Under the pieces are notes generated by a model that saw nothing but the letters and a program-made list of their open reading frames with translations, ran no database searches and was not told the origin of the DNA. The translations under genes and the position numbers were made by a program. Positions 1 through 64,000 of a stretch of DNA of 64,000 nt are shown here, in pieces (position 1 is the stretch's first letter; each line of letters starts with the position of its first letter). This DNA is from Paracoccus sp. JM45 (GTDB lineage: Bacteria > Pseudomonadota > Alphaproteobacteria > Rhodobacterales > Rhodobacteraceae), in the NCBI RefSeq assembly GCF_003590715.1, contig NZ_QQVY01000003.1, positions 186,001 to 250,000 on the forward strand, written 5' to 3'.

Positions 1-109
1 CACATAGCCCTATGGGGCTATAGCCCAATCCCGACCGCTCGCCTAGATTGCCGATCAGAAATACCGTTTTTAAAGAGTACGGATTAATAAATCCTTATTT
101 GCATTGTAG

Positions 110-137
110 AGGGCATCCGAAAGGGTGCCCTTTTTTT
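110..137 (+). terminator. Rho-independent terminator of an off-window gene
   Basis: A 9-bp stem (AGGGCATCC with GGGTGCCCT, one T-G wobble) closes a GAAA tetraloop and is followed by seven T. No gene is visible between position 1 and this hairpin, so it most likely ends a + strand transcript that starts left of the window. Another short inverted repeat (ATAGCCC at 4-10, GGGCTAT at 15-21) lies in the same leader stretch. Confidence 0.85.
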
Positions 138-224
138 ACGACCGGAGCATTGCGCCTTAGTTGCTTGCGCCCGTCGTCACGTCCGCTAGCTTGCATGTGA
201 ATATCCGGTAATGGGAAGCTATCT

Positions 225-1283
225 ATGAAGCGCGTCAATTTAGGCGGCAGCAATGTCGAGGTCAGCCAGATCTGCCTTGGCACGATGACCTTCGGAAACC
301 AGACCGACGAAGCGCAATCGCATGCCCAGATGGACATGGCAGTTGATGCCGGTATGACCTTTATGGATTGTGCCGAAATGTATCCGGTCAACCCTGTGCG
401 GGCCGAAACCATGGGCGGTTCGGAAAAGGTGATCGGTCGCTGGCTGGCAAAGTCCGGCAATCGCGACAAGGTCCAGATTGCCACCAAGATCACCGGACCT
501 AACCAGAAAATCCGTGCTGGAAAGCCCTATGACGGGGCGACGGTGCGTGAAACCATCGACGCCTCGCTTCAGCGCTTGCAGACGGATTATATCGATCTTT
601 ACCAGCTGCATTGGCCTGTCCGCGGCTCATACGGTTTCAGACAGAACTGGAACTTCGATCCCTCGGGGCAGGATAAGGCCAAAACGCTGGATCATATGGC
701 AGATGTGCTTCATGCCCTGTCTGATGCCGTGCGCGCAGGCAAGCTGCGCAGTGTCGGTCTGTCGAATGAATCCGCTTGGGGTCTGGCGCGCTGGTGCGAT
801 GTGGCTGACCGCACGGATGGGCCACGCATGGCCGCGATCCAGAACGAATATTCACCGCTCTATCGTCTCTATGACACCGATCTGGCCGAAGCTGCCGTGA
901 ACGAGGACGTTACGCTGTTGTCCTATTCCCCGCTGGCGGCGGGTTTGCTGACCGGGAAATACGCCGATGGCGCTGTTCCCGAAGCCAGCCGCGCAGCCGT
1001 TGACAAGGCGACTGGCGGGCAGGGCAATCTGGGTGGCCGAAAAACCAAGCGCGCGATGAAAGCCGCCGCCGCCTATGGCGCTTTGGCGGCAGAACATGGC
1101 TGGGATGTGATCCATATGGTCATTGCCTGGCAGCTGACGCGGCCCTTCAAGGTGGTGCCGATCATCGGGGCGACCTCGACCAGTCAGCTGGCGCATCTGA
1201 TCGCCGGTTTTGACCGCGAATTGCCGGATGAACTGGTGCGCGGGATCGATCGTTTGCATCGGGCCCATGCGTTACCCTATTGA
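225..1283 (+). CDS. Aldo/keto reductase (Tas-like)
   Basis: Predicted cytosolic NADPH-dependent oxidoreductase with a TIM-barrel fold; the physiological substrate cannot be told from sequence. The 352 residues carry the family catalytic tetrad: Asp48 and Tyr53 (in DCAEMYPVNP), Lys88 (in IATKIT) and His129 (in LYQLHW). A region near the C-terminus (VPIIGATSTSQL) fits the phosphate-binding loop for NADPH. The long loop after Tyr53 and the overall length resemble the E. coli Tas subgroup. The ATG at 225 has a GGGAAG ribosome site six bases upstream. It is followed 57 bases later by a J-domain gene on the same strand, which may be cotranscribed. Confidence 0.9.
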   Translation: MKRVNLGGSNVEVSQICLGTMTFGNQTDEAQSHAQMDMAVDAGMTFMDCAEMYPVNPVRAETMGGSEKVIGRWLAKSGNRDKVQIATKITGPNQKIRAGKPYDGATVRETIDASLQRLQTDYIDLYQLHWPVRGSYGFRQNWNFDPSGQDKAKTLDHMADVLHALSDAVRAGKLRSVGLSNESAWGLARWCDVADRTDGPRMAAIQNEYSPLYRLYDTDLAEAAVNEDVTLLSYSPLAAGLLTGKYADGAVPEASRAAVDKATGGQGNLGGRKTKRAMKAAAAYGALAAEHGWDVIHMVIAWQLTRPFKVVPIIGATSTSQLAHLIAGFDRELPDELVRGIDRLHRAHALPY

Positions 1284-1340
1284 TGCAGGCAAACGCGCCT
1301 CTATCTTGTCGATGAGGTAACAGAAGATGAAAGGCCGATC

Positions 1341-2267
1341 ATGGCAGGCGATCCGTATCAAGCACTGGGCGTATCCCGCAGCGCAACCGCTGACGAGATA
1401 AAGAAGGCCTATCGTCGGATTGCCAAAACCGACCATCCGGATCTGAATTCCGATCCGGCGGCCGTGGCGCGGTTTACGGCGGCCTCGGCGGCATATGATC
1501 TGCTGAAAGACCCCGAACAACGGCAACGCTTTGATTCGGGCCAGATCGACGCGCAGGGTCAGGAACGCGCCACCCAACGTCAGTGGCGCCAGCAGCCCGG
1601 TGGCGGCAATCCCTTCGGGGGCGGCTTTGGCGGGCAGGCGCAGGACCCAGATCTGGCAGATGTCTTTGCGGATCTGTTCGGTCAGCGCCAAGGTCAACGG
1701 GCGGGCGGTTTCGGCGGCTTTGGCGGTTTCGCCGGACGCAGCGACCAGCGCGGTCAGGATGTGCGTCTGCCGTTGCGGGTCGACTTTCTGACCGCAGCTA
1801 AAGGCGGGTCACGCCGCATCACGCTGCCATCGGGCGGCACGCTTGAGGTGACAATCCCGAAAGGGGTGCGCGATGGCCAGACCATCCGACTGCGCGGCAA
1901 GGGTGAAGCGGGTATCGGACGTGGCGAAGCGGGCGATGCCTATCTGGATGTCGCCGTGGCCGAGCATCCGCATTTCAAACGCGATGGCGACGATATCCTG
2001 CTGGTTCTGCCGATCAGTCTGGACGAGGCTGTGCTGGGCGGCAAAGTTGCCGCGCCGACGATTGATGGCGCGGTGAACCTGTCGATTCCGAAAGGGGCGA
2101 CCTCGGGCCAGAAATTGCGGCTACGGGGCAGGGGGGTGAATGGTGGCGACCAACACGTCGAGCTGCGTGTAGCTATGCCGTCGAAGATCGACCCCGAGCT
2201 GGAAATTTTTATTGAAAAATGGCGCGATACGCATGGCTATGATCCGCGCAAGGGCATGACCTCTTAA
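1341..2267 (+). CDS. J-domain protein, CbpA-like DnaJ-class co-chaperone
   Basis: Cytosolic Hsp70 co-chaperone that would stimulate DnaK ATPase activity and deliver substrates. The N-terminal J domain (about residues 1-68) has the essential HPD motif at 32-34. A glycine/phenylalanine-rich linker follows (about 90-140), then the two-lobed DnaJ C-terminal substrate domain (about 140-300). The cysteine zinc-finger repeats of true DnaJ are absent, so this is a type II J protein (308 aa). The ATG at 1341 has AAAGG about seven bases upstream. Its stop codon overlaps by 4 bases with the 3' end of the convergent DUF1289 gene. Confidence 0.92.
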   Translation: MAGDPYQALGVSRSATADEIKKAYRRIAKTDHPDLNSDPAAVARFTAASAAYDLLKDPEQRQRFDSGQIDAQGQERATQRQWRQQPGGGNPFGGGFGGQAQDPDLADVFADLFGQRQGQRAGGFGGFGGFAGRSDQRGQDVRLPLRVDFLTAAKGGSRRITLPSGGTLEVTIPKGVRDGQTIRLRGKGEAGIGRGEAGDAYLDVAVAEHPHFKRDGDDILLVLPISLDEAVLGGKVAAPTIDGAVNLSIPKGATSGQKLRLRGRGVNGGDQHVELRVAMPSKIDPELEIFIEKWRDTHGYDPRKGMTS

Positions 2268-2440
2268 CGGAGGGGATCCAGCCGGCGTTCGCGGTCTGGC
2301 AGGCGGTCCATAACCGCCCTGCGCGCTTGTGGCGTCATTATGCCCCATGACGCAATTTCATCCAGCGTGCGAAAGCAGCCGATGCAGATGTCATGGTCGG
2401 CATCGATCTGGCAGATCTGGATGCAGGGGCTGTCGGTCAT
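2264..2440 (-). CDS. DUF1289 family small cysteine-rich protein
   Basis: A 58-residue protein, read directly from the minus strand. It matches the DUF1289 pattern: an N-terminal PCIQIC segment, then DICIGCFRTLDEIASW, giving four cysteines in a Cx3C...Cx2C arrangement suited to binding a metal or Fe-S centre. The function of the family is not established. The gene sits 72 bases downstream of ruvX on the same strand, so it may be the last gene of the ccmI-ruvX transcript. Its last four bases overlap the end of the convergent J-domain gene, leaving no room for a terminator between them. Confidence 0.85.
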   Translation of the reverse strand: MTDSPCIQICQIDADHDICIGCFRTLDEIASWGIMTPQARRAVMDRLPDRERRLDPLR

Positions 2441-2512
2441 TCTGGCCTCGGGTGGGTTTGCAAACGGGGGGACGGGACGGGCAAAGCCCGTCCCGGTCGC
2501 TGCCGCTGGGCG

Positions 2513-2983
2513 TTAGCGGGCGATATACCGCAGGCGGTCCAGCGCACCTTGCAGGATATATCCGGCGGCGACCTGATCGATCACCTCGGCGCGGCGTTTG
2601 CGGGATGTGTCCCCCTCGAGCAGGGCGCGTTCGGCGGCGACGGTGGAAAGGCGTTCGTCCCAATAGCCGATCGGCAGATCCGTCAGGCGCGACAGATTGC
2701 GGGCGAAAGCGCGTGTGGATTGGGCGCGGGGGCCTTCGCTGCCGTCCATATTGCGGGGCAGGCCAAGGATCAGGCCGGTCAGGCCGCGATCCTTGGCGAT
2801 GACCAGCAACGCCTCGGCATCAAGGGTGAATTTCTGTCGTCTGATCACCGTGATCGGTGATGCGACCTGACGCATGCTGTCACTGACAGCGACACCGATG
2901 GTTTTGGTGCCAAGGTCCAGCCCGGCCAGCGCCCCCATTGCAGGCAGGATGGTTGCCATTTCGGCGATATCTTCGAAAATCAT
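2513..2983 (-). CDS. ruvX: Putative pre-16S rRNA nuclease / Holliday junction resolvase-like YqgF
   Basis: RNase H-fold nuclease of the YqgF/RuvX family, implicated in maturing the 5' end of 16S rRNA. The 156 residues show the family's acidic sites: Asp23 in [10 protein letters not shown], the [11 protein letters not shown] loop (about 75-84), Asp109-Glu110 in GYWDERLST, and Asp136 in [12 protein letters not shown] place the start at the ATG at 2983 because it overlaps the ccmI stop as ATGA, the usual coupling signal here; a longer in-frame extension would run far into ccmI. Confidence 0.92.
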
Positions 2984-4215
2984 TCGGTCATTCCTGCGGT
3001 TCTTGCGGCCTCTTCGATCGTGTCGAGGGCCTGCGGGCTGTCGGCAAAGCGGCTGCGCGCTTCGGAAAGGATTTCGGCGGCCTGATCGCTGCGGTCCAGC
3101 ACCGCCAGCGATCCGATCAGGCGGGCCCATTCCTGCGGTGTGCCGCCTTCGGTCGCAAGGCGTTGTTGCAGCCCGTCGACCATATTCGCAACCATATCCT
3201 GACGTTCGCTTTCAGTCAGATCGCCTGCGGCTGTCACCGCATCGGCGTCGGGCCCGGGCAGGACAGCGGGGGCGGGTGGAACGTAATCGGCATGTCCTGC
3301 AAGCCATGCCAATTCCCCGATCGCGTTGCGGATGGTGGGTTGCCAGGGGGCATCGTCGGGCCCTTGTTCCAGCAGCTGCTGCCAGATGGGAAAGGCGCGG
3401 TCGGGGCGGCCATTCTGGATCAGCAGCACCCCTTGCAGATAGCGTGCCTGCGGTTGGTCGGGGTTCAGCTTCAGGGCGCGGACCAGCACTGCCTCGGCCT
3501 GCGGGGTGATGATGCCACCTGCGGCATTGATCATCAGCGTCGCCAGTTGCATCAGCTGGACGTCATCGGCCTGATCGCCCAGCGCCTGCACCAGATGGTC
3601 CTGTGCGGCCAATGCGGCTGACAGATTGCCAAGGCGCATTTCGTTGCTGGCCAACAGGTCAAGGCCGGTCGGATCATCGGGGTTTTGTGCCACCGCATCG
3701 CGCAACTGGTCGATCATGCCCAGAAACTCGGTATCGACCTGCGACAGGTCGGGGGCGGGCAAGGCAGGTGCAAGGGCGGCGGCCTGCGTCTGGTCGGGGC
3801 GGTTGTGATAGGCGGTATCCGCAGCGGCAATACGTTCGCCCATCGGCATGTCGCGGGCACCCACAACCCCTTCGCGCAGATAGAGCGCGACCGTGCCCGC
3901 CATGGCAACCGCAACGATCACGGCTGCCCAAAGAATGCCGCCCGATGATTTTGCGGGTCCGGCCTGTGACAGCCGCTTGTCGGCATCCAGCACCTTGCGG
4001 CCGATTTCGGCGCGCAGGCGCTGTGCGTCCTCGGGCTGGATGACGCCGCGGTCCAGATCGCGGTCCACCTCGGACAGCTGGTCGCGATAGACTTGCAGGT
4101 CATAGGCTGCGGCGGGTTGCGCCGCGGCATCCGACCGCCCCCGCCAGATGGGCGCAAGAATGGTAAAGGCGACAATTGCGGTCAGGCCCGCAGCCAAAAT
4201 CCAGAACATCGGCAT
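2980..4215 (-). CDS. ccmI: c-type cytochrome biogenesis protein CcmI (CycH)
   Basis: Membrane component of the system I cytochrome c maturation machinery that holds apocytochrome for haem ligation by CcmF/CcmH. The 411 residues have two membrane segments (about 3-24 and 92-113) flanking a charged loop ([19 protein letters not shown]) typical of the CcmI N-terminus. A periplasmic helical TPR-like region follows to the C-terminus. No other ccm gene is present in the window, so ccmI is detached from ccmF/G/H here. It heads a minus-strand unit with ruvX (4-base overlap). The divergent spacer to soxB (4216-4398) presumably holds promoters for both directions; I cannot assign convincing boxes. Confidence 0.9.
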
Positions 4216-4398
4216 CCTCCGTTGGGCTTCTTCCCTAGCGGTGTTCGGACAGAATCAAAAGCGTTGCCAGTGGTGCAGACACGCGGATGTGCCCGCCAGA
4301 TCGTCGCATGTCGCATTTTGACGTGATCTGCCGCATGCCGCCTTGGCGCGCGATCCCTTCGCGGCCATGCTGCGGGTGATTCACCTGTGGAAGCAATT

Positions 4399-5664
4399 AT
4401 GTCCGACGCACCCAAATCCGGCCGCTATTCCGTCTTTGCCATCGCGAAGCAGGCGCTGCGCCAGCATTCGGGCTGGAACCGTGCATGGGCCAGCCCCGCG
4501 CCCCGTGACAGGTATCAGGTGGTGATTGTCGGCGCAGGCGGGCACGGGCTGGCAACCGCCTATTATCTGGGCAAGAATTTCGGCATCACCGATGTCGCGA
4601 TCATCGAAAAGGGCTGGTTGGGTGGCGGAAATACCGGTCGCAATACGACCATCATCCGGTCGAATTATCTGCAGGATCCTTCGGCGGCGATTTATGATAA
4701 GGCATTGAAGCTGTATGAAGGACTGTCGCAAGACCTGAACTATAACGTCATGTTCAGCCCGCGCGGTCTGATCATGCTGGCCCAGACCGAACATGAGGTT
4801 CGCGGCTATAAGCGCACCGTCTATGCCAACAATCTGCAAGGGGTCAGCACCGAATGGCTGGACCCGCAGCGGGTCAAGGATCTGGTTCCGATCATCAACC
4901 TTGATGGCCCGCGCTATCCCGTGCTGGGCGGGCTGTATCAGGCCCGTGGCGGCACGGCGCGCCATGACGCGGTCGCATGGGGCTATGCCCGCGCCTGTTC
5001 CGACATGGGCATGCACATCATCCAGAACTGCGAGGTGACGGGCGTCGAAACCGACGGCGGACAGGTTCGGGCCGTCAACACCTCGAAGGGGCGTATCGGC
5101 TGTGACAAGCTGGCGATGGTCGTGGCAGGTCATTCCAGCCAATTGGCGGAAATGGCGGGTTTCAGGCTGCCGATCGAAAGCGTTGCCTTGCAGGCGCTAG
5201 TCAGTGAACCGGTCAAGCCCTGTATGGATGTCGTTCTGATGGCCAATACCGTGCATGGTTATCTGTCCCAATCGGACAAAGGTGAAATGGTCATCGGGGG
5301 CGGCACCGACGGTTTCAACAATTTCACCCAACGCGGGTCATGGCAGCATATCGAGGAAACCGTCCGCGCCCTGATCGAGACATTTCCGATGCTGTCCCGT
5401 CTGAAGATGCTGCGCCAATGGGGTGGTATTGTCGATATGACGGGTGACCGGTCGCCCATCCTCTCCACCACCCCTGTCGGCGGTATTTTCGTCAATTGTG
5501 GCTGGGGCACCGGCGGGTTCAAGGCGATTCCCGGGTCCGGTTGGGCAATGGCTGAATTGGTCTCCAAAGGCACCCCCGGTCCGCTGGCCGCCGATTTCGG
5601 TCTGAACCGCTTTCGCGAGGGGCGATTTATCGACGAATCCGTCGCCGCTGGCGTGGCACATTAG
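4399..5664 (+). CDS. soxB: Sarcosine oxidase subunit beta
   Basis: FAD/FMN-binding catalytic subunit of heterotetrameric sarcosine oxidase, which oxidatively demethylates sarcosine to glycine, making H2O2 and passing the one-carbon unit to tetrahydrofolate. A dinucleotide-binding motif (VVIVGAGGHGLATAYYLG) lies near residues 35-55, and the GGGNTGRNTT segment is characteristic of the family. His189 in ARHDAVAW aligns with the histidine that covalently binds FMN in the Corynebacterium enzyme. I choose the ATG at 4399, preceded by GGAAG at good spacing, over the upstream GTG at 4387 that lies on that site; this gives 421 aa. A short palindrome GGTGATTCACC lies just upstream (4375-4385). Confidence 0.95.
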   Translation: MSDAPKSGRYSVFAIAKQALRQHSGWNRAWASPAPRDRYQVVIVGAGGHGLATAYYLGKNFGITDVAIIEKGWLGGGNTGRNTTIIRSNYLQDPSAAIYDKALKLYEGLSQDLNYNVMFSPRGLIMLAQTEHEVRGYKRTVYANNLQGVSTEWLDPQRVKDLVPIINLDGPRYPVLGGLYQARGGTARHDAVAWGYARACSDMGMHIIQNCEVTGVETDGGQVRAVNTSKGRIGCDKLAMVVAGHSSQLAEMAGFRLPIESVALQALVSEPVKPCMDVVLMANTVHGYLSQSDKGEMVIGGGTDGFNNFTQRGSWQHIEETVRALIETFPMLSRLKMLRQWGGIVDMTGDRSPILSTTPVGGIFVNCGWGTGGFKAIPGSGWAMAELVSKGTPGPLAADFGLNRFREGRFIDESVAAGVAH

Positions 5665-5719
5665 ACATGATTGCGCCGATGCGGGGTGTTTGCGGAACCT
5701 ATATGGTGGTCAACAGCTT

Positions 5720-5742
5720 GGTCACAGGTAACAGATGTGACC
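5720..5742. promoter_or_regulatory. Inverted repeat GGTCACA-N9-TGTGACC before the small membrane gene
   Basis: A perfect 7-bp inverted repeat with a 9-base spacer ends directly against the ribosome site (GAAGGGGAAAG) of the 67-residue membrane protein gene. It could be a repressor operator or an RNA hairpin controlling translation. The half-sites face the opposite way to a CRP/FNR-type box. Functional role is inferred from position only. Confidence 0.4.
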
Positions 5743-5755
5743 GAAGGGGAAAGCC

Positions 5756-5959
5756 ATGGCTGACCGCAACAATAACGCACTTTATTTCATCGTCGGCGGC
5801 ATTGTCGTCGTTGTCGCCTTCCTGTTCTTCTTCATGGCGGGCGGAGAGGTTGCCGATCCGGCACCTGCCGATGCGGGGGGCGATACCAACATCAGCGTCG
5901 ATGCCGCACCAGAAGCGGACGTGCCTGCGGAAACAGCACCTGCGGAGCCTGCAAACTAG
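5756..5959 (+). CDS. Small single-pass membrane protein of unknown function
   Basis: A 67-residue protein with a short polar N-terminus (MADRNNN), one strongly hydrophobic helix (about residues 8-28, VGGIVVVVAFLFFFMAGG core), and an acidic Ala/Pro/Glu-rich tail of about 38 residues. The arrangement suggests an inner-membrane anchor with a disordered tail. I do not recognise a named family. The start has a strong ribosome site. It lies between soxB and soxDAG of sarcosine oxidase, between an inverted repeat and a terminator-like hairpin, so it may share regulation with soxB; no role in sarcosine metabolism is shown by its sequence. Confidence 0.75.
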   Translation: MADRNNNALYFIVGGIVVVVAFLFFFMAGGEVADPAPADAGGDTNISVDAAPEADVPAETAPAEPAN

Positions 5960-6033
5960 GCTAACTGACTGCACTCCGGTTCGGGGGTATGACGCCTCCG
6001 GACCCGTATTTCCTGACATCGCCACCACCTGTG

Positions 6034-6062
6034 CCGCACGGTCCTGCCGCTGCGGTATTTTT
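6034..6062 (+). terminator. Terminator-like hairpin between small membrane gene and soxD
   Basis: CCGCA-CGG pairs with CCG-C-TGCGG (8 bp with one bulged C) around a TCCTG loop, followed by TATTTTT. This has the form of a moderate intrinsic terminator lying 35 bases before the soxD start. It would reduce or stop read-through from soxB into soxDAG, implying attenuation or a second promoter. Confidence 0.6.
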
Positions 6063-6097
6063 GCATATCCAATCACGGCCTTCGCAAGGATTACCCG

Positions 6098-6430
6098 ATG
6101 CTGACGCTGACCTGCCCCTATTGCGGCATCACTGCCGAGGAAACCGAATTGCATCCCGGAGGAGAGGCGCATCTGACCCGCGTTGGTCCGACCGGCACCG
6201 ATGAGGAATTCGAGGCCTATATGTTCGCCCGCAAAAACCCCAAGGGCGTCAACTTCGAACGCTGGCGTCATGCCTATGGCTGCGGCAAGTGGTTTCTGGC
6301 GGCCCGTTGTACGGCGACGTTGCAGGTGTTTGGTACTTACAAGTCGCAGAACGCCCATCCGCCTGCTGACATCGTTGCGGCGATCCGCAAGTCCCGCCCC
6401 GATTGGAACCCTGACTGGACGGCCGAATAA
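6098..6430 (+). CDS. soxD: Sarcosine oxidase subunit delta
   Basis: Zinc-binding structural subunit of heterotetrameric sarcosine oxidase (110 aa). The four ligand positions are visible: Cys6 and Cys9 in LTCPYCG, then His58 and Cys62 in RHAYGCGKWF, matching the known delta-subunit zinc site. The start has AAGGA seven bases upstream. The stop overlaps the soxA start by one base (TAATG), so the two are translationally coupled. Confidence 0.95.
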   Translation: MLTLTCPYCGITAEETELHPGGEAHLTRVGPTGTDEEFEAYMFARKNPKGVNFERWRHAYGCGKWFLAARCTATLQVFGTYKSQNAHPPADIVAAIRKSRPDWNPDWTAE

Positions 6431-9360
6431 TGACCCATATGCCCCCCTTCCGCCTGCCTGCCGGTGGCCGTCTGATCGACCGTGCGCTTCAGGTCCCTTT
6501 CCGCTTTGACGGGCGTCACTTGCGTGGCCTGACGGGGGATACGCTTGCCTCGGCGCTTTTGGCCAATGGCCAGATGCTGATGGGCCGGTCGTTCAAATAT
6601 CACCGCCCGCGCGGCCCATTGGCGTCGGGTGCCGAAGAACCCAACGCCCTGTTCGGTCTGGGCCAAGGTGGCCGGTTCGAGCCGAACCAGCGTGCCACAA
6701 CCACCGCGCTGACCAACGGGATGATCCTGCGCAGCCAGAACTGCTGGCCCAGCCTTGAAGCCGATATCGGGTCGGTGAACAACTGGCTGTCGCCGTTCCT
6801 GCCGGCGGGCTTTTATTACAAGACCTTCATCCATCCGCGCCCTTTCTGGAAACATGTGTTTGAACCCGTCATCCGCCACAGCGCGGGTCTGGGCCGTGCG
6901 CCGACCGACCCCGATCCCGACCGCTATGAACAGGCCTATAGCTTTGCCGATACGGTCGTCGTTGGTGGCGGTATCGCGGGTCTGACAGCGGCGCGCGATG
7001 CGGCTGATGCGGGCGGACAGGTGCTGGTGCTGGAACAGACCGCGCATTGGGGCGGACGGACGCCCAACGACCATGATGGCGGTCAGATGGCGATTGACGC
7101 CCTGCTGGCCGATCTGCGTGCCCGCGACAATGTTACCATGCGCCGCAACACTATGGCGACGGGGCTTTACGACCACGGCTATCTGATCGCGCGTGAGGCT
7201 TTGGCCGATCACGATCCGAACCAGGGCATCCCGCGTCAACGCCTGTGGCGTATCCGGACGGGGCAGGTCATCACCGCCACCGGCGCGTTGGAGCGTCCGT
7301 TATCCTTTGCCTGCAACGATGTACCGGGGGTGATGCTTGCATCATCCGTACGCGATTTTATCGCTGATTTCGGCGTCGCGCCGGGGCAACGGATTGTGGT
7401 TGTCACGAATAATGACGACGCCTATCGCACTGCGCTGACCGCTGTTGCGGCAGGGCTGGATGTGCCCGCAATTATCGACGCACGCCCGCAGGCCATTGGC
7501 GATCTGCCTGATGCGGCGCGTCGTGCGGGGATTACCGTCCTGACCGGCAGCGGCATCGCCAAGGTCAAGGGCAGCCGCAATGTCGAAGGAGTGGTCATCT
7601 GTGACCAGTCCGGTGACGGTACGCCGACCCAGACGATCGAGTGTGATGTGGTTGCCATGTCGGGCGGCTGGTCGCCGGTTGTGCATTTGTACAGCCATTG
7701 CGGTGGCAAGCTGGTCTGGGACGACGCGCAGGCGATGTTCCGCCCCGATCCCGACCGCCCGCCCTTGGGCGCGGATGGCACCGGCAATGTCACGGTCGTG
7801 GGGGCCGCCAATGGCGATCTGCGCTGTGCCACGGGTCTGGAGCAGACCGAAGGCGCGACCCAGCCTGTCTGGGTCATGCCCGCCAATGCCCCGTACAAGC
7901 TGCGGGCCAAAATGTGGCTGGATTTCCAGAACGACGTGAAGGTCACCGATGTCGAACTGGCCGCGCGCGAAGGTTATGCCTCGGTCGAACATACCAAGCG
8001 CTATACCACGCTTGGCATGGCCACCGATCAGGGCAAGCTGTCGAACATCAACGGGTTGGCCGTGCTGTCCAATGCGCTGAACCAGCCCATTCAGGCGACG
8101 GGCACGACGACCTTCCGCCCGCCCTATACGCCGCTGACCCTTGCTACCATCGCAGCCGAGGCCAAGGGCGACGCATTCCAGCCGCTGCGCAAGACGCCGA
8201 TGCACGACTGGCACGAAAACCACGGCGTGTCCTGGGAACCGGTCGGGCATTGGCGCCGGGCCTATTGCTATCCCCGCGGGGCCGAGGATCGCCATGCAGC
8301 GGTCAACCGTGAAATCATGGCGGTGCGCAATGCGGTGGGGACGCTGGATGCCTCGACCCTTGGTAAGATCATCGTCAAGGGGCCGGATGCGGGCCGTTTC
8401 ATGGACATGCTGTACACCAACATGATGTCCACGTTGCCGGTCGGCAAATGCCGGTACGGGCTGATGTGCAGCGAAAACGGCTTTCTAATGGATGACGGCG
8501 TAGTGGCGCGCCTGTCTGATGACACATGGCTGTGCCACACCACCACCGGCGGCGCGGACCATATCCACGGCCATATGGAGGATTGGCTGCAATGCGAATG
8601 GTGGGACTGGCAGGTCTATACCGCCAATGTCACCGAACAATATGCGCAGATCGCCGTCGCCGGTCCCAAGGCGCGCGAATTGCTGGACCGCATGTCGGGC
8701 AGCATCGACCTGTCACAGGACGCATTGCCGTTCATGACTTGGGCGCAGGGCGATATTACGGGCATTCCGGCGCGTGTCTTCCGCATCAGCTTTTCGGGCG
8801 AGCTTAGCTATGAGATCGCCGTCCCTGCCAACCGGGGGCTGGAACTGTGGGAACAGCTGCACCATGCGGGCCATGACCTGAACATCACCCCCTATGGCAC
8901 CGAGGCGATGCATATCATGCGCGCCGAAAAGGGCTTTATCATGATCGGGGATGAAACCGACGGCACGATCATCCCGCAGGATCTTGGTCTGGATTGGGCG
9001 ATTTCCAAGAAAAAGACCGATTACATCGGCAAGCGCGCCCAAAGCCGCAGCCATATGACGGATGGCAACCGCTGGAAACTGGTGGGGCTGGAAAGCCTGA
9101 ATGGCGATGTCATTCCCGACGGGGCCTATGCGGTGGATCAGGGCCTCAACCCCAACGGCCAGCGTCGCGTGCAGGGGCGCGTCACCTCCAGCTATCATTC
9201 GCCGACGCTGGACAGACCGATTGCGATGGGGTTGGTCAAACACGGCCCCGGCCGCATGGGTCAGGTGTTGGATTTCCCCATGCCCTCGGGCGAGGTGATG
9301 CAGGCGCGGATCGTCGATCCGGTGTTCTTTGACAAAGAAGGAGGCCGTTTGAATGGCTAA
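6430..9360 (+). CDS. soxA: Sarcosine oxidase subunit alpha
   Basis: Large subunit (976 aa) binding NAD+ and tetrahydrofolate; it receives the imine from the beta subunit and forms 5,10-methylene-THF. The N-terminus has the ferredoxin-like fold region of the family (GRSFKYHRPRG around residue 60). A Rossmann motif (VVVGGGIAGLTAARDA) sits near residues 175-190. The C-terminal part from about residue 590 is a GcvT/aminomethyltransferase domain. The gene starts on the soxD stop (TAATG) and its end overlaps the soxG start by 8 bases, so D, A and G form one tight translational unit. Confidence 0.96.
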   Translation: MTHMPPFRLPAGGRLIDRALQVPFRFDGRHLRGLTGDTLASALLANGQMLMGRSFKYHRPRGPLASGAEEPNALFGLGQGGRFEPNQRATTTALTNGMILRSQNCWPSLEADIGSVNNWLSPFLPAGFYYKTFIHPRPFWKHVFEPVIRHSAGLGRAPTDPDPDRYEQAYSFADTVVVGGGIAGLTAARDAADAGGQVLVLEQTAHWGGRTPNDHDGGQMAIDALLADLRARDNVTMRRNTMATGLYDHGYLIAREALADHDPNQGIPRQRLWRIRTGQVITATGALERPLSFACNDVPGVMLASSVRDFIADFGVAPGQRIVVVTNNDDAYRTALTAVAAGLDVPAIIDARPQAIGDLPDAARRAGITVLTGSGIAKVKGSRNVEGVVICDQSGDGTPTQTIECDVVAMSGGWSPVVHLYSHCGGKLVWDDAQAMFRPDPDRPPLGADGTGNVTVVGAANGDLRCATGLEQTEGATQPVWVMPANAPYKLRAKMWLDFQNDVKVTDVELAAREGYASVEHTKRYTTLGMATDQGKLSNINGLAVLSNALNQPIQATGTTTFRPPYTPLTLATIAAEAKGDAFQPLRKTPMHDWHENHGVSWEPVGHWRRAYCYPRGAEDRHAAVNREIMAVRNAVGTLDASTLGKIIVKGPDAGRFMDMLYTNMMSTLPVGKCRYGLMCSENGFLMDDGVVARLSDDTWLCHTTTGGADHIHGHMEDWLQCEWWDWQVYTANVTEQYAQIAVAGPKARELLDRMSGSIDLSQDALPFMTWAQGDITGIPARVFRISFSGELSYEIAVPANRGLELWEQLHHAGHDLNITPYGTEAMHIMRAEKGFIMIGDETDGTIIPQDLGLDWAISKKKTDYIGKRAQSRSHMTDGNRWKLVGLESLNGDVIPDGAYAVDQGLNPNGQRRVQGRVTSSYHSPTLDRPIAMGLVKHGPGRMGQVLDFPMPSGEVMQARIVDPVFFDKEGGRLNG

Positions 9361-9871
9361 TCCGCTGGCCACCATCACCCGCCAGACCGGCCTTGGCATG
9401 ATCACCATCCGTGCCGATCTGGACCGCGCAGGCGACGCCATTGCCGAAGGCGTGGGCCTTGCCATTCCCGACACCGCGGGTATGACCGGTGACGGGACGC
9501 GCATCCTTGCATGGATGTCACCGGACGAACTGATGCTGATGCTGCCCGCCGCCGAAACCCCCGGGGCGATGACGGCGCTGGAACAGGCGCTGACCGGCGA
9601 ACACGGGTTAATCGTCGATATGTCGGACGCGCGTGCGGTTTTCGATGTTACCGGTCCGGATGCGGCGGATGTGATTTCCAAACTGGTGCCTGTCGATGCT
9701 GCGGCCATGCCGACCGGCCACCTGCGCCGCAGCCGTGCCGCACAAACGGCGATTGCGGTCTGGCGGCATGGCGACGGGTTTCGCCTGTTCGGTTTCCGAT
9801 CCACCGCCGATTATCTGGAACTGATCCTGCAGAATGCCGCGATTGCGGGCAGCCAGCTGGCACCGCGCTAA
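9353..9871 (+). CDS. soxG: Sarcosine oxidase subunit gamma
   Basis: Small subunit (172 aa) of heterotetrameric sarcosine oxidase, distantly related to GcvT and needed for assembly of the complex with subunits A, B and D. The family-typical regions are the segment ending WMSPDELMLMLP and the C-terminal FRLFGFRSTADYLE. The ATG overlaps the soxA stop by 8 bases. It is the last gene of the soxDAG unit; no glyA, folD or formate dehydrogenase genes follow, and sodB begins 120 bases downstream. Confidence 0.93.
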   Translation: MANPLATITRQTGLGMITIRADLDRAGDAIAEGVGLAIPDTAGMTGDGTRILAWMSPDELMLMLPAAETPGAMTALEQALTGEHGLIVDMSDARAVFDVTGPDAADVISKLVPVDAAAMPTGHLRRSRAAQTAIAVWRHGDGFRLFGFRSTADYLELILQNAAIAGSQLAPR

Positions 9872-9991
9872 GGGGGGCGGGCGCTTCATTCCTGCAAAAC
9901 TTGGAACTGCCCAAGAACCCTTGCGTTGGTGATGTGAATGCGCGACCTTGCGCCGCGATCGAAGACCTAAACCTTTTGAAAGGACCGCAAA

Positions 9992-10591
9992 ATGGCCTTT
10001 ACCCTTCCCGAACTTCCCTATTCGCACGACGCCCTTGCTGCCGCTGGCATGTCCAAGGAAACGCTGGAATACCACCACGACAAGCACCACAACGCCTATG
10101 TTACCAAGCTGAACGAGCTGGTCGCCGGCACCGAGTGGGAAGGCAAGTCGCTGGAAGACATCGTCACGGGCACCTATAACAAGGACGCTGTGGCGCAGAA
10201 CGGCATCTTCAACAATGCCAGCCAGCATTGGAACCACGCCCAGTTCTGGGAAATGATGGGTCCGAATCCCGGTCCGATGCCCGCAGAACTGGAAACGGCA
10301 ATCGTTGACAGCTTCGGTTCGGTCGATGCGTTCAAGAAGAAATTCACCGACGCAGGTGTTGGCCAGTTCGGTTCGGGCTGGGTGTGGCTGGTCAAAAATG
10401 CAGATGGCAAACTGGAAGTCACCAAGACCGAAAACGGCGTGAACCCGTTGTGCTTTGGGCAGACCGCGCTGTTGGGCTGCGATGTCTGGGAACACTCCTA
10501 TTACATCGACTTCCGCAATGTCCGCCCGAAATATCTGGAAAACTTCTTGGACAATCTGGTGAACTGGGAAAACGTTGCATCGCGCATGTGA
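9992..10591 (+). CDS. sodB: Superoxide dismutase, iron type
   Basis: Converts superoxide to H2O2 and O2 in the cytosol. The 199 residues contain the four metal ligands: His28 (EYHHDKHHNAYV), His82 (SQHWNHAQFW), Asp164 and His168 (GCDVWEHSYYIDFRN). Gln78, placed before the second ligand, is the residue position that favours iron over manganese in this family. The ATG has AAAGGA seven bases upstream. There is no export signal. It stands alone between soxG and a strong terminator, so it is probably monocistronic. Confidence 0.96.
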   Translation: MAFTLPELPYSHDALAAAGMSKETLEYHHDKHHNAYVTKLNELVAGTEWEGKSLEDIVTGTYNKDAVAQNGIFNNASQHWNHAQFWEMMGPNPGPMPAELETAIVDSFGSVDAFKKKFTDAGVGQFGSGWVWLVKNADGKLEVTKTENGVNPLCFGQTALLGCDVWEHSYYIDFRNVRPKYLENFLDNLVNWENVASRM

Positions 10592-10614
10592 TCCGTTGAT
10601 CTTTATCACAGAAA

Positions 10615-10644
10615 GGCCCGCCGCATCATCGGCGGGCCTTTTTT
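10615..10644 (+). terminator. Rho-independent terminator after sodB
   Basis: GGCCCGCCG pairs perfectly with CGGCGGGCC around a CATCAT loop and is followed by six T. It lies 24 bases behind the sodB stop codon and ends that transcript before the yfgM-bamB-der group. Confidence 0.93.
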
Positions 10645-10753
10645 CATGCAGCCGCGAAGGCGTGATCGACAGGGGTGCGCGGCGGCATTGGCTTTTCCCA
10701 CATTGGCGGTATAAGACCGTTGAAACGGCAGAACCAATCGGACGAAGGCGGGC

Positions 10754-11425
10754 ATGGCCAACCAGAACGACAGCTTCATCGACGAAGTCACCGACGAATT
10801 GCGCCGGGACAAGCTTTACGGCAGTTTCCGCCGCTATGGCTGGATCGGTATTCTTGCAATCCTGCTGATTGTCGGCGGTGCCGCATGGCGTGAATACAGC
10901 CAGTCGCGTGACCGCGCTGCCGCAGAAAACTGGGGCGATGCTGTTCTGGCCGCGGTCGAGGCGCAGGACCCCGCAGCCATTCAGGCCATCGACCCTGCAG
11001 GTTCCGAGGGTCGCAAGGCCTTGTCGGGCCTGTTGTCTGCGAATGAATGGATTGCTGCCGGCAACGAAGACAACGCCGCCGCCGCCTTGCGTGATGTGGC
11101 GGCTGATGACGCTGCCGGAACGACCCTGCGTGATCTGGCCCAGCTAAAGCTGGTGATGCTGGAAGGGCAGGACATGGACCCTGCCGAACGTGACGCCACA
11201 CTGACGCGCATCTCGCGTCCGGGGGCACCTTTCGAACTGCTGGCATTGGAACAAAAGGCCGTCGCCCTTGTGGGGGCAGGCCGGTCCGAGGATGCCATTA
11301 CCCTGATCCGTCAGATCCAGCAGAAAGACGGCCTAAGCGAAAGCTTGCGTCGCCGCCTGTCCGAGATGATGATTGCCTTGGGCGTCGAGCCTGAACAGAT
11401 TGATGCGATGACCGCCCCCAACTGA
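10754..11425 (+). CDS. YfgM-like tetratricopeptide membrane protein
   Basis: Predicted inner-membrane protein with a short cytosolic N-terminus, one membrane helix (about residues 29-45) and a periplasmic alanine-rich helical domain of TPR type. In E. coli the YfgM family associates with the SecYEG translocon and periplasmic chaperones. The 223 residues start with the family-typical pattern FIDEVTDELRRDKLY. Its position directly before bamB and der repeats the E. coli yfgM-bamB-der order, which supports the call. Start ATG has GAAGGC five bases upstream. Confidence 0.85.
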   Translation: MANQNDSFIDEVTDELRRDKLYGSFRRYGWIGILAILLIVGGAAWREYSQSRDRAAAENWGDAVLAAVEAQDPAAIQAIDPAGSEGRKALSGLLSANEWIAAGNEDNAAAALRDVAADDAAGTTLRDLAQLKLVMLEGQDMDPAERDATLTRISRPGAPFELLALEQKAVALVGAGRSEDAITLIRQIQQKDGLSESLRRRLSEMMIALGVEPEQIDAMTAPN

Positions 11426-11463
11426 GGGGCCGGAAACACGACTGGACGAGGGGAGAGGCGAGG

Positions 11464-12786
11464 ATGACCGCCACGCTGCGACTGACCTTGGCGATTGCCG
11501 CAGGACTTGGACTGGCCGCCTGCGGCAAAGACGACATCTTGCCGGGCGAACGGCTTGATCCGCTGGCCGTGATCTCTCCGGATGGACCGGCGGTTCAGGG
11601 ACCTGCGGGTGTCTCCAGCACGGCGCTGTCGCTTGCGGCCCCTGTGACGAATGGCGAATGGACGCATCGTGGTGGCAATGTCGCCCATGCGCCGGGTCAT
11701 GTGCAATTGGGGGCGGGGACGAACCGCATCTGGTCGGCCACCATCGGCGAAGGCGACAACCGCGGCCACCGTATCACCGCGGATCCCGTTGTTGCCGCAG
11801 GTCGCGTCTTTACGCTGGACAGCCGCGCCACCGTGACCGCCACCGCCCTGAACGGCGGTCGCGCCTGGAGCACGGATGTTACCCCTGTGCAGGAAAATCC
11901 CGACAGCGCATCGGGTGGTGGTCTTGCCTATGAAGGTGGCCAGATTTTCGTGACCACCGGCTTTGGTGAACTGGTCGCGCTTGATGCCGGAACCGGTGCC
12001 ATCCAGTGGCGCCAGCGCGTGGATGCCGCAATCAGTGGCGGTCCTGCGGTGCAGAACGGTGTTGTTTACGTTGCGGCACGAAATTCGGTCGGCTGGGCTG
12101 TGCGGGCCAGCGATGGCAAGGTGCTGTGGCAGACATCGGGCACGGCCTCCGGATCGGGGGTTATGGGCGTTGCTGTGCCTGCGGTGCAGGGCAATACGGT
12201 GATCTTCCCCTTCTCCTCGGGACAGATGCTGGCGGTTGATCGCAACACCGGCCTGAACAATTGGGCCACCCAGATCGGCGGCACGCGCAATGGCCGCAGT
12301 ATTGCCGTGATCCGCGATATCACCGGCGATCCGGTTATTTCGGGCAGCCGCGTCTATGCCGGTACGTCCTCGGGGCGGATCGAGGCTGTTGATATGGCCA
12401 GCGGCTTGCAGGACTGGACCACAGCCGAAGGTGCCAACAGTCCGGTTATTGTGGCCGGCGGTTCCGTCTTTGCAGTCAATGATCAGGCCGAACTTGTGCG
12501 TCTGGATGCTGCCACCGGCGCAGTGATCTGGCGCAAGACGATGCCCTATTACACCGATGACCGGGCCAAGAAGCAGCAAAAGATCTATGCACATTACGGA
12601 CCTGTCCTTGCAGGTGGGCGGTTGTATGTTGCCTCCAGTGATGGCATGTTGCGTGCCTTCGATCCCGCGTCCGGTGCGTTGGTCGGTCAGGGTGAAATCC
12701 CCGGAGGCGCTGCCTCTGCCCCCGTCGTTGCCGGTCAAACCCTTTACGTCGTTGCACGCAACGGCCAGTTGCATGCGTTGAAATGA
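11464..12786 (+). CDS. bamB: Outer-membrane assembly lipoprotein BamB
   Basis: Accessory lipoprotein of the Bam complex that inserts beta-barrel proteins into the outer membrane. The N-terminus is a lipoprotein signal with lipobox LAAC, giving Cys20 as the lipidated residue. The rest of the 440 residues forms PQQ-like beta-propeller repeats, with recurrent blade motifs such as [28 protein letters not shown] and [13 protein letters not shown]. It follows yfgM by 38 bases and its stop overlaps the der start by 4 bases (ATGA). Confidence 0.93.
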
Positions 12787-14273
12787 CATTTACACTCGCC
12801 ATCGTCGGCAGGCCCAATGTGGGCAAATCCACTCTGTTCAACCGTCTTGTCGGCAAAAAGCTGGCGCTGGTTGACGATCAACCAGGCGTCACCCGCGACC
12901 TGCGCGAAGGCGCGGGCCGTCTAGGCGACCTGCGGTTCATCGTCATCGACAGCGCCGGTCTTGAAATCGCCGAAGATGACAGCCTTCAGGGCCGTATGCG
13001 CCGCCTGACGGAACGTGCCGTGGATGAGGCTGATATCTGTCTGTTCGTGGTCGATGCCCGCGTTGGCGTCACAGCAGCGGATGAATATTTCGCCGAAATC
13101 CTGCGCCGTCGTGCCAAGCATGTCATCGTCGCGGCCAATAAATCCGAAGGCAAGGCCGGTGAAGCCGGCGCAATGGAGGCCTATGCTTTGGGCCTTGGCG
13201 AACCGCTGATGATTTCAGCCGAACACGGCGAAGGCATGGACGATCTGTACCGTGTCCTGATGCCGCTGGCCGACCGGATCGACGCGGAACGTCCCGCGCC
13301 GATCGAGGCTGTGGTCGATATTGCCCTGTCGGATGAAGATGCCGAAAGCGGCGAAGGCGAAGAGGAATGGCGTCCTTCGGAAAGCCGTCCCTTGCAGCTG
13401 GCCGTGATCGGACGTCCGAATGCTGGTAAGTCTACGCTGATCAATAAGATCATCGGCGAAGACCGCCTGCTGACCGGCCCCGAGGCTGGCATTACTCGCG
13501 ATTCGATCAGTGTGACCACGACGTTCATGGACACACCGATGCGGATTTTCGACACCGCAGGCATGCGCAAGCGTGCCAAGGTGACGGATAAGGTCGAAAA
13601 GCTGTCGGTTGCCGACGGCCTGCGTGCCGTCCGCTTTGCCGAGGTTGTGGTTGTTCTGCTGGACGTCGATATCCCCTTTGAACAGCAGGATCTGCGGATC
13701 GCGGATTTTGCCGAAACCGAAGGTCGTGCTGTTGTTATTGCTGCGAATAAATGGGACCTTGAAGAAGACAAACCCCATAAGCTGAACGAATTGCGCGCCA
13801 ATTTCGAAAAGCTGCTGCCGCAGCTGCGTGGTGCGCCGCTTGTCACAGTCTCGGCCCGCACGGGGAAGGGATTTGATCGTTTGCACAACGCCGTGGTCAA
13901 GGCGCATGAGGTCTGGAACCGTCGCGTTTCGACCGCGCGTCTGAACCAATGGCTGGGTGCAATGACCGAAAGCCATCCGCCCCCCGCGCCGGGTGGCCGT
14001 CGCATCCGTTTGCGCTATATGACGCAGGTCAAAACACGTCCGCCTGCATTCGTTGTCAAGGCGACCCATACCGACAAGATTCCGACCAGCTATCAGCGCT
14101 ATCTAGTCAATGGTCTGCGGGTTGATTTCGATATGCCGGGAACGCCGATCCGGATCTTCTTCCGCGATCAGGGGGGCGATAACCCCTTCAAGGCGAAAGC
14201 CCAGAACGCAAAGATGAGCCAATCCGGCGCCTTGTCCAAACACAAGAACCGGCAAAAGCCGAAAGACAGCTGA
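12783..14273 (+). CDS. der: Ribosome-associated GTPase Der (EngA)
   Basis: Essential GTPase with two tandem G domains, acting in 50S subunit assembly. The first G1 motif GRPNVGKST is at residues 8-16 and the second, GRPNAGKST, near residue 209. NKSE/NKWD-type G4 motifs and DTAG/DSAG G3 motifs occur in both halves. A C-terminal KH-like domain follows, and the tail is lysine-rich. At 496 aa it is a usual length, with an acidic linker ([13 protein letters not shown]) between the G domains. It ends the yfgM-bamB-der unit before a terminator. Confidence 0.96.
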
Positions 14274-14280
14274 AAAAAAG

Positions 14281-14305
14281 GGGGTCCGTTGCGGGCCCCT
14301 TTTTT
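14281..14305. terminator. Bidirectional terminator between der and the convergent membrane gene
   Basis: GGGGTCC pairs with GGGCCCC (one T-G wobble) around a GTTGC loop. It has six T after it on the + strand and an A-run before it, so it can stop der from the left and the minus-strand membrane gene from the right. Confidence 0.88.
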
Positions 14306-14309
14306 ACGT

Positions 14310-15083
14310 TCAGGTCGCAGCGCGGACTAATACGGCGGCCATCGCGGATATGCCCATGACTGCGGCCACAGCAACCACCGGATCGCTGCCCATGGTGGTG
14401 ATAGTGAACGCGCAAAAGGCCCAGATCATCGCGCTGCAATATCCGATGCTGGGTCCGATCCACATCTGGGCGGCCATACCGATGGCGGCACCGGGCAGAA
14501 TGGCCAAAGCCGATAACGCCTGCACCGGCAGGCCGAAACGGGCTGATCCGAAACCTGCCAGACCGGCCGACAGCACTGCTGTCGCCCAACCCGCAAAAAA
14601 GCTGATGGCGGGGCGTTTGCGCCCTGCCGATCGTCGCGCTGCAGCAATGGCCAGACCGGCGGTGGCAGCACTGCCCAGCAACATCACCTCGGGGGCGGAA
14701 TCCAGCAGCCATGGCCAGATGGCACCCGTCAGTATGGCCGCACTGAAAAACGGCCAGACCGCACCGTGGACCTGACGCGCCACCGAGGTTTCGCTGGGAT
14801 CGATGATCTGCCCGATTCCATCCAGCAAAAGCATGGCCCAAAGGGCAATCAACAGCCCCCACATCAGCAGGTTAAGCGGGTCCAGATACATCTGCGGGAT
14901 TTTTGTTGCCGCATCCAGATCGATCTGAAGGGGCGGCGGCAGGATGGGCCCTGACAGGCGCGGGGCCCGCAAGGTCAGCAATGGCATCTGCACTGCGCGC
15001 GTTGCAAACATGGTTCCTGAAATAATAAGAACGATGGATGTCAGAAGCTGGATTATGGGGCCTGTTCTATTCATCCAGTCCAA
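14310..15083 (-). CDS. Multi-pass membrane protein of unknown function
   Basis: A hydrophobic protein of 257 residues from TTG at 15083, or 254 from ATG at 15074; neither start has a strong ribosome site. It has about seven predicted membrane helices. An N-terminal helix (QLLTSIVLIISGTMFATRAV) is followed by a Pro-rich loop (SGPILPPPLQ) and a tryptophan-containing helix (LLMWGLLIALWAMLLLD). This pattern faintly recalls long TspO/MBR-like proteins of Rhodobacteraceae, but the TspO signature is not clear, so I leave the function open. It lies downstream of serS on the same strand with a GC-rich hairpin between. Confidence 0.7.
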   Translation of the reverse strand: MDWMNRTGPIIQLLTSIVLIISGTMFATRAVQMPLLTLRAPRLSGPILPPPLQIDLDAATKIPQMYLDPLNLLMWGLLIALWAMLLLDGIGQIIDPSETSVARQVHGAVWPFFSAAILTGAIWPWLLDSAPEVMLLGSAATAGLAIAAARRSAGRKRPAISFFAGWATAVLSAGLAGFGSARFGLPVQALSALAILPGAAIGMAAQMWIGPSIGYCSAMIWAFCAFTITTMGSDPVVAVAAVMGISAMAAVLVRAAT

Positions 15084-15110
15084 CGCGCGCCACGTGTCGG
15101 CAGTTTCGCG

Positions 15111-15134
15111 AAGGCCGCGCAGAAAGCGCGGCCT
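15111..15134. terminator. GC-rich hairpin downstream of serS
   Basis: AAGGCCGCGC pairs perfectly over 10 bp with GCGCGGCCTT around loop AGAA. It sits just behind the serS stop on the minus strand. The T-tract that would make it a strong terminator is present only on the + strand side (GTCTTTATT), so for serS it may act as a 3'-end stabiliser or weak terminator. Confidence 0.5.
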
Positions 15135-15142
15135 TGTCTTTA

Positions 15143-16435
15143 TTATATCAACTGCCCGTCAGCAGTCAGTGTCGTGGCACCTGCCAGATAAGGATGCAGT
15201 GCTGCGGGGAATGTAACCGAACCATCTGCCTGCTGGCCGTTTTCCAGCACGGCAATCAGCGTGCGGCCGACAGCCAGACCCGAACCGTTCAGCGTATGGA
15301 CAAATTCGGTCTTGCCACCACCGTCCGGGCGATAGCGCGCGTTCATGCGGCGGCCTTGATAATCGCCGCAATAGCTGACGCTGGAAATCTCGCGATAGCG
15401 GTTTTGACCGGGCAGCCAGACTTCAAGGTCATGCGTCACGCGCGCACCCGCACCCATATCACCGGTGCACAGAATCATGGTGCGATAGGGCAGTTCCAGC
15501 GCCTCTAGGACGGATTCGGCGCAGCGGGTCATGCGGGCGTGTTCGTCCAGACCGTTTTGGGCATCGGTGATCGACACCATCTCGACCTTTTCGAACTGGT
15601 GCTGGCGCAACATGCCGGTGGTATCGCGACCTGCACTACCCGCCTCGGAGCGGAAGCATTGGCTGTGGGCCACCATGCGGCGGGGCAGGGTGGATTGATC
15701 CATCAAATCGCCGTTGACGGTATTAGTCAGCGTGACTTCCGATGTCGGGATCAGCCAATACCCTTCGCGGGTCTTATAGCTGTCCTCGCCGAATTTCGGC
15801 AGCTGGCCGGTGCCCAGCATCATGTCTTCCAGAACCAGAACCGGCGTCCATGTTTCTTCCAACCCGTGCTTGGTGACATGCAGGTCCAGCATGAATTGGG
15901 CCAAGGCGCGGTGCAGACGCGCAATGGCACCTTTCAGCACGACAAAACGGCTGCCGGACAGTTTGGCACCGGTCTTGAAATCCATGCCGGGGACGACGCC
16001 TGCAATTTCGAAATGCTCGACCGGTTTGAAGTCCAGCGTGCGCGGGGTGCCCCAGCGGTGCAATTCGACATTGTCATCTTCGTCGCGGCCCACGGGCACG
16101 CTGTCCAAGGGCAGGTTCGGGATGCCCAGCAGCAGGTCGCGCAGTTGGGTGTCCAGATCGTCCGCCTCGGACTGCATCTGGGCGATGGCGGCTTTCTTTT
16201 CGGCCACAAGACCGCGCAGGCGCTGGAATTCATCCTCGTCGCCCTTGGCTTTTGCCGCGCCGACTTCCTTGCTGGCTTTGTTCTGTTCGGCCTGCGCGGT
16301 TTCAGCGGCCAGAATGCGCGCGCGTCTTTCGCTGTCCAGCGAGAGGATCTGCGAGGTCAGCCCTTCCAGACCGCGCTTGTTCAGCGCCGCTTCGAATGCT
16401 TCGGGGTTTTCTCGGATCGCACGGATGTCATGCAT
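15143..16435 (-). CDS. serS: Seryl-tRNA synthetase
   Basis: Class II aminoacyl-tRNA synthetase charging tRNA-Ser and tRNA-Sec. The 430 residues open with the typical [14 protein letters not shown] and a long antiparallel coiled-coil arm (about 27-105), with a [15 protein letters not shown] segment. The catalytic core includes motif 2 ([14 protein letters not shown]) and motif 3 ([18 protein letters not shown]). I choose the ATG at 16435 over GTG at 16444 because GAAGGTGG lies at the better spacing and the protein then begins as its family does. Confidence 0.95.
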
Positions 16436-16553
16436 GTCGGCCACCTTCGCGGAAATTGAATGAAGGACTGACTAGCCCAAGCCGCGCGCCGACAAAAGCC
16501 TGCTGCCCGCTTGGGGGCATAAATATCTGTCACTTGTGGTGTCAGGCGGCCAG

Positions 16554-16919
16554 CTAATCCGCGCAGAACAGCCGGTACATCAGGGCCACAACCTCGGCTG
16601 CGCGGGGGTCCGATACCGAATAAAGCCGCGCCTTGCCGACACGACGCGACTGCACCAGCCCTTCGGTCCGCAGTCGTGCCAGTTGTTGGCTGACCGCAGC
16701 CTGTCGTTGTCCCAGCAGGCGTTCCAATTCGCCAACCGTCTTTTCCCCCGCCGACAGATGGCACAGAATCATCAACCGTCCCTCATGCGCCAGGGCCTTC
16801 ATCAGTCCGCTGGCCTGATTGACCCGCTGCATCATATCCTGAACGTCGTTGGGTTTCCGGGGCGTCGGTTCGCCTTCTACCTGATGGCGGAGGGTGATCA
16901 CATGATTTGTCTGTGTCAT
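16554..16919 (-). CDS. soxR: ArsR-family redox/persulfide-responsive repressor (SoxR/SqrR/BigR type)
   Basis: A 121-residue winged-helix repressor. The recognition helix region is QRQAAVSQQLARLRTEGLV, followed by a wing (RRVGKARLYSVSD). It has exactly two cysteines, Cys53 (ILCHLSAGEK) and Cys119 (RLFCAD). Their spacing of 66 equals that of the two sensor cysteines of SqrR (Cys41 and Cys107), and the surrounding motifs match the SqrR/BigR/SoxR group, which senses reactive sulfur by forming a Cys-Cys polysulfide bridge. It overlaps soxS by 4 bases. No sulfur oxidation genes lie in the window, so its regulon is elsewhere or limited to soxS. Confidence 0.82.
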   Translation of the reverse strand: MTQTNHVITLRHQVEGEPTPRKPNDVQDMMQRVNQASGLMKALAHEGRLMILCHLSAGEKTVGELERLLGQRQAAVSQQLARLRTEGLVQSRRVGKARLYSVSDPRAAEVVALMYRLFCAD

Positions 16920-17335
16920 CGTTGAATTTCCTTGCCGGTCGAATCAAAGCCTGCCTGCGACATCATCTGTTCCAGTGCCGGATAAAAATGTTGCTGCCCG
17001 ACATAGCCTTCGATGCGCCCGACTTCGGTACCCTTGTGCAGCAGGATAAAACTTGGTGTCAGCCGTGGTCTGCGTGCAAGTGCAAGGCCATCGGGATAGG
17101 GACCGTTCAGATCAACCTCGAACAACGGGGCGGCACGACCTATGGGTGATGCCGCAAATCCGGGCCCGATTTCGGCGCGCCACGCACGGCAGAACAGGCA
17201 AGCGGGTTCGGTTATCATCATCAGCCGCAATGGTGTTGCGTTCCAGTCGGGGTTAAATTGCGCCGCTGCGCCACTGCGTGGCAAAGCCAGCGCGGCAAGT
17301 ATCGCAAAGACAGTGCGCCGGGACAGTCTGGACAT
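16916..17335 (-). CDS. soxS: Periplasmic thioredoxin-like protein SoxS
   Basis: A 139-residue exported thiol-disulfide oxidoreductase. A Sec signal peptide with an RR-containing N-region (MSRLSRRTVFAILAALALP) probably ends near AAA at 23-25. The active site is Cys46-x-x-Cys49 in EPACLFCRAW. A cis-proline segment (RLTPSFILL) and the ending EVGRIEGYVGQQHFYPALE match SoxS proteins of Paracoccus-like bacteria, where SoxS keeps the SoxYZ carrier reduced. It is the first gene of a two-gene unit with soxR. Unusually, no soxVWXYZABCD genes are nearby. Confidence 0.8.
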   Translation of the reverse strand: MSRLSRRTVFAILAALALPRSGAAAQFNPDWNATPLRLMMITEPACLFCRAWRAEIGPGFAASPIGRAAPLFEVDLNGPYPDGLALARRPRLTPSFILLHKGTEVGRIEGYVGQQHFYPALEQMMSQAGFDSTGKEIQR

Positions 17336-17375
17336 TGCCGGTTCCCTCGGGCTTTCGAAGGAGAGAATTTTACCT

Positions 17376-17396
17376 CTTGTCGACTAGTATGACAAG
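17376..17396. promoter_or_regulatory. Candidate operator CTTGTC-N9-GACAAG upstream of soxS
   Basis: A perfect 6-bp inverted repeat with a 9-base spacer lies 41 bases upstream of soxS. It is in the divergent region shared with meaB, where an ArsR-type autoregulated operator is expected. Assignment to SoxR is positional inference. Confidence 0.4.
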
Positions 17397-17471
17397 GCGC
17401 AGTGGGGATTGTCGCCTATGCCCGGGTGGTCCACTCTGGCGGGAATGATTTCCGGGCCTTGGGGTAAGGTG

Positions 17472-18443
17472 ATGCAAGACCTTCTGACACCGCTGATCAC
17501 AGGTGACCGTCGTGCCTTATCACGGGCGATTACCTTGGTCGAATCAACTCGTGCCGATCATCGGCAGATGGCACAGGACCTAATTGCAGGTTTGCCCGAC
17601 CGGCAGGCCCTGCGGATCGGGTTGTCCGGCACGCCCGGTGTCGGGAAATCCACCTTTATCGAGGCGTTCGGGACCAAATTGACCGAACAGGGTCTGAACG
17701 TCGCAGTTCTGGCGGTCGATCCGTCCTCGACCCGTTCGGGCGGGTCGATCCTTGGCGATAAAACGCGGATGGAAACCCTTGCCCGCAACCCGCGCGCGTT
17801 TATCCGGCCCTCGCCCTCGAACACGCATCTGGGCGGGGTGGCGCGCCGCACACGCGAAGCCATCCGCCTGTGCGAGGCTGCGGGCTATGACATTGTCATC
17901 ATCGAAACGGTCGGAGTGGGGCAATCCGAAACGCTGGTTGCCGATATGTCGGACCTGTTCATCCTGTTGCTGGCCCCGGCGGGGGGGGATGAATTGCAGG
18001 GCGTCAAGCGCGGCATTATGGAAATGGCCGATCTGATACTGGTAAACAAAGCGGATGGTGATCTGCTGTCGCCCGCCACACGAACCGTCGCTGATTATGC
18101 CGGTGCCTTGCGGTTACTGCGAAAGCGCCCGCAGGACCCCGAAGGTTTTCCCAAGGCGCTGCCGGTTTCGGCCACGACGGGGGCGGGTCTGGACGCAGCA
18201 TGGTCACAAATGCTGCATCTGGCCGGCTGGCGACGCGACCATGGCCATCTTGATCGCAACCGCGCCGAACAGGCCCGTCAGTGGTTCTGGTCCGAATTGC
18301 GCGGCGGTTTGCTGGCCAAGCTGGACCGCCCGAACGTCAAGGCCCGCGTCGATACTTTGGGCCAAAAGGTGGCGCAGGGGGATCTGCCACCGGCCCGCGC
18401 CGCGCAGGACATTCTGGACTGGCTGGATGATCATCGCGAATAG
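17472..18443 (+). CDS. meaB: Methylmalonyl-CoA mutase-associated G protein MeaB/ArgK
   Basis: P-loop GTPase that protects and reloads adenosylcobalamin-dependent methylmalonyl-CoA mutase. From ATG 17472 the protein is 323 aa, the usual length; an in-frame ATG at 17409 would add 21 atypical residues. The Walker A motif is GTPGVGKST (residues 53-61). Also visible are a DPSSTRSGGSILGDKTRM segment typical of the family, the switch region ETVGVGQSE, and NKAD as the base-specificity motif. The mutase genes are not in the window. It reads away from soxS across a 136-base spacer. Confidence 0.92.
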   Translation: MQDLLTPLITGDRRALSRAITLVESTRADHRQMAQDLIAGLPDRQALRIGLSGTPGVGKSTFIEAFGTKLTEQGLNVAVLAVDPSSTRSGGSILGDKTRMETLARNPRAFIRPSPSNTHLGGVARRTREAIRLCEAAGYDIVIIETVGVGQSETLVADMSDLFILLLAPAGGDELQGVKRGIMEMADLILVNKADGDLLSPATRTVADYAGALRLLRKRPQDPEGFPKALPVSATTGAGLDAAWSQMLHLAGWRRDHGHLDRNRAEQARQWFWSELRGGLLAKLDRPNVKARVDTLGQKVAQGDLPPARAAQDILDWLDDHRE

Positions 18444-18507
18444 CTGCCCGATTTCGCGCCCCATGCGCGCGGCGAATCACTTATGATCAGGGGCGAAAGG
18501 ACAGCCG

Positions 18508-19584
18508 ATGCGCGATTTGCCTGATCATGATCATCTTTACGCGGCGCTGCTGGCGCGTGATCCTGCCTATGAAGGGGTGGCGCTGGTTGGCGTGACCTCG
18601 ACCGGGATCTATTGTCGGCTGACCTGTCCGGCCCGCAAGCCGCTGGCCCGCAATTGCCAGTGGTTTGACAGCGCCGCCGCGGCCCGTCAGGCCGGTTTTC
18701 GCCCCTGTCTGCGATGCAAGCCGCAGGGTGCACAGGCCGATGCACATCCGGTGATCCGCGATCTGATGGATGCATTGTCCGACAATCCCGACCATCGCTG
18801 GTCGGAAAACGGCATAGCGGCGCGGGGGCATGACCCGTCCACTGTGCGGCGGTTGTTCCGGCATCACTTCGGGCAAAGCTTTTTGCAGATGGCGCGGGCG
18901 GCACGGCTGCGTCAGGGAATCACCAGATTGAACAAGGGAGGTCGGATGATCGACGCACAACTGGATTCGGGGTTTGATTCGGCCTCGGGGTTTCGACGGG
19001 CCTTCGCGCAATTGTTCGGTCATCCGCCCCATCAAATGGCATCGGATGCCGACTTGCGGGCCGACTGGATCCAGACGCCGCTGGGGGGCATGATTGTCAT
19101 TGCCGACAGCGCGGCCTTGCACCTGTTAGAGTTTGTAGACCGCAAGGCGCTGCCTGCCGGTCTGCGAAAGCTGTCCCTGTTGGCAGGTGGCCGCATCGGT
19201 CTGGGCCGCACGCCGGTTACCGACCTGACCGAGGCCGCATTGACCGCGTTTTTTGCAGGTGAAAATGGACAGTTAGACATTCCGGTCTTGCTGGCAGGCA
19301 CAGCATTCCAGCAACGTGTCTGGCAGGAATTGCGCAACATACCTGCAGGGCAGACCCGCAGTTACCGTCAACTGGCCACAGCCATCGGACAGCCCAATGC
19401 GGTCCGCGCGGTGGCGGGGGCGAATGGTGCGAACCGATTGGCGCTGGTCGTACCCTGCCATCGGGTGATCGGGTCCGACGGCACATTGACCGGATATGCG
19501 GGCGGTCTGTGGCGCAAGGAAAAACTGATCGCGCTGGAAGGTGGATACCGTGATTTCACGGGGAATCTGTCCAGCAAGGGTTGA
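18508..19584 (+). CDS. ada: Bifunctional Ada: methylated-DNA repair and transcription regulator
   Basis: Transfers methyl groups from O6-methylguanine and methylphosphotriesters in DNA to its own cysteines, then activates the adaptive response. The N-terminal zinc domain has Cys36, Cys40, Cys67 and Cys70, spaced as E. coli Cys38/42/69/72. An AraC-type helix-turn-helix domain occupies about 85-175. The C-terminal methyltransferase domain carries the acceptor Cys317 in VVPCHRVIGSDG and the arginine-finger region RAVAGANGANRLAL. The protein has 358 residues, full length. No alkB or alkA lies beside it. Confidence 0.94.
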   Translation: MRDLPDHDHLYAALLARDPAYEGVALVGVTSTGIYCRLTCPARKPLARNCQWFDSAAAARQAGFRPCLRCKPQGAQADAHPVIRDLMDALSDNPDHRWSENGIAARGHDPSTVRRLFRHHFGQSFLQMARAARLRQGITRLNKGGRMIDAQLDSGFDSASGFRRAFAQLFGHPPHQMASDADLRADWIQTPLGGMIVIADSAALHLLEFVDRKALPAGLRKLSLLAGGRIGLGRTPVTDLTEAALTAFFAGENGQLDIPVLLAGTAFQQRVWQELRNIPAGQTRSYRQLATAIGQPNAVRAVAGANGANRLALVVPCHRVIGSDGTLTGYAGGLWRKEKLIALEGGYRDFTGNLSSKG

Positions 19585-19708
19585 CGCAGTCGGCCCCTCG
19601 CTGTAATCACCCCAAAACGAATTTCGGGCGCTGCCTTGCGGCGTCCTTTCACATTGGGACGGACCCCTTGCCGGGAACGCCCGCGTAGTTGAGACAAAGG
19701 AAAACACC

Positions 19709-20017
19709 ATGTCGCGCGTCTGCGAACTGACCGGCAAAGGCCCGATGAGCGGTAATAACGTCAGCCATGCCAAAAACCGTACCCGTCGCCGGTTCCTGCC
19801 GAACCTGAACCAGCTGACCCTGATGTCGGAAAAAATGGGCCGCGGTTATTCGCTGCGCATTTCGGCAGCAGCGCTGCGTTCGGTCGATCACCGTGGCGGC
19901 CTGGACGCGTTCCTGGCAAAAGCAAAAGACACCGAGCTTTCGGATCGCGCGCTGAAGATCAAGCGCGAAATCTCGAAGCTGGATGATGCTGCTGACGCAG
20001 CCGTCCTGACGGCCTGA
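19709..20017 (+). CDS. rpmB: 50S ribosomal protein L28
   Basis: Structural protein of the large ribosomal subunit. The 102 residues begin with the conserved [20 protein letters not shown]. They continue with [10 protein letters not shown] and the typical [22 protein letters not shown] of the longer alphaproteobacterial form. A good ribosome site (AAAGGA, 8 bases before ATG) is present. It stands alone, 124 bases behind ada, with its own terminator. Confidence 0.97.
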
Positions 20018-20052
20018 TTTCCGGGAAGGCTTCAAGCTGTTCCGATCTGCAC

Positions 20053-20077
20053 AGCCCCGCCATTGGCGGGGCTTTTG
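20053..20077 (+). terminator. Rho-independent terminator after rpmB
   Basis: AGCCCCGCC pairs perfectly with GGCGGGGCT around an ATT loop and is followed by a T-run. It lies 35 bases behind the L28 stop codon. Confidence 0.88.
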
Positions 20078-20152
20078 CATGTCTGTGACCCGGTGACGCG
20101 GCAGCAGAAATTGGCTGCTGACGTTTGGATCGCAATCCCCTAGCGTGCGGGC

Positions 20153-20488
20153 ATGTTCAAACCGCTCCGCCTTGCCCTGATCCTTGTCCTGATGCTGACC
20201 AGCATCGGCCTTGGCACGGCCCGCGGCACCGTTCGGCTGGGAACCGAGGTGGTTTTATGTACCGGTCACGGTGTTGTCGTGACCCGTCTGCCCGATACGG
20301 GCCAGACAACGGTACATCTTTGTCCCGATATGGCCCTTTCGCTGCTGGCTGTCGTTGCGGCGCCTGCCGTGATTCCGCCCCAGCAATCAGCTATGGCCGC
20401 GACGTATCAGCCATCGGCCTTCCGACTGTCTGTCCCGACGGTTCTGACCATGACGCGGGCGCGCGATCCTCCGGTATTTGGCGCGTGA
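20153..20488 (+). CDS. Small exported cysteine-containing protein, DUF2946-like
   Basis: A 111-residue protein with an N-terminal signal peptide or anchor (MFKPLRLALILVLMLTSIGLG). The soluble part holds two cysteines in a VLCTGHG...VHLCPDM layout. This recalls the small DUF2946-type proteins found near copper chaperone genes, but the match is partial. The Cys/His/Met content of that segment would suit metal binding. It precedes the PCu(A)C gene by 37 bases on the same strand and is probably in its operon. Function is inferred only from context. Confidence 0.65.
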   Translation: MFKPLRLALILVLMLTSIGLGTARGTVRLGTEVVLCTGHGVVVTRLPDTGQTTVHLCPDMALSLLAVVAAPAVIPPQQSAMAATYQPSAFRLSVPTVLTMTRARDPPVFGA

Positions 20489-20525
20489 TCACGGAATTTC
20501 AGGACAGATATCAAGGATCAAGACG

Positions 20526-21005
20526 ATGAAGACTATAACCCTGACTGCTTTTGCGACCATGTTACCATTAGCTGCCTTTGCCCATGACGGCATGCATGTG
20601 AACGACATCTATGCCCGAAGCGCCAATCCGATGACCGGCGCCGTGTTTATGCAGTTGGAAAACCACCGCGATGTCATGTGCACCCTGCAAGGCGTATCCT
20701 CGGACGTGGCCGAGCGGGTCGAGCTGCACACACATACCGAAGAAGACGGTGTGATGAAGATGGGCAAGATCGAGGGCGGCATCGATATCCCCCCGCATGA
20801 GGCGCATATGCTGAAGCGCGGCTCTGACCATGTCATGCTGCTGGGACTGACGCGACCTTTGAAAGATGGCGACACCTTCGATCTGACGCTGGATTTTGGT
20901 GATTGTGGTTCCGAAACGGTATCGGCAGTCTTGGATAACGAACGCACTGACGGCCACGGTGCGGAAGATGGCGGTACCTCGGCTGACGAACACGCCGATC
21001 ACTGA
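20526..21005 (+). CDS. Periplasmic copper chaperone PCu(A)C
   Basis: Exported copper(I) chaperone delivering copper to the CuA or CuB site of cytochrome oxidase. A signal peptide (MKTITLTAFATMLPLAAFA) is followed by the binding pattern of the family: Met23, Met36, His68-x-His70 in VELHTHTEEDGVMKM and Met77/Met79. The tail is rich in His, Asp and Glu (DGHGAEDGG, DEHADH), a possible extra metal site. I place the start at ATG 20526 (159 aa), since an upstream GTG would put polar residues before the signal. It is convergent with the esterase gene. Confidence 0.88.
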   Translation: MKTITLTAFATMLPLAAFAHDGMHVNDIYARSANPMTGAVFMQLENHRDVMCTLQGVSSDVAERVELHTHTEEDGVMKMGKIEGGIDIPPHEAHMLKRGSDHVMLLGLTRPLKDGDTFDLTLDFGDCGSETVSAVLDNERTDGHGAEDGGTSADEHADH

Positions 21006-21019
21006 CAGGCAACCGGTGG

Positions 21020-21664
21020 TCAGCCCAGCCTTTGCATCAGCTGGGCGGCCACCGGTCCCAGATGCTGGACGATTCGCTGCACCCCCAGATCAGACGGATG
21101 GATGCCGTCGTGCTGCATCAAAGGCCCGCGATCTTCGGGTGCTACCTCGACCAGCGGCGCATAGAGGTCCTGCAACAGCAATGTCTGATGCTTATTGGCC
21201 AATGCCGGCCATAGCCGCGACCACGCGCGTCGCCAGTCGGCATCACCTGCCGGTGCATTGATGCCCACCAGCAGGACAGGGCGACCGCCTTCCGTTGCGG
21301 TGGTCAGGATCGCATCCAGATTCCTGCCCGATTTGACGGGATCGAATTGCCGCAGCATGTCATTGCCACCCAATTCGACGATAATCGCATCCGGTTGATG
21401 GCGTTCGATCGACAAACCGATTCGCACCCGCCCGCCATAAGTCGTATCACCCGAAATCCCTGCATTAATCAGTTGTGTATTCTGACCCGCATCCCGCAGG
21501 TAATCCGCCAGTTGCGGCACCAGCCCCCTTGCGGATGGCAACCCATAGCCTGCCATCAAGCTGTCCCCGAAACACATCAGGCGGGGCAGGCTTTGGGCAC
21601 GGGCGGGCCCGGTGGTGGCCAAAGCCGCCCCCATGGCCAGCAGGTGACGTCGGTTCAGGTTCAT
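21020..21664 (-). CDS. SGNH/GDSL-type esterase (TesA-like arylesterase)
   Basis: A 214-residue periplasmic hydrolase. The N-terminus MNLNRRHLLAMGAALATTGPARA is an export signal with twin-arginine character. All SGNH blocks are present: block I CFGDSLMAGYGL (nucleophile Ser), block II NAGISGDTT, block III ELGGND, and block V DGIHPSDLG with the Asp/His pair. It resembles E. coli TesA and arylesterases acting on short acyl esters or lysophospholipids; the substrate is unknown. Its start overlaps the copA stop by 4 bases (ATGA), making it the distal gene of a copA-esterase unit. Confidence 0.9.
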   Translation of the reverse strand: MNLNRRHLLAMGAALATTGPARAQSLPRLMCFGDSLMAGYGLPSARGLVPQLADYLRDAGQNTQLINAGISGDTTYGGRVRIGLSIERHQPDAIIVELGGNDMLRQFDPVKSGRNLDAILTTATEGGRPVLLVGINAPAGDADWRRAWSRLWPALANKHQTLLLQDLYAPLVEVAPEDRGPLMQHDGIHPSDLGVQRIVQHLGPVAAQLMQRLG

Positions 21665-24069
21665 CCGGCTTTCCTTAGTCTCAGGGCATTGCCGACCACA
21701 AAGACCGAGGAAAACGCCATTGCCCCGGCCCCCAGCATCGGTGACATCTGTGGACCACCAAAAGGCACCAGCACCCCCATGGCAACCGGAACCAGCGCAA
21801 CATTATAGGCGAATGCCCAGAAAAGGTTCTGGTAGATGTTCCGCATGACTGCGCGTGACAGCGTGATCGCGCGCACAACACCGCGCGGATCGCCCGACAT
21901 CAACACCGCATCGGCGGTCTGGATGGCAATATCGGTGCCAGTGCCGATTGCAATGCCGGTTCCGGCGGCGGCCAATGCGGGGGCATCGTTTATCCCGTCA
22001 CCGACAAAGACGTTATCTGCACCCATCTGTCCGATGACGGTCAGCTTGTCCTCGGGGGTTAGGCCACCCTGGATCTGGTCGATGCCAAGACGTGTACCGA
22101 CGGCTTTGGCGGTTGCGGGCATATCGCCGGACAGCATGGCGGTTTTCAGGCCCATATCATGCAGGGCGGCAATGGTGTCAGCAGCCTCGGGGCGTTCTGC
22201 GTCTGCCAAGGCAAAGCTGGCGCTATGGCGGCCATCGATCACCAGATGCACAGGCGTTGCCCCCTGATTGGCGGCGGCAGTCGCATGGGCAACCAGACCC
22301 GCATCGGGCGTAATCCCCGCAGCCTCAAGCGCTTTCAGGTTGCCGATCAGCAGGTTGTGGCCTTCGACCCGTGCCGTCATCCCGCGCCCTGCCTGGGCGG
22401 TGACATCCTGCGCTGCAGGCAGGTCCATATTCTGTGCGCGGGCCAGAAAGGCGGCGGCGAGGGGGTGTTCGGACCGCACCTCGGCGGCGGCGGTCAGGCG
22501 CAGGGCCTGATCTTCGGTGATCCCGGCGGTCCGGATGTCTGTCACCGTGGGGCGGCCTTCGGTCAGCGTGCCGGTCTTGTCAAAGGCGACGATTCTGGCG
22601 CTGGCCAGTTTTTGCAGCGCGTCGCCCTGACGGAAAAGAACGCCCAGTTGCGCCCCGCGTCCGGTGCCAACCATGATCGAGACCGGCACGGCCAGACCCA
22701 TGGCGCAGGGGCAGGCGATGATCAGCACGGCAACCGCTGCGACAATGGCCTGTGCAAGCCCCGGCCCGAAGGCCAGCCACAGCATCAAAGTCAGCACCGA
22801 CAACGCCATAATCACCGGCACAAAAACGCGGGTGACCTTATCGACCAGCGCCTGCACAGGCAGACGTGCGGCCTGTGCCTGTTCGACCAGCGTGACAATG
22901 CGCGACAGAACGGTATCCGCGCCTGTGGCCGTCACCCGATAGGTCAGGGCCGAGGCACCGTTCAAAGTGCCACCCGTGACACTGTCACCGGAGGATTTCA
23001 CGACGGCGACGGGTTCTCCCGTCAGCATCGATTCGTCGATATGGCCAGATCCCTCTGTAATGACCCCGTCCAATGCGACGCGTTCGCCAGCGGCAAGCAG
23101 CAACAAGTCGCCGGTCACAATCTTATCTGTCGGAATTCTAACCGCCTTGCCGTTTCGCAGGACGGTTGCCGTATCGGGTGCCAGATCCATCAGCTTATGG
23201 ATGGCGGCACCGGCCTGACCTTTGGCACGTGCTTCCAGCCAGCGCCCCATCAGGATCAGGGTCACGATCACGGCAGCGGCCTCGAAATAGACATGGCGGG
23301 ATTCGGGGGGCAGCAGCGATGGCGCCAAGGTTGCAACGGCAGAGAACAGAAAGGCCGCGCCCGATCCCAAAGCCACAAGGCTGTTCATCTCTGGTGCGCC
23401 GCGCATCAGGGCGGACAGGCCGGTGGTAAAGAACTTGCGACCCGGACCGGCCAGAACCACCAGTGCCAGCAGCATCTGCACGATCCAGACCACCTGCATC
23501 GGCACCAAGGCATAAAGACGGTCATGCAGGCCTGGAATTATATGGCCTCCCATCTCGGTCAGGAACAGGGGCACGGTCAGAACCAACGCGGTCAGGAAGC
23601 GGCGGCGCAGGGCGGATGCCTCGTTCTTTGGGGCGGTCGGGGCGGCGTTCGGTTCGATGACTGTCGCAGGATAGCCCGTATCAGTGACCACTTGCGCTAG
23701 TGCCTGCGCCGAAAGGGCAGGGGCATGGGTGATTTGTGCCTGCTGGGTGGCAAGATTGACCTGTGCGCTGGCCACCTGCGGGTTTCCGGTCAGGGCACGC
23801 TCGATCCGTCCTTGGCAGGACGCGCAATGCATGCCGTCGATTTCTAGCCGCGTCGTCGCCAGTTGTGCGGGATAGCCGGCCTTTTCCATGACATCGCTGA
23901 TGTCGCGCAGAGGCGTATCTTCGGCCCGCATATGAACGCGCTTGGTTGCAGGGTTGACCGACAGCTTGCTGATGCCGGGCAATGCGGACAGGGCGCGTTC
24001 GACCGTGCCCGCACAAGCCGCGCAATTGATGTCCGGAACAGACAGATCAAGATCGGCAGTTTTTGTCAT
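21661..24069 (-). CDS. copA: Copper-exporting P1B-type ATPase CopA
   Basis: Inner-membrane ATPase pumping Cu(I) out of the cytosol (802 aa). Two N-terminal heavy-metal domains carry Cys16-x-x-Cys19 (INCAACAGT) and Cys82-x-x-Cys85 (MHCASCQGR). About eight membrane helices include the transport motif CPC at residues 453-455. The catalytic aspartate is Asp497 in FDKTGTLTEG; the SEHPLAAAF motif and GDGINDAPAL hinge motif follow. No CueR-type regulator is adjacent. It is the first gene of a unit with the SGNH esterase and opposes the PCu(A)C gene. Confidence 0.95.
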   Translation of the reverse strand: MTKTADLDLSVPDINCAACAGTVERALSALPGISKLSVNPATKRVHMRAEDTPLRDISDVMEKAGYPAQLATTRLEIDGMHCASCQGRIERALTGNPQVASAQVNLATQQAQITHAPALSAQALAQVVTDTGYPATVIEPNAAPTAPKNEASALRRRFLTALVLTVPLFLTEMGGHIIPGLHDRLYALVPMQVVWIVQMLLALVVLAGPGRKFFTTGLSALMRGAPEMNSLVALGSGAAFLFSAVATLAPSLLPPESRHVYFEAAAVIVTLILMGRWLEARAKGQAGAAIHKLMDLAPDTATVLRNGKAVRIPTDKIVTGDLLLLAAGERVALDGVITEGSGHIDESMLTGEPVAVVKSSGDSVTGGTLNGASALTYRVTATGADTVLSRIVTLVEQAQAARLPVQALVDKVTRVFVPVIMALSVLTLMLWLAFGPGLAQAIVAAVAVLIIACPCAMGLAVPVSIMVGTGRGAQLGVLFRQGDALQKLASARIVAFDKTGTLTEGRPTVTDIRTAGITEDQALRLTAAAEVRSEHPLAAAFLARAQNMDLPAAQDVTAQAGRGMTARVEGHNLLIGNLKALEAAGITPDAGLVAHATAAANQGATPVHLVIDGRHSASFALADAERPEAADTIAALHDMGLKTAMLSGDMPATAKAVGTRLGIDQIQGGLTPEDKLTVIGQMGADNVFVGDGINDAPALAAAGTGIAIGTGTDIAIQTADAVLMSGDPRGVVRAITLSRAVMRNIYQNLFWAFAYNVALVPVAMGVLVPFGGPQMSPMLGAGAMAFSSVFVVGNALRLRKAG

Positions 24070-24140
24070 AGGATGTCCAATTCGGCGTTCAGTTCATGGT
24101 CCGACCATCATGTCGGAAACCGCGCGCTGGCGGAGGGTCG

Positions 24141-24155
24141 TGCCCGTAACGGGCA
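24141..24155. promoter_or_regulatory. Perfect palindrome in the copA/L,D-transpeptidase divergent region
   Basis: TGCCCGT-A-ACGGGCA is a perfect 15-base palindrome 72 bases before copA. It overlaps a second inverted repeat, GGCAAGG-N13-CCTTGCC (24152-24178). The arms do not have the orientation of known CueR boxes. Role as an operator is inferred from position. Confidence 0.35.
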
Positions 24156-24300
24156 AGGAACCGTCGGTGCGCCTTGCCTGTTATGTGTGAAGGAAGGGAC
24201 ATCAGGTCAAGGGATGCACGACTGATGACACGGGTATCAGTTGCGGCAGGACCTGTTTTCCCTGTATCCAGAAAAAAACCACCGGACGAGGAATAACGCC

Positions 24301-24864
24301 ATGAACCGCCGTCAGATGATCTCGCTGGCACTGCCACTGATCGCCGCGCCGTCGCTTGTGATGGCGCAAACTGCGCCCGCAGCACCTGCCGCTGCCGATC
24401 CCTATGTGCCGACCGAAGTCGCGATCCGCGACGATTTCGAGGTTGGCAGCATCGTTGTCGTCAGCAAGGACTTCTTCCTGTATCACGTTACCGCCCCCGG
24501 TCGCGCCACCCGTTACGGCGTTGCTGTCGGTTCGGCCGAACTGGTTTGGAAGGGCAAAGCCACCATCGGTCGCAAGGTCGAATGGCCAAGCTGGCGTCCA
24601 ACGCAGGATATGATCAAACGCAACCCCGAGGCTTACAAGAAATACGAAGACGGCATGCCCGGTGGTCCCAAGAACCCCTTGGGGGCCCGTGCGCTGTATC
24701 TGTATAACGACCGCGGTCAGGACACGGCGATCCGTATCCACGGCACGACCAACCCCGGATCAATCGGATCGGCTGTGTCGAACGGTTGTCTGCGGATGCG
24801 CAATGAAGCTGTGATCAGCCTTTTCAATCAGGTGCCCGTCGGTACCCCCGTCTACGTCTTCTGA
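24301..24864 (+). CDS. L,D-transpeptidase (YkuD/ErfK family)
   Basis: Periplasmic enzyme forming 3-3 peptidoglycan cross-links or attaching proteins to peptidoglycan (187 aa). The signal peptide is MNRRQMISLALPLIAAPSLVMA. The YkuD catalytic motif is visible: an invariant His in IRIHGTTNPGSIG and the nucleophile Cys in AVSNGCLRMRNE. The start at 24301 gives a proper signal peptide; an upstream in-frame GTG would spoil it. Only one base separates its stop codon from the TTG start of mnmH, so they may be cotranscribed. Confidence 0.92.
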   Translation: MNRRQMISLALPLIAAPSLVMAQTAPAAPAAADPYVPTEVAIRDDFEVGSIVVVSKDFFLYHVTAPGRATRYGVAVGSAELVWKGKATIGRKVEWPSWRPTQDMIKRNPEAYKKYEDGMPGGPKNPLGARALYLYNDRGQDTAIRIHGTTNPGSIGSAVSNGCLRMRNEAVISLFNQVPVGTPVYVF

Positions 24865-24865
24865 T

Positions 24866-25912
24866 TTGACCGTAGAATTGAACGGCGTGTCGGACCCGCG
24901 CTTTGACGGGTTCGACGACATTATCGATGTCCGCGCCCCTGCGGAATTTGCCGAAGACCACCTGCCTGGTGCCATCAACCTGCCGGTGCTGGATGATGCC
25001 GAACGGGCACGTGTCGGCACAATCTATAAACAGGTCTCGCCCTTTGATGCCCGCAAAATCGGCGCTGCTTTGGTGGCTGCGAATGCGGCCAGGCATATCT
25101 CGGGCGCGTTGGCTGACAAGCGGGGTGGCTGGCGTCCTTTGGTCTATTGCTGGCGCGGTGGACAGCGTTCTGGCAGCTTTGCCGAGATTCTGGGCCAGAT
25201 CGGCTGGCGGGTCAGCCGCATTCAAGGCGGTTATAAATCGTGGCGACGGTTGGTGGTCGAGCGGGTCCAGAACGGCCCGATCCTGTCACCTGTCATCGTG
25301 CTGGACGGCAATACCGGCAGCGCCAAAACCGCGATCCTTTCCAGGCTGGCAGCTTTGGGGCATCAGGTCATCGATCTTGAAGGTCTGGCGAATCATCGCG
25401 GCAGCCTGTTTGGCGCAATGCTGGGTGGCCAACCCAGCCAGAAGATGTTCGAAGGTCGTCTGGCCGTGGCGCTGGATGCGTTGGACCCCGCCCGCCCTGT
25501 ATTGGTCGAGGCGGAAAGCAGCCGTATCGGCTCGATCGCCGTTCCCAAGGCCATGTGGCAGGGGATCTGCACCGCCCCGCGCCTGCATTTGCAGGTTCCG
25601 GTTCAGGCCCGCGCTGCCTTCACCGCCAAGACATACGAGGATATGGTCGAAGACCCTGACCGTGTGTCACGTATTCTGGACCTGATGGCGCCGCTGCATC
25701 CCGCAGAACGCATCGAAAGCTGGCGCGGAATGTTGTTCGAACGCGACTGGCAAGGCCTGTCCGAGGGCTTGCTGCGCGACCATTACGACCCACGTTATAA
25801 CAGCCATCGGGCGCGTCACGATGATGGCTGTGGCCGGACAATTATGCTGCAAGGGCTGTCCGATCTGGATGCCGCGGCAGGCGCGGTCGAGGCAGCGTTG
25901 GCCCGTATGTAA
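24866..25912 (+). CDS. mnmH: tRNA 2-selenouridine synthase MnmH (SelU)
   Basis: Converts 2-thiouridine at the wobble position of certain tRNAs to 2-selenouridine via a geranylated intermediate. The N-terminal rhodanese domain has the active Cys95 in VYCWRGGQRSG. A C-terminal P-loop domain follows, with Walker A-like GNTGSAKT (148-155). The 348-residue form starts at a TTG (24866), which puts the rhodanese DVRAPAEFAEDHLPGAINLP segment at its normal distance from the N-terminus; GTG 24887 is an alternative. selD is not in the window, so selenium supply is not shown. Confidence 0.9.
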   Translation: MTVELNGVSDPRFDGFDDIIDVRAPAEFAEDHLPGAINLPVLDDAERARVGTIYKQVSPFDARKIGAALVAANAARHISGALADKRGGWRPLVYCWRGGQRSGSFAEILGQIGWRVSRIQGGYKSWRRLVVERVQNGPILSPVIVLDGNTGSAKTAILSRLAALGHQVIDLEGLANHRGSLFGAMLGGQPSQKMFEGRLAVALDALDPARPVLVEAESSRIGSIAVPKAMWQGICTAPRLHLQVPVQARAAFTAKTYEDMVEDPDRVSRILDLMAPLHPAERIESWRGMLFERDWQGLSEGLLRDHYDPRYNSHRARHDDGCGRTIMLQGLSDLDAAAGAVEAALARM

Positions 25913-25944
25913 AAAACGCCGCCAAGGTTCTTGGCGGCGTTTTT
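25913..25944. terminator. Bidirectional terminator between mnmH and the purine phosphorylase gene
   Basis: AACGCCGCCAAG pairs perfectly over 12 bp with CTTGGCGGCGTT around a GTT loop. It has an A-run on one side and a T-run on the other, so it can end both convergent transcripts. Confidence 0.93.
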
Positions 25945-25946
25945 GC

Positions 25947-26756
25947 TTAAATGTTGGCAGCGTCGCGCAGGAAATGTCGTAACAGCTTTTCCAGCTTGGC
26001 AGCGCCCAAGGGGGCCATGGCCTTTGTATGGTCGTGACTGATCGATTCGTCCGACAGGCCAGCGCCCATATTGGTGATGACCGAAATGGCGGCGCAGCGG
26101 ATGCCCAGAAAACGTCCCAGAATGATTTCCGGTACGGTGGACATGCCGACCGCATCGGCACCCAGAACCTTTGCTGCCCGAATTTCGGCAGGGGTTTCAA
26201 AGCTGGGCCCCGAGAACCAGCAGTAGACCCCTTCATTCAATTCGACACCTTCGGCCTTGGCAGCGGCGGACAGGGCACTACGCATGACGGTATCATGCGC
26301 CTCGGTCAGGGGAACAAAGCGGGCATCGGTCTTTTCGCCGATCAGCGGGTTGGTGCCCGCAAAAGCAATGTGGTCGTTCAACAGCATCAGCCCGCCGGGC
26401 TGGATGTCGGAACGCAACGAACCGGCGGCATTGGTCAGGATCAGTTTGTCGCAGCCCAAATCGCGCAGCACCTCAAGCGGCAGGCGCATGGCATCTGCGC
26501 GACCTGCTTCATAGTAATGCGACCGGCCACCAAAGACGGCCACGCGCCGTCCCTCAAGCTGGCCTATGACCAGCTTGGGGACATGGCCCGATACGCCTGC
26601 ATGGGGAAAGCCGGGCAGGTCGTCATAGGGGATTGCAACACCGTCTACGGTGTCCGACAGATGTCCCAGCCCCGATCCAAGGATCAGACCGAATTCGGGC
26701 GCCTCTGATCCGGCGCGTTCGCGGATCAGATTGGCCAGTTCAACGCTCTTTGACAT
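25947..26756 (-). CDS. Purine-nucleoside phosphorylase, trimeric type
   Basis: Cleaves purine nucleosides with phosphate to free base and ribose 1-phosphate. The 269 residues carry the trimeric PNP motifs: ILGSGLGHL phosphate loop, GGRSHYYEAG, LTNAAGSLRSD, VYCWFSGPSFETPAEIR and GADAVGMSTVPE. I choose the ATG at 26756, preceded by GGAGGAG. It is the last gene of the nucleoside ABC transporter operon and overlaps the upstream permease gene by 17 bases, which supports a joint uptake-and-salvage role. Confidence 0.93.
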   Translation of the reverse strand: MSKSVELANLIRERAGSEAPEFGLILGSGLGHLSDTVDGVAIPYDDLPGFPHAGVSGHVPKLVIGQLEGRRVAVFGGRSHYYEAGRADAMRLPLEVLRDLGCDKLILTNAAGSLRSDIQPGGLMLLNDHIAFAGTNPLIGEKTDARFVPLTEAHDTVMRSALSAAAKAEGVELNEGVYCWFSGPSFETPAEIRAAKVLGADAVGMSTVPEIILGRFLGIRCAAISVITNMGAGLSDESISHDHTKAMAPLGAAKLEKLLRHFLRDAANI

Positions 26757-27768
26757 AGGGTTCTCCTCCGGCGCGGGGGGGGACAGCGCGACCCACAAAG
26801 CCAGCCAGAATGATGACGGTCAGGATATAGGGCAGGGCGTTCATGAACATCGACGGGATGGTGATGATCCCCAGATCGAGGTTCGGATAGAGGTTGGCGA
26901 TCGCCTCTAGCAGGCCGAAAAGGAAGGTGGCGAACAGCGCCTGCCACGGGCGCCATTTGGCAAAGATCAGCGCCGCGAGGGCGATAAAGCCGCGACCTGC
27001 AGTCATTTCCTTGACGAAGCCCGCCGACAGGCCGGTCGCCAGATAGGCACCGGCAATGCCGCACAGGATGCCGCAAATGGCCACCGCGGCATAGCGCAGC
27101 CGTGTCACCGAAACACCCGCCGTATCGACCGATGCAGGGTTTTCCCCCACGGCGCGCAGACGCAGACCAAAGCGGGTGCGGAACAGCACCCACCACGTCA
27201 CCGGCACCATCAGCAGCGCCACATAGACCAGAATGGTATTGCCCGAAATCAGCCCGGAATAGATCGGCCCGATCACCGGCACGTCGCGCAGCGTTTCCGC
27301 AAACGGCAGGTTGATGGGCTGAAAACGTCCCGCGCCCGTCAGCGCAGGCGTGCGCCCGCCCAGACCGAAGGCGTTCTGCCCCACCAGCACCGTCAGCCCC
27401 GAGGCAAGGAAGTTGATCGCCACACCGGCAATCAACTGGTTGCCGCGGAAGGTGATCGAGGCAAGGCCATGGACCAGCGACAGGGCCAGCGACCCGCCGA
27501 TACCCGCCAACAGGCCCAACCACGCGCTGCCGGTCAGATAAGCGACCGAGGCGGCGGAAAAGGCCGCCATCAGCATCTTTCCCTCAAGTCCGATGTCGAA
27601 GACGCCGGCGCGTTCGGAATAAAGTCCCGCCAGACAGGCCAGCAGCAAGGGCGTCATCAGGCGCATCGCGCTGCCGATGCCTTGGGATGCCGCATTGCCA
27701 TCGACAAACGCCCAGATCAGGCAAATGGCCAGAACAATCAGCGCAATCAGTGAATCTTTCAGTTTCAT
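26740..27768 (-). CDS. Nucleoside-type ABC transporter permease (second)
   Basis: Inner-membrane permease of the BPD_transp_2 family (342 aa, about eight to nine helices), related to NupQ/YufQ of BmpA-type nucleoside importers. Typical segments are FDIGLEGKMLMAAF, GLASITFRGNQLIAGVAINFLASGL and RAVGENPASVDTAGV. It overlaps the preceding permease by 4 bases and the phosphorylase gene by 17 bases. It forms the membrane pore together with the other permease. Confidence 0.9.
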   Translation of the reverse strand: MKLKDSLIALIVLAICLIWAFVDGNAASQGIGSAMRLMTPLLLACLAGLYSERAGVFDIGLEGKMLMAAFSAASVAYLTGSAWLGLLAGIGGSLALSLVHGLASITFRGNQLIAGVAINFLASGLTVLVGQNAFGLGGRTPALTGAGRFQPINLPFAETLRDVPVIGPIYSGLISGNTILVYVALLMVPVTWWVLFRTRFGLRLRAVGENPASVDTAGVSVTRLRYAAVAICGILCGIAGAYLATGLSAGFVKEMTAGRGFIALAALIFAKWRPWQALFATFLFGLLEAIANLYPNLDLGIITIPSMFMNALPYILTVIILAGFVGRAVPPRAGGEPYVKER

Positions 27769-28868
27769 TTCGCGCCCCCGTTCGTGCGTCGCATCGACAG
27801 GAACAACCGCTCCAACGGCATGCGGACCATATTGTCCAGCGCACCGGTAAACAGGATGACCAGCGCCTGAATGACGACGATCAATTCACGCGGGATACTG
27901 GTCCAGAGCGCCAGTTCCCCGCCCCCTTGATACAGAAAGCCGAACAGCAGCGCCGCCAGCAGGATGCCGAAGGGGTGGTTGCGGCCCATCAGGGCAACAG
28001 CGATGCCGATAAAGCCCGCACCCTCGACCGCGTTCAGAACCAGACGCTCGGATTCGCCCATGACGTTGTTGATCGCCATCAAACCGGCTAACCCGCCAGA
28101 AATCAGCATCGCGATGACGGTGATCTTGACGGGGCTGATGCCTGCATAGACAGCACCAGGTTCGGATTTGCCTAGAACGCGAATCTCGTACCCCAGTTTG
28201 GTGCGCCAGATCAGCAGCCAAACCAGCAGGCAGGCAAGAACGGCGATCAGGAAGGTCACATTGACCGGCGTGTTCTTGCCCCATTCCATTCCCAGACCGG
28301 CGAAAATATCGGTCAGCGCGGGAAGATGGGTCGATTCGGGAAAGCGGGCCGAGGCGGGGTCCATGCTGCCCACGGGGCGCAGCTTGTTAACCAGAACATA
28401 GTTCAGCGCCGCGGCGGCGATAAAGTTGAACATGATCGTGGTAATCACGATGTGGCTGCCGCGTTTGGCCTGCAAATAGGCAGGAATAAACGCCCATGCC
28501 GCGCCAAAAGCCGCCGCCCCAATCATCGCGACCGGCAGGGCGATGGCCCAATGCGGCAGCGGCAGGTACAGCAGTACCAGCGCGACCCCAAGGCCACCCA
28601 TGGCGGCCTGACCTTCGCCACCGATGTTGAACAGACTGGCGTGATAGGCGACCATCACGGCCAGTCCGGTAAAGATGAAATTCGTGGCGTAATAAAGCGT
28701 GAAGCCCCAGCCATAGCTGGAACCAAGCGCCCCCTCGACCATGGTTTTCATGGCCATGACGGGGCTTTCCCCGATGGCCAGAATGACCAGCGCCGATATC
28801 GCCATGGCAAGCACCAGCGATATCAGCGGGGTCAGGATCACGTCAGCCCATTTTGGCATCTTGTCCAT
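27765..28868 (-). CDS. Nucleoside-type ABC transporter permease (first)
   Basis: Inner-membrane permease of the NupP/YufP type (367 aa, about ten helices). The segments FNIGGEGQAAMGGLGVAL and SHIVITTIMFNFIAAAALNYVL are characteristic of this class. The coupling region near EIRVLGKSEPGAVYAGIS would contact the ATPase. It shares one base with the ATPase stop and 4 bases with the next permease, placing it firmly in the five-gene operon. Confidence 0.9.
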   Translation of the reverse strand: MDKMPKWADVILTPLISLVLAMAISALVILAIGESPVMAMKTMVEGALGSSYGWGFTLYYATNFIFTGLAVMVAYHASLFNIGGEGQAAMGGLGVALVLLYLPLPHWAIALPVAMIGAAAFGAAWAFIPAYLQAKRGSHIVITTIMFNFIAAAALNYVLVNKLRPVGSMDPASARFPESTHLPALTDIFAGLGMEWGKNTPVNVTFLIAVLACLLVWLLIWRTKLGYEIRVLGKSEPGAVYAGISPVKITVIAMLISGGLAGLMAINNVMGESERLVLNAVEGAGFIGIAVALMGRNHPFGILLAALLFGFLYQGGGELALWTSIPRELIVVIQALVILFTGALDNMVRMPLERLFLSMRRTNGGAK

Positions 28869-30526
28869 TATGCGGGCTCCTGCGGCAGTGTCTCGACGTG
28901 GGCGGATTCGGGGGGAATGCCTGCGTCGTCGGGGGTATGTGCGGTATCGGTAACGCCCGCCATCAGCAGGCCCAATTCGCCGGTGGTGGTGTTTTCGGGC
29001 AGGCGTTCGCCCATAATGCGGCCATCGAACATGACGGTGATACGGTCCGACAGGGCCAGAATCTCGTCCAGTTCGACACTGACCAGAAGAATGGCTTTGC
29101 CCGCGTCCCGCAATTCGATGATGCGTTTGTGGATAAATTCGATCGCGCCGATATCGACGCCGCGCGTCGGCTGGCCGATCAGCAGCAGGTCGGGGTTCCG
29201 CTCGATTTCGCGGGCCACGACGATCTTTTGCTGGTTGCCGCCCGAAAAGTTGCGTGCTGCCAGATTGGCGTTGCGCGGGCGGACGTCGAAGCGTTCCATC
29301 TTGGCTTCCGCATCGGCCTTGATGGCGGCATTGTCCATCAGCATGCCCTTGGTGAATTCAGGTGCATCCTGATAACCGAAGGCGACATTTTCCCAAGCGG
29401 CGAAATCCATAATCAGGCCTTCGACCTGACGATCCTCGGGGATGTGGCCGATGCCTGCGCGGCGGCGCTGTGCCGCGTCGCAGCCGCGACCGCCGATGGG
29501 CAGGGGCTGGCCGTTCATGCGGATTTCGCCCGCGACCTTGCTGCCTTTTGGGGGATAGCCACCAAGGATTTCCAGCAGCATGGTCTGACCGTTGCCACTG
29601 ACACCGGCGATGCCCAGAATTTCGCCCGCGCGGATGTCCAGATCGATGCCGCGCAGGCGCTGGACGCCCTCGTCGTCGGTCATGGTCAGGTTGCGCACCT
29701 CGAGCACGGGGGCGGCAGGGGCGGCAGGGGCGGCAGGGGTCTTTTCGACGTTCAGCAGCACCTTGCGACCGACCATCAGCTCGGCCAGATGTTCGGGGCT
29801 GGTTTCGGATGTCTTGACCGAGGCGACCATTTCCCCGCGCCGCATGACGCTGACGTCGTCGGTGATATCCATGATTTCGCGCAGTTTATGCGTGATCAGG
29901 ATGATGGTCTTGCCCTCGTCGCGCAGCCCTTCAAGAATGCGGAACAGGTGATCGGCCTCGGCGGGGGTCAGCACGCCGGTCGGTTCGTCAAGAATTAGGA
30001 TATCGGCCTGACGATACAGCGCCTTCAGGATCTCGACCCGCTGCTGGTGACCGACCGAGAGGTTCTCGATCACCTCGTCGGGGTCGACGTTCAGCTGGTA
30101 TTCGGCGGCTAGCTGTTTCAGCACGCCGCGTGCCTTGGACAGCGAGGGGCGCAGCAGCGCACCGTCTTCGACGCCAAGGATGATGTTTTCCAACACCGTG
30201 AAATTCTGCACCAGCTTGAAATGCTGGAAGACCATGCCGATGCCTGCGCGGATCGCCGTCTGGCTGTCCGCGATGCTGATCGGTTGGCCATTCACCAGCA
30301 CCTGACCGCTGTCAGGTTTGTAAAAGCCGTAAAGGATCGACATCAAAGTCGATTTACCTGCACCATTTTCGCCAATAATGCCGTGAATGGTGCCCTTGGG
30401 GACATTAAGATTAATATTGCGATTTGCCTGAACCGGCCCGAATGCCTTCGAGATGCCGCGCAGCTCGATTGCAGCGGGGGCGGTCGTGGCCGACCGCCCC
30501 CCCATCATGTCACTTGCGGCTGTCAT
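28868..30526 (-). CDS. Nucleoside-type ABC transporter ATP-binding protein (tandem domains)
   Basis: Cytosolic ATPase with two ABC cassettes (552 aa), like NupO/YufO. The first has an intact Walker A (GENGAGKST, 52-60), signature LSVGHQQRVEI and Walker B ILDEPTGVL. The second has a degenerate P-loop (GVSGNGQTML) but a full signature (FSGGNQQKIVVA), as usual in this family. The linker is an Ala-Pro tract encoded by a 9-base tandem repeat (29709-29735). It starts within the stop of the binding-protein gene (TAATG). Confidence 0.94.
   Translation of the reverse strand: MTAASDMMGGRSATTAPAAIELRGISKAFGPVQANRNINLNVPKGTIHGIIGENGAGKSTLMSILYGFYKPDSGQVLVNGQPISIADSQTAIRAGIGMVFQHFKLVQNFTVLENIILGVEDGALLRPSLSKARGVLKQLAAEYQLNVDPDEVIENLSVGHQQRVEILKALYRQADILILDEPTGVLTPAEADHLFRILEGLRDEGKTIILITHKLREIMDITDDVSVMRRGEMVASVKTSETSPEHLAELMVGRKVLLNVEKTPAAPAAPAAPVLEVRNLTMTDDEGVQRLRGIDLDIRAGEILGIAGVSGNGQTMLLEILGGYPPKGSKVAGEIRMNGQPLPIGGRGCDAAQRRRAGIGHIPEDRQVEGLIMDFAAWENVAFGYQDAPEFTKGMLMDNAAIKADAEAKMERFDVRPRNANLAARNFSGGNQQKIVVAREIERNPDLLLIGQPTRGVDIGAIEFIHKRIIELRDAGKAILLVSVELDEILALSDRITVMFDGRIMGERLPENTTTGELGLLMAGVTDTAHTPDDAGIPPESAHVETLPQEPA
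29709..29735. repeat. Three tandem copies of a 9-base unit in the ATPase linker
   Basis: The unit GGGGCGGCA occurs three times head to tail on the + strand. Read as the gene, it encodes the repeating Ala-Ala-Pro linker between the two ABC cassettes. Copy number can change in-frame by slippage, changing linker length by three residues. Confidence 0.85.
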
Positions 30527-31524
30527 TACGAAGCCGGGCAGGCGTTGTCGGACATATAGTCGTGGACGGCAATTTCGCCGCCGGAAATGCCGGCCTTGGC
30601 TTCATCGACGGCAGTCTGCATTTCGGCATCCACCAGATCGCGGTTGGAATCATCGACAACAATATCGACGCCACCTGCGGCCAGATCCATGACCTTGATG
30701 CCGGGCATCAGCTGGTCGCCTGCGGTGAATGCGTCAAAAACAGCATTGTCCACGCGCTTGACCATCGAGGTCAGAACCTGTCCGGGATGCAGGTGGTTCT
30801 GGTTGCTGTCCACGCCGATCGACAGGATGCCTTCGTCGGCTGCAGCTTGCAAAATACCGATGCCGGTGCCGCCAGCCGCTGCATAGATCACGTCAGCGCC
30901 TTGCGATTTCTGCGCGCGGGCCAATTCGCCGCCTTTGACCGGGTCGTTCCATGCAGCAGGCGTGGTGCCGGTATAATTGACTAGGACGTTGCCTTCGGGC
31001 TGGGTCGATTTGAAACCCTGCGCAAAGCCGCATTCGAACTTATGGATCAGCGGAATATCCATACCGCCAATAAATCCGACCGTGCCGCTTTCGGATTTCA
31101 TGCCCGCCATAACACCGGCCAGATAGCTGCCCTGTTCTTCGGTGAAGACAATGGATTGAACGTTCGGGGCCTCGACCACCATGTCGATAATGGCAAATTT
31201 CGTGTCGGGATAATCGCCTGCGATCTGGGTCAGAACGTCACCGAAGGCAAAACCGGTCATGACAATCGGGTTTGCACCGACTTCGGCCAGACGGCGCAGC
31301 GCCTGTTCACGCTGTGCTTCGGATTGCATTTCCAGTTCGCGATAGGTGCCGCCGGTTTCTTCGACCCAACGCGTGGCGCCCGCAAATGCCGCCTCGTTGA
31401 AGGATTTGTCGAATTTTCCGCCCAGATCATAGATCAGCGCCGGTTCGGCAAGGGCAACGCCCGTCGTCAGTGCTGTCAGTGCTGTCAGTGCCGTACCAGC
31501 TAGAAGCGATTTGATCAGAGACAT
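30526..31524 (-). CDS. BMP-family nucleoside-binding protein of ABC transporter
   Basis: Periplasmic binding protein of the BmpA/PnrA type, which captures purine nucleosides for import (332 aa). The N-terminal signal peptide has an ALTALTALTTG core and cleavage near ALA-EP; there is no lipobox cysteine. Family segments are GGKFDKSFNEAAFAG, ITQIAGDYPDTKFAIID and GFIGGMDIPLIHKFECGF. I choose ATG 31524 because GAGG lies six bases upstream, on an earlier ATG at 31536. It is the first gene of the operon. The close purine phosphorylase gene makes a purine nucleoside ligand likely. Confidence 0.92.
   Translation of the reverse strand: MSLIKSLLAGTALTALTALTTGVALAEPALIYDLGGKFDKSFNEAAFAGATRWVEETGGTYRELEMQSEAQREQALRRLAEVGANPIVMTGFAFGDVLTQIAGDYPDTKFAIIDMVVEAPNVQSIVFTEEQGSYLAGVMAGMKSESGTVGFIGGMDIPLIHKFECGFAQGFKSTQPEGNVLVNYTGTTPAAWNDPVKGGELARAQKSQGADVIYAAAGGTGIGILQAAADEGILSIGVDSNQNHLHPGQVLTSMVKRVDNAVFDAFTAGDQLMPGIKVMDLAAGGVDIVVDDSNRDLVDAEMQTAVDEAKAGISGGEIAVHDYMSDNACPAS
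31466..31492. repeat. Three tandem copies of a 9-base unit in a signal peptide
   Basis: GTCAGTGCT, GTCAGTGCT and GTCAGTGCC follow each other exactly. They encode the Ala-Leu-Thr repeats in the hydrophobic core of the BMP-family signal peptide. Slippage would lengthen or shorten the export signal in-frame. Confidence 0.85.
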
Positions 31525-31613
31525 TAATAACCTCATCCTGTTTTTGCGGGCGATTCAGCAGGCCCGTTCGATAAGCATGATTAGGGCGCATCAGTCTGGG
31601 CCGGTCAACCGCC

Positions 31614-32027
31614 TTATTGGCCGCTACGCAGCGTCAGACGCATCACGATGGCATCCGTTCGCGGACCGTAATAACCGCGTCTGACACCGGCTTCCAGCCA
31701 GCCTGTGGCTAAATAAAGCGCCTTGGCTGCATGGTTGTCGGATGCGACCTCAAGAAAGGCATCTGTTGCATCCATATCGCGGGCCGTGCTGCTAAAGCGG
31801 GCAACAAGATGCCGGCCAATTCCGCCACGTTGCCGTTCGGGGTCAACCGCAATGGTCAACAGCTCGGCTTCTCCGGCGATGGCGCGGCCTAGAAGGAAGC
31901 CGCCGTTTTCCTCCAGAAGGAAGACGCCCTTGGTCATGATCAGTGATGCGAATTCCGATGCGGACCACGGGCGCGGAGTTGTGAAGCAACGGGCGTGCAG
32001 GTCGGCCAGCCTGTCGGGGCAGTTCAT
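31614..32027 (-). CDS. rimI: Ribosomal protein alanine N-acetyltransferase RimI-like
   Basis: GNAT-fold acetyltransferase (137 aa). The acetyl-CoA loop is VDPERQRGGIGRHLVARF, the next segment DAFLEVASDNHAAKALYLATGW is typical of RimI, and RRGYYGPRTDAIVM fits the C-terminal strand. RimI modifies the N-terminus of ribosomal protein S18 in E. coli. The start overlaps tsaB by 4 bases; tsaB-rimI adjacency is common among bacteria and supports the assignment. Confidence 0.9.
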   Translation of the reverse strand: MNCPDRLADLHARCFTTPRPWSASEFASLIMTKGVFLLEENGGFLLGRAIAGEAELLTIAVDPERQRGGIGRHLVARFSSTARDMDATDAFLEVASDNHAAKALYLATGWLEAGVRRGYYGPRTDAIVMRLTLRSGQ

Positions 32028-32620
32028 GGCAGGATCAACGGCGGTGCATCCCGCGCAGGTGCCGCATCGGCAGGACGCATATACAAAGGCGCCGGACGCA
32101 AAGCGGGGGCGCCTGCACGCAAGGCCGCCAACCGCGCGATGGCAACGGCTGGTGGAACCGCCGGCGCAGCCGGCGCGGGGCCGGGCGGCAGCGCGCCGGT
32201 CGCAGCTTGCTGCGGACGGCTGCCTTCTTGCGGTTCAATGGTGAAATCCTGCCAGATGACCTGATCGGCCCGCGTGGGGATGATGATACGACACGGGCGG
32301 GGCAGGTCATATGCCGCCGCCTCGGTCGCGCTGATGCCGATCGCTGGAATTTTCAGGGCCAAGGACAGGGCGCGTGCCGCTGATACCGCAATCCTGACGC
32401 CGGTAAAATTTCCCGGCCCGATGCCGACGCCCAATGCCGTCAGATCTTTCCATGTCACACCAGCCTCGGCCAGAAGCTCCTCCAGCAAGGGCATCAGGCG
32501 TTCGGCCTGTCCTTTAGTCATGTCTTCCTGTCGCTGCACCAGAACATCCGGCCCACGCAACAAAGCGGCCGCGCAATGCGCGGCCGATGTGTCAAATCCA
32601 AGAATCAGCGGATCAGGCAA
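32024..32620 (-). CDS. tsaB: tRNA threonylcarbamoyladenosine biosynthesis protein TsaB
   Basis: Non-catalytic partner of TsaD in making t6A at position 37 of ANN-decoding tRNAs. The 198 residues have the ASKHA fold start ILGFDTSAAHCAAALL, then ALGVGIGPGNFTGVRIAVSAARAL, the TsaB signature. The second half holds an unusual Ala/Pro-rich stretch (about 140-190), so the second lobe is short. tsaD lies about 8 kb away on the same strand. It overlaps nfu by 8 bases. Confidence 0.9.
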   Translation of the reverse strand: MPDPLILGFDTSAAHCAAALLRGPDVLVQRQEDMTKGQAERLMPLLEELLAEAGVTWKDLTALGVGIGPGNFTGVRIAVSAARALSLALKIPAIGISATEAAAYDLPRPCRIIIPTRADQVIWQDFTIEPQEGSRPQQAATGALPPGPAPAAPAVPPAVAIARLAALRAGAPALRPAPLYMRPADAAPARDAPPLILP

Positions 32621-33173
32621 CGGGACGGACCTCGATCACCTCGGGAATATAGTGGCGAAGCAGGTTCTCGATCCCCATCTTCAACGTCAGCGTCGACGAG
32701 GGGCAGCCTGCACAGGCCCCCTGCATATGCAGATAGACGATACCGCGATCGAAACCGTGGAACGTGATGTCGCCGCCATCCTGTGCCACGGCAGGGCGCA
32801 CACGCGTATCCAGCAATTCCTTGATCTGGCCGACAATTTCTTCATCCGGACCATCATGGGCAGCATGGCCTGCGCTTTCGGGCGCGGCCCCTTCGATGGC
32901 GGGTGCACCCGATTGGAAGTGTTCCATGATCGCGCCCAGAACCGAAGGTTTCAGGTGGTCCCACAACTGGTCGTCGGATTTCGTGACGGTCACAAAATCG
33001 CGGCCAAGGAATACGCCGGTCACGCCTTCGACGGCAAAGATGCGCCGCGCCAGGGGCGAACTGGCGCCGGTATCAGGATTGGGAAAATCGGCCGTGCCAC
33101 TGCCCAGCACCGTTTCGCCGGGCAGGAATTTCAGCGTGGCTGGATTCGGGGTGGTCTCGGTCTGGATAAACAT
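32613..33173 (-). CDS. NifU-family Fe-S scaffold/carrier protein (Nfu type)
   Basis: Delivers [4Fe-4S] clusters to target proteins. The 186 residues show an N-terminal Nfu_N domain (MFIQTETTPNPATLKFLPGE, about 1-90). The C-terminal NifU domain has the cluster-binding Cys-x-x-Cys in QGACAGCPSSTLTLKMGIE. A good ribosome site (AAAGGAGC) precedes ATG 33173. It is followed with an 8-base overlap by tsaB; a universal stress protein gene lies 53 bases upstream. Confidence 0.93.
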   Translation of the reverse strand: MFIQTETTPNPATLKFLPGETVLGSGTADFPNPDTGASSPLARRIFAVEGVTGVFLGRDFVTVTKSDDQLWDHLKPSVLGAIMEHFQSGAPAIEGAAPESAGHAAHDGPDEEIVGQIKELLDTRVRPAVAQDGGDITFHGFDRGIVYLHMQGACAGCPSSTLTLKMGIENLLRHYIPEVIEVRPVA

Positions 33174-33226
33174 GGGGCAGCTCCTTTGAAGCTGATATGG
33201 CTATGGGCAGGGCGCGGGTCAAGCCG

Positions 33227-33682
33227 TCAGGTAATCGCCTCGAGCCGTTCTTTCGACAGATCGCCCGGCACCAATGTGATCGCGCAGGGCAGATAGGTCG
33301 GATCGCGCAGCAGGCGCGACAGGACCGGATTCTGCCCGCCCTTTTCGCCGTTCAACCCCAAAACGACAACGCCGATCTCTCCGTCCTGCTCGATCTGTGC
33401 CAGCAACTCCTCGGCGGGGTCGCCTTCGCGGATCACCAGTTCGGGTTCTATCTTGGGACGCGACCGCATCCATTTGGCGAAAACCTCGAAATGGGCCTCG
33501 ATCCTTTCGCGGGCCTCGGCGCGCATGACATCGGCGACACCAAAGCCGTGCTGGATATCATCGGCGGCAATGACCGACATGATCACCACCGCACCGCCGG
33601 TGTTGGCAGCCCGCATCGCCGCGAACCGCATGGCGTTCAGACATTCTCTGCTGTCGTCCAGAAGGACCAGAAATTTACGCAT
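33227..33682 (-). CDS. Universal stress protein (UspA family)
   Basis: A 151-residue cytosolic protein with the Usp fold. The N-terminal strand KFLVLLDDSRECLNAMRFAAM and the ending GVVVLGLNGEKGGQ...SRLLRDPTYLPCAITLVPG are family-typical. The usual ATP-binding G-x2-G-x9-G-S loop appears altered (LNGEKGG), so nucleotide binding is uncertain. It probably begins the minus-strand unit usp-nfu-tsaB-rimI. Confidence 0.85.
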   Translation of the reverse strand: MRKFLVLLDDSRECLNAMRFAAMRAANTGGAVVIMSVIAADDIQHGFGVADVMRAEARERIEAHFEVFAKWMRSRPKIEPELVIREGDPAEELLAQIEQDGEIGVVVLGLNGEKGGQNPVLSRLLRDPTYLPCAITLVPGDLSKERLEAIT

Positions 33683-33808
33683 CTTCTCGGATGTGCCTTG
33701 TTCTGTTTCCCCTGAACAGTGGCCGAACTGCCATGCTGGTGCAAGTGATTGCGCAGGAAACCGCCGCCCCCGTTTTCATTGTATGCAAGCCGTGTTAGCG
33801 GAAATAGG

Positions 33809-34654
33809 GTGCTTGTGCATGTAACTTTGGAAGCGGACGGTATCGTGACGATCCACCATGACTGGGATAAGGCCGACGCCGCAAAACTGACCGCGCCCAA
33901 AATGGCGTGGTTCATCGGCGAGGCGAAAGCACCCGGCGTGAACCCTATGCCGCTGTCCAAACGTGCCTTCGATATCTGTTTTGCGCTGTTCCTGCTGATC
34001 CCCTTGTCATTCGTGATGCTGGCTGTCGCGCTGGTTCTGCTGATCCTTCAGGGTCGTCCGATCTTTTATGCGGCCCACCGCATGAAGACCCCCGACACGC
34101 CGTTCACCCAGTGGAAATTCCGCACCATGCTGTGCAAGGAAGGCGATTTCGGGGCGACCGGTGCGCATAAAGCGTGGCGGATTACCCCTATGGGCAGGTT
34201 CCTGCGCCGGTCGCGAATCGATGAACTGCCGCAACTGTTCAACATTCTGATCGGCGACATGAGCTTTGTCGGACCGCGTCCGCCCTTGCGTGAATATGTC
34301 GAACGCTTCCCCGCTGTTTATGCGCAGGTGCTGCACAGCCGCCCCGGGGTCACAGGTCTGGCAACGCTGATCTATCATCGCCACGAAGACCGTATTCTGG
34401 CCCGCTGCAAATCCGCCCGCGCGACCGAGGCTGCCTATTACCGCCGCTGCCTGCCAGCCAAGCTGAAGATCGATCTGATCTATCAGCGCCACCGCACCTT
34501 GCGGCTGGATCTGTGGATTTTGTGGAGGACGCTGGCCATCGTCATCGCCCGCAAGGATGAACGCCCGCGACGCCGCCGCCGCGGAAAATCCTATTTGCCG
34601 ATCGGCCCTTCGCCGCGTCCGGTCAAATCGCCTTCGAACGGGTCAAAGGGATAA
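33809..34654 (+). CDS. Undecaprenyl-phosphate sugar transferase
   Basis: Membrane enzyme of the bacterial sugar transferase family that places the first sugar-1-phosphate on a lipid carrier for exopolysaccharide or similar glycans. The hallmarks are one N-terminal membrane helix ([20 protein letters not shown]), the QWKFRTML segment, [26 protein letters not shown] and [11 protein letters not shown]. The start is uncertain. GTG 33809 has a purine-rich site and the codons after it look coding; ATG 33947 would give a more standard 235 aa. The basic C-terminus (RPRRRRRGK) runs 64 bases into the opposite-strand truA gene. No polysaccharide cluster surrounds it. Confidence 0.85.
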
Positions 34655-35406
34655 CCCACACCTGACAGATACAGGCCCTGCGGCGGGCATACCGGCCCGC
34701 AGGCGGCGCGGCTACAATCAGCCAGCGCCTGTGCCACACGATCAGGATGCCATGATCCGGCGCCGACCCGTTCCAGAGTGCCAACGATCGACCTGACCTG
34801 ATTGTGCAGGAAAGACCGCGCCCGCAAAAAGAACCGGTATTCCGTCCCATAAGGCATGGGCAGTTCCTCGATCGAGATTTCATCCATCGTTTTGACAGGA
34901 CTTTTCGCCTGACAGATCGAGGACCGGAACGTCGTGAAATCATGCAGCCCGATCAGATGCGCCGCACCTTCGCGCATGGCGTCGATATCCAAAGGCAAAA
35001 GTACCTGCCAGACATTGCCACGCTGATGGGTCATTGGCGCACGGCGGCTGACCAGGCGGAAGGTATAGCGACGTTCCAGTGCGGAAAAACGGGCATGGAA
35101 GTCGTCATCGACTTTGGCCGCGTGCAGCACGACAACGGGTGCGGGTTTCAGATGCCAGTTCAGCGCCTCGGACAGGCGGAAGGGGTCCCAGTCGCGCATC
35201 AGTTCGGCATGGGCGACCTGTCCGGTGGCGTGGACGCCTGCGTCTGTGCGACCCGCAGCGGCAATGCGTGCGCCCGCCGCAAAGCCGGGGTCCAGCTTGG
35301 CCAAGGCAGCCTCGATCGCGCCTTGGACGGTGACTTGCCGGGCTTGTGCCTGCCAACCGGCAAAGGGTGCGCCGTCATATTCGATCTTCAGGGCAAAACG
35401 TGGCAT
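34591..35406 (-). CDS. truA: tRNA pseudouridine(38-40) synthase TruA
   Basis: Isomerises uridines 38-40 in the anticodon arm of many tRNAs. The catalytic Asp55 lies in [17 protein letters not shown]. The [22 protein letters not shown] and [17 protein letters not shown] segments are typical. The 271-residue protein starts on the xpaC stop (TGATG). Its last 64 bases overlap the 3' end of the convergent sugar transferase gene. Confidence 0.94.
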
Positions 35407-36389
35407 CAGTCGCGTGGCGCTTTCTGTGGGGTTTTCAACAGGTCATCCAGCGTCTGCGCCTCTTGGCTTTGCAGGGCAGGGGGATCGTCAGGCGTGACCG
35501 AGGTGGCGGCACCTGTCAGCCCTTCGCGGGCCAGACGGTCGCGCAGCACCGACATTTCGATGTCCAGCGCGTCACGATCACCATCAAGCAGGCGGTCCGA
35601 ACGTGCGATGAAATCTTTTTCCAGATCATCCAGAAATTCGGTATATTTGGCACGCGCTGCCTTATCCTGTGTTCGGGAATAAAGGTCCGCAAAGCGGATC
35701 GTCGCATCCCGCGCGCCCATCAGATAGACACCCAGATAGCGGCGTGCCGAAGACAGTCCGCCGGGGTTATCCCTGACACGGTCGAACAGATGCTGCACGG
35801 TGGCGGCAAACATATCGACACGTGCCTGAACCCGACGGTCGCCCGCGCGGGCGATGGCATCGGTCATCTGTTCGAGATAGCTTTCGCCTTCGTCGATCAT
35901 ACGTTGGGCGCGATCCTGCTGGAAGCTGTCCACGCCTTCACGGCCCTTGTCACGCATAGGGTCCAGCCCAAAGCTGATCTGGTGCAGGACCAGACCCGCC
36001 CCGCCGATCAGCCCTGCCTGCGCCCAAAGTCCGGGATCAGCCGCCCCAAGCCCCAGACCCAGACCACCCAGAACGCCGCCGAACAGCTTGCGCGGGATGG
36101 CGGGGCGGCGGGCAACGCGGCGGGCGTCGTACATCGCCTGTGCAACCAGTCCTTCGCGGGTCATCCACATGCCGCTGGCAATCAGGCCGAATGCGGCCAG
36201 ATCGGTGACAAGCCCTGTCGCGCCCTGAAAAAACGCGCCCAGCAGAAAGGGCGAGGCCGCAAGCGTGATCCACTTGGGGCGGCTTTCATGCGGGTGGCGC
36301 GGGGTTGGCGGCACAACCGGCCCGCTGTCTGGCAGATTGTTGCGCAGGATGTTCTTGGGCGAGAACTGCCCCGTAAAGCGTTGTGCCAT
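35406..36389 (-). CDS. XpaC-like protein (5-bromo-4-chloroindolyl phosphate hydrolysis family)
   Basis: A 327-residue protein with two or three membrane helices in the first 150 residues ([40 protein letters not shown]; a glycine-rich segment around [14 protein letters not shown]). A long charged helical C-terminal region follows. It matches the XpaC family, whose biochemical role is poorly defined. In Bacillus and many Rhodobacteraceae the neighbour is a TelA-type toxic anion resistance gene, which is absent here; truA follows directly. I choose ATG 36389 ([11 protein letters not shown]), just behind the 27-codon ORF. Confidence 0.82.
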
Positions 36390-36393
36390 AACC

Positions 36394-36477
36394 TTATCCC
36401 ACCCCCACAACCGAGGCGTAAAGCGTCAGCACCAGCAGCAGATAGAAGCTTAGCCTTGCTTGGGCATTGCGCGACAT
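36394..36477 (-). CDS. 27-residue predicted membrane micro-protein
   Basis: A small open frame read by eye: a basic N-terminus (MSRNAQARL), then a single hydrophobic helix (SFYLLLVLTLYASVVGVG). AAAGGA lies seven bases before its ATG, as good a ribosome site as any here. The stop codon is 4 bases before the xpaC start, so translation could couple to xpaC. It could be a genuine micro-protein acting with XpaC or a leader peptide. No family is recognised. Confidence 0.55.
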   Translation of the reverse strand: MSRNAQARLSFYLLLVLTLYASVVGVG

Positions 36478-36534
36478 ATGTGGTCCTTTCGGCGGGAAGT
36501 CCTGATTGCCTATATCGGCATTTCGCTGCGAATT

Positions 36535-37524
36535 TCAAACCTTCGGCGGAAACAAGCGGTCCAGCGCAATGTCCAAGGGCGCCGGATCGTCCAGCGACAG
36601 ACGCACCGGCAGTGCCATGACCTTCATGCGGAAGGATCGCGGCAGACGGGCGGCATCCTTTTCGGTGGTGACCAGCTGCGCACCCAGCATCCGCGATTCC
36701 GTTTCCAGCCGCGTCAGCAGGGATTGGGTAAAAGGCTGGTGATCCTCTAGCGGTTCGGCGCGGATCAGATCGGCACCAAGGTCGCGCAGGGTGGTAAAGA
36801 ATTTCTCGGGGTGGCCGATACCTGCAAAGGCCAGAACGCGGTGGCCCTGCCAGTTGATGCCGGTCTGTAAGGGTGCCAATTGCCCGCGCAGATGCGTGGG
36901 GGCCGCCTTCGGGGTGGGAAAACCCGCCTGTGCGGCGTCAGGGCCGATCGACAGCAACAGATCGGCGCGGGCCAGCCCTTTGGCGACAGGTTCGCGCAAA
37001 GGACCGGCAGGCAGGCAAAGTCCGTTGCCAAAGCCCTTGGCCGCATCCACCACGACCAGCCCCAGATCATGCGCCAGCGCAGGATCCTGAAAGCCGTCAT
37101 CCAGAATGACTGCCTGCGCCCCCGCCCGAACAGCCGCCTGTGCACCGGCCAGCCGGTCGTCGCTGACCCAGACAGGACCGAAGGCGGCCATCAACAAAGG
37201 CTCATCCCCTGTCAGGGTGGCATCATGCTGGCCTTCTTCGACGCGCAAAGGGCCCTTGGCGCTGCCGCCATAACCGCGCGAAACGACATGCGCATCAATC
37301 CCACGCGCAGCCAGCAGCATCTGCAGATGGATCACGGTTGGGGTCTTGCCTGTCCCGCCCGCATTCAGATTGCCAACGCAAAGGACAGGCACACCCGCAC
37401 GGGCACGTGCCCCGCCCGCCAGCCGTCGGGCAGTGGCTGCGGCATAGGCGGCACCAAGGGGGGCTAGAAGCCGTGCCTTTAATGTCGCGGGTCGGATGAA
37501 CCAGAAAGCGGGGGGCTTGTTCAC
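36535..37524 (-). CDS. lpxK: Tetraacyldisaccharide 4'-kinase LpxK
   Basis: Phosphorylates the 4' position of the lipid A precursor at the inner membrane. The protein is 329 aa from a GTG start that overlaps the waaA-like stop as GTGA; the kinase Walker motif NAGGTGKT is at residues 54-61. An N-terminal amphipathic/hydrophobic region ([20 protein letters not shown]) anchors it. The segments [38 protein letters not shown] and [13 protein letters not shown] are typical. Confidence 0.94.
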
Positions 37525-38717
37525 GGGGCGGTCCTTTCGGCGTCCTGTCCGGCCTGCAGCACGGATTGCACGGCACGGGTGATGGTGATGGCCACATCCG
37601 CGCCACCGGTGCTGACGGTCCATGCGTTGCTGGCAAGGGCGGCGATCATCTCGGGCTGGGTCAGTTCGGTGATGGTGACGGCCAGATCCTCGGGGGTGCG
37701 GACCTTTCTGGCGGCATTGGCACCGTCCAGCTGTTGCCATTCGGTGGCAAACATCCCGCTTGCGGGGCCGTGGACAATGGCCGATCCAAGGGCTGCGGGT
37801 TCAAAGGGGTGACGCATGGCGTTTTCTTCCCCCGCAAGGGTGCCGCCCATAAAGCTGACGGGGGCCAGGCGGTACCACAGGCCCATTTCGGTCGGACCGT
37901 CTGTCAGCAGCACCTGAACCTCGTCGCTCAGATCCTCATCCTCGCTTCGGCGGGCGACAGTCATACCAGCTGATTCGATTTCCAGCGCCAGCAGGTCGAT
38001 TCGTGCTGAATCGCGCGGGGACAGGATCAGCAGCGCGCGATGGGAATGACGCAGGGCGGCCTGATGGGCGGCCAGAACCGGCCCTTCCTCGGATTGCGGC
38101 AGGCTGGAGGCGAACCACGCATGGCGGCCATTCATCTGCTGGGCCATCGAGGCGCGTTCGGTTTCCGAACAATGCAGCGGTTCGCGGATTTCCGACACAG
38201 GGCCGGTCATGCTGATACGGCTATGGTCCAGCGACATCCGTCGGGCAATCTGCATGCTGGCGGTATTGGTCAACATGACCGTCGTCATCAGGGACAGCAA
38301 TTGGCGACGCATGGCAGATTGCATGCCCCAACCAAGATCGCGGGATCGCAGACGGAATTCCGCCATAACCAAAGGAATATTGCGGGCATGGGCGGCCAAG
38401 ATCAGGGCGGGTGGCAGTTCCGTGCCGATCAGCAGGACCGCAGCAGGTTGCGACCGGTCCAGCAACTGCGCCGAGGCTTCGGCATCAAGGCCCGCATTGT
38501 CGCCGTCAGGGTCGGGAATGCGGATGATCCGCAGGTCTGGGCGGGCTTGGGACAAACGACGCAGGATCTGCGTTTCAGCCCGCGCCGCATCGGCAGAGAC
38601 ATGCATGACCAGCCCCGGGCCGGAACCTGAGGGAATCACGGGCAGGGCGGGATCGGTTCCATGCCGGGCGCGCAGATGCCACCACAGCGCAAGTCGACCC
38701 AGCCCCGCCCCTGGCAT
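37521..38717 (-). CDS. WaaA/KdtA-like glycosyltransferase, divergent N-terminal half
   Basis: Related to Kdo transferase, which adds Kdo to lipid A precursor. The C-terminal half is clear: [36 protein letters not shown]. In the N-terminal half the usual HAxSVGE motif with the essential glutamate is replaced by [11 protein letters not shown] (about 38-48), and ETELWPN reads GTELPPA. The N-terminal membrane anchor is also short. The gene lies between DUF4170 and lpxK, the normal lipid A context, so it may be the working Kdo transferase in altered form or a paralogue with another role. 398 aa. Confidence 0.8.
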
Positions 38718-38962
38718 TATTTACCCAGTTCTTCGGTCGGGCTGACTTCGCGTTCCTCGTCGCGCAGGCGGTGAAGATGCGCGATAAAATAGCGGGTATG
38801 GGCGCTGTCCACGGTGCGCTGTGCCTCGGCCTTCCATGCGGCATGGGCGGCGTCGTATGACGGGAAAATGCCGACCATATGGATGTTATCGGGGTCGCGG
38901 AACTGGGTTCCTTGCGGATCGACAAGCTCTCCGCCGAAAACGAAATGCAGACGCTGGGCCAT
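38717..38962 (-). CDS. DUF4170 family protein
   Basis: An 81-residue soluble protein (LHFVFGGELVDPQGTQF, then MVGIFPSYDAAHAAWKAEAQRTVDSA) of the DUF4170 type, commonly found before Kdo transferase and lpxK in alphaproteobacteria. The function is unknown. ATG 38962 has a perfect GGAGGT site. Its stop overlaps the start of the waaA-like gene (TAATG), so it heads the lipid A unit. Confidence 0.85.
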   Translation of the reverse strand: MAQRLHFVFGGELVDPQGTQFRDPDNIHMVGIFPSYDAAHAAWKAEAQRTVDSAHTRYFIAHLHRLRDEEREVSPTEELGK

Positions 38963-39017
38963 GTGACCTCCTGAGGTGTGGGACGGGTGGAACCTAGCGC
39001 GGCAGAGTCCCGGAAAG

Positions 39018-39037
39018 AAGGGGCAAGAACGCCCCTT
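39018..39037 (-). terminator. Hairpin behind the EVE-domain gene
   Basis: On the minus strand AAGGGGC pairs perfectly with GCCCCTT around GTTCTT and is followed by CTTTCC. The tail is only partly T-rich, so this is a weak terminator for the tsaD-gpsA-yciI-EVE unit. The DUF4170 gene follows 56 bases on. Confidence 0.45.
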
Positions 39038-39047
39038 TGGAATGTGA

Positions 39048-39467
39048 TCAGCTATCGGCGCCCGAAAGCTCCATGATGATGGCCCATTCGCCGTCCGTGA
39101 CAGGTTGCACGGACAGGCGCGTGTTATTGACCAGCACCATATCGGCCAGACGCGGTTCGGCCTTGGCCTCCTCCAGCGATACGGCGCGGGGCAGTTTGCG
39201 AACGGCTTTGATATCGACGCATTCCCAGCGGATATCGTTGGCCTTGCTGTCGGGATGGGCAAGGGCGATGACCTCGCAGATGCCGACAGCTTCTTTGCCG
39301 ATGTTTGAATGATAGAACAGGGCCTGATCGCCCACCGCCATCGACCGCATCATATTGCGCGCCTGATAGTTGCGGACACCGTCCCATTCCTCGCCCTGAT
39401 CACCCTTGGCAACCAGATCGTCCCAGCCGAAAACGTTGGGTTCGGATTTGAAAAGCCAATAGGCCAT
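39048..39467 (-). CDS. EVE domain-containing protein
   Basis: A 139-residue PUA-like EVE domain protein, similar to thymocyte nuclear protein 1. The start MAYWLFKSEPNVFGWDDL, EEWDGVRNYQARNMMRSM and DQALFYHSNIGKEAVGICEV are the standard motifs. EVE domains bind modified bases in DNA or RNA; the target here is unknown. The ATG overlaps the yciI stop by one base (TGATG). Confidence 0.92.
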   Translation of the reverse strand: MAYWLFKSEPNVFGWDDLVAKGDQGEEWDGVRNYQARNMMRSMAVGDQALFYHSNIGKEAVGICEVIALAHPDSKANDIRWECVDIKAVRKLPRAVSLEEAKAEPRLADMVLVNNTRLSVQPVTDGEWAIIMELSGADS

Positions 39468-39742
39468 CAGCCGACCACCTTCTTCCATTCGATGACTTCG
39501 ACCGAATCGAACAGTCCCGCGTGCTTATAAGGATCGGCTGCGGCCCATGCCTGTGCGGCGGTAAGGTCGGTCGTGTCCAGCACAACCAGCGATCCGCACA
39601 TTTTTTCGTCCTGCAGGAACGGTCCGGCATACATCACGATGCCGCTGTCGCGCAGATGCGCCAGATGGGCGTCGCGGGTGGCCATACGGATTTCAAGCGC
39701 GTCGGGTTTATCACGGCAGATCACGGCAAACAGGGGCATCAT
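39467..39742 (-). CDS. YciI-like protein
   Basis: A 91-residue dimeric ferredoxin-fold protein. The segments PLFAVICRDKPDALEIRMATRDAHL, then GPFLQDEKMCGSLVVLD and AQAWAAADPYKHAGLFDSVEV match YciI, including the conserved His and Asp of the putative active site. The reaction is not established. The start overlaps the gpsA stop (ATGATG; 39739 or 39742 are both possible starts). Confidence 0.92.
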   Translation of the reverse strand: MMPLFAVICRDKPDALEIRMATRDAHLAHLRDSGIVMYAGPFLQDEKMCGSLVVLDTTDLTAAQAWAAADPYKHAGLFDSVEVIEWKKVVG

Positions 39743-40680
39743 TCTTCCTTTAAAGGGCGGCTGAGCAAATGGTCCATGGCAGTTTCCACCGAAACCGCGC
39801 CTTGGGCAAGGCGGGCCACCATGGCGGCGATCGGAAGGTCCAGCCCGTCGCGGGCCGCCATGCGGGTCAGTGCGCGGGCGGTGGCGGCACCCTCGACGGT
39901 GGTGGAGGGGTCGAAGGGATCGCCCGCGCCCAATGCCGCGCCGAAGCGGAAGTTGCGCGACCCTTGGGACGTGCAGGTCAGCGTCAGGTCGCCCAGTCCC
40001 GACAGTCCTGTCAGCGTTTCGGGCCTTGCGCCTAGATGGATCGCAAGGCGGGTCATTTCGGCAAAGCCGCGGGTGATAATTGCCGCGCGGGCGCTGTCAC
40101 CCAGACCAGCACCGATCACCGCACCTGCGGCAATGGCAATGACGTTTTTCAAGGCGCCGCCCAGTTCGGCCCCCGTCACATCGTTGCTGCGATAAAGCCG
40201 CAGGACCGGCGTGGACAGTGCCTGCTGCATCCGGCGACCGACGGTGTCATCCGTGCAGGCCAGCGTCAGGGCCGTGGGCAGACCGCGGGCAATATCGGCC
40301 GCGAATGACGGTCCGGTTAGCACCGCCACTGTCGCATCGGGGCATGCCTGTGATATCAGGACCGAGGGACCGTTCAGATGCGACAAATCAATGCCCTTGG
40401 CGGTGCTGACCAATTGTTTGCCCGACAAGCGTTGGCCATGCTGCGCCAGAAAGCCGCCAAGCGCCTGCGCGGGCAGGGCCAACAGGATCAGCTGCGCGGT
40501 CAGCGCATCCTCCAGATCCTGCGTGACGGTCAGGGCATCGGGCATCTGAACATCCGGCAAACGCGGGTTCTCACCCTGCCAGTCGATCCGGCGACCCCAC
40601 AGCGTCACGGGGCCATTGGCCGTCAGCGCCACGGCCAGCGCGGTTCCGAAAGCCCCTGCGCCAAGGACGGCGACTGTCAT
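39739..40680 (-). CDS. gpsA: Glycerol-3-phosphate dehydrogenase [NAD(P)+]
   Basis: Reduces dihydroxyacetone phosphate to sn-glycerol 3-phosphate for phospholipid synthesis. The N-terminal Rossmann motif is [45 protein letters not shown] and the catalytic [24 protein letters not shown] segments follow. At 313 aa it is slightly shorter than usual. It overlaps tsaD and yciI by 4 bases each, in the same tight unit. Confidence 0.95.
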
Positions 40681-41744
40681 GCCTTGGCCCCTTTCTTACC
40701 GCTGCCCAGCATGGGTTCGGCCTTGCGGTCCAAGGGCCAGCGGGGTCGGGCGGCCAAGGTCATATCGTCACGGTGGCCCTGATGGAAACGCTCGATCCCG
40801 GCCCAAGCGATCATCGCGCCGTTGTCGGTGCAAAGCGCCAAGGGCGGTGCAAGGAAGCGCGCACCTGCATCGGCGGCCACCTGTTCCAGCGCGGCGCGAA
40901 TCTGGGTGTTGGCCGCAACGCCGCCTGCCACGGCCAGCACAGGAACGGGACTTTCGGCCAAGGCACGGCGGGATTTTTCGGCCAGCACATCGGACACGGC
41001 GGTCTGGAAGGCCGCGCACAGGTCACGGCGGTCGCCCTGACGCAGCCCGCCATGGTCGGCGATCATCGCATCGCGCTGCCGCAGGGTGGCGGTTTTCAGA
41101 CCCGAAAACGACATGTCACAGCCGGCACGATCCAGCAGCGGTCTGGGCAGAGGGATGCGTTTGGGGTCGCCCAAGGCCGCCTCGGCCTGCACGGCGGGGC
41201 CACCGGGTTGGGGCAGGGCCAGCAGCTTGGCGATTTTGTCAAACGCCTCGCCGGGGGCGTCGTCGATGGTGCCGCCCATGCGGGTGAAATCATCGGGGCC
41301 GTCCACGCGCAGGAACTGGCAATGTCCGCCGGACACCAGCAGCATCATATAGGGAAATTCGATCCCGTCTGTCAGGCGCGGGGTCAGTGCATGACCCGCC
41401 AGATGGTTCACGCCGACCAGCGGTAGACCTGTTCCCGCAGCTAATCCCTTGGCGCACATGACGCCCGACATGACCCCGCCAATCAGGCCCGGACCCGCCG
41501 TCACGGCAATGCCCGACAGGTCCGACAGCGCCAGCCCCGTCTGATCCAAGGCCTGCTCGACGGCCAGATCCAGACGCTCGGCATGGGCGCGGGCGGCGAT
41601 TTCAGGAACAACGCCGCCAAAATTGGCATGCAGGTCGGTCTGGCTGCAGACGACGCTGGACAGAATGCGGCGGTCACCAGTGACAACGGCTGCGGCGGTA
41701 TCGTCGCAGCTGCTTTCGATGCCCAGAAAGATCAGATCATCCAT
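40677..41744 (-). CDS. tsaD: tRNA N6-adenosine threonylcarbamoyltransferase TsaD
   Basis: Catalytic subunit of t6A synthesis with TsaB and TsaE. The 355 residues begin [16 protein letters not shown]. The metal-binding His114-x3-His118 lies in [10 protein letters not shown], followed by [26 protein letters not shown] and [12 protein letters not shown]. The reading frame stays open far upstream on this strand across the divergent hemD-mic60 genes, but the family start fixes the ATG at 41744. It heads the tsaD-gpsA-yciI-EVE unit and diverges from hemD. Confidence 0.95.
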
Positions 41745-41810
41745 GCTCTTGCCTTGCAGAAGGGGGGCGCTTACCCATGAACGCCCTAGCACCGGCGCAA
41801 GGATATGCCA

Positions 41811-42476
41811 ATGCCAGCGGACCAACGCCCCACGCTTCTGATCACCCGCCCTCGGAAGGCCGCGCTGCGATTTGCCGCAATGCTGCCCGATGTCCCCTCG
41901 GTCATCGCGCCGGTGTTGCGGATCGTGCCGGTTGCCCATGACGCGGGGGTTCTGCATGGGGCGCGGGGGTTGGTCTTTACCTCGGTCCATGCGGTGGCGT
42001 CGGCGGGCGCAGGGCAGGGACGGCTTGCCATTTGTGTGGGCGGGCAGACGGGGCAGGCCGCGCGGTCTGCGGGGTTCGACGTGGTCGAAGGACAAGGGAC
42101 CGCCGACAGCATCCTGCCGCTGATCGCCACAGCCCCTGTCCCGCTGGTTCATCCGCATGGGCGTCATGTCGCCAAGACACTGCCGGTGCGGGGCATCGTC
42201 GTCTATGACCAGCAGCCGGTTGATATCACGCCACAGGCGCAGGCGCTGCTTGCGGGACAAACCCCTGTCATTCTGCCCGTTTTTTCGCCAAGATCCGCCA
42301 GCCTGCTGTCGCAGCAGGTAAAAAACGCGCAAGCCCGCCTGTGGATCGTCGCAATCAGCGATACGGCATCGCGGGCATGGACGGGACCGGCGCAGCGTGT
42401 GATCGTGGCGCAAAGACCTGATGCCGATGCAATGAAAGCTGCGATCTTGCAGTTGCTTGCGTCGGAACAAAGCTGA
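41811..42476 (+). CDS. hemD: Uroporphyrinogen-III synthase
   Basis: Cyclises hydroxymethylbilane with ring D inversion in haem and cobalamin synthesis. The 221 residues are poorly conserved, as usual for Hem[31 protein letters not shown], and [13 protein letters not shown]...[14 protein letters not shown] are the recognisable parts. I choose ATG 41811, since AAGGA lies seven bases upstream; the earlier ATG at 41805 is too close to it. hemC, often placed before hemD, is absent. Confidence 0.88.
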
Positions 42477-42572
42477 ACACGGCGGGTTGAGCGTAAAGCC
42501 ATCGCTGTTTAGGCTGCAGGTCATGCGCTTAGAGGCGGCCATGCCGGCATGGCACCGAGACGGGGACAAGAC

Positions 42573-43952
42573 GTGAAACAGCCAGATAAACCCAAGGCCA
42601 AGCAACCGGCCACCCAACAACCGGCCAAGACAGCCGACCGCAAACAGCCTGCCGCGCCCGGCGCCTTGGCAAATATCGGGGTCGAGGCGGGCAAGCCCGC
42701 GCAGGCCGGTCAGCCAGGCAAAATCAGTGCGGCCCCTTCGACCTTGGTTGGTGATGCCAAAGGTGGACTGCCGGCGGCGACTGCCAAACCTGCTGATGCA
42801 AAACCCGCGGCAGATAAGCCCGTGACCGATAAGAAGACGCAGCCTGATGCTGTAAAGCCCGCGCAGACGCCATTTGCCAAAGAGGAGGCAAAGCCGACGC
42901 CTCCGCCTGCCAAACCGGCCGAGAAAACTGCGGTGAAATCTGCACCTGTGAAGAAAACCGGTTTCTGGCCTGTGGTCTTTGGCGGCGTTGTGGCCGCAGG
43001 TCTTGGCGCGGCTGCCGCGATTTATGCCTTGCCGCATGTGCCGCCCCAATGGCAGCCATTCCCGCAAGGCGGCCCTGCCGCCGCACCGCAAGATGTTGCC
43101 GCATTGGCCCAGCAGGCCGCCCGCCGCGCTGTCGCCGAAGAAATGGGCGCGATGCCCGCCCCTGCAGGGTTGCCTGCCGATCTTGAGGATCGCATCGCCG
43201 CGCTGGAAAGCCGTCCCGCTGCGCCCCCGCCAGCCGAAGGCGGACCGCAAGGAAGCGAACAGCTGGACAGCCAGCTTGCCGCTCTGACCCAGCGTCTGGA
43301 TGAACAGCAGGCCCGGCTGGACGAGATGGCCGAAAGCGGCAGTTTTGATCCCGAAGCTGCTGGTGCCTTGCAGCAGCAGATCGAAGCCGCCGCAGCCGAG
43401 GCTGAAAGCCGTCTGGAAGCTGCCCGCACCGAAGCGCAGGAACTGCAAAGCGCAGCTGAGGCCAGCACCCGTCGTGCCGAAGCCGTCGCGGCCATCGCAT
43501 CCCTGCAATCCGCGCTGGATCGCGGGGTAACGCCCGATGACGCCCGCGCAACGCTTGAAGGTGCAGGACTGGACACGCCGGAGGCGCTGACGGTCGAAGT
43601 GCCCAGCCTGACCAGTCTGCAAAGCGAATTTTCCGATGCCGCCCGTGCCAGCCTGCGCGCCGCGCTAAGCGAAAGCAGCGCCAGTGGTGAAGGGAATATG
43701 CTGACGAATTTCCTGCGCGCCCAGACCGGTGCACGCTCTATCGCCGCGCGAGAGGGTGATGACGCCGACGCCGTGCTGTCACGCGCCAACGCCGAGGTCG
43801 AGGCTGGCCGAATCGCACCTGCCCTTGCCGAAATCGAAAGCCTGCCCGAGGCGGCCCGCACCACGCCTGCCATGGCCGACTGGCTGACCCGCGCAACCGC
43901 CTATACGCAGGCACAGTCGGCGCTGACCGATCTGTCCTCCGGCCAGAATTGA
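42573..43952 (+). CDS. Alphaproteobacterial Mic60/mitofilin homologue
   Basis: Inner-membrane protein related to mitochondrial Mic60, which shapes membrane invaginations. The layout (459 aa) is a Lys/Ala/Pro-rich disordered N-terminus (to about 125), one membrane helix (about 131-153), a coiled coil (about 200-290) and a C-terminal mitofilin-like region with paired helices ([21 protein letters not shown]...). I choose GTG 42573; the upstream ATG at 42549 adds AGA and GGA codons unlike the rest. Its place between hemD and hemY is the recognised alphaproteobacterial arrangement. Confidence 0.85.
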
Positions 43953-43962
43953 GGTCTGCAAC

Positions 43963-45657
43963 ATGCTGTTGTCCCTGCTGAAAATCCTGTTCTTTTTTGC
44001 CGTTATTCTGGCGCTGGCTTTGGGTGCGGTGCATCTGTCCGAAACCGCCCAGATGCTGCGCATTCAATACGGCGGCACGGAAATTGCCCTGACGCCGGTC
44101 AAAGCGGTCGTTGCCGTCCTTGTGCTGATGGTGCTGGCTTGGGTCGTCTTCAAGGTCTTGGGTCTGCTGTTGGCCTTTTTGCGGTTCCTTGCGGGTGACG
44201 AAACGGCGGTGAACCGCTATTTCGCCCGTTCGCGTCAGCGTAAAGGCTATGAAGCCTTTAGCGAAGGGATGCTTGCTGTCGCCTCGGGGGAAGGCAAGCT
44301 GGCGCAGGATAAGGCCGCGAAGGCCGCGAAATATCTGAACCAGCCGCATATGACCAACCTGCTGGCGGCGCAGGCCGCCGAAACGGCAGGCGATTCGCGT
44401 CGCGCGATTGCCGTTTACAAAAAACTGCTGGAAGACGACAGGACGCGCTTTGTCGGTGTTCGTGGCCTGATGCGCCAGAAACTGGCCGAGGGGGACACCC
44501 ATAAGGCGCTGCTGCTGGCACAAAAGGCTTATGCGCTAAAGCCGCGGCATAAGGAAACGCAGGACACGCTGCTGGATCTGCAGACGCGTGAACATGACTG
44601 GAAGGGCGCACGTCAGACCCTGAAGGACAAGCGCAATCAAGGCGATCTTCCCAAAGATGTTGCCCTGCGCCGCGATGCCGTTCTGGCCCTGCAACAGGCC
44701 AGCGATGTTCTGGCCGAGGGCAATTCGATCAGCGCCCGCGAGGCCGCCATTTCCGCTGCCAAAGCCTCGCCCGATCTGATTCCCGCTGCCGTGCTGGCCG
44801 CGCGCAGCTATACCGCGCAGAAAGATTTCCGCAGTGCGTCGCGCATTCTGGAAAAAACGTGGTCGGTCCGTCCGCATCCGGATATTGCGGGTGCCTATGC
44901 TGACATTGTGCCGGATGAAACGCCGGCTGCCCGCCTGCGCCGTTTCCAGGCCCTGATCCGCAAGAACCCCGACCACGAGGAAACGCAGCTTCTGAAAGCG
45001 GAATTGCTGCTGTCAGCCGAGGATTTCCCCGGCGCACGTCGTGCACTCGGCGATCTGGCCGAAAAGCATCCGACCGTGCGTACGCTGTCCATTATGGCAG
45101 CAGTCGAACGGGGTGAAGGTGCCGATGACAGTGTGGTTCGTGGCTGGTTGGCACGTGCGCTGACCGCCTCGCGCGGGCCGCAGTGGGTCTGTGATACCTG
45201 TCATAATGTCATGCATGAATGGGCGCCGGTCTGTGACAGCTGCGGCGGCTTTGACACGCTGACGTGGCGCGAACCCGAAGGGCCGCGCAGCACCGCACAG
45301 TCATCATCCACCGGTGCGGAAATGCTGCCGCTGCTTGTCGGGGCACCCCGACCCAAGATCGAGGATGCGCCCGATCTGTCCGAACCTGTCCAGCCGCATC
45401 CCCCCGGTCCTGCAGAGCCGGAAGGAAAGCCGGCCAAACCGCGTGAAAAGGAACCGGAGATTGCCCCGGGCATGGTCCCGCGCGAAAGCGACTATTACGA
45501 GGTGGAAGAACCGTCGGCGACTGTCATCACCCCCGAACCGGAACCGGTTCCCACCGAGGTAGAGGTGCCTGAAACGGTTGAAGAATCGGAACCGATGATG
45601 GTCCGCCCTGATGTCGAGCCAAGCGTGAAAGAGGACTGGTCCGACAAGAAGGCCTGA
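43963..45657 (+). CDS. hemY: HemY-type TPR membrane protein with C-terminal rubredoxin-like motif
   Basis: Inner-membrane protein (564 aa) with two N-terminal helices (about 1-23 and 46-72), the HemY_N domain around RYFARSRQRKGYEAFSEGMLAV, and TPR repeats to about residue 400. Cys410-x-x-Cys413 (VCDTCHN) and Cys424-x-x-Cys427 (VCDSCGG) follow, then a long Pro/Glu-rich tail. The four-cysteine motif with W and TW residues recalls the rubredoxin-like end of LapB, another anchored TPR protein. The role of HemY in haem synthesis is debated. It follows mic60 by 10 bases. Confidence 0.88.
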   Translation: MLLSLLKILFFFAVILALALGAVHLSETAQMLRIQYGGTEIALTPVKAVVAVLVLMVLAWVVFKVLGLLLAFLRFLAGDETAVNRYFARSRQRKGYEAFSEGMLAVASGEGKLAQDKAAKAAKYLNQPHMTNLLAAQAAETAGDSRRAIAVYKKLLEDDRTRFVGVRGLMRQKLAEGDTHKALLLAQKAYALKPRHKETQDTLLDLQTREHDWKGARQTLKDKRNQGDLPKDVALRRDAVLALQQASDVLAEGNSISAREAAISAAKASPDLIPAAVLAARSYTAQKDFRSASRILEKTWSVRPHPDIAGAYADIVPDETPAARLRRFQALIRKNPDHEETQLLKAELLLSAEDFPGARRALGDLAEKHPTVRTLSIMAAVERGEGADDSVVRGWLARALTASRGPQWVCDTCHNVMHEWAPVCDSCGGFDTLTWREPEGPRSTAQSSSTGAEMLPLLVGAPRPKIEDAPDLSEPVQPHPPGPAEPEGKPAKPREKEPEIAPGMVPRESDYYEVEEPSATVITPEPEPVPTEVEVPETVEESEPMMVRPDVEPSVKEDWSDKKA

Positions 45658-45742
45658 ATAAGATCGGCGTGCGCGTAAAAAATCGCGCGCGCCCTCTTTC
45701 CACCGCAATCGGAAAGTGCTAATTGCCGCCTCACAACCTGCT

Positions 45743-45818
45743 GCCGATGTAGCTCAGCTGGTAGAGCACATCATTCGTAATGATGGGGTCGGGGGTTCGA
45801 GTCCCTTCATCGGCACCA
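45743..45818 (+). tRNA. tRNA-Thr (anticodon CGT)
   Basis: A 76-base cloverleaf including an encoded CCA. The acceptor stem is GCCGATG with CATCGGC. The anticodon stem CATCA/TGATG holds the loop TTCGTAA, so the anticodon is CGU, reading ACG threonine codons. The T loop is TTCGAGT. It lies 85 bases behind hemY. Confidence 0.96.
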
Positions 45819-45837
45819 GGTTGTCAAAGACCAACGC

Positions 45838-45865
45838 AAAACGTCGCCCTTCGGGGCGACGTTTT
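45838..45865. terminator. Bidirectional terminator between tRNA-Thr and the McrB-N-like gene
   Basis: AACGTCGCCC pairs perfectly over 10 bp with GGGCGACGTT around a TTCG tetraloop, flanked by A and T runs. It can end the tRNA transcript on the + strand and the secG-pyrG-McrB-N unit on the minus strand. Confidence 0.9.
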
Positions 45866-45875
45866 GCGTTTGCAG

Positions 45876-46433
45876 CTATGGCAAAGGACCGGTGAGCTGG
45901 TGATAGATGTCCAGCATGGCCGTCAGGTCTGCCTGCAAGGCGCTTGGCGAAATGGTCGCAGCATCCCACGTGCGGGACAGGGCGCAGCCTGCCTCATAAC
46001 CGGCAGGCAACGCGGATTTTGATCCTAATGTGATCGGATCATTGCTGAAATCATGCCCGGATTTATTTGCCATTTTGCGCGTCGCGCCGGCCATATGGCG
46101 CAGATGAAGATGACCCTGTTCCGGTCCCAACTGGGTCAGGGCAGCGCCTGCACCGTGTTGCAGCGACAGCGTAATATGTTCGTCATGGGCATTGATGAAA
46201 ATCACGACATAAAGACCGTGCCGCATGCTGCGTGTCACATGGGGTGCAAAGAACGCCAGCCAAGGCACACTGGCCCAGCCTTGTGTACCGACACTGGCGC
46301 GCACCATCAGGTTTTCAGGGCGTTGTCCGGCCAGATCGCGGCCCATGCGGGCGACGTCCTCGCGAAAGAAGCGGGCAAAGGGACTGCCTGCGAAGGGTCT
46401 TTGGCGTTCGTAAGTAAACCGCCTTGCGGTCAA
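45876..46433 (-). CDS. Stand-alone McrB N-terminal-like domain protein (DUF3578 type)
   Basis: Resembles the DNA-binding N-terminal domain of the McrB restriction subunit. The core NLMVRASVGTQGWASVPWLA aligns with the NLRVKLSFGYGNFTSIPWFA stretch of McrB, followed by GLYVVIFINAHDEHITLSLQHG and an ending (YEAGCALSRTW...LQADLTAMLDIYHQL) typical of DUF3578. No AAA+ GTPase domain and no McrC are present. The start is unclear: TTG 46433 (185 aa) is given, ATG 46346 would cut the domain, and a CTG at 46481 has the best ribosome site (GGAGGAAGGG) and overlaps the pyrG stop as CTGA. It is likely cotranscribed with pyrG. Confidence 0.72.
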   Translation of the reverse strand: MTARRFTYERQRPFAGSPFARFFREDVARMGRDLAGQRPENLMVRASVGTQGWASVPWLAFFAPHVTRSMRHGLYVVIFINAHDEHITLSLQHGAGAALTQLGPEQGHLHLRHMAGATRKMANKSGHDFSNDPITLGSKSALPAGYEAGCALSRTWDAATISPSALQADLTAMLDIYHQLTGPLP

Positions 46434-46477
46434 CGACAGGGCTGCTGCCAGCCCTGTCGGATATTCGGAGGTGGCGG

Positions 46478-48121
46478 TCAGACCAGACGCCCTTCCTCCA
46501 TCGCGGCGCGGACGAAGCCTGCGAACAATGGCGCGGGTTCGAACGGCTTGGATTTCAGTTCGGGGTGGGACTGGACGCCGATGAACCACGGGTGATCCGG
46601 GTATTCCACAACCTCGGGCAGTTTGCCGTCCGGTGACATGCCCGAAAAGACCAATCCGGCTTTTTCCAGCTGCTCACGATAGGCGGCATCCACCTCATAG
46701 CGGTGGCGGTGACGATCCTCGATCTGGGTCACGCCGCCATAGATGGACGAAATGCGAGAGCCTTCGTTCAGAATGGCGGTATAGGCGCCAAGGCGCATGG
46801 TGCCGCCCTTGTCATCACCGACCTTACGCTTGACGGTGTAATTGCCCTGCACCCATTCTTTCAGGTGATAGACAACAGGCGTAAAGCGGGTCTTGCCGGC
46901 TTCATGGTCGAATTCCTCGGAGCCTGCGTCGGGCATATCGGCCAGATTGCGGGCCGCCTCGATCACGGCCATCTGCATGCCAAGGCAGATCCCCAGATAG
47001 GGAACCTTCTTTTCGCGGGCATAGCGGGCTGCCGCGACCATGCCTTCGGTGCCGCGTTCGCCAAAGCCACCCGGCACGATAATACCGTGATAGCCGTCCA
47101 GCATATGCGCGCCATCACCTTGCAGCTTTTCACTGTCCACCCAGTTCGCGCGGACACGGACACGATTGGCCATGCCGCCATGGGTCAAAGCCTCGGCGAT
47201 GGATTTATAGGCGTCTTCCAGCTGGGTGTATTTGCCAACGATGGCGATCCGCACTTCGCCTTCGGCATGGTCCAGACGGTCCATGACATCTTCCCAACGG
47301 GTCAGATCGGGCCGCGGGGCAGGGCTGATCTGGAAGGCATCCAGCACGGCGCGGTCCAGACCGGCACGGTGATAGGCCAAGGGGGCCTCGTAGATGGATT
47401 TCAGATCATAAGCGGGAATGACGCTGTCAGGACGGACGTTACAGAACAGCGCGATCTTGGCGCGTTCCTTTTCCGGAATGGCATGTTCGCTGCGGCAAAC
47501 CAGCACGTCGGGCGCAAGGCCGATCGACTGCAGTTCCTTGACGCTGTGCTGGGTCGGTTTGGTTTTCAATTCACGGCTGGCGGCCAGATAGGGCAGCAGC
47601 GTCAGATGCATCAGGATGCATTCACCGCGTGGACGCTCGTGGATGAACTGGCGGATGGCTTCGAAGAAGGGCAGGCCCTCGATGTCGCCGACGGTGCCGC
47701 CGATCTCGCACAGCATGAAATCGACCTCATCCGCGCCAACGGACAGGAAGTCTTTGATCTCGTTGGTGACATGAGGGATGACCTGAATGGTCTTGCCCAG
47801 ATATTCACCACGGCGTTCCTTTTCCAACACGTTGGAATAGATACGACCCGAAGATACGCTGTCGGTGCGGCGTGCGCTGACGCCGGTGAAACGTTCGTAA
47901 TGGCCCAGATCCAGATCGGTTTCCGCGCCGTCATCGGTGACGAAGACTTCGCCGTGTTCGAATGGCGACATCGTGCCCGGATCGACGTTCAGATATGGGT
48001 CCAGTTTACGCAAACGAACCGTGAAACCGCGAGCTTGCAACAGCGCGCCCAACGCCGCCGAGGCCAATCCCTTGCCAAGGGACGAAACCACGCCGCCGGT
48101 GATAAAGATGTAACGCGCCAT
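46478..48121 (-). CDS. pyrG: CTP synthase
   Basis: Makes CTP from UTP, ATP and glutamine. The synthetase domain begins [15 protein letters not shown], with [26 protein letters not shown] nearby. The class I glutamine amidotransferase domain has Cys379 in [11 protein letters not shown] and the [12 protein letters not shown] histidine-glutamate pair near the end. The length of 547 aa is usual. It lies 154 bases downstream of secG and directly before the McrB-N-like gene. Confidence 0.97.
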
Positions 48122-48275
48122 GGAAGGCCCCCGTGATATGCAAATTCTAACAGTTTGCGGGCCGCAAAACGACCAGCATCACGGGGTCAGAGAAATAACT
48201 GATTCGCCCCGTGGTCGCAACGGACCGCAAGTTGGTGTCAGGCAGGTGACCCTGCCTTAGGTTTTTGTAACAGCC

Positions 48276-48764
48276 TCAGTTGGCGGGCTGGGTCTCGGTG
48301 CTGGCAGCTTCCGGCGTTGCGGGTGCAGCTGCAGGTGCTTCGACATCGGATGCTGGCGCAGCAGGTGCCTCGGTCGTCGCGGCAGGTGCCTGCGCGTCCG
48401 GAGCAGGCGGCGTCAACGGATTGCCGCTGGTCGACGGCGGCGGTGTGTATGACGGCACAGACGGCAGGTTGCCTGCGGGTTGTTCTTGGCTTTCCGTACC
48501 ACCGAATTGGTCCATGATCGAGCCGTTGCTGGCTTCGCGGGCCGCAAGAATCGTCAGGGTGATCGAGGTGCAGAACAGCGCAATCCCGAAAATCCAGGCC
48601 AGACGGGTCATGGCATTGGCAGCTTGGCGACCGGTCATGACGCCGCCGCCACCACCGCCACCGCCGCCCATGCCCAGCCCGCCCCCTTCGGAACGTTGCA
48701 GCAGGACAACCCCGGTCAGCAGGACTGCCAGGATCAGATGGACGGTCAGAATGACGTTTTCCAC
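48276..48764 (-). CDS. secG: Preprotein translocase subunit SecG
   Basis: Small subunit of the SecYEG channel. The 162 residues contain two membrane helices (about 3-22 and 53-73) separated by the typical [21 protein letters not shown] loop. A long Pro/Ala/Thr-rich C-terminal tail (about 85-162) follows, seen in several Rhodobacteraceae SecG proteins. The secG-pyrG order is common in alphaproteobacteria. It diverges from cobQ across 72 bases. Confidence 0.93.
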
Positions 48765-48836
48765 GGCTTTCGGCCTTTCATTTGCGGACGCGCCTATCTA
48801 GTCATCTCAGGGGATGATGGCAAGCAAGAGTGTCCC

Positions 48837-50267
48837 ATGGTTGCGGTGATGATTCAGGGCACCGGCTCTAACGTCGGAAAGTCCTTGCTGGTGGCGGGGT
48901 TATGCCGTGCCGCTTTGCGCCGCGGCCTGTCGGTTGCACCCTTCAAGCCGCAGAATATGTCAAATAACGCGGCAGTGACGGCAGATGGCGGTGAAATCGG
49001 GCGGGCGCAGGCGTTGCAGGCGCGGGCCTGCGGGTTGCAGCCGGTGACCGATATGAACCCCGTTCTGTTAAAGCCCGAAACCGATACCGGATCGCAGGTG
49101 CTGTTGCACGGACGCCCCATCGGTCGGGCGCAGGCACGCGATTATGCGGCTATGAAGCCACAGTTGCTGGGGGGTGTGCTGGACAGCTTTCATCGACTGA
49201 AGGCCGCCCATGACCTGATCATTGTCGAAGGTGCGGGCAGCCCTGCCGAGGTGAACCTGCGTCCCCGCGATATTGCCAATATGGGCTTTGCCTGCGCCGC
49301 TGCTGTGCCGGTGATCCTGACAGGCGATATTGATCGCGGTGGCGTCATTGCCCAGATCGTCGGCACCCAAGCTGTGATCGACCCCGAAGATGCCGCTATG
49401 GTGCGCGGTTTTCTGATCAATAAGTTCCGCGGGGACCCGCGTTTGTTCGATGACGGCTACCGGATGATTGCCGAGCATACCGGCTGGCGCGGTTTCGGCG
49501 TCGTGCCGTGGTTCGCCGGTGCCCATCGCCTGCCCGCCGAAGATGCCGTCGATTTGCGCGGGTCGCGGGGGCAGGGGCTGCATATTGTCTGTCTGACCCT
49601 ATCGCGCATCGCGAATTTCGACGATCTGGACCCGTTGGCGGCGGAGCCTGACGTGCGGTTGACGATGCTGCGGGCGGGGCAGGCGATACCGGGGGATGCC
49701 GATCTGGTCATTATACCAGGCACGAAATCGACCATCGGCGATCTGGCATTTCTGCGCGGGCAGGGTTGGGACATTGATCTGGCGGCCCATCGCAGGCGGG
49801 GCGGGCATGTGCTGGGCATCTGTGGCGGTTTCCAGATGTTGGGCCGGATAATCGACGACCCCTCGGGCAGCGATGGTGCGGCGGCGCAGGTGGCGGGTTT
49901 GGGCATGCTGGATGTGCAGACCGTTATGGCCGCCGACAAACGCGTCGTTCAGGTGACAGGGCAGGCGCTGGGGCAGCCGGTTTCGGGGTACGAGATCCAT
50001 ATGGGCCGCACCACCGGCCCCGATTGCGCCCGCCCTTTCGGCATGATGCCTGCTGAGGATGGGGCCATCAGCAGCGACGGACGGGTGATGGGCAGCTATC
50101 TGCACGGGCTGTTTTCCGATGACCGCTTCCGTGCGGCGTTTCTGGCGCGGATGGGCACACCTTCGCAGCCGGGGTACGAGGCAGGGGTCGATCAGGCGCT
50201 GGACGATCTGGCCGACCATCTGGAAGCCCATATGGATGTGGCCGGACTGTTGTCGGTTGCGGGCTGA
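48837..50267 (+). CDS. cobQ: Cobyric acid synthase
   Basis: Amidates four side chains of adenosylcobyrinic a,c-diamide in cobalamin synthesis. The N-terminal P-loop [20 protein letters not shown] is at residues 5-24, with [14 protein letters not shown] next. The C-terminal glutamine amidotransferase domain has the Cys nucleophile in [11 protein letters not shown] and a GYEIHMGRT segment. The protein is 476 aa from ATG 48837, which has AAGAG upstream. No other cob gene is in the window, so it is detached from its pathway cluster. Confidence 0.95.
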
Positions 50268-50330
50268 CGCATAACAGATGTGAATGCGCAGGTGCTGGAC
50301 GAAAGGGCCGTGCCGCGCTACCTGATTGGG

Positions 50331-51287
50331 ATGGAACATCAGAAGCCGCCTTTGACCCTTTATCTGGCTGCGCCGCGCGGTTTTTGCGCCGGTGTGGACC
50401 GTGCCATCAAAATCGTCGAGCTGGCGTTGCAGAAATGGGGCGCCCCCGTCTTTGTCCGGCATGAAATCGTGCACAATAAATTCGTCGTTGATTCGCTAAA
50501 AGCGAAGGGCGCGGTGTTTGTGGAAGAACTGGACGATTGCCCGACCGACAGGCCGGTGATCTTTTCGGCGCATGGTGTGCCGAAATCGGTGCCCGCCGAA
50601 GCGCAGCGCCGCGAAATGGTCTATGTCGATGCGACCTGTCCGCTGGTCAGCAAGGTCCATATCGAGGCAGAGCGCCATCATGCCAACGGCTTGCAGATGG
50701 TGATGATCGGTCATGCCGGCCACCCCGAGGTTCTGGGCACCATGGGCCAGCTGCCTGAAGGCGAGGTGATTCTGGTCGAGACCGAGGCCGATGTCGCCAC
50801 GATCACGCCGCGCGATCCCGAAAGTCTGGCCTTTATCACCCAGACGACACTGTCGGTTGATGACACAGCCGCCATTGTGGCCGCGTTGCACGCCCGTTTT
50901 CCGGCCATCATCGGACCGGCCAAGGAAGACATCTGCTATGCTACCACAAACCGACAGGCGGCGGTCAAGGCAGTTGCGCCCAAGATCGATGCGCTGCTGG
51001 TGATCGGGGCGGAAAACTCCAGCAACTCGAAACGGCTGGTCGAGGTCGGTCGCGCCGAGGGTTGCGCCTATTCCCAGCTGGTGATGCGGGCCGACCAGAT
51101 CGACTGGCGTGCCATCGAAGGGTCGCGCGCCGTGGGTGTCACTGCCGGTGCCAGCGCCCCCGAGGTTCTGGTCAACGAGGTCGTCGATGCCTTTCGCGCC
51201 CGCTTCGATGTGACGTTGGAAGTGGTTGAAACAGCCGTGGAAAATGTTGAATTCAAAGTCCCGCGGGTCTTGCGCGAAACGGCCTGA
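50331..51287 (+). CDS. ispH: 4-hydroxy-3-methylbut-2-enyl diphosphate reductase
   Basis: Last enzyme of the MEP isoprenoid pathway, making IPP and DMAPP with a [4Fe-4S] cluster. The three cluster cysteines are visible: Cys19 ([12 protein letters not shown]), Cys103 ([11 protein letters not shown]) and Cys202 ([11 protein letters not shown]), plus the conserved EIVHNK and [10 protein letters not shown] motifs. ATG 50331 gives 318 aa, the normal length and start; the in-frame region upstream is atypical. Confidence 0.95.
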
Positions 51288-51327
51288 CGCACAGGGTCGC
51301 CCCACCACCAGCCGACAAAGGTGCCAG

Positions 51328-51927
51328 ATGCAGCTTTATTCAATGCCGTCTTCCGGAAACAGCCTGAAGGCAAGGGTTCTGCTGGCGCTGACCGGCAAGC
51401 CCGCCGATATCGTCGATTGCGAGGCAGGCTCGGACGCTTTGGTGCGGGCCAAGGCGCAGGGTGTGTTGCCCTTTGGCAAACTGCCGACGCTGGTGCTGGA
51501 TGATGGGCAGGCCTTGGCCGAATCAAACGCGATTCTGTGGTATCTGGGCGAAGACACGCCCTTTATCCCCGATGATGCCACCCTGCGGGCGCAAATGCTG
51601 GGCTGGATGTTCTGGGAACAATATAACCACGAACCGGTCATTGCCGTGCGTCAGGCGCTGGTCAGCTATCCCCATCGCGCCGCCGAAGCGACGCCGGAAC
51701 GGCTGGCCGATCTGCTGGAACGGGGCCATGGCGTCTTGCAGGTGATGGAGGATCGGCTGGCCAAGGCCGATTGGCTGGCGGGCGATCAGGTCAGTTTGGC
51801 CGATATCAGCCTTTACGGCTATACCTGCACCGCGGGTTCGCGCGGCGGCTTTGACATGGACCGCTTTCCGGCCATCGGACGCTGGCTGGACCGTATCGCT
51901 GCCCTTCCGGGGGTTCTGGATGCCTGA
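51328..51927 (+). CDS. Glutathione S-transferase family protein
   Basis: A 199-residue cytosolic GST. The N-terminal thioredoxin fold ([21 protein letters not shown]) has Ser residues at the usual glutathione-activating place. [24 protein letters not shown] carries the conserved cis-Pro and Glu-Ser glutathione site. The C-terminal helical domain includes [18 protein letters not shown]. The substrate is unknown. ATG 51328 has AAAGGTG upstream; its stop overlaps rnhA by 8 bases. Confidence 0.9.
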
Positions 51928-52369
51928 GCTGTTCGCATGGACCGATGGCGCTTGCAGCGGCAATCCCGGCCCCGGTGGCTGGGGGGTGCTGATGCGTGCG
52001 ATGGATGGCGAAACTGTCGTTAAAGAACGCGAACTGGCAGGGGGCGAGGCAGCCACCACCAATAACCGGATGGAGTTGATGGCCGCGATCAGTGCGCTGG
52101 AAACGCTGACCCGCCCCAGCCAGATCGTGATCGTCACCGACAGCGCCTATGTCAAAAACGGCGTGACCCAATGGATCCATGGCTGGAAGCGCAACGGCTG
52201 GAAGACGGCAGACCGCAAGCCGGTCAAGAATGTCGAATTGTGGCAGCGTCTGGATGAGGCGCAGAAAACCCATACCGTCGAATGGCGCTGGATCAAGGGC
52301 CATGCCGGACACGCCGAAAACGAACGCGCCGACGAATTGGCCCGTGGCGGCATGGCCCCCTTCAAATGA
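51920..52369 (+). CDS. rnhA: Ribonuclease HI
   Basis: Degrades RNA in RNA-DNA hybrids. The four acidic catalytic residues are present: Asp9 ([17 protein letters not shown]), Glu52 (NNRMELMAA), Asp74 ([11 protein letters not shown]) and Asp138 (ENERADELA). The basic handle region [17 protein letters not shown] is also there. It has 149 residues. The start overlaps the GST gene by 8 bases, and its stop overlaps the TRIC gene by 4 bases. Confidence 0.96.
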
Positions 52370-53004
52370 CCCCCGAGGCTTTTGTCGCGTTTCTGGATTA
52401 CTCCTCGGTGCTGATTTTTGCCATTACCGGTGCGCTGGTGGCCAGTCGCGCACAGCTTGATCCGGTGGGCTTTGTGTTCATGGCCTCGCTGACGGCAGTC
52501 GGGGGTGGCACCTTGCGCGACCTGATCCTTGGGCGGGATATGGTCTTCTGGGTGGCGCAACCGGCCTATGTCGTGATGTCGGCGGTCACGGCGCTGGTGG
52601 TTTTCTGGACCGCGCATCTGTTCGAAAGCCGGTACAAATGGTTGGTCTGGCTTGATTCGGTCGCCTTGGCGGTCGCTGTCGCAGCAGGGGCTGGTGTCGC
52701 CATCGAGGGGGGGTTCGGTCCCGTCATCATCATCATCATGGGCGTTGTGACAGGCACCTTCGGCGGCTTGATGCGCGATGTTGTCGGGAATGAGGTCCCC
52801 TTGGTTCTGAAACACCGCCAGCTGTATCTGACCGCCGCCTTCGGTGGTGCGGCGGCGGCAGTTGTCATGTTGTGGACGGGTTTCGGATCCGGGCCATCCT
52901 TGGTCGTTTGCACTGTGGTTGTCTGGATTTTGCGGGCGGGCAGTCTGTACTGGGGGTGGCAGTTGCCGCTGCACCATCCGCGCCCGCCACGGATGCGGGG
53001 CTAA
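52366..53004 (+). CDS. TRIC-family cation channel protein (YadS/UPF0126 type)
   Basis: A 212-residue membrane protein with two repeats of three helices plus a seventh. Each repeat bears the family glycine motif: [20 protein letters not shown] and [24 protein letters not shown]. Such proteins are prokaryotic relatives of TRIC channels, which pass monovalent cations; the role in bacteria is not defined. Coupled by a 4-base overlap to rnhA. Confidence 0.92.
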
Positions 53005-53086
53005 GGCTGCCTCTTGGCGGGGGGCTGGCGGTTTGCTATCGGAGCCTTTCCGGTCGTAGCCCACCCGGTCAAAACAGGAGCCTTAG

Positions 53087-53548
53087 ATGAGCCATTATAC
53101 AGACGCGCTGACCCAGCTTGGCGCCAACACCACCCTGCCGCAATCCCCCGAGGAGGCGGTGCTGGAACGGGTCCCGAACCCCCAGCCCGACACGCTTTAT
53201 GCGGTGCGCTTTACCCAGCCCGAATTCACCAGCCTGTGCCCAATCACCGGCCAGCCCGATTTCGCGCATCTGATGATTGATTATGTCCCGCGCGACTGGC
53301 TGGTCGAATCAAAATCGCTGAAGTTGTTTCTGGGCAGTTTCCGCAACCACGGTGCCTTCCACGAAGATTGCACGGTTGGCATCGGCAAGCGGATCGTCGA
53401 CCTGCTGGACCCTCAATGGCTGCGAATCGGTGGTTACTGGTATCCGCGCGGTGGCATGCCGATCGACGTGTTCTGGCAAACGGCTGCGGCACCTGCCGGT
53501 CTGTGGCTGCCAGATCAGGCGGTCCCCACCTATCGCGGACGCGGTTAA
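53087..53548 (+). CDS. queF: NADPH-dependent 7-cyano-7-deazaguanine reductase QueF
   Basis: Reduces preQ0 to preQ1 in queuosine synthesis. The 153 residues are the short QueF form. The catalytic Cys51 and Asp58 lie in [14 protein letters not shown], and the NADPH-binding motif is [22 protein letters not shown]. An AGGAGCC ribosome site precedes the ATG. No preQ1 riboswitch is apparent in the 82 bases upstream, and no other que gene is in the window. Confidence 0.95.
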
Positions 53549-54372
53549 TTCCGCCACGACCGCCAGACGATTGCCAAGGTTTCACTGATATCGCCCAAAC
53601 GGGCCAGTAGATGTTCGGGCGCAGGAACTGCGTTGTCGTTTTGCTGGTCCAGTCGCGTCATCAGACGGGACAACCGGCGTTTGTGGATGCCGGTTAGCAA
53701 TTGCACCGGATCGGCGATGACCCCCGCAAAGGTGGTCACGATTGATCCCATCAGGGCCAGAACGACACCAGTCGCCACAACATAAAGCGGCGACAGTTCG
53801 ACCGGAAAGGCCCAATACCACGCGCGGCCAAGGGTCTCGCCCATGGCGAAATCGCGGACGGCCGCGCCATGGGCCCGCATCTGCGCCATTGGACCCGCCA
53901 GTGAAATCAGCCCCGGTGTGGCGCGCTGGAACAAAATAAATCCTGATACCAGAACGATCAGGGATGTGGTGATTTCGGCCACTGCGTTGCGTGCCTCGAC
54001 ATGCAGGCGCAGGGTTTCCTTGATCCGCTCCGGTGTTGCATCTGGTCCCAGACCCTGCGCCTGAAGACCGGCGACCAGATCGGACAGATCCCGATGGATG
54101 CGCGCCGACATATCGGATGCCAGAAAAATCCGCAGGCCCGAAATTCGCGCCGCAAGGCGTTTTGCCCCGCATTTGCCCAGCAAAGCCGCGATCAGTTGCA
54201 GGATAAGTGCAACGGGGGCCAGCATGACATTCAGCGGTGCCCGCAGCAGATCGGCCCCGAATGCGTGCCTGTGCAGGGCCAATGTCCCCCGCAACCCGAA
54301 GCGGCGACGGACAAACCGTCCCAGCTCTGCGTCGCGTCGGGTCTGGCGTGATCGCATGGGGGCAGGGTGCAT
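53545..54372 (-). CDS. Membrane protein of unknown function (DUF6635-like)
   Basis: A 275-residue protein with a basic N-terminus ([24 protein letters not shown]) and about four membrane helices: [37 protein letters not shown] and [23 protein letters not shown] are clear. The pattern resembles the Rhodobacteraceae DUF6635 family; function unknown. ATG 54372 is chosen for AAGG eight bases upstream. The gene converges on queF, sharing their last four bases. Confidence 0.75.
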
Positions 54373-54481
54373 GGGGCATGCCTTGGCTGGGGGTCGGAAC
54401 ATTGTAACGCGTCGGGATGAAGGTTGCCACGGCAAGGTTCAATGCTTGCAGCCCATCGTGGCGATTCATATAGAGGGAGAC

Positions 54482-54529
54482 ATGGAATTTCCGGCGTTCG
54501 GATCTCGAATTAGCAGCCCGGTGGCGTGA
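54482..54529 (+). CDS. Possible 15-residue leader peptide before ileS
   Basis: A short open frame (MEFPAFGSRISSPVA) with a GAGGGAG ribosome site. Its TGA stop lies inside the left arm of the long hairpin that precedes ileS. A ribosome finishing this peptide would keep the hairpin from forming. It contains one isoleucine codon (ATT), not a run. The peptide is a candidate from layout only. Confidence 0.35.
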   Translation: MEFPAFGSRISSPVA

Positions 54530-54548
54530 CCCTTCACGCTGCCGGGTT
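54515..54548 (+). promoter_or_regulatory. Long leader hairpin upstream of ileS
   Basis: AGCCCGGTGGCGTGA pairs over 15 positions with TCACGCTGCCGGGTT (three G-T wobbles, no mismatches) around a CCCT loop. It lies 35 bases before the ileS start. No T-run follows, so it is not a plain terminator; it may act in translation control or RNA stability. Confidence 0.55.
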
Positions 54549-54583
54549 AGCCTTGTCCGAACATCTTACGAAGGAACGCCCCG

Positions 54584-57496
54584 ATGGCCGCCGAAAACAG
54601 CGCCGATACCCCCGATTACCGCGACACCGTCTTCCTGCCCCAGACCGACTTCCCGATGCGGGCAGGTCTGCCGCAGCGCGAACCCGAATGGCTGGACCGT
54701 TGGGCCCGCATCGGCATCTATGACCGGCTGCGCGAACGCGCCGAAGGCCGCGCGCCCTTTGTGCTGCATGATGGCCCCCCCTATGCCAACGGCCACCTGC
54801 ATATCGGCCACGCGCTGAACAAGACCATCAAGGACATCATTGTGCGCAGTCACCAGATGATGGGCCGCGATGCCCGCTATGTGCCGGGCTGGGATTGCCA
54901 CGGTCTGCCCATCGAATGGAAGATCGAGGAAAAATACCGCAACGAGGGTCGTGATAAAGACGCCGTCGATGTGGTCGAATTCCGTCAGGAATGCCGCCGC
55001 TTTGCCGATGACTGGGTGTCTATCCAGCGCGACGAATTCAAGCGCCTTGGCATCACCGGCAAATGGGACGATCCCTATCTGACCATGGACTTCCACGCCG
55101 AGGCTGTGATTGCCGGCGAATTCATGAAGCTGCTGATGAATGGCAGCCTGTATCAGGGCTCGAAACCCGTGATGTGGTCGCCGGTCGAAAAGACCGCACT
55201 GGCCGAGGCCGAGGTCGAATACCACGACCACACCAGCCACACGATCTGGGTGCGCTTCAAGCCGGTGGGCGATGCGCTGCAGGGCGCGTCGGTGGTCATC
55301 TGGACCACGACCCCTTGGACCATCCCGCAAAACCGCGCCGTCGCCTTTAACCCCGACATTGCCTATGGCCTGTATAAGGTCGGTGAGGTTGCCGAGAATG
55401 CGACAACCACCACCGGTGAACTGCTGGTTCTGGCCGATGCACTTGCCGAAGGCGTGATGGCCTCGGCCAAGGTTCAGGACTGGACCCGCGTGGCCGATGT
55501 CCCCGCCGCCGAACTGGAGGGCGTTTTGCTGGCGCATCCCTTCCGCGGTGTCGAAGGCGGGCAGGGGGAATGGGACTATGACGTCCCGCTGCTGCCGGGC
55601 GATCATGTGACCGACGATGCGGGGACGGGCTTTGTTCATACCGCCCCCAGCCACGGTGATGACGACTATCAACTGGGTCTGCGCTTCAAGCTGCCCATGA
55701 CCTATAATGTCGAACCGGACGGCAGTTATCGCGCCGATCTGCCGCTGTTCGGCGGTCAGGCGATCATCGCGCCTGATGGCAAGGACGGTCCCGCCAATGT
55801 CAGCGTGATCAAGCAGTTGGCATGGGCCGGTGGTTTGCTGGCCAAGGGTAAGGTCAAGCACAGCTATCCCCACAGCTGGCGGTCCAAGGCGCCGCTGATT
55901 TATCGCAATACGGCGCAGTGGTTCGCCGCGATCGACAAGCCGTTGGAAGACGGCATGGGCCAGCATGGCGACAGCATCCGTGCACGTGCACTGACCAGCA
56001 TCGACAAGCTGGTGAAATGGTGGCCGCAATCGGGTCGCAACCGCATCCATTCGATGGTCTCGAACCGTCCGGATTGGGTTCTGTCGCGGCAGCGTGCATG
56101 GGGCGTTCCGCTGACCTGCTTTGTGAAACGCGGTGTCCAGCCGACGGCTGAGGACTTCCTGCTGCGCGACGCGCGTCTGAATGACCGAATCATCGCCGCG
56201 TTCGAGGTCGACGGTGCCGATATCTGGTATCGTGACGGCTTCAAGGAACAAATGCTGGACGGCATCGCCAACCCTGACGACTATGATCAGGTCATGGACG
56301 TGCTGGACGTGTGGTTCGACAGCGGCTCGACCCATGCCTTCGTGCTGCGCGACCGTCAGGATGGCGTGCCGGATGGCATCGCCGACGTCTATATGGAGGG
56401 CACCGACCAGCATCGCGGTTGGTTCCAGTCCTCGCTGCTGCAGGCATCGGCGACCAAGGGCCGCGCGCCTTACCGCAATGTGGTGACGCATGGTTTCACG
56501 CTGGACGAAAAGGGCATGAAAATGTCCAAGTCGCTTGGCAATACCATCGTCCCCGCCAAGGTCATCGAACAATACGGTGCCGACATCCTGCGTCTGTGGG
56601 TGGCGCAGGCCGATTATACCGCCGACCAGCGGATCGGGCCGGAGATCCTGAAGGGCACGGCCGACAGCTATCGCCGCCTTCGCAACACGCTGCGCTTCCT
56701 GTTGGGTGCGCTGTCGGAATTCGACGAATCCGAGCGCGTCGATCTGGCCGAGATGCCGGAGTTGGAACAATGGGTCCTGCACCGTCTGGCGCAACTGGAT
56801 CATCAGGTCCGCAGCGGCTATGACCAGTTCGACTTCCAAGGCGTGTTCCAAACGCTGTTCCAGTTCTGCACGCTGGAAATGTCGGCCTTTTATTTTGATA
56901 TCCGCAAGGACGCGCTCTATTGCGACGCGCCGAACAGCCTACGCCGCCGTGCTGCGCGGACGGTTCTGGACCTGCTGTATCACCGCCTGGTGACATGGCT
57001 GGCCCCGATCCTGCCCTTTACCATGGAGGATGTCTGGCTGTCGCGCTTCCCGTCGGAGGACGACAGTATCCACCTGCATGACTTTGCGGTGACCCCTGCC
57101 GATTGGCTGAACGAACCGCTGGCTGTGAAATGGGATCAGGTGCGCCGCGCCCGCCGCGTCGTCACCGCCGCGTTGGAGGTCAAGCGCAGCGACAAGACCA
57201 TCGGTGCCAGCTTGGAAGCGGCCCCCGTGGTCCATGTCGAGGACACCGATACGTTGGCCGCGCTGAAATCGGTGGCATTTGCGGATATCTGCATCACTTC
57301 GGATTTGTCGCTGACCAGCGATCCGGTGCCGTCCGAGGCATTCCGCCTGTCCGATATCGGGGGCATCGGTGTCGTCTTTGAACGTGCCGAGGGGGACAAA
57401 TGCCAGCGGTGCTGGAAAATCCTTCCCGATGTGGGCAAACATGCACATCCGGGCGTTTGCGCCCGATGCGAGGAGGTTTTGACACATGGCGACTAA
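54584..57496 (+). CDS. ileS: Isoleucyl-tRNA synthetase
   Basis: Class I synthetase charging tRNA-Ile, with an editing domain against valine. The HIGH motif is in PPYANGHLHIGHALNK (about 64-79) and KMSKS in KGMKMSKSLGNT (about 643-654). The editing (CP1) domain lies between. A C-terminal zinc site CQRCWK...CARCEE (about 945-965) is present. It has 970 residues. The ATG has AAGGA upstream. Its end overlaps the following aldo/keto reductase gene by 11 bases. Confidence 0.97.
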   Translation: MAAENSADTPDYRDTVFLPQTDFPMRAGLPQREPEWLDRWARIGIYDRLRERAEGRAPFVLHDGPPYANGHLHIGHALNKTIKDIIVRSHQMMGRDARYVPGWDCHGLPIEWKIEEKYRNEGRDKDAVDVVEFRQECRRFADDWVSIQRDEFKRLGITGKWDDPYLTMDFHAEAVIAGEFMKLLMNGSLYQGSKPVMWSPVEKTALAEAEVEYHDHTSHTIWVRFKPVGDALQGASVVIWTTTPWTIPQNRAVAFNPDIAYGLYKVGEVAENATTTTGELLVLADALAEGVMASAKVQDWTRVADVPAAELEGVLLAHPFRGVEGGQGEWDYDVPLLPGDHVTDDAGTGFVHTAPSHGDDDYQLGLRFKLPMTYNVEPDGSYRADLPLFGGQAIIAPDGKDGPANVSVIKQLAWAGGLLAKGKVKHSYPHSWRSKAPLIYRNTAQWFAAIDKPLEDGMGQHGDSIRARALTSIDKLVKWWPQSGRNRIHSMVSNRPDWVLSRQRAWGVPLTCFVKRGVQPTAEDFLLRDARLNDRIIAAFEVDGADIWYRDGFKEQMLDGIANPDDYDQVMDVLDVWFDSGSTHAFVLRDRQDGVPDGIADVYMEGTDQHRGWFQSSLLQASATKGRAPYRNVVTHGFTLDEKGMKMSKSLGNTIVPAKVIEQYGADILRLWVAQADYTADQRIGPEILKGTADSYRRLRNTLRFLLGALSEFDESERVDLAEMPELEQWVLHRLAQLDHQVRSGYDQFDFQGVFQTLFQFCTLEMSAFYFDIRKDALYCDAPNSLRRRAARTVLDLLYHRLVTWLAPILPFTMEDVWLSRFPSEDDSIHLHDFAVTPADWLNEPLAVKWDQVRRARRVVTAALEVKRSDKTIGASLEAAPVVHVEDTDTLAALKSVAFADICITSDLSLTSDPVPSEAFRLSDIGGIGVVFERAEGDKCQRCWKILPDVGKHAHPGVCARCEEVLTHGD

Positions 57497-58535
57497 CACC
57501 CGTTATCAACCCGCCGGTGACCGTTACGAGGCGATGAAATATCGCCGCTGCGGTCGTTCGGGGTTACGATTGCCCGCGCTGAGTTTGGGGTTGTGGCATA
57601 ATTTCGGCCACGACACCCCCCATCAGACCAAACGCGACATCTGTCGCACGGCGTTCGATCTGGGCATTACCCATTTCGATCTGGCCAATAACTATGGCCC
57701 CCCGCCGGGCAGCGCCGAGGAAGCCTTTGGCGAGATCATGCGAAATGATTTCGCCGGCTATCGCGACGAGCTGATCATCAGCAGCAAGGCTGGCTATAAT
57801 ATGTGGCCCGGCCCCTATGGCGAAATGGGCAGCCGCAAATCGCTGATTGCCAGCTGTGACCAATCGCTGAAGCGGATGGGGCTGGATTACGTCGATATCT
57901 TCTATTCTCACCGTTTCGATCCCGACACGCCCTTGGAAGAAACCATGGGCGCGCTGGATCATATCGTCCGGTCGGGCAGGGCGCTTTATGTCGGGATCAG
58001 CAGCTATAACAGCCAGCGCACGCAGGAAGCCGCCGCGATCCTGAAGGATCTGGGCACGCCCTGTGTGATCCACCAGCCCAGCTATAACATGCTGAACCGT
58101 TGGGTCGAAAACGACGGTCTGCTGGACACGCTGGACGATCGGGGCATCGGCAGCATCGTCTTTACGCCGCTGGCGCAGGGTATGCTGACCGGCAAATACC
58201 TGAAGGGCATCCCCGAAGGCAGCCGTGCGGCTCAAGGCAAGTCCTTGTCGCCTGACTGGCTGAGTGATGACATGATCTCCCGCCTGAACGGCTTGAACGA
58301 CATTGCCAAGGCCCGTGGGCAATCGCTGGCCCAGATGGCTGTGGCGTGGGTCTTGCGCGGTGATCGCGTTACCAGTGCCCTGATTGGCGCCTCGCGGGCT
58401 GAACAGGTGCGTGACTGCGTCGGCGCGCTTGGCAATATGGCGTTTTCGGAGGCCGAGCTTGCACAGATTGACGAATTATCCGCCAAGGGTGACGTCAATA
58501 TCTGGGCGCGGTCTTCCGAAGGCGCAGGCGAATAA
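57486..58535 (+). CDS. Aldo/keto reductase, YghZ/L-glyceraldehyde 3-phosphate reductase-like
   Basis: A 349-residue NADPH-dependent reductase of the subgroup that includes E. coli YghZ. Asp65 and Tyr70 of the catalytic tetrad are in THFDLANNYGPPPGSAEEAFG; the lysine is in IISSKAGYNMWPGPYG and the histidine in IFYSHRFDPDTPLEE. YghZ reduces L-glyceraldehyde 3-phosphate and methylglyoxal; the true substrate here is unproven. The start overlaps ileS and has GAGGAGG upstream. It belongs to a different subgroup from the reductase at the left end of the window. Confidence 0.92.
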   Translation: MATNTRYQPAGDRYEAMKYRRCGRSGLRLPALSLGLWHNFGHDTPHQTKRDICRTAFDLGITHFDLANNYGPPPGSAEEAFGEIMRNDFAGYRDELIISSKAGYNMWPGPYGEMGSRKSLIASCDQSLKRMGLDYVDIFYSHRFDPDTPLEETMGALDHIVRSGRALYVGISSYNSQRTQEAAAILKDLGTPCVIHQPSYNMLNRWVENDGLLDTLDDRGIGSIVFTPLAQGMLTGKYLKGIPEGSRAAQGKSLSPDWLSDDMISRLNGLNDIAKARGQSLAQMAVAWVLRGDRVTSALIGASRAEQVRDCVGALGNMAFSEAELAQIDELSAKGDVNIWARSSEGAGE

Positions 58536-58539
58536 AAAG

Positions 58540-58571
58540 AAAGGCCGCCAGATCGCTCTGGCGGCCTTTTT
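58540..58571. terminator. Bidirectional terminator between reductase and GT-A-like gene
   Basis: AAAGGCCGCCAGA pairs perfectly over 13 bp with TCTGGCGGCCTTT around a TCGC loop, with A-run before and T-run after. It serves both convergent genes. Confidence 0.95.
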
Positions 58572-58573
58572 CT

Positions 58574-59578
58574 TCAGATCAGCCACCAACCGCGGCTTTT
58601 CAATTGATTGCGAATCATGCGCTCTTTCAATGGCTTGGGCAGATGCGCGAAAAGCGTATGGACCTTGGTTCGGCCTTTTTGCTGATAGATCAGCTTGCGG
58701 GCCGGTTCCCAGTCACGCAGCACACGCTTGATTTTCTTATCCGCCACTGCATTTTCCAAAGCCTCGACCGAGGCTTCGTCGAAGCGGGCGTAAAGCAGCG
58801 GCAGCTTGCGATAGTGATTCGTAACATCTCCATCCAGACCATCCAGTTCAGGGCCAGGGCGACCGCCACCAAAGCTGTGGATGACCAGAGGCAGAATCAC
58901 CTGATCAAGCCAAGGGTCCAGTGTCTGACACGCAAGTTCGTCATGTGGCTCGTCACGGACTGCCAATGCCCAGCTAAGGAAGCGCTGGCCGAATTCGGCG
59001 GGATCGGCACCAAAGAACCAACCGGCATTGAAATACAGATAGCGTTCCCAATGTTCATCCGGCTGGGACAAATCCAGCGATGATTCGAAATCCAGATCGA
59101 AGCGATCATAAAGCGACTTCCAAATGCCGGCATAGCCAGGGCCGTAAAGCGGGGGCAGGGGCCATGTCCCTTCGCGGCGCATGGAGGCGGCGGGGCGTTT
59201 GAAGTTGAATTTGATCTGATCCAGCGGGCCGGTGATCAAAGTATCGGTGTCAAAAAATATGAAGGGTTCTTTCGGGGGCAGAACCTGCAATGCCTCGATC
59301 TTATTGCCCTGCGGATAAAGCGCGCCGAAATGCACTGCTGTAAAGGGCAGAATTTCGGCCCCGAATTCGGTCAGGATGTCACGGCAGTTCGGGGATATTT
59401 CAGTTGTATGGCCTGCCCATGCACCTTCGGGTCGCGGTTCGGCAACGATAATGCGGCCCGTCCAATCGGGCGCATTTGCCCGCAGACTGGCAAGAAAAAT
59501 AATCGCCTCATACTGTAATCGCCCGGATTGTGCGACGATCAGCAAATTCGGTTGCTTATTCTTGCGTACAGACACCAT
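58574..59578 (-). CDS. GT-A-fold glycosyltransferase-like protein
   Basis: A 334-residue protein with a nucleotide-sugar transferase look: LLIVAQSGRLQYEAIIFLASLRA at the N-terminus and a DxD metal motif at Asp110-Thr-Asp112 (FIFFDTDTL). YLYFNAGWFFGADPAEFG and WLDQVILPLVIHSFGGG are the likely acceptor parts. The C-terminus is basic. Donor and acceptor are unknown. No glycan cluster surrounds it; tRNA-Tyr lies upstream on the same strand. Confidence 0.75.
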   Translation of the reverse strand: MVSVRKNKQPNLLIVAQSGRLQYEAIIFLASLRANAPDWTGRIIVAEPRPEGAWAGHTTEISPNCRDILTEFGAEILPFTAVHFGALYPQGNKIEALQVLPPKEPFIFFDTDTLITGPLDQIKFNFKRPAASMRREGTWPLPPLYGPGYAGIWKSLYDRFDLDFESSLDLSQPDEHWERYLYFNAGWFFGADPAEFGQRFLSWALAVRDEPHDELACQTLDPWLDQVILPLVIHSFGGGRPGPELDGLDGDVTNHYRKLPLLYARFDEASVEALENAVADKKIKRVLRDWEPARKLIYQQKGRTKVHTLFAHLPKPLKERMIRNQLKSRGWWLI

Positions 59579-59626
59579 CGACCCCGATCACATAAACCAA
59601 CAACATCAAATGCTAGACACTTATGG

Positions 59627-59653
59627 CGCGAATCGAAAGCCCTTCGAATCGCG
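59627..59653. repeat. Near-perfect hairpin between tRNA-Tyr and the GT-A-like gene
   Basis: CGCGAATCGAA pairs with TTCGAATCGCG at 10 of 11 positions around loop AGCCC. There is no T-run on either side, so it is not a standard terminator. It may be a processing or operator element 49 bases before the glycosyltransferase start. Confidence 0.5.
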
Positions 59654-59758
59654 TTAGACGGGATATAAAGCGGATTCGTTTCAGGATTGTGGACACCGCC
59701 CAACATCGGGGCATTTCATCACCAACTTCGCGCCATGTCCGTTTACGGAAGGGGGAAG

Positions 59759-59842
59759 TGGTGGGCGACCCTGGAATCGAACCAGGCGTGGGTCTCCCCG
59801 GCGGAGTTACAGTCCGCTGCCGCACCTTGCAGCACGTCGCCC
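59759..59842 (-). tRNA. tRNA-Tyr (anticodon GTA)
   Basis: An 84-base tRNA including encoded CCA, with acceptor stem GGGCGAC/GTCGCCC. The anticodon stem GCGGA/TCCGC holds loop CTGTAAC, giving GUA. A long variable arm (class II) is present, as expected for bacterial tRNA-Tyr. The T arm is CCTGG-TTCGATT-CCAGG. It is divergent from rlmB. Confidence 0.95.
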
Positions 59843-59966
59843 GCCGATCGCTTTCGGCGTGGGGGGTGATTAGCTGCACTGTTCGGGGGCGTCAAGCAGA
59901 TTTCCGGGGCTTGCGTGAATGTATCGTCCCGGCGCACAGAGGGAGGGCACGAAAGGACACTGAAAA

Positions 59967-60770
59967 ATGGCTGATAAGACCGGAAACGCTAAAAAGCCCA
60001 CTTGGGTCATCGACAAGGAACGCGCCCGTCGCGCTGCTGCGGCCGAGACCGTGTGGTTGTTCGGTCTGCATGCCGTGCGCGATGCGCTTGCAAATCCGCA
60101 GCGCGAAAAGCTGCGCCTTGTGGTGACACCGAATGCGGTCACCCGTCTGGGCGAATTGCACGGGATGGAGCCGGAGGTCACCGACCCGCGTGTCTTCGAC
60201 AAGGCCGTGCCATTGTCCGCAGAAAGCGTTCATCAAGGTGCCGCGCTTGAGGTCAAGCCTTTGAAATGGGGCAGCCTTAGCGAAGTCGCCCTGCGCGAGG
60301 CCCCCGGTGAAAAACGTCCGCTGTTGGTGGCTCTGGACCGCGTAACCGATCCCCATAACATCGGTGCGATCCTGCGCTCGGCCGAGGTTTTCGGCGCGCG
60401 GGCAGTAATTGCCCCGCATCGCCATTCCGCCCCTGAAACCGGCGCATTGGCCAAGACCGCTTCGGGCGCATTGGAACGTCAGCCCTATCTGCGCGTGCCC
60501 AATCTGGCCGAGGCATTGAGCCAGCTGAAAGGCATGGGCTTCATTCTTGTCGGTCTGGACGGCACAGGGACCGAATCACTTCCCAAGCTGATGGATGATC
60601 TGTCGGGGCGTGCGGTCTGTTTGGTTCTGGGCGCTGAAGGGCCGGGGATGCGGGAATTGACGTTGAAAACCTGTGACCACATTGCCCGCATTCCCTTTGC
60701 GGCTGATTTCGGGTCGTTGAACGTATCGAATGCTGCCGCTGTCGGGCTTTACGCCGCCTGCGGTGCCTAG
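59967..60770 (+). CDS. rlmB: 23S rRNA 2'-O-methyltransferase RlmB-like (SpoU/TrmH family)
   Basis: SPOUT-fold methyltransferase, most like the enzyme that methylates G2251 of 23S rRNA. The 267 residues have a basic N-terminal tail, a substrate-binding domain beginning VWLFGLHAVRDALANP, and SpoU motifs I-III. These are DPHNIGAILRSAEVFGA, LVLGAEGPGMRELT and SLNVSNAAAVGLYAA. Other TrmH-family members cannot be fully excluded. Confidence 0.92.
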   Translation: MADKTGNAKKPTWVIDKERARRAAAAETVWLFGLHAVRDALANPQREKLRLVVTPNAVTRLGELHGMEPEVTDPRVFDKAVPLSAESVHQGAALEVKPLKWGSLSEVALREAPGEKRPLLVALDRVTDPHNIGAILRSAEVFGARAVIAPHRHSAPETGALAKTASGALERQPYLRVPNLAEALSQLKGMGFILVGLDGTGTESLPKLMDDLSGRAVCLVLGAEGPGMRELTLKTCDHIARIPFAADFGSLNVSNAAAVGLYAACGA

Positions 60771-60864
60771 ATATCACAACCCTGCGACGTTTATGTCACG
60801 CATGTTGAGAATCGGGACGCGGGCTGTCACATAGGATACGTCCTTAAAGGCAGTCCGAGTTCAC

Positions 60865-61275
60865 ATGCGTCATTTTACATCGGTTTTTCTTCTGACAGTT
60901 ACCTGTGCCTTTCCGGCCATCGCCCAGGATTGGGCTTTGGGCGGGTTTGATCCTGTCGGTTATGCCAACTCGGGTCGTGCCGTTCCGGGGCGCAGCGATA
61001 TTGCGACAATGTGGCGGGGTAAGCTGTGGCATTTTGCTTCGGAAGAAAATCGTGCGCGGTTTGAATCGGACCCGCGCAGCTTTACACCTGATTTCGACGG
61101 CATCTGTCCCGTGTCTTTGTCCAAAGGCCGACCGCAACGCGGTGATCCACGCTATTTTGCTGTCGTCAAAGGGCATCTGTACCTGCTGGAATCAGGTGCC
61201 GCCGAAAGGGCCTTTTTGCAGAATTCCGAAGAAGTCCTTGGTGACGCTCGGATGGCATTTCAGGGCGGCAATTAA
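60865..61275 (+). CDS. Exported YHS-domain protein
   Basis: A 136-residue protein with a signal peptide (MRHFTSVFLLTVTCAFPAIAQ) and a YHS-like core (LGGFDPVGYANSGRAVPG, then WHFASEENRARFESDPRSFTPDFDGICPVSLSKG). Such proteins are common in Rhodobacteraceae; a metal-related periplasmic function is often suggested but unproven. A single Cys is present after processing (DGICPV). It appears to be monocistronic. Confidence 0.85.
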   Translation: MRHFTSVFLLTVTCAFPAIAQDWALGGFDPVGYANSGRAVPGRSDIATMWRGKLWHFASEENRARFESDPRSFTPDFDGICPVSLSKGRPQRGDPRYFAVVKGHLYLLESGAAERAFLQNSEEVLGDARMAFQGGN

Positions 61276-61367
61276 TCCAGCCCGAACTGCACGATCTGAC
61301 GTGCGTTTTCACGAGAGCGTGAGGGTTATGGAACCTTTTGGGGGTGATGCCCATTTACATCACAGAG

Positions 61368-61388
61368 CATGACCCCGGAACGGTCATG
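61368..61388. repeat. Perfect inverted repeat upstream of the CoA-binding gene
   Basis: CATGACC-N7-GGTCATG lies in the 225-base spacer between the YHS and CoA-binding genes. That spacer otherwise shows no gene on either strand that I can support. It could be an operator or a leader hairpin. Confidence 0.35.
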
Positions 61389-61500
61389 TTCAGATCACTG
61401 TCCCTCGTTCCGTGACTTGCGCCTGGCCACCTTGTGGACCGGGCGCCTTTTCTTTGAAAGCCCGCGATTGTCGGGTGCATCACAAACTTTGGGGGAGTTT

Positions 61501-61929
61501 ATGGATATTGATCAGGAAGATCAGGATATCGAACGCATTGCGAAAGAAACGCGTGTCATCGCCATGGTCGGCCTGTCCCCGAACGAGGCACGGCCAAGCT
61601 GGGGTGTTGCACGCTATCTGCTGGCGCAAGGTATTAAAGTAATTCCGGTAAACCCGGGGCATGCGGGAAAAACGATTCTGGATCAGCCGGTCTATGCTTC
61701 ATTGGCGGATGTCCCGAATGACGCGGGGGTCGATATGGTAGATATTTTTCGCCAGTCCTCTGCGGTGGCGGGGATCGTCGATCAGGTTCTGACGCATCTG
61801 CCCGATATAAAAGTCATCTGGACACAACTTGACGTGCGCGATGACAAGGCGGCGGAAAAGGCGCGCAGGGCAGGGGTGACCGTGATTCAGGACCGCTGCC
61901 CCAAGATCGAATTTCCGCGCTTCAGGTGA
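61501..61929 (+). CDS. CoA-binding domain protein (YccU type)
   Basis: A 142-residue Rossmann-fold protein: TRVIAMVGLSPNEARPSWGVARYLLAQGIKVIPVNPG, then VDMVDIFRQSS and the ending GVTVIQDRCPKIE. Matches the small stand-alone CoA-binding family related to succinyl-CoA synthetase alpha. The ligand and role are unknown. ATG 61501 has GGGGGAG upstream; the longer in-frame extension is atypical. Confidence 0.9.
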   Translation: MDIDQEDQDIERIAKETRVIAMVGLSPNEARPSWGVARYLLAQGIKVIPVNPGHAGKTILDQPVYASLADVPNDAGVDMVDIFRQSSAVAGIVDQVLTHLPDIKVIWTQLDVRDDKAAEKARRAGVTVIQDRCPKIEFPRFR

Positions 61930-62007
61930 TTTTCGTCAATGCGGCGCGAAAAGCGTCGGTTATCTGCTTGACGGCAGGGCGGGCGGATTCTAATGAGGCT
62001 CGACCTC

Positions 62008-62083
62008 AGGGGTATAGCTCAGTTGGTAGAGCATCGGTCTCCAAAACCGAGGGTCGTGGGTTCGAGTCCCCCTGCCCCTGCCA
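62008..62083 (+). tRNA. tRNA-Trp (anticodon CCA)
   Basis: A 76-base cloverleaf with encoded CCA: acceptor AGGGGTA/TGCCCCT, anticodon loop CTCCAAA on stem CGGT/ACCG, T loop TTCGAGT. It sits 108 bases before secE in the common bacterial order tRNA-secE-nusG-rplK-rplA. Confidence 0.96.
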
Positions 62084-62190
62084 GGTCCTTCCGCCATTGC
62101 AACATCACTTGCCCGTCAGGGCATGATGAAGGGTTGTCATGGCAGAACGGCCTCGTTACATCAGCACCTGCACTTGCGAAGGAGCCTGTC

Positions 62191-62385
62191 GTGGCCAATC
62201 CCGTCCAGTTCATCAATCAGGTCCGCGCCGAAGCCGGCAAGATCTCGTGGCCGACGCGCCGCGAAGTAATTACGACGACGATTATGGTGTTGATCTTTGC
62301 GTCGGTCACCAGCTTGTTTTTCTTCCTGATCGATCTGGCGGTCCGCACCGGCCTGACGCAGGGTTTGCGGATGATTAGCGGCTAA
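62191..62385 (+). CDS. secE: Preprotein translocase subunit SecE
   Basis: Essential small subunit of the SecYEG channel, single-helix form (64 aa). The amphipathic segment QFINQVRAEAGKISWPTRREVITTT precedes one membrane helix (about 29-50). The start is a GTG at 62191 with AAGGAG seven bases upstream; the frame is open further upstream through the tRNA, which is not coding. Confidence 0.93.
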   Translation: MANPVQFINQVRAEAGKISWPTRREVITTTIMVLIFASVTSLFFFLIDLAVRTGLTQGLRMISG

Positions 62386-62442
62386 TCAAGGCTTGCAATT
62401 CGTGGTCAGGGGCGGTATTTGCCCACGACTGTCCGGATGACT

Positions 62443-62467
62443 GCGTGCATAGGAATTCCATGCGCGC
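62443..62467. promoter_or_regulatory. 25-base imperfect palindrome between secE and nusG
   Basis: GCGTGCAT-A-GGAA pairs with TTCC-ATGCGCGC at 12 positions (one G-T wobble, one unpaired A), centred on GGAATTCC. It lies 58 bases behind secE and 89 bases before nusG. A role in a promoter or in RNA processing is possible but unproven. Confidence 0.45.
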
Positions 62468-62555
62468 CGCTTTCAATTTTCCGGACGTAATTAGAATTCA
62501 AGGGGTTGCGCGGTTCTGTGTGATTCCCAAGAGATGAGTAGGGGTCGATCCAGAC

Positions 62556-63092
62556 ATGGCAAAGCGTTGGTATTCGGTCAGTGTCCTGTCGAACTTCGAA
62601 AAGAAGGTCGCAGAGGCGATTCGCCAAGCCGTCGCCGAGAAGGGTCTGGAAGATCAGATCGACGAGGTGCTGGTCCCGACCGAGGAAGTGATCGAAATTC
62701 GCCGTGGCAAGAAAGTCACGTCCGAACGTCGTTTCATGCCGGGGTATGTGCTGGTCCACATGGATATGTCGGATCGCACCTATCACTTGGTCAGCTCGAT
62801 CAACCGCGTCACCGGTTTCCTTGGTGCACAGGGCAAGCCGATGCCGATGCGGGACGACGAGGTGAACTCGATGATGAACCGCAGCAGCGACGGCACTGCC
62901 GCCGCGCCGCGTAACCTGATCCGCTTTGAAGTGGGCGAACAGGTCAGCGTCGCCGATGGTCCTTTCGAGGGTTTCTCGGGGATGGTGGAAGAAGTGGACG
63001 AAATTTCGTCGCGTGTGAAAGTCACCGTGTCGATCTTTGGCCGGCCTACGCCGGTCGAACTGGAATTCACGCAGGTTACCAAGACCTCGTGA
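62556..63092 (+). CDS. nusG: Transcription termination/antitermination factor NusG
   Basis: Binds RNA polymerase to suppress pausing and links it to Rho or the ribosome. The NGN domain begins RWYSVSVLSNFEKKVAEAI, with RRFMPGYVLVHMDM. The C-terminal KOW domain is EVGEQVSVADGPFEGFSGMVEEVD. It has 178 residues, usual length. It is followed by rplK after 76 bases. Confidence 0.97.
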   Translation: MAKRWYSVSVLSNFEKKVAEAIRQAVAEKGLEDQIDEVLVPTEEVIEIRRGKKVTSERRFMPGYVLVHMDMSDRTYHLVSSINRVTGFLGAQGKPMPMRDDEVNSMMNRSSDGTAAAPRNLIRFEVGEQVSVADGPFEGFSGMVEEVDEISSRVKVTVSIFGRPTPVELEFTQVTKTS

Positions 63093-63168
63093 TTGGTTGC
63101 GGGAGGCGCAAGCCGTACCGCTAAGTCAAGGCCCGAACTTCCGGGCATGATGATGAAGGAGAGGCCAC

Positions 63169-63621
63169 ATGGCCAAGAAAGTTGTCGGCAGCCTGAAGCT
63201 GCAAATCAAGGCGGGCCAAGCGAACCCGTCGCCCCCCGTTGGTCCTGCTTTGGGCCAGCGCGGTATCAACATCATGGAATTCTGCAAGGCGTTCAACGCC
63301 AAGACGCAGGAAATGGAGCAGGGTGCCCCCGTTCCAGTCGTGATCACCTATTACGCTGATAAGTCGTTCACCTTCGAAACCAAGACGCCGCCGGCATCCT
63401 TCTTGCTGAAGCGCGCTGCTGGTCTGAAGCCGGTCGGCAAGCGCAACCGCGCACGCGGTTCGGAAAAGCCCGGTCGTATGCCCGCAGGCACGGTCACGGC
63501 CAAGCAGATCCGTGAGATCGCTGAAGCCAAAATGGCTGATCTGTCGGCAAATGATGTCGATCAGGCCATGAAGATCATCGTCGGCTCGGCCCGTTCGATC
63601 GGTATCGAGGTGAAAGGCTAA
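63169..63621 (+). CDS. rplK: 50S ribosomal protein L11
   Basis: Forms the base of the ribosomal stalk with 23S rRNA. The N-terminal domain carries the proline-rich [20 protein letters not shown]; the C-terminal RNA-binding domain includes [15 protein letters not shown] and the ending [12 protein letters not shown]. It has 150 residues. An AAGGAGAGG ribosome site lies upstream. rplA follows after three bases. Confidence 0.97.
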
Positions 63622-63624
63622 GTC

Positions 63625-64000
63625 ATGGCAAAGTTCTCGAAGAAAAAAGTCGCCGCTCGCGCCGCCTTTGAAGGCAAGTTCAACTTGTCCGTCGAAGAAG
63701 CCGTGAAACTGGTTAAGGCTAGTGCTTCGGCCAAATTCGACGAAACCGTCGAAATCGCGCTGAACCTGGGCGTTGACCCGCGTCACGCAGACCAGATGGT
63801 CCGCGGCGTTGTCACGCTGCCCGCAGGCACCGGCAAGGACGTTCGCGTCGCTGTCTTCGCTCGTGGCCCCAAGGCTGACGAAGCAACCGCTGCTGGCGCA
63901 GAAGTTGTCGGCGCAGAAGACCTGATGGAAGCCATCCAGGCTGGTAAGATCGACTTCGACCGTTGCATTGCAACGCCGGACATGATGCCGCTGGTGGGTC
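63625..64000 (+). CDS. rplA: 50S ribosomal protein L1, 5' part (runs off the window)
   Basis: The first 125 codons of L1 are present. They read [19 protein letters not shown] at the start, with [20 protein letters not shown] and [18 protein letters not shown], all typical of L1. No stop appears before the window ends. L1 binds 23S rRNA at the exit site and usually represses its own rplK-rplA mRNA. Confidence 0.96.

Follow-up and report, generated by a model that had tools for sequence, protein, structure and literature searches.

The gene at positions 37521..38717 on the minus strand of the window (the whole analysed stretch of 64,000 nucleotides from Paracoccus sp. JM45) raises the question of whether a WaaA homologue that lies in a lipid A operon and lacks the catalytic glutamate can still transfer Kdo. 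Two answers had been proposed in the original prediction: either catalysis uses another acid, or the gene is a neofunctionalised paralogue and another gene provides Kdo transfer.

The divergent WaaA and its predicted fold

The open reading frame is intact and encodes a divergent WaaA (GT30-fold) protein of 398 amino acids. Its predicted place between DUF4170 and lpxK was confirmed. The gene of a DUF4170 protein of 81 amino acids lies upstream (38717..38962, minus strand; PF13773, 9.8e-25), and lpxK, encoding tetraacyldisaccharide 4'-kinase, lies downstream (36535..37521, minus strand; PF02606, 1.1e-94; TIGR00682, 198.6 bits against a cut-off of 91.95). The three genes form one overlapping unit on the minus strand. 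The stop codon of the DUF4170 gene overlaps the ATG of the divergent waaA in the sequence TAATG, and the stop codon of the divergent waaA overlaps the GTG start of lpxK in the sequence GTGA. The closest named loci are from Paracoccus, with identities of 81–82%. PF04413 matched the window protein with 1.8e-11, which is above the cut-off yet partial, as this N-terminal Pfam model is covered at profile positions 81–174 of 179 alone. With the NCBIfam WaaA models, the window protein obtained 26–127 bits (best 127) against cut-offs of 363–617. The genome's own canonical copy obtained 176–242 bits, also under these cut-offs, and a canonical operonic protein with 249–389 bits missed them as well. The NCBIfam equivalog cut-offs were therefore dropped as a test of function, because canonical copies fall short too and the two forms are not separated.

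An AlphaFold2 model of the window protein, calculated with an input alignment of 76 sequences, had a mean pLDDT of 95.1 and a pTM of 0.88. Its best fold match was WaaA of Aquifex (2xci). In the fold comparison (VIA) with WaaA (Aquifex 2xci; Acinetobacter C-domain 4bfc), Z was 27.7 with 4.7 Å over 329 residues, and for the C-domain Z was 25.1 with 2.0 Å over 190 residues. Judged from this predicted model, the window protein belongs to the GT30/WaaA fold family. The GT-B fold is also common to the VldE-type pseudo-glycosyltransferases, of which chains appeared at Foldseek ranks 34 and 42, and the likeness of VldE to the window protein is one of fold only. VldE catalyses a non-glycosidic coupling.

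Loss of known active-site residues in the window protein and its relatives

Residues are numbered here as in Aquifex WaaA, and their roles follow section 14 of a review (PMC6286764). In that enzyme, E31 is the probable base, G30, E98 and K162 are important residues, and E98 together with K162 has been suggested to position the donor. The CMP phosphate is held by R212 and N273, while E276 contacts the ribose and the backbone of G248 contacts the cytosine (PMC6286764). The window protein has its fold, operon place and descent in common with WaaA/KdtA (CMP-Kdo:lipid IVA transferase, GT30). Unlike WaaA/KdtA, it lacks the acceptor-site residues G30, E31, E98 and K162 and the donor-site residues G248 and N273, and keeps two of the eight (R212 and E276). 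At the position of HAASVGE it reads HVSADA, with G30 and the catalytic glutamate E31 gone. ESELWP is changed to GTELPP, in which E98 is lost and W102 (Aquifex numbering) is replaced by proline, and the region of K162 reads TGPVSE, with the lysine gone. The original prediction of a missing SVGE-type glutamate and an altered ETELW was thus verified in the protein. However, its description of the C-terminal donor-binding half as standard did not hold. R212, E276, and the serine and last glutamate of the STHxGE motif remain there, whereas the threonine and histidine of this motif, H213, G248, H272 and N273 are gone. When the four CMP contacts (R212, G248, N273 and E276) were tested together, the window protein was found to lack G248 and N273.

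The same positions were compared in 87 divergent and 79 canonical proteins. G30 and E31 are each kept in 6 of the 87 divergent proteins versus all 79 canonical ones, E98 in 13 versus 76, K162 in 1 versus 76, and G248 in 26 versus 79. R212 is kept in 9 divergent proteins and absent in 78, versus 79/79 canonical. N273 is kept in 14 and absent in 73, versus 65/79 canonical, the position being threonine in 13 of the 79 canonical proteins. E276 is kept in 59 and absent in 28, versus 79/79 canonical. Over all 87 divergent proteins, 0–5 of the eight residues are kept. The apparent matches at E31 (6) and E98 (13) were inspected singly; both residues occur together in one protein, where the surroundings are degraded. 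The change at the SVGE site is clade-wide, and chance variation of the motif was ruled out by the counts at E31. Since E31 is missing in 81 of the 87 divergent proteins, the window protein included, the motif changes are not a sequencing error. A pseudogene or sequencing error was further excluded by the intact reading frame and by dN/dS values well below 1. At an E value of 0.001, PF04413 was still matched by 84 of the 87 proteins.

Conservation of at least 70% within the 87 divergent proteins was found in 88 columns. A single one of these columns, H226, was flagged as differing from a residue that the canonical operonic proteins conserve well, there usually proline. The most constant columns of the divergent proteins (R198, W201, A217, R227, G279, R283, P304, G311, G317 and W366) are mostly common to the canonical operonic proteins. 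No new conserved acid replacing E31 or E98, and no new acid/base constellation, was found among the 87 divergent proteins. The suggestion that catalysis uses another acid is accordingly not borne out by the column comparison. An active glycosyltransferase with a changed donor, acceptor or both, which would for example add another sugar to a lipid A precursor, also has to be weighed here. The predicted GT-B fold is intact, the gene is located in the lipid A operon and is under purifying selection, and E276 and the glutamate of STHxGE are present in 59 and 82 of the 87 proteins, respectively. However, the base and the phosphate- or donor-binding residues have no conserved replacement, and the loss of E276 in 28 proteins would be odd if one activity were common to all. 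We consider such an enzyme unlikely, although it is the strongest of the rival readings. From the two retained glutamates, some ligand binding may remain in the divergent proteins, and the loss of the known catalytic residues does not prove that all activity was lost.

Occurrence of canonical and divergent copies

The search of the genome for a second, canonical waaA was successful. A second GT30 with the canonical motifs HGASVGE and EAEFW is present on contig C1, and its sequence suggests that it is the enzyme performing Kdo transfer. It is neighboured by DUF1178, an amino acid kinase with ACT domains (putative aspartate kinase) and a PEP-utilising enzyme with a GAF domain; relatives of these three were found beside the elsewhere copies in 10, 6 and 5, respectively, of 16 loci compared. 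Of the 88 family genomes in which the operonic copy is divergent, 81 carry a canonical-scoring GT30 at another site (PF04413, at least 105 bits); where the operonic copy is canonical, a second GT30 match was found in 0 of 14 genomes. The Fisher p value for this comparison is 2e-12 with the relatedness of the genomes ignored, and because the divergent state arose once on the tree, the co-occurrence does not represent many independent events. E31 is kept in all of the 37 elsewhere canonical proteins that were read. The paralogue alternative was therefore upheld as far as another canonical gene is concerned, in this genome and in the 81, but its new enzyme activity was not. The sequences would be better explained by a protein that lost catalysis and kept its fold than by neofunctionalisation to a new activity.

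Of 101 genomes of the genus, 98 carry the divergent form at E <= 1.1e-114. The exceptions are G001 (rated 100% complete, 270 contigs) and G017 (71% complete), which have a canonical match only, and G213, which has a fragment. A set of 37 genus genomes contained a strong GT30 in every case (split in two in G029 and G031) and a second, weak GT30 in 34. Among the 20 genus loci fetched, the divergent form was accompanied by DUF4170 in 20 and by lpxK in 19. In the family sample, DUF4170 was found in 106 of 149 genomes, and the operonic sorting covers these 106; the other 43 lie outside it, and some of them match the divergent profile strongly (G130, 541 bits). The DUF4170 gene is adjoined by the divergent form in 88 of the 106 genomes (G180 included despite its degraded motifs) and by a canonical GT30 within 2.5 kb in 14. 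As for the rest, two loci end with the contig (G191 and G082), G119 has no operonic GT30, and in G161 no GT30 was found anywhere. In G119 (L244), DUF4170 is directly followed by lpxK with no GT30 between them, and a canonical copy lies elsewhere. G119 and G001 indicate that the divergent gene is dispensable in places. For the class outside this family, 24 genomes were covered; a single GT30 is present in 20 of them, and E31 is kept in all 20.

Some loci showed further arrangements. G161 (L218) is a single contig rated 100% complete, in which DUF4170, kdsA, a kdsB-like gene and an ELM1-family match are present; no GT30, LpxK or LpxC match was found in this genome. In L268, L269 and L270, tandem pairs of GT30 genes lie beside a putative NeuC-type epimerase gene, and the second copy of each pair has a low canonical-profile score with the GE motif classed as kept. 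In L262, L263, L264, L265 and L266, where the operonic WaaA is canonical, a gap of 0.2–0.8 kb separates the DUF4170 and GT30 open frames and possibly leaves room for a further gene.

Seven of the 88 divergent-bearing genomes (G203, G085, G189, G092, G184, G176 and G097, with completeness of 99, 99, 95, 93, 83, 94 and 100%, respectively) have no canonical GT30 match. They bear on a further explanation, in which the divergent protein would be a Kdo transferase working without a base, as proposed for KdoT, and perhaps adding a second Kdo. KdoT of Acinetobacter (ELM1-like) is reported to work without an identified enzyme base (PMC12856342), and has an SRRT motif as a feature. It has the GT-B fold in common with the window protein, but is of another family. 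From its ELM1-like label, KdoT would fall in PF06258, a model with no match in the window's own genome, none in the seven (0/7) and matches in 2 of 31 genomes scanned. Besides the KdoT precedent, the explanation is favoured by the seven genomes themselves, in which the divergent GT30 is the only one, kdsA is present in six (not G176) and a kdsB-like match in all seven. These kdsB-like matches fall short of the kdsB cut-off, like those of 26 of the 30 genomes matched in that search, and may represent a related CMP-sugar synthetase. On the other side, the CMP phosphate contacts R212 and N273 are absent in most divergent proteins (N273 being threonine in some canonical ones as well). Moreover, 0–3 of the eight residues are left in the divergent proteins from these seven genomes, which is within the range of all 87 and speaks against regained Kdo transfer. 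A base-free Kdo transferase is therefore very improbable.

Of the seven genomes, G085, G189, G092 and G097 have LpxK, whereas Pfam found none in G203, G184 and G176. At the loci of G203 (L276) and G176 (L230), the divergent WaaA and DUF4170 are kept, with no lpxK found downstream, and LpxC is present in both genomes. In G184 (L222, 3489-4257), a degenerate LpxK homologue without the P-loop GGTGKTP lies directly downstream of the divergent WaaA, and LpxC was not found. The same kind of homologue, also without GGTGKTP and directly downstream, was observed in G202 (L277, 3062-4144). This genome (84% complete) has LpxC, no canonical GT30 and no DUF4170 match, and is outside the 88. The divergent GT30s of G203, G176, G184 and G202 obtained 389–482 bits on the family profile, three of the four being among the rows used to build it. 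Neither LpxK nor canonical WaaA seems to be a required partner in these four genomes (83–99% complete). Since they retain the divergent form although no intact LpxK and no canonical WaaA were found, it is there not merely a subunit of either. A general need for LpxK as a partner was also considered, and is unsupported in view of G203 and G176.

Selection, descent and possible role

The dN/dS of the divergent gene was 0.105–0.340 in 22 pairs and that of lpxK from the same loci 0.085–0.230; the relatives were picked for closeness, and some pairs share a row. The value of the divergent gene was above that of lpxK in 18 of the 22 pairs. The divergent gene is thus under purifying selection, which is somewhat looser than that on its neighbour. 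The looser selection recalls a slowly decaying remnant that would be retained mainly through translational coupling to lpxK. The stop/start overlaps on both sides in the window, the very weak copies (e.g. L209 and L213) and the loss of the gene in G119 agree with such a remnant. However, dN/dS is far below 1 in all 22 pairs, the divergent form is kept in nearly the whole genus, and it persists in G203 and G176, where lpxK was not found. We regard decay as quite unlikely.

In a 76-row IQ-TREE phylogeny ('quick' search, SH-aLRT support only), the 25 divergent proteins formed one clade (SH-aLRT 99). This clade is nested in a 43-row clade (SH-aLRT 99) together with 18 canonical operonic proteins of the family. 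The rows comprised 24 of 168 divergent proteins plus the window protein, 22 canonical operonic proteins, 16 of 37 elsewhere proteins, the canonical copy of the window genome and 12 of 20 other-family proteins. Four canonical operonic rows (L066, L079, L264 and L265) fall outside the operonic clade on this tree, the L211 row is long, and 11 rows have an odd letter make-up. A 247-row FastTree phylogeny placed the divergent rows in the same neighbourhood, with 0.997 for these rows together with four canonical operonic ones and a weak 0.174 for divergent monophyly. The tree joining the divergent proteins with all sampled elsewhere canonical proteins was rejected (p-AU 0.022), and that joining them with the canonical clade of the genus itself was not (p-AU 0.38). 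The elsewhere copy may have arisen through transfer or through an ancient duplication.

Taken from the sequences, the most probable explanation is that an ancestral operonic WaaA turned into a pseudo-glycosyltransferase while another copy does the Kdo transfer. The gene would be the ancestral operonic waaA of this Rhodobacteraceae branch. A second canonical waaA elsewhere would be able to carry Kdo transfer; the co-occurrence is observed, and its causal role is inferred. The operonic copy would then have lost its catalytic residues and many CMP-Kdo-binding ones, probably once, in a common ancestor, after relief by the other copy. Purifying selection appears to have preserved the fold of the operonic copy, its place in the operon and a set of structural residues. 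In terms of its sequence and predicted model, the window protein displays the signs of a pseudoenzyme, namely lost catalytic residues, purifying selection and a retained fold. Its present role would most likely be that of a pseudo-glycosyltransferase with a GT-B fold at the membrane surface. There it may bind an intermediate of lipid A synthesis or a partner protein, and would not transfer Kdo. More tentatively, a dead WaaA could have been kept across more than 80 sampled genera as a non-catalytic protein of the lipid A pathway (a sensor, scaffold or intermediate carrier), independent of its own Kdo transfer, of LpxK and of canonical WaaA. This broader proposal is possible, and we hold it with less than even confidence.

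No paper on WaaA as a pseudoenzyme was found, and no title among the matches listed was on this topic, subscription journals being mostly outside the scope of the search. Among the matches listed, DUF4170 was named in one paper, on fungal peptides. Rhodobacter, Paracoccus and Roseobacter are absent from the main text of PMC3087551 in its available part.

The place and the family matches would label the operonic gene waaA, and most of the known active site is missing in 88 of the 106 DUF4170 genomes of the family. The Kdo transferase of those genomes is likely a different gene. If the role of the divergent protein is non-catalytic, it would be a part of the lipid A pathway not described for E. 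coli. The divergent form is carried by Rhodobacter capsulatus (L165) and Paracoccus denitrificans (L157), which are both workable in the laboratory.
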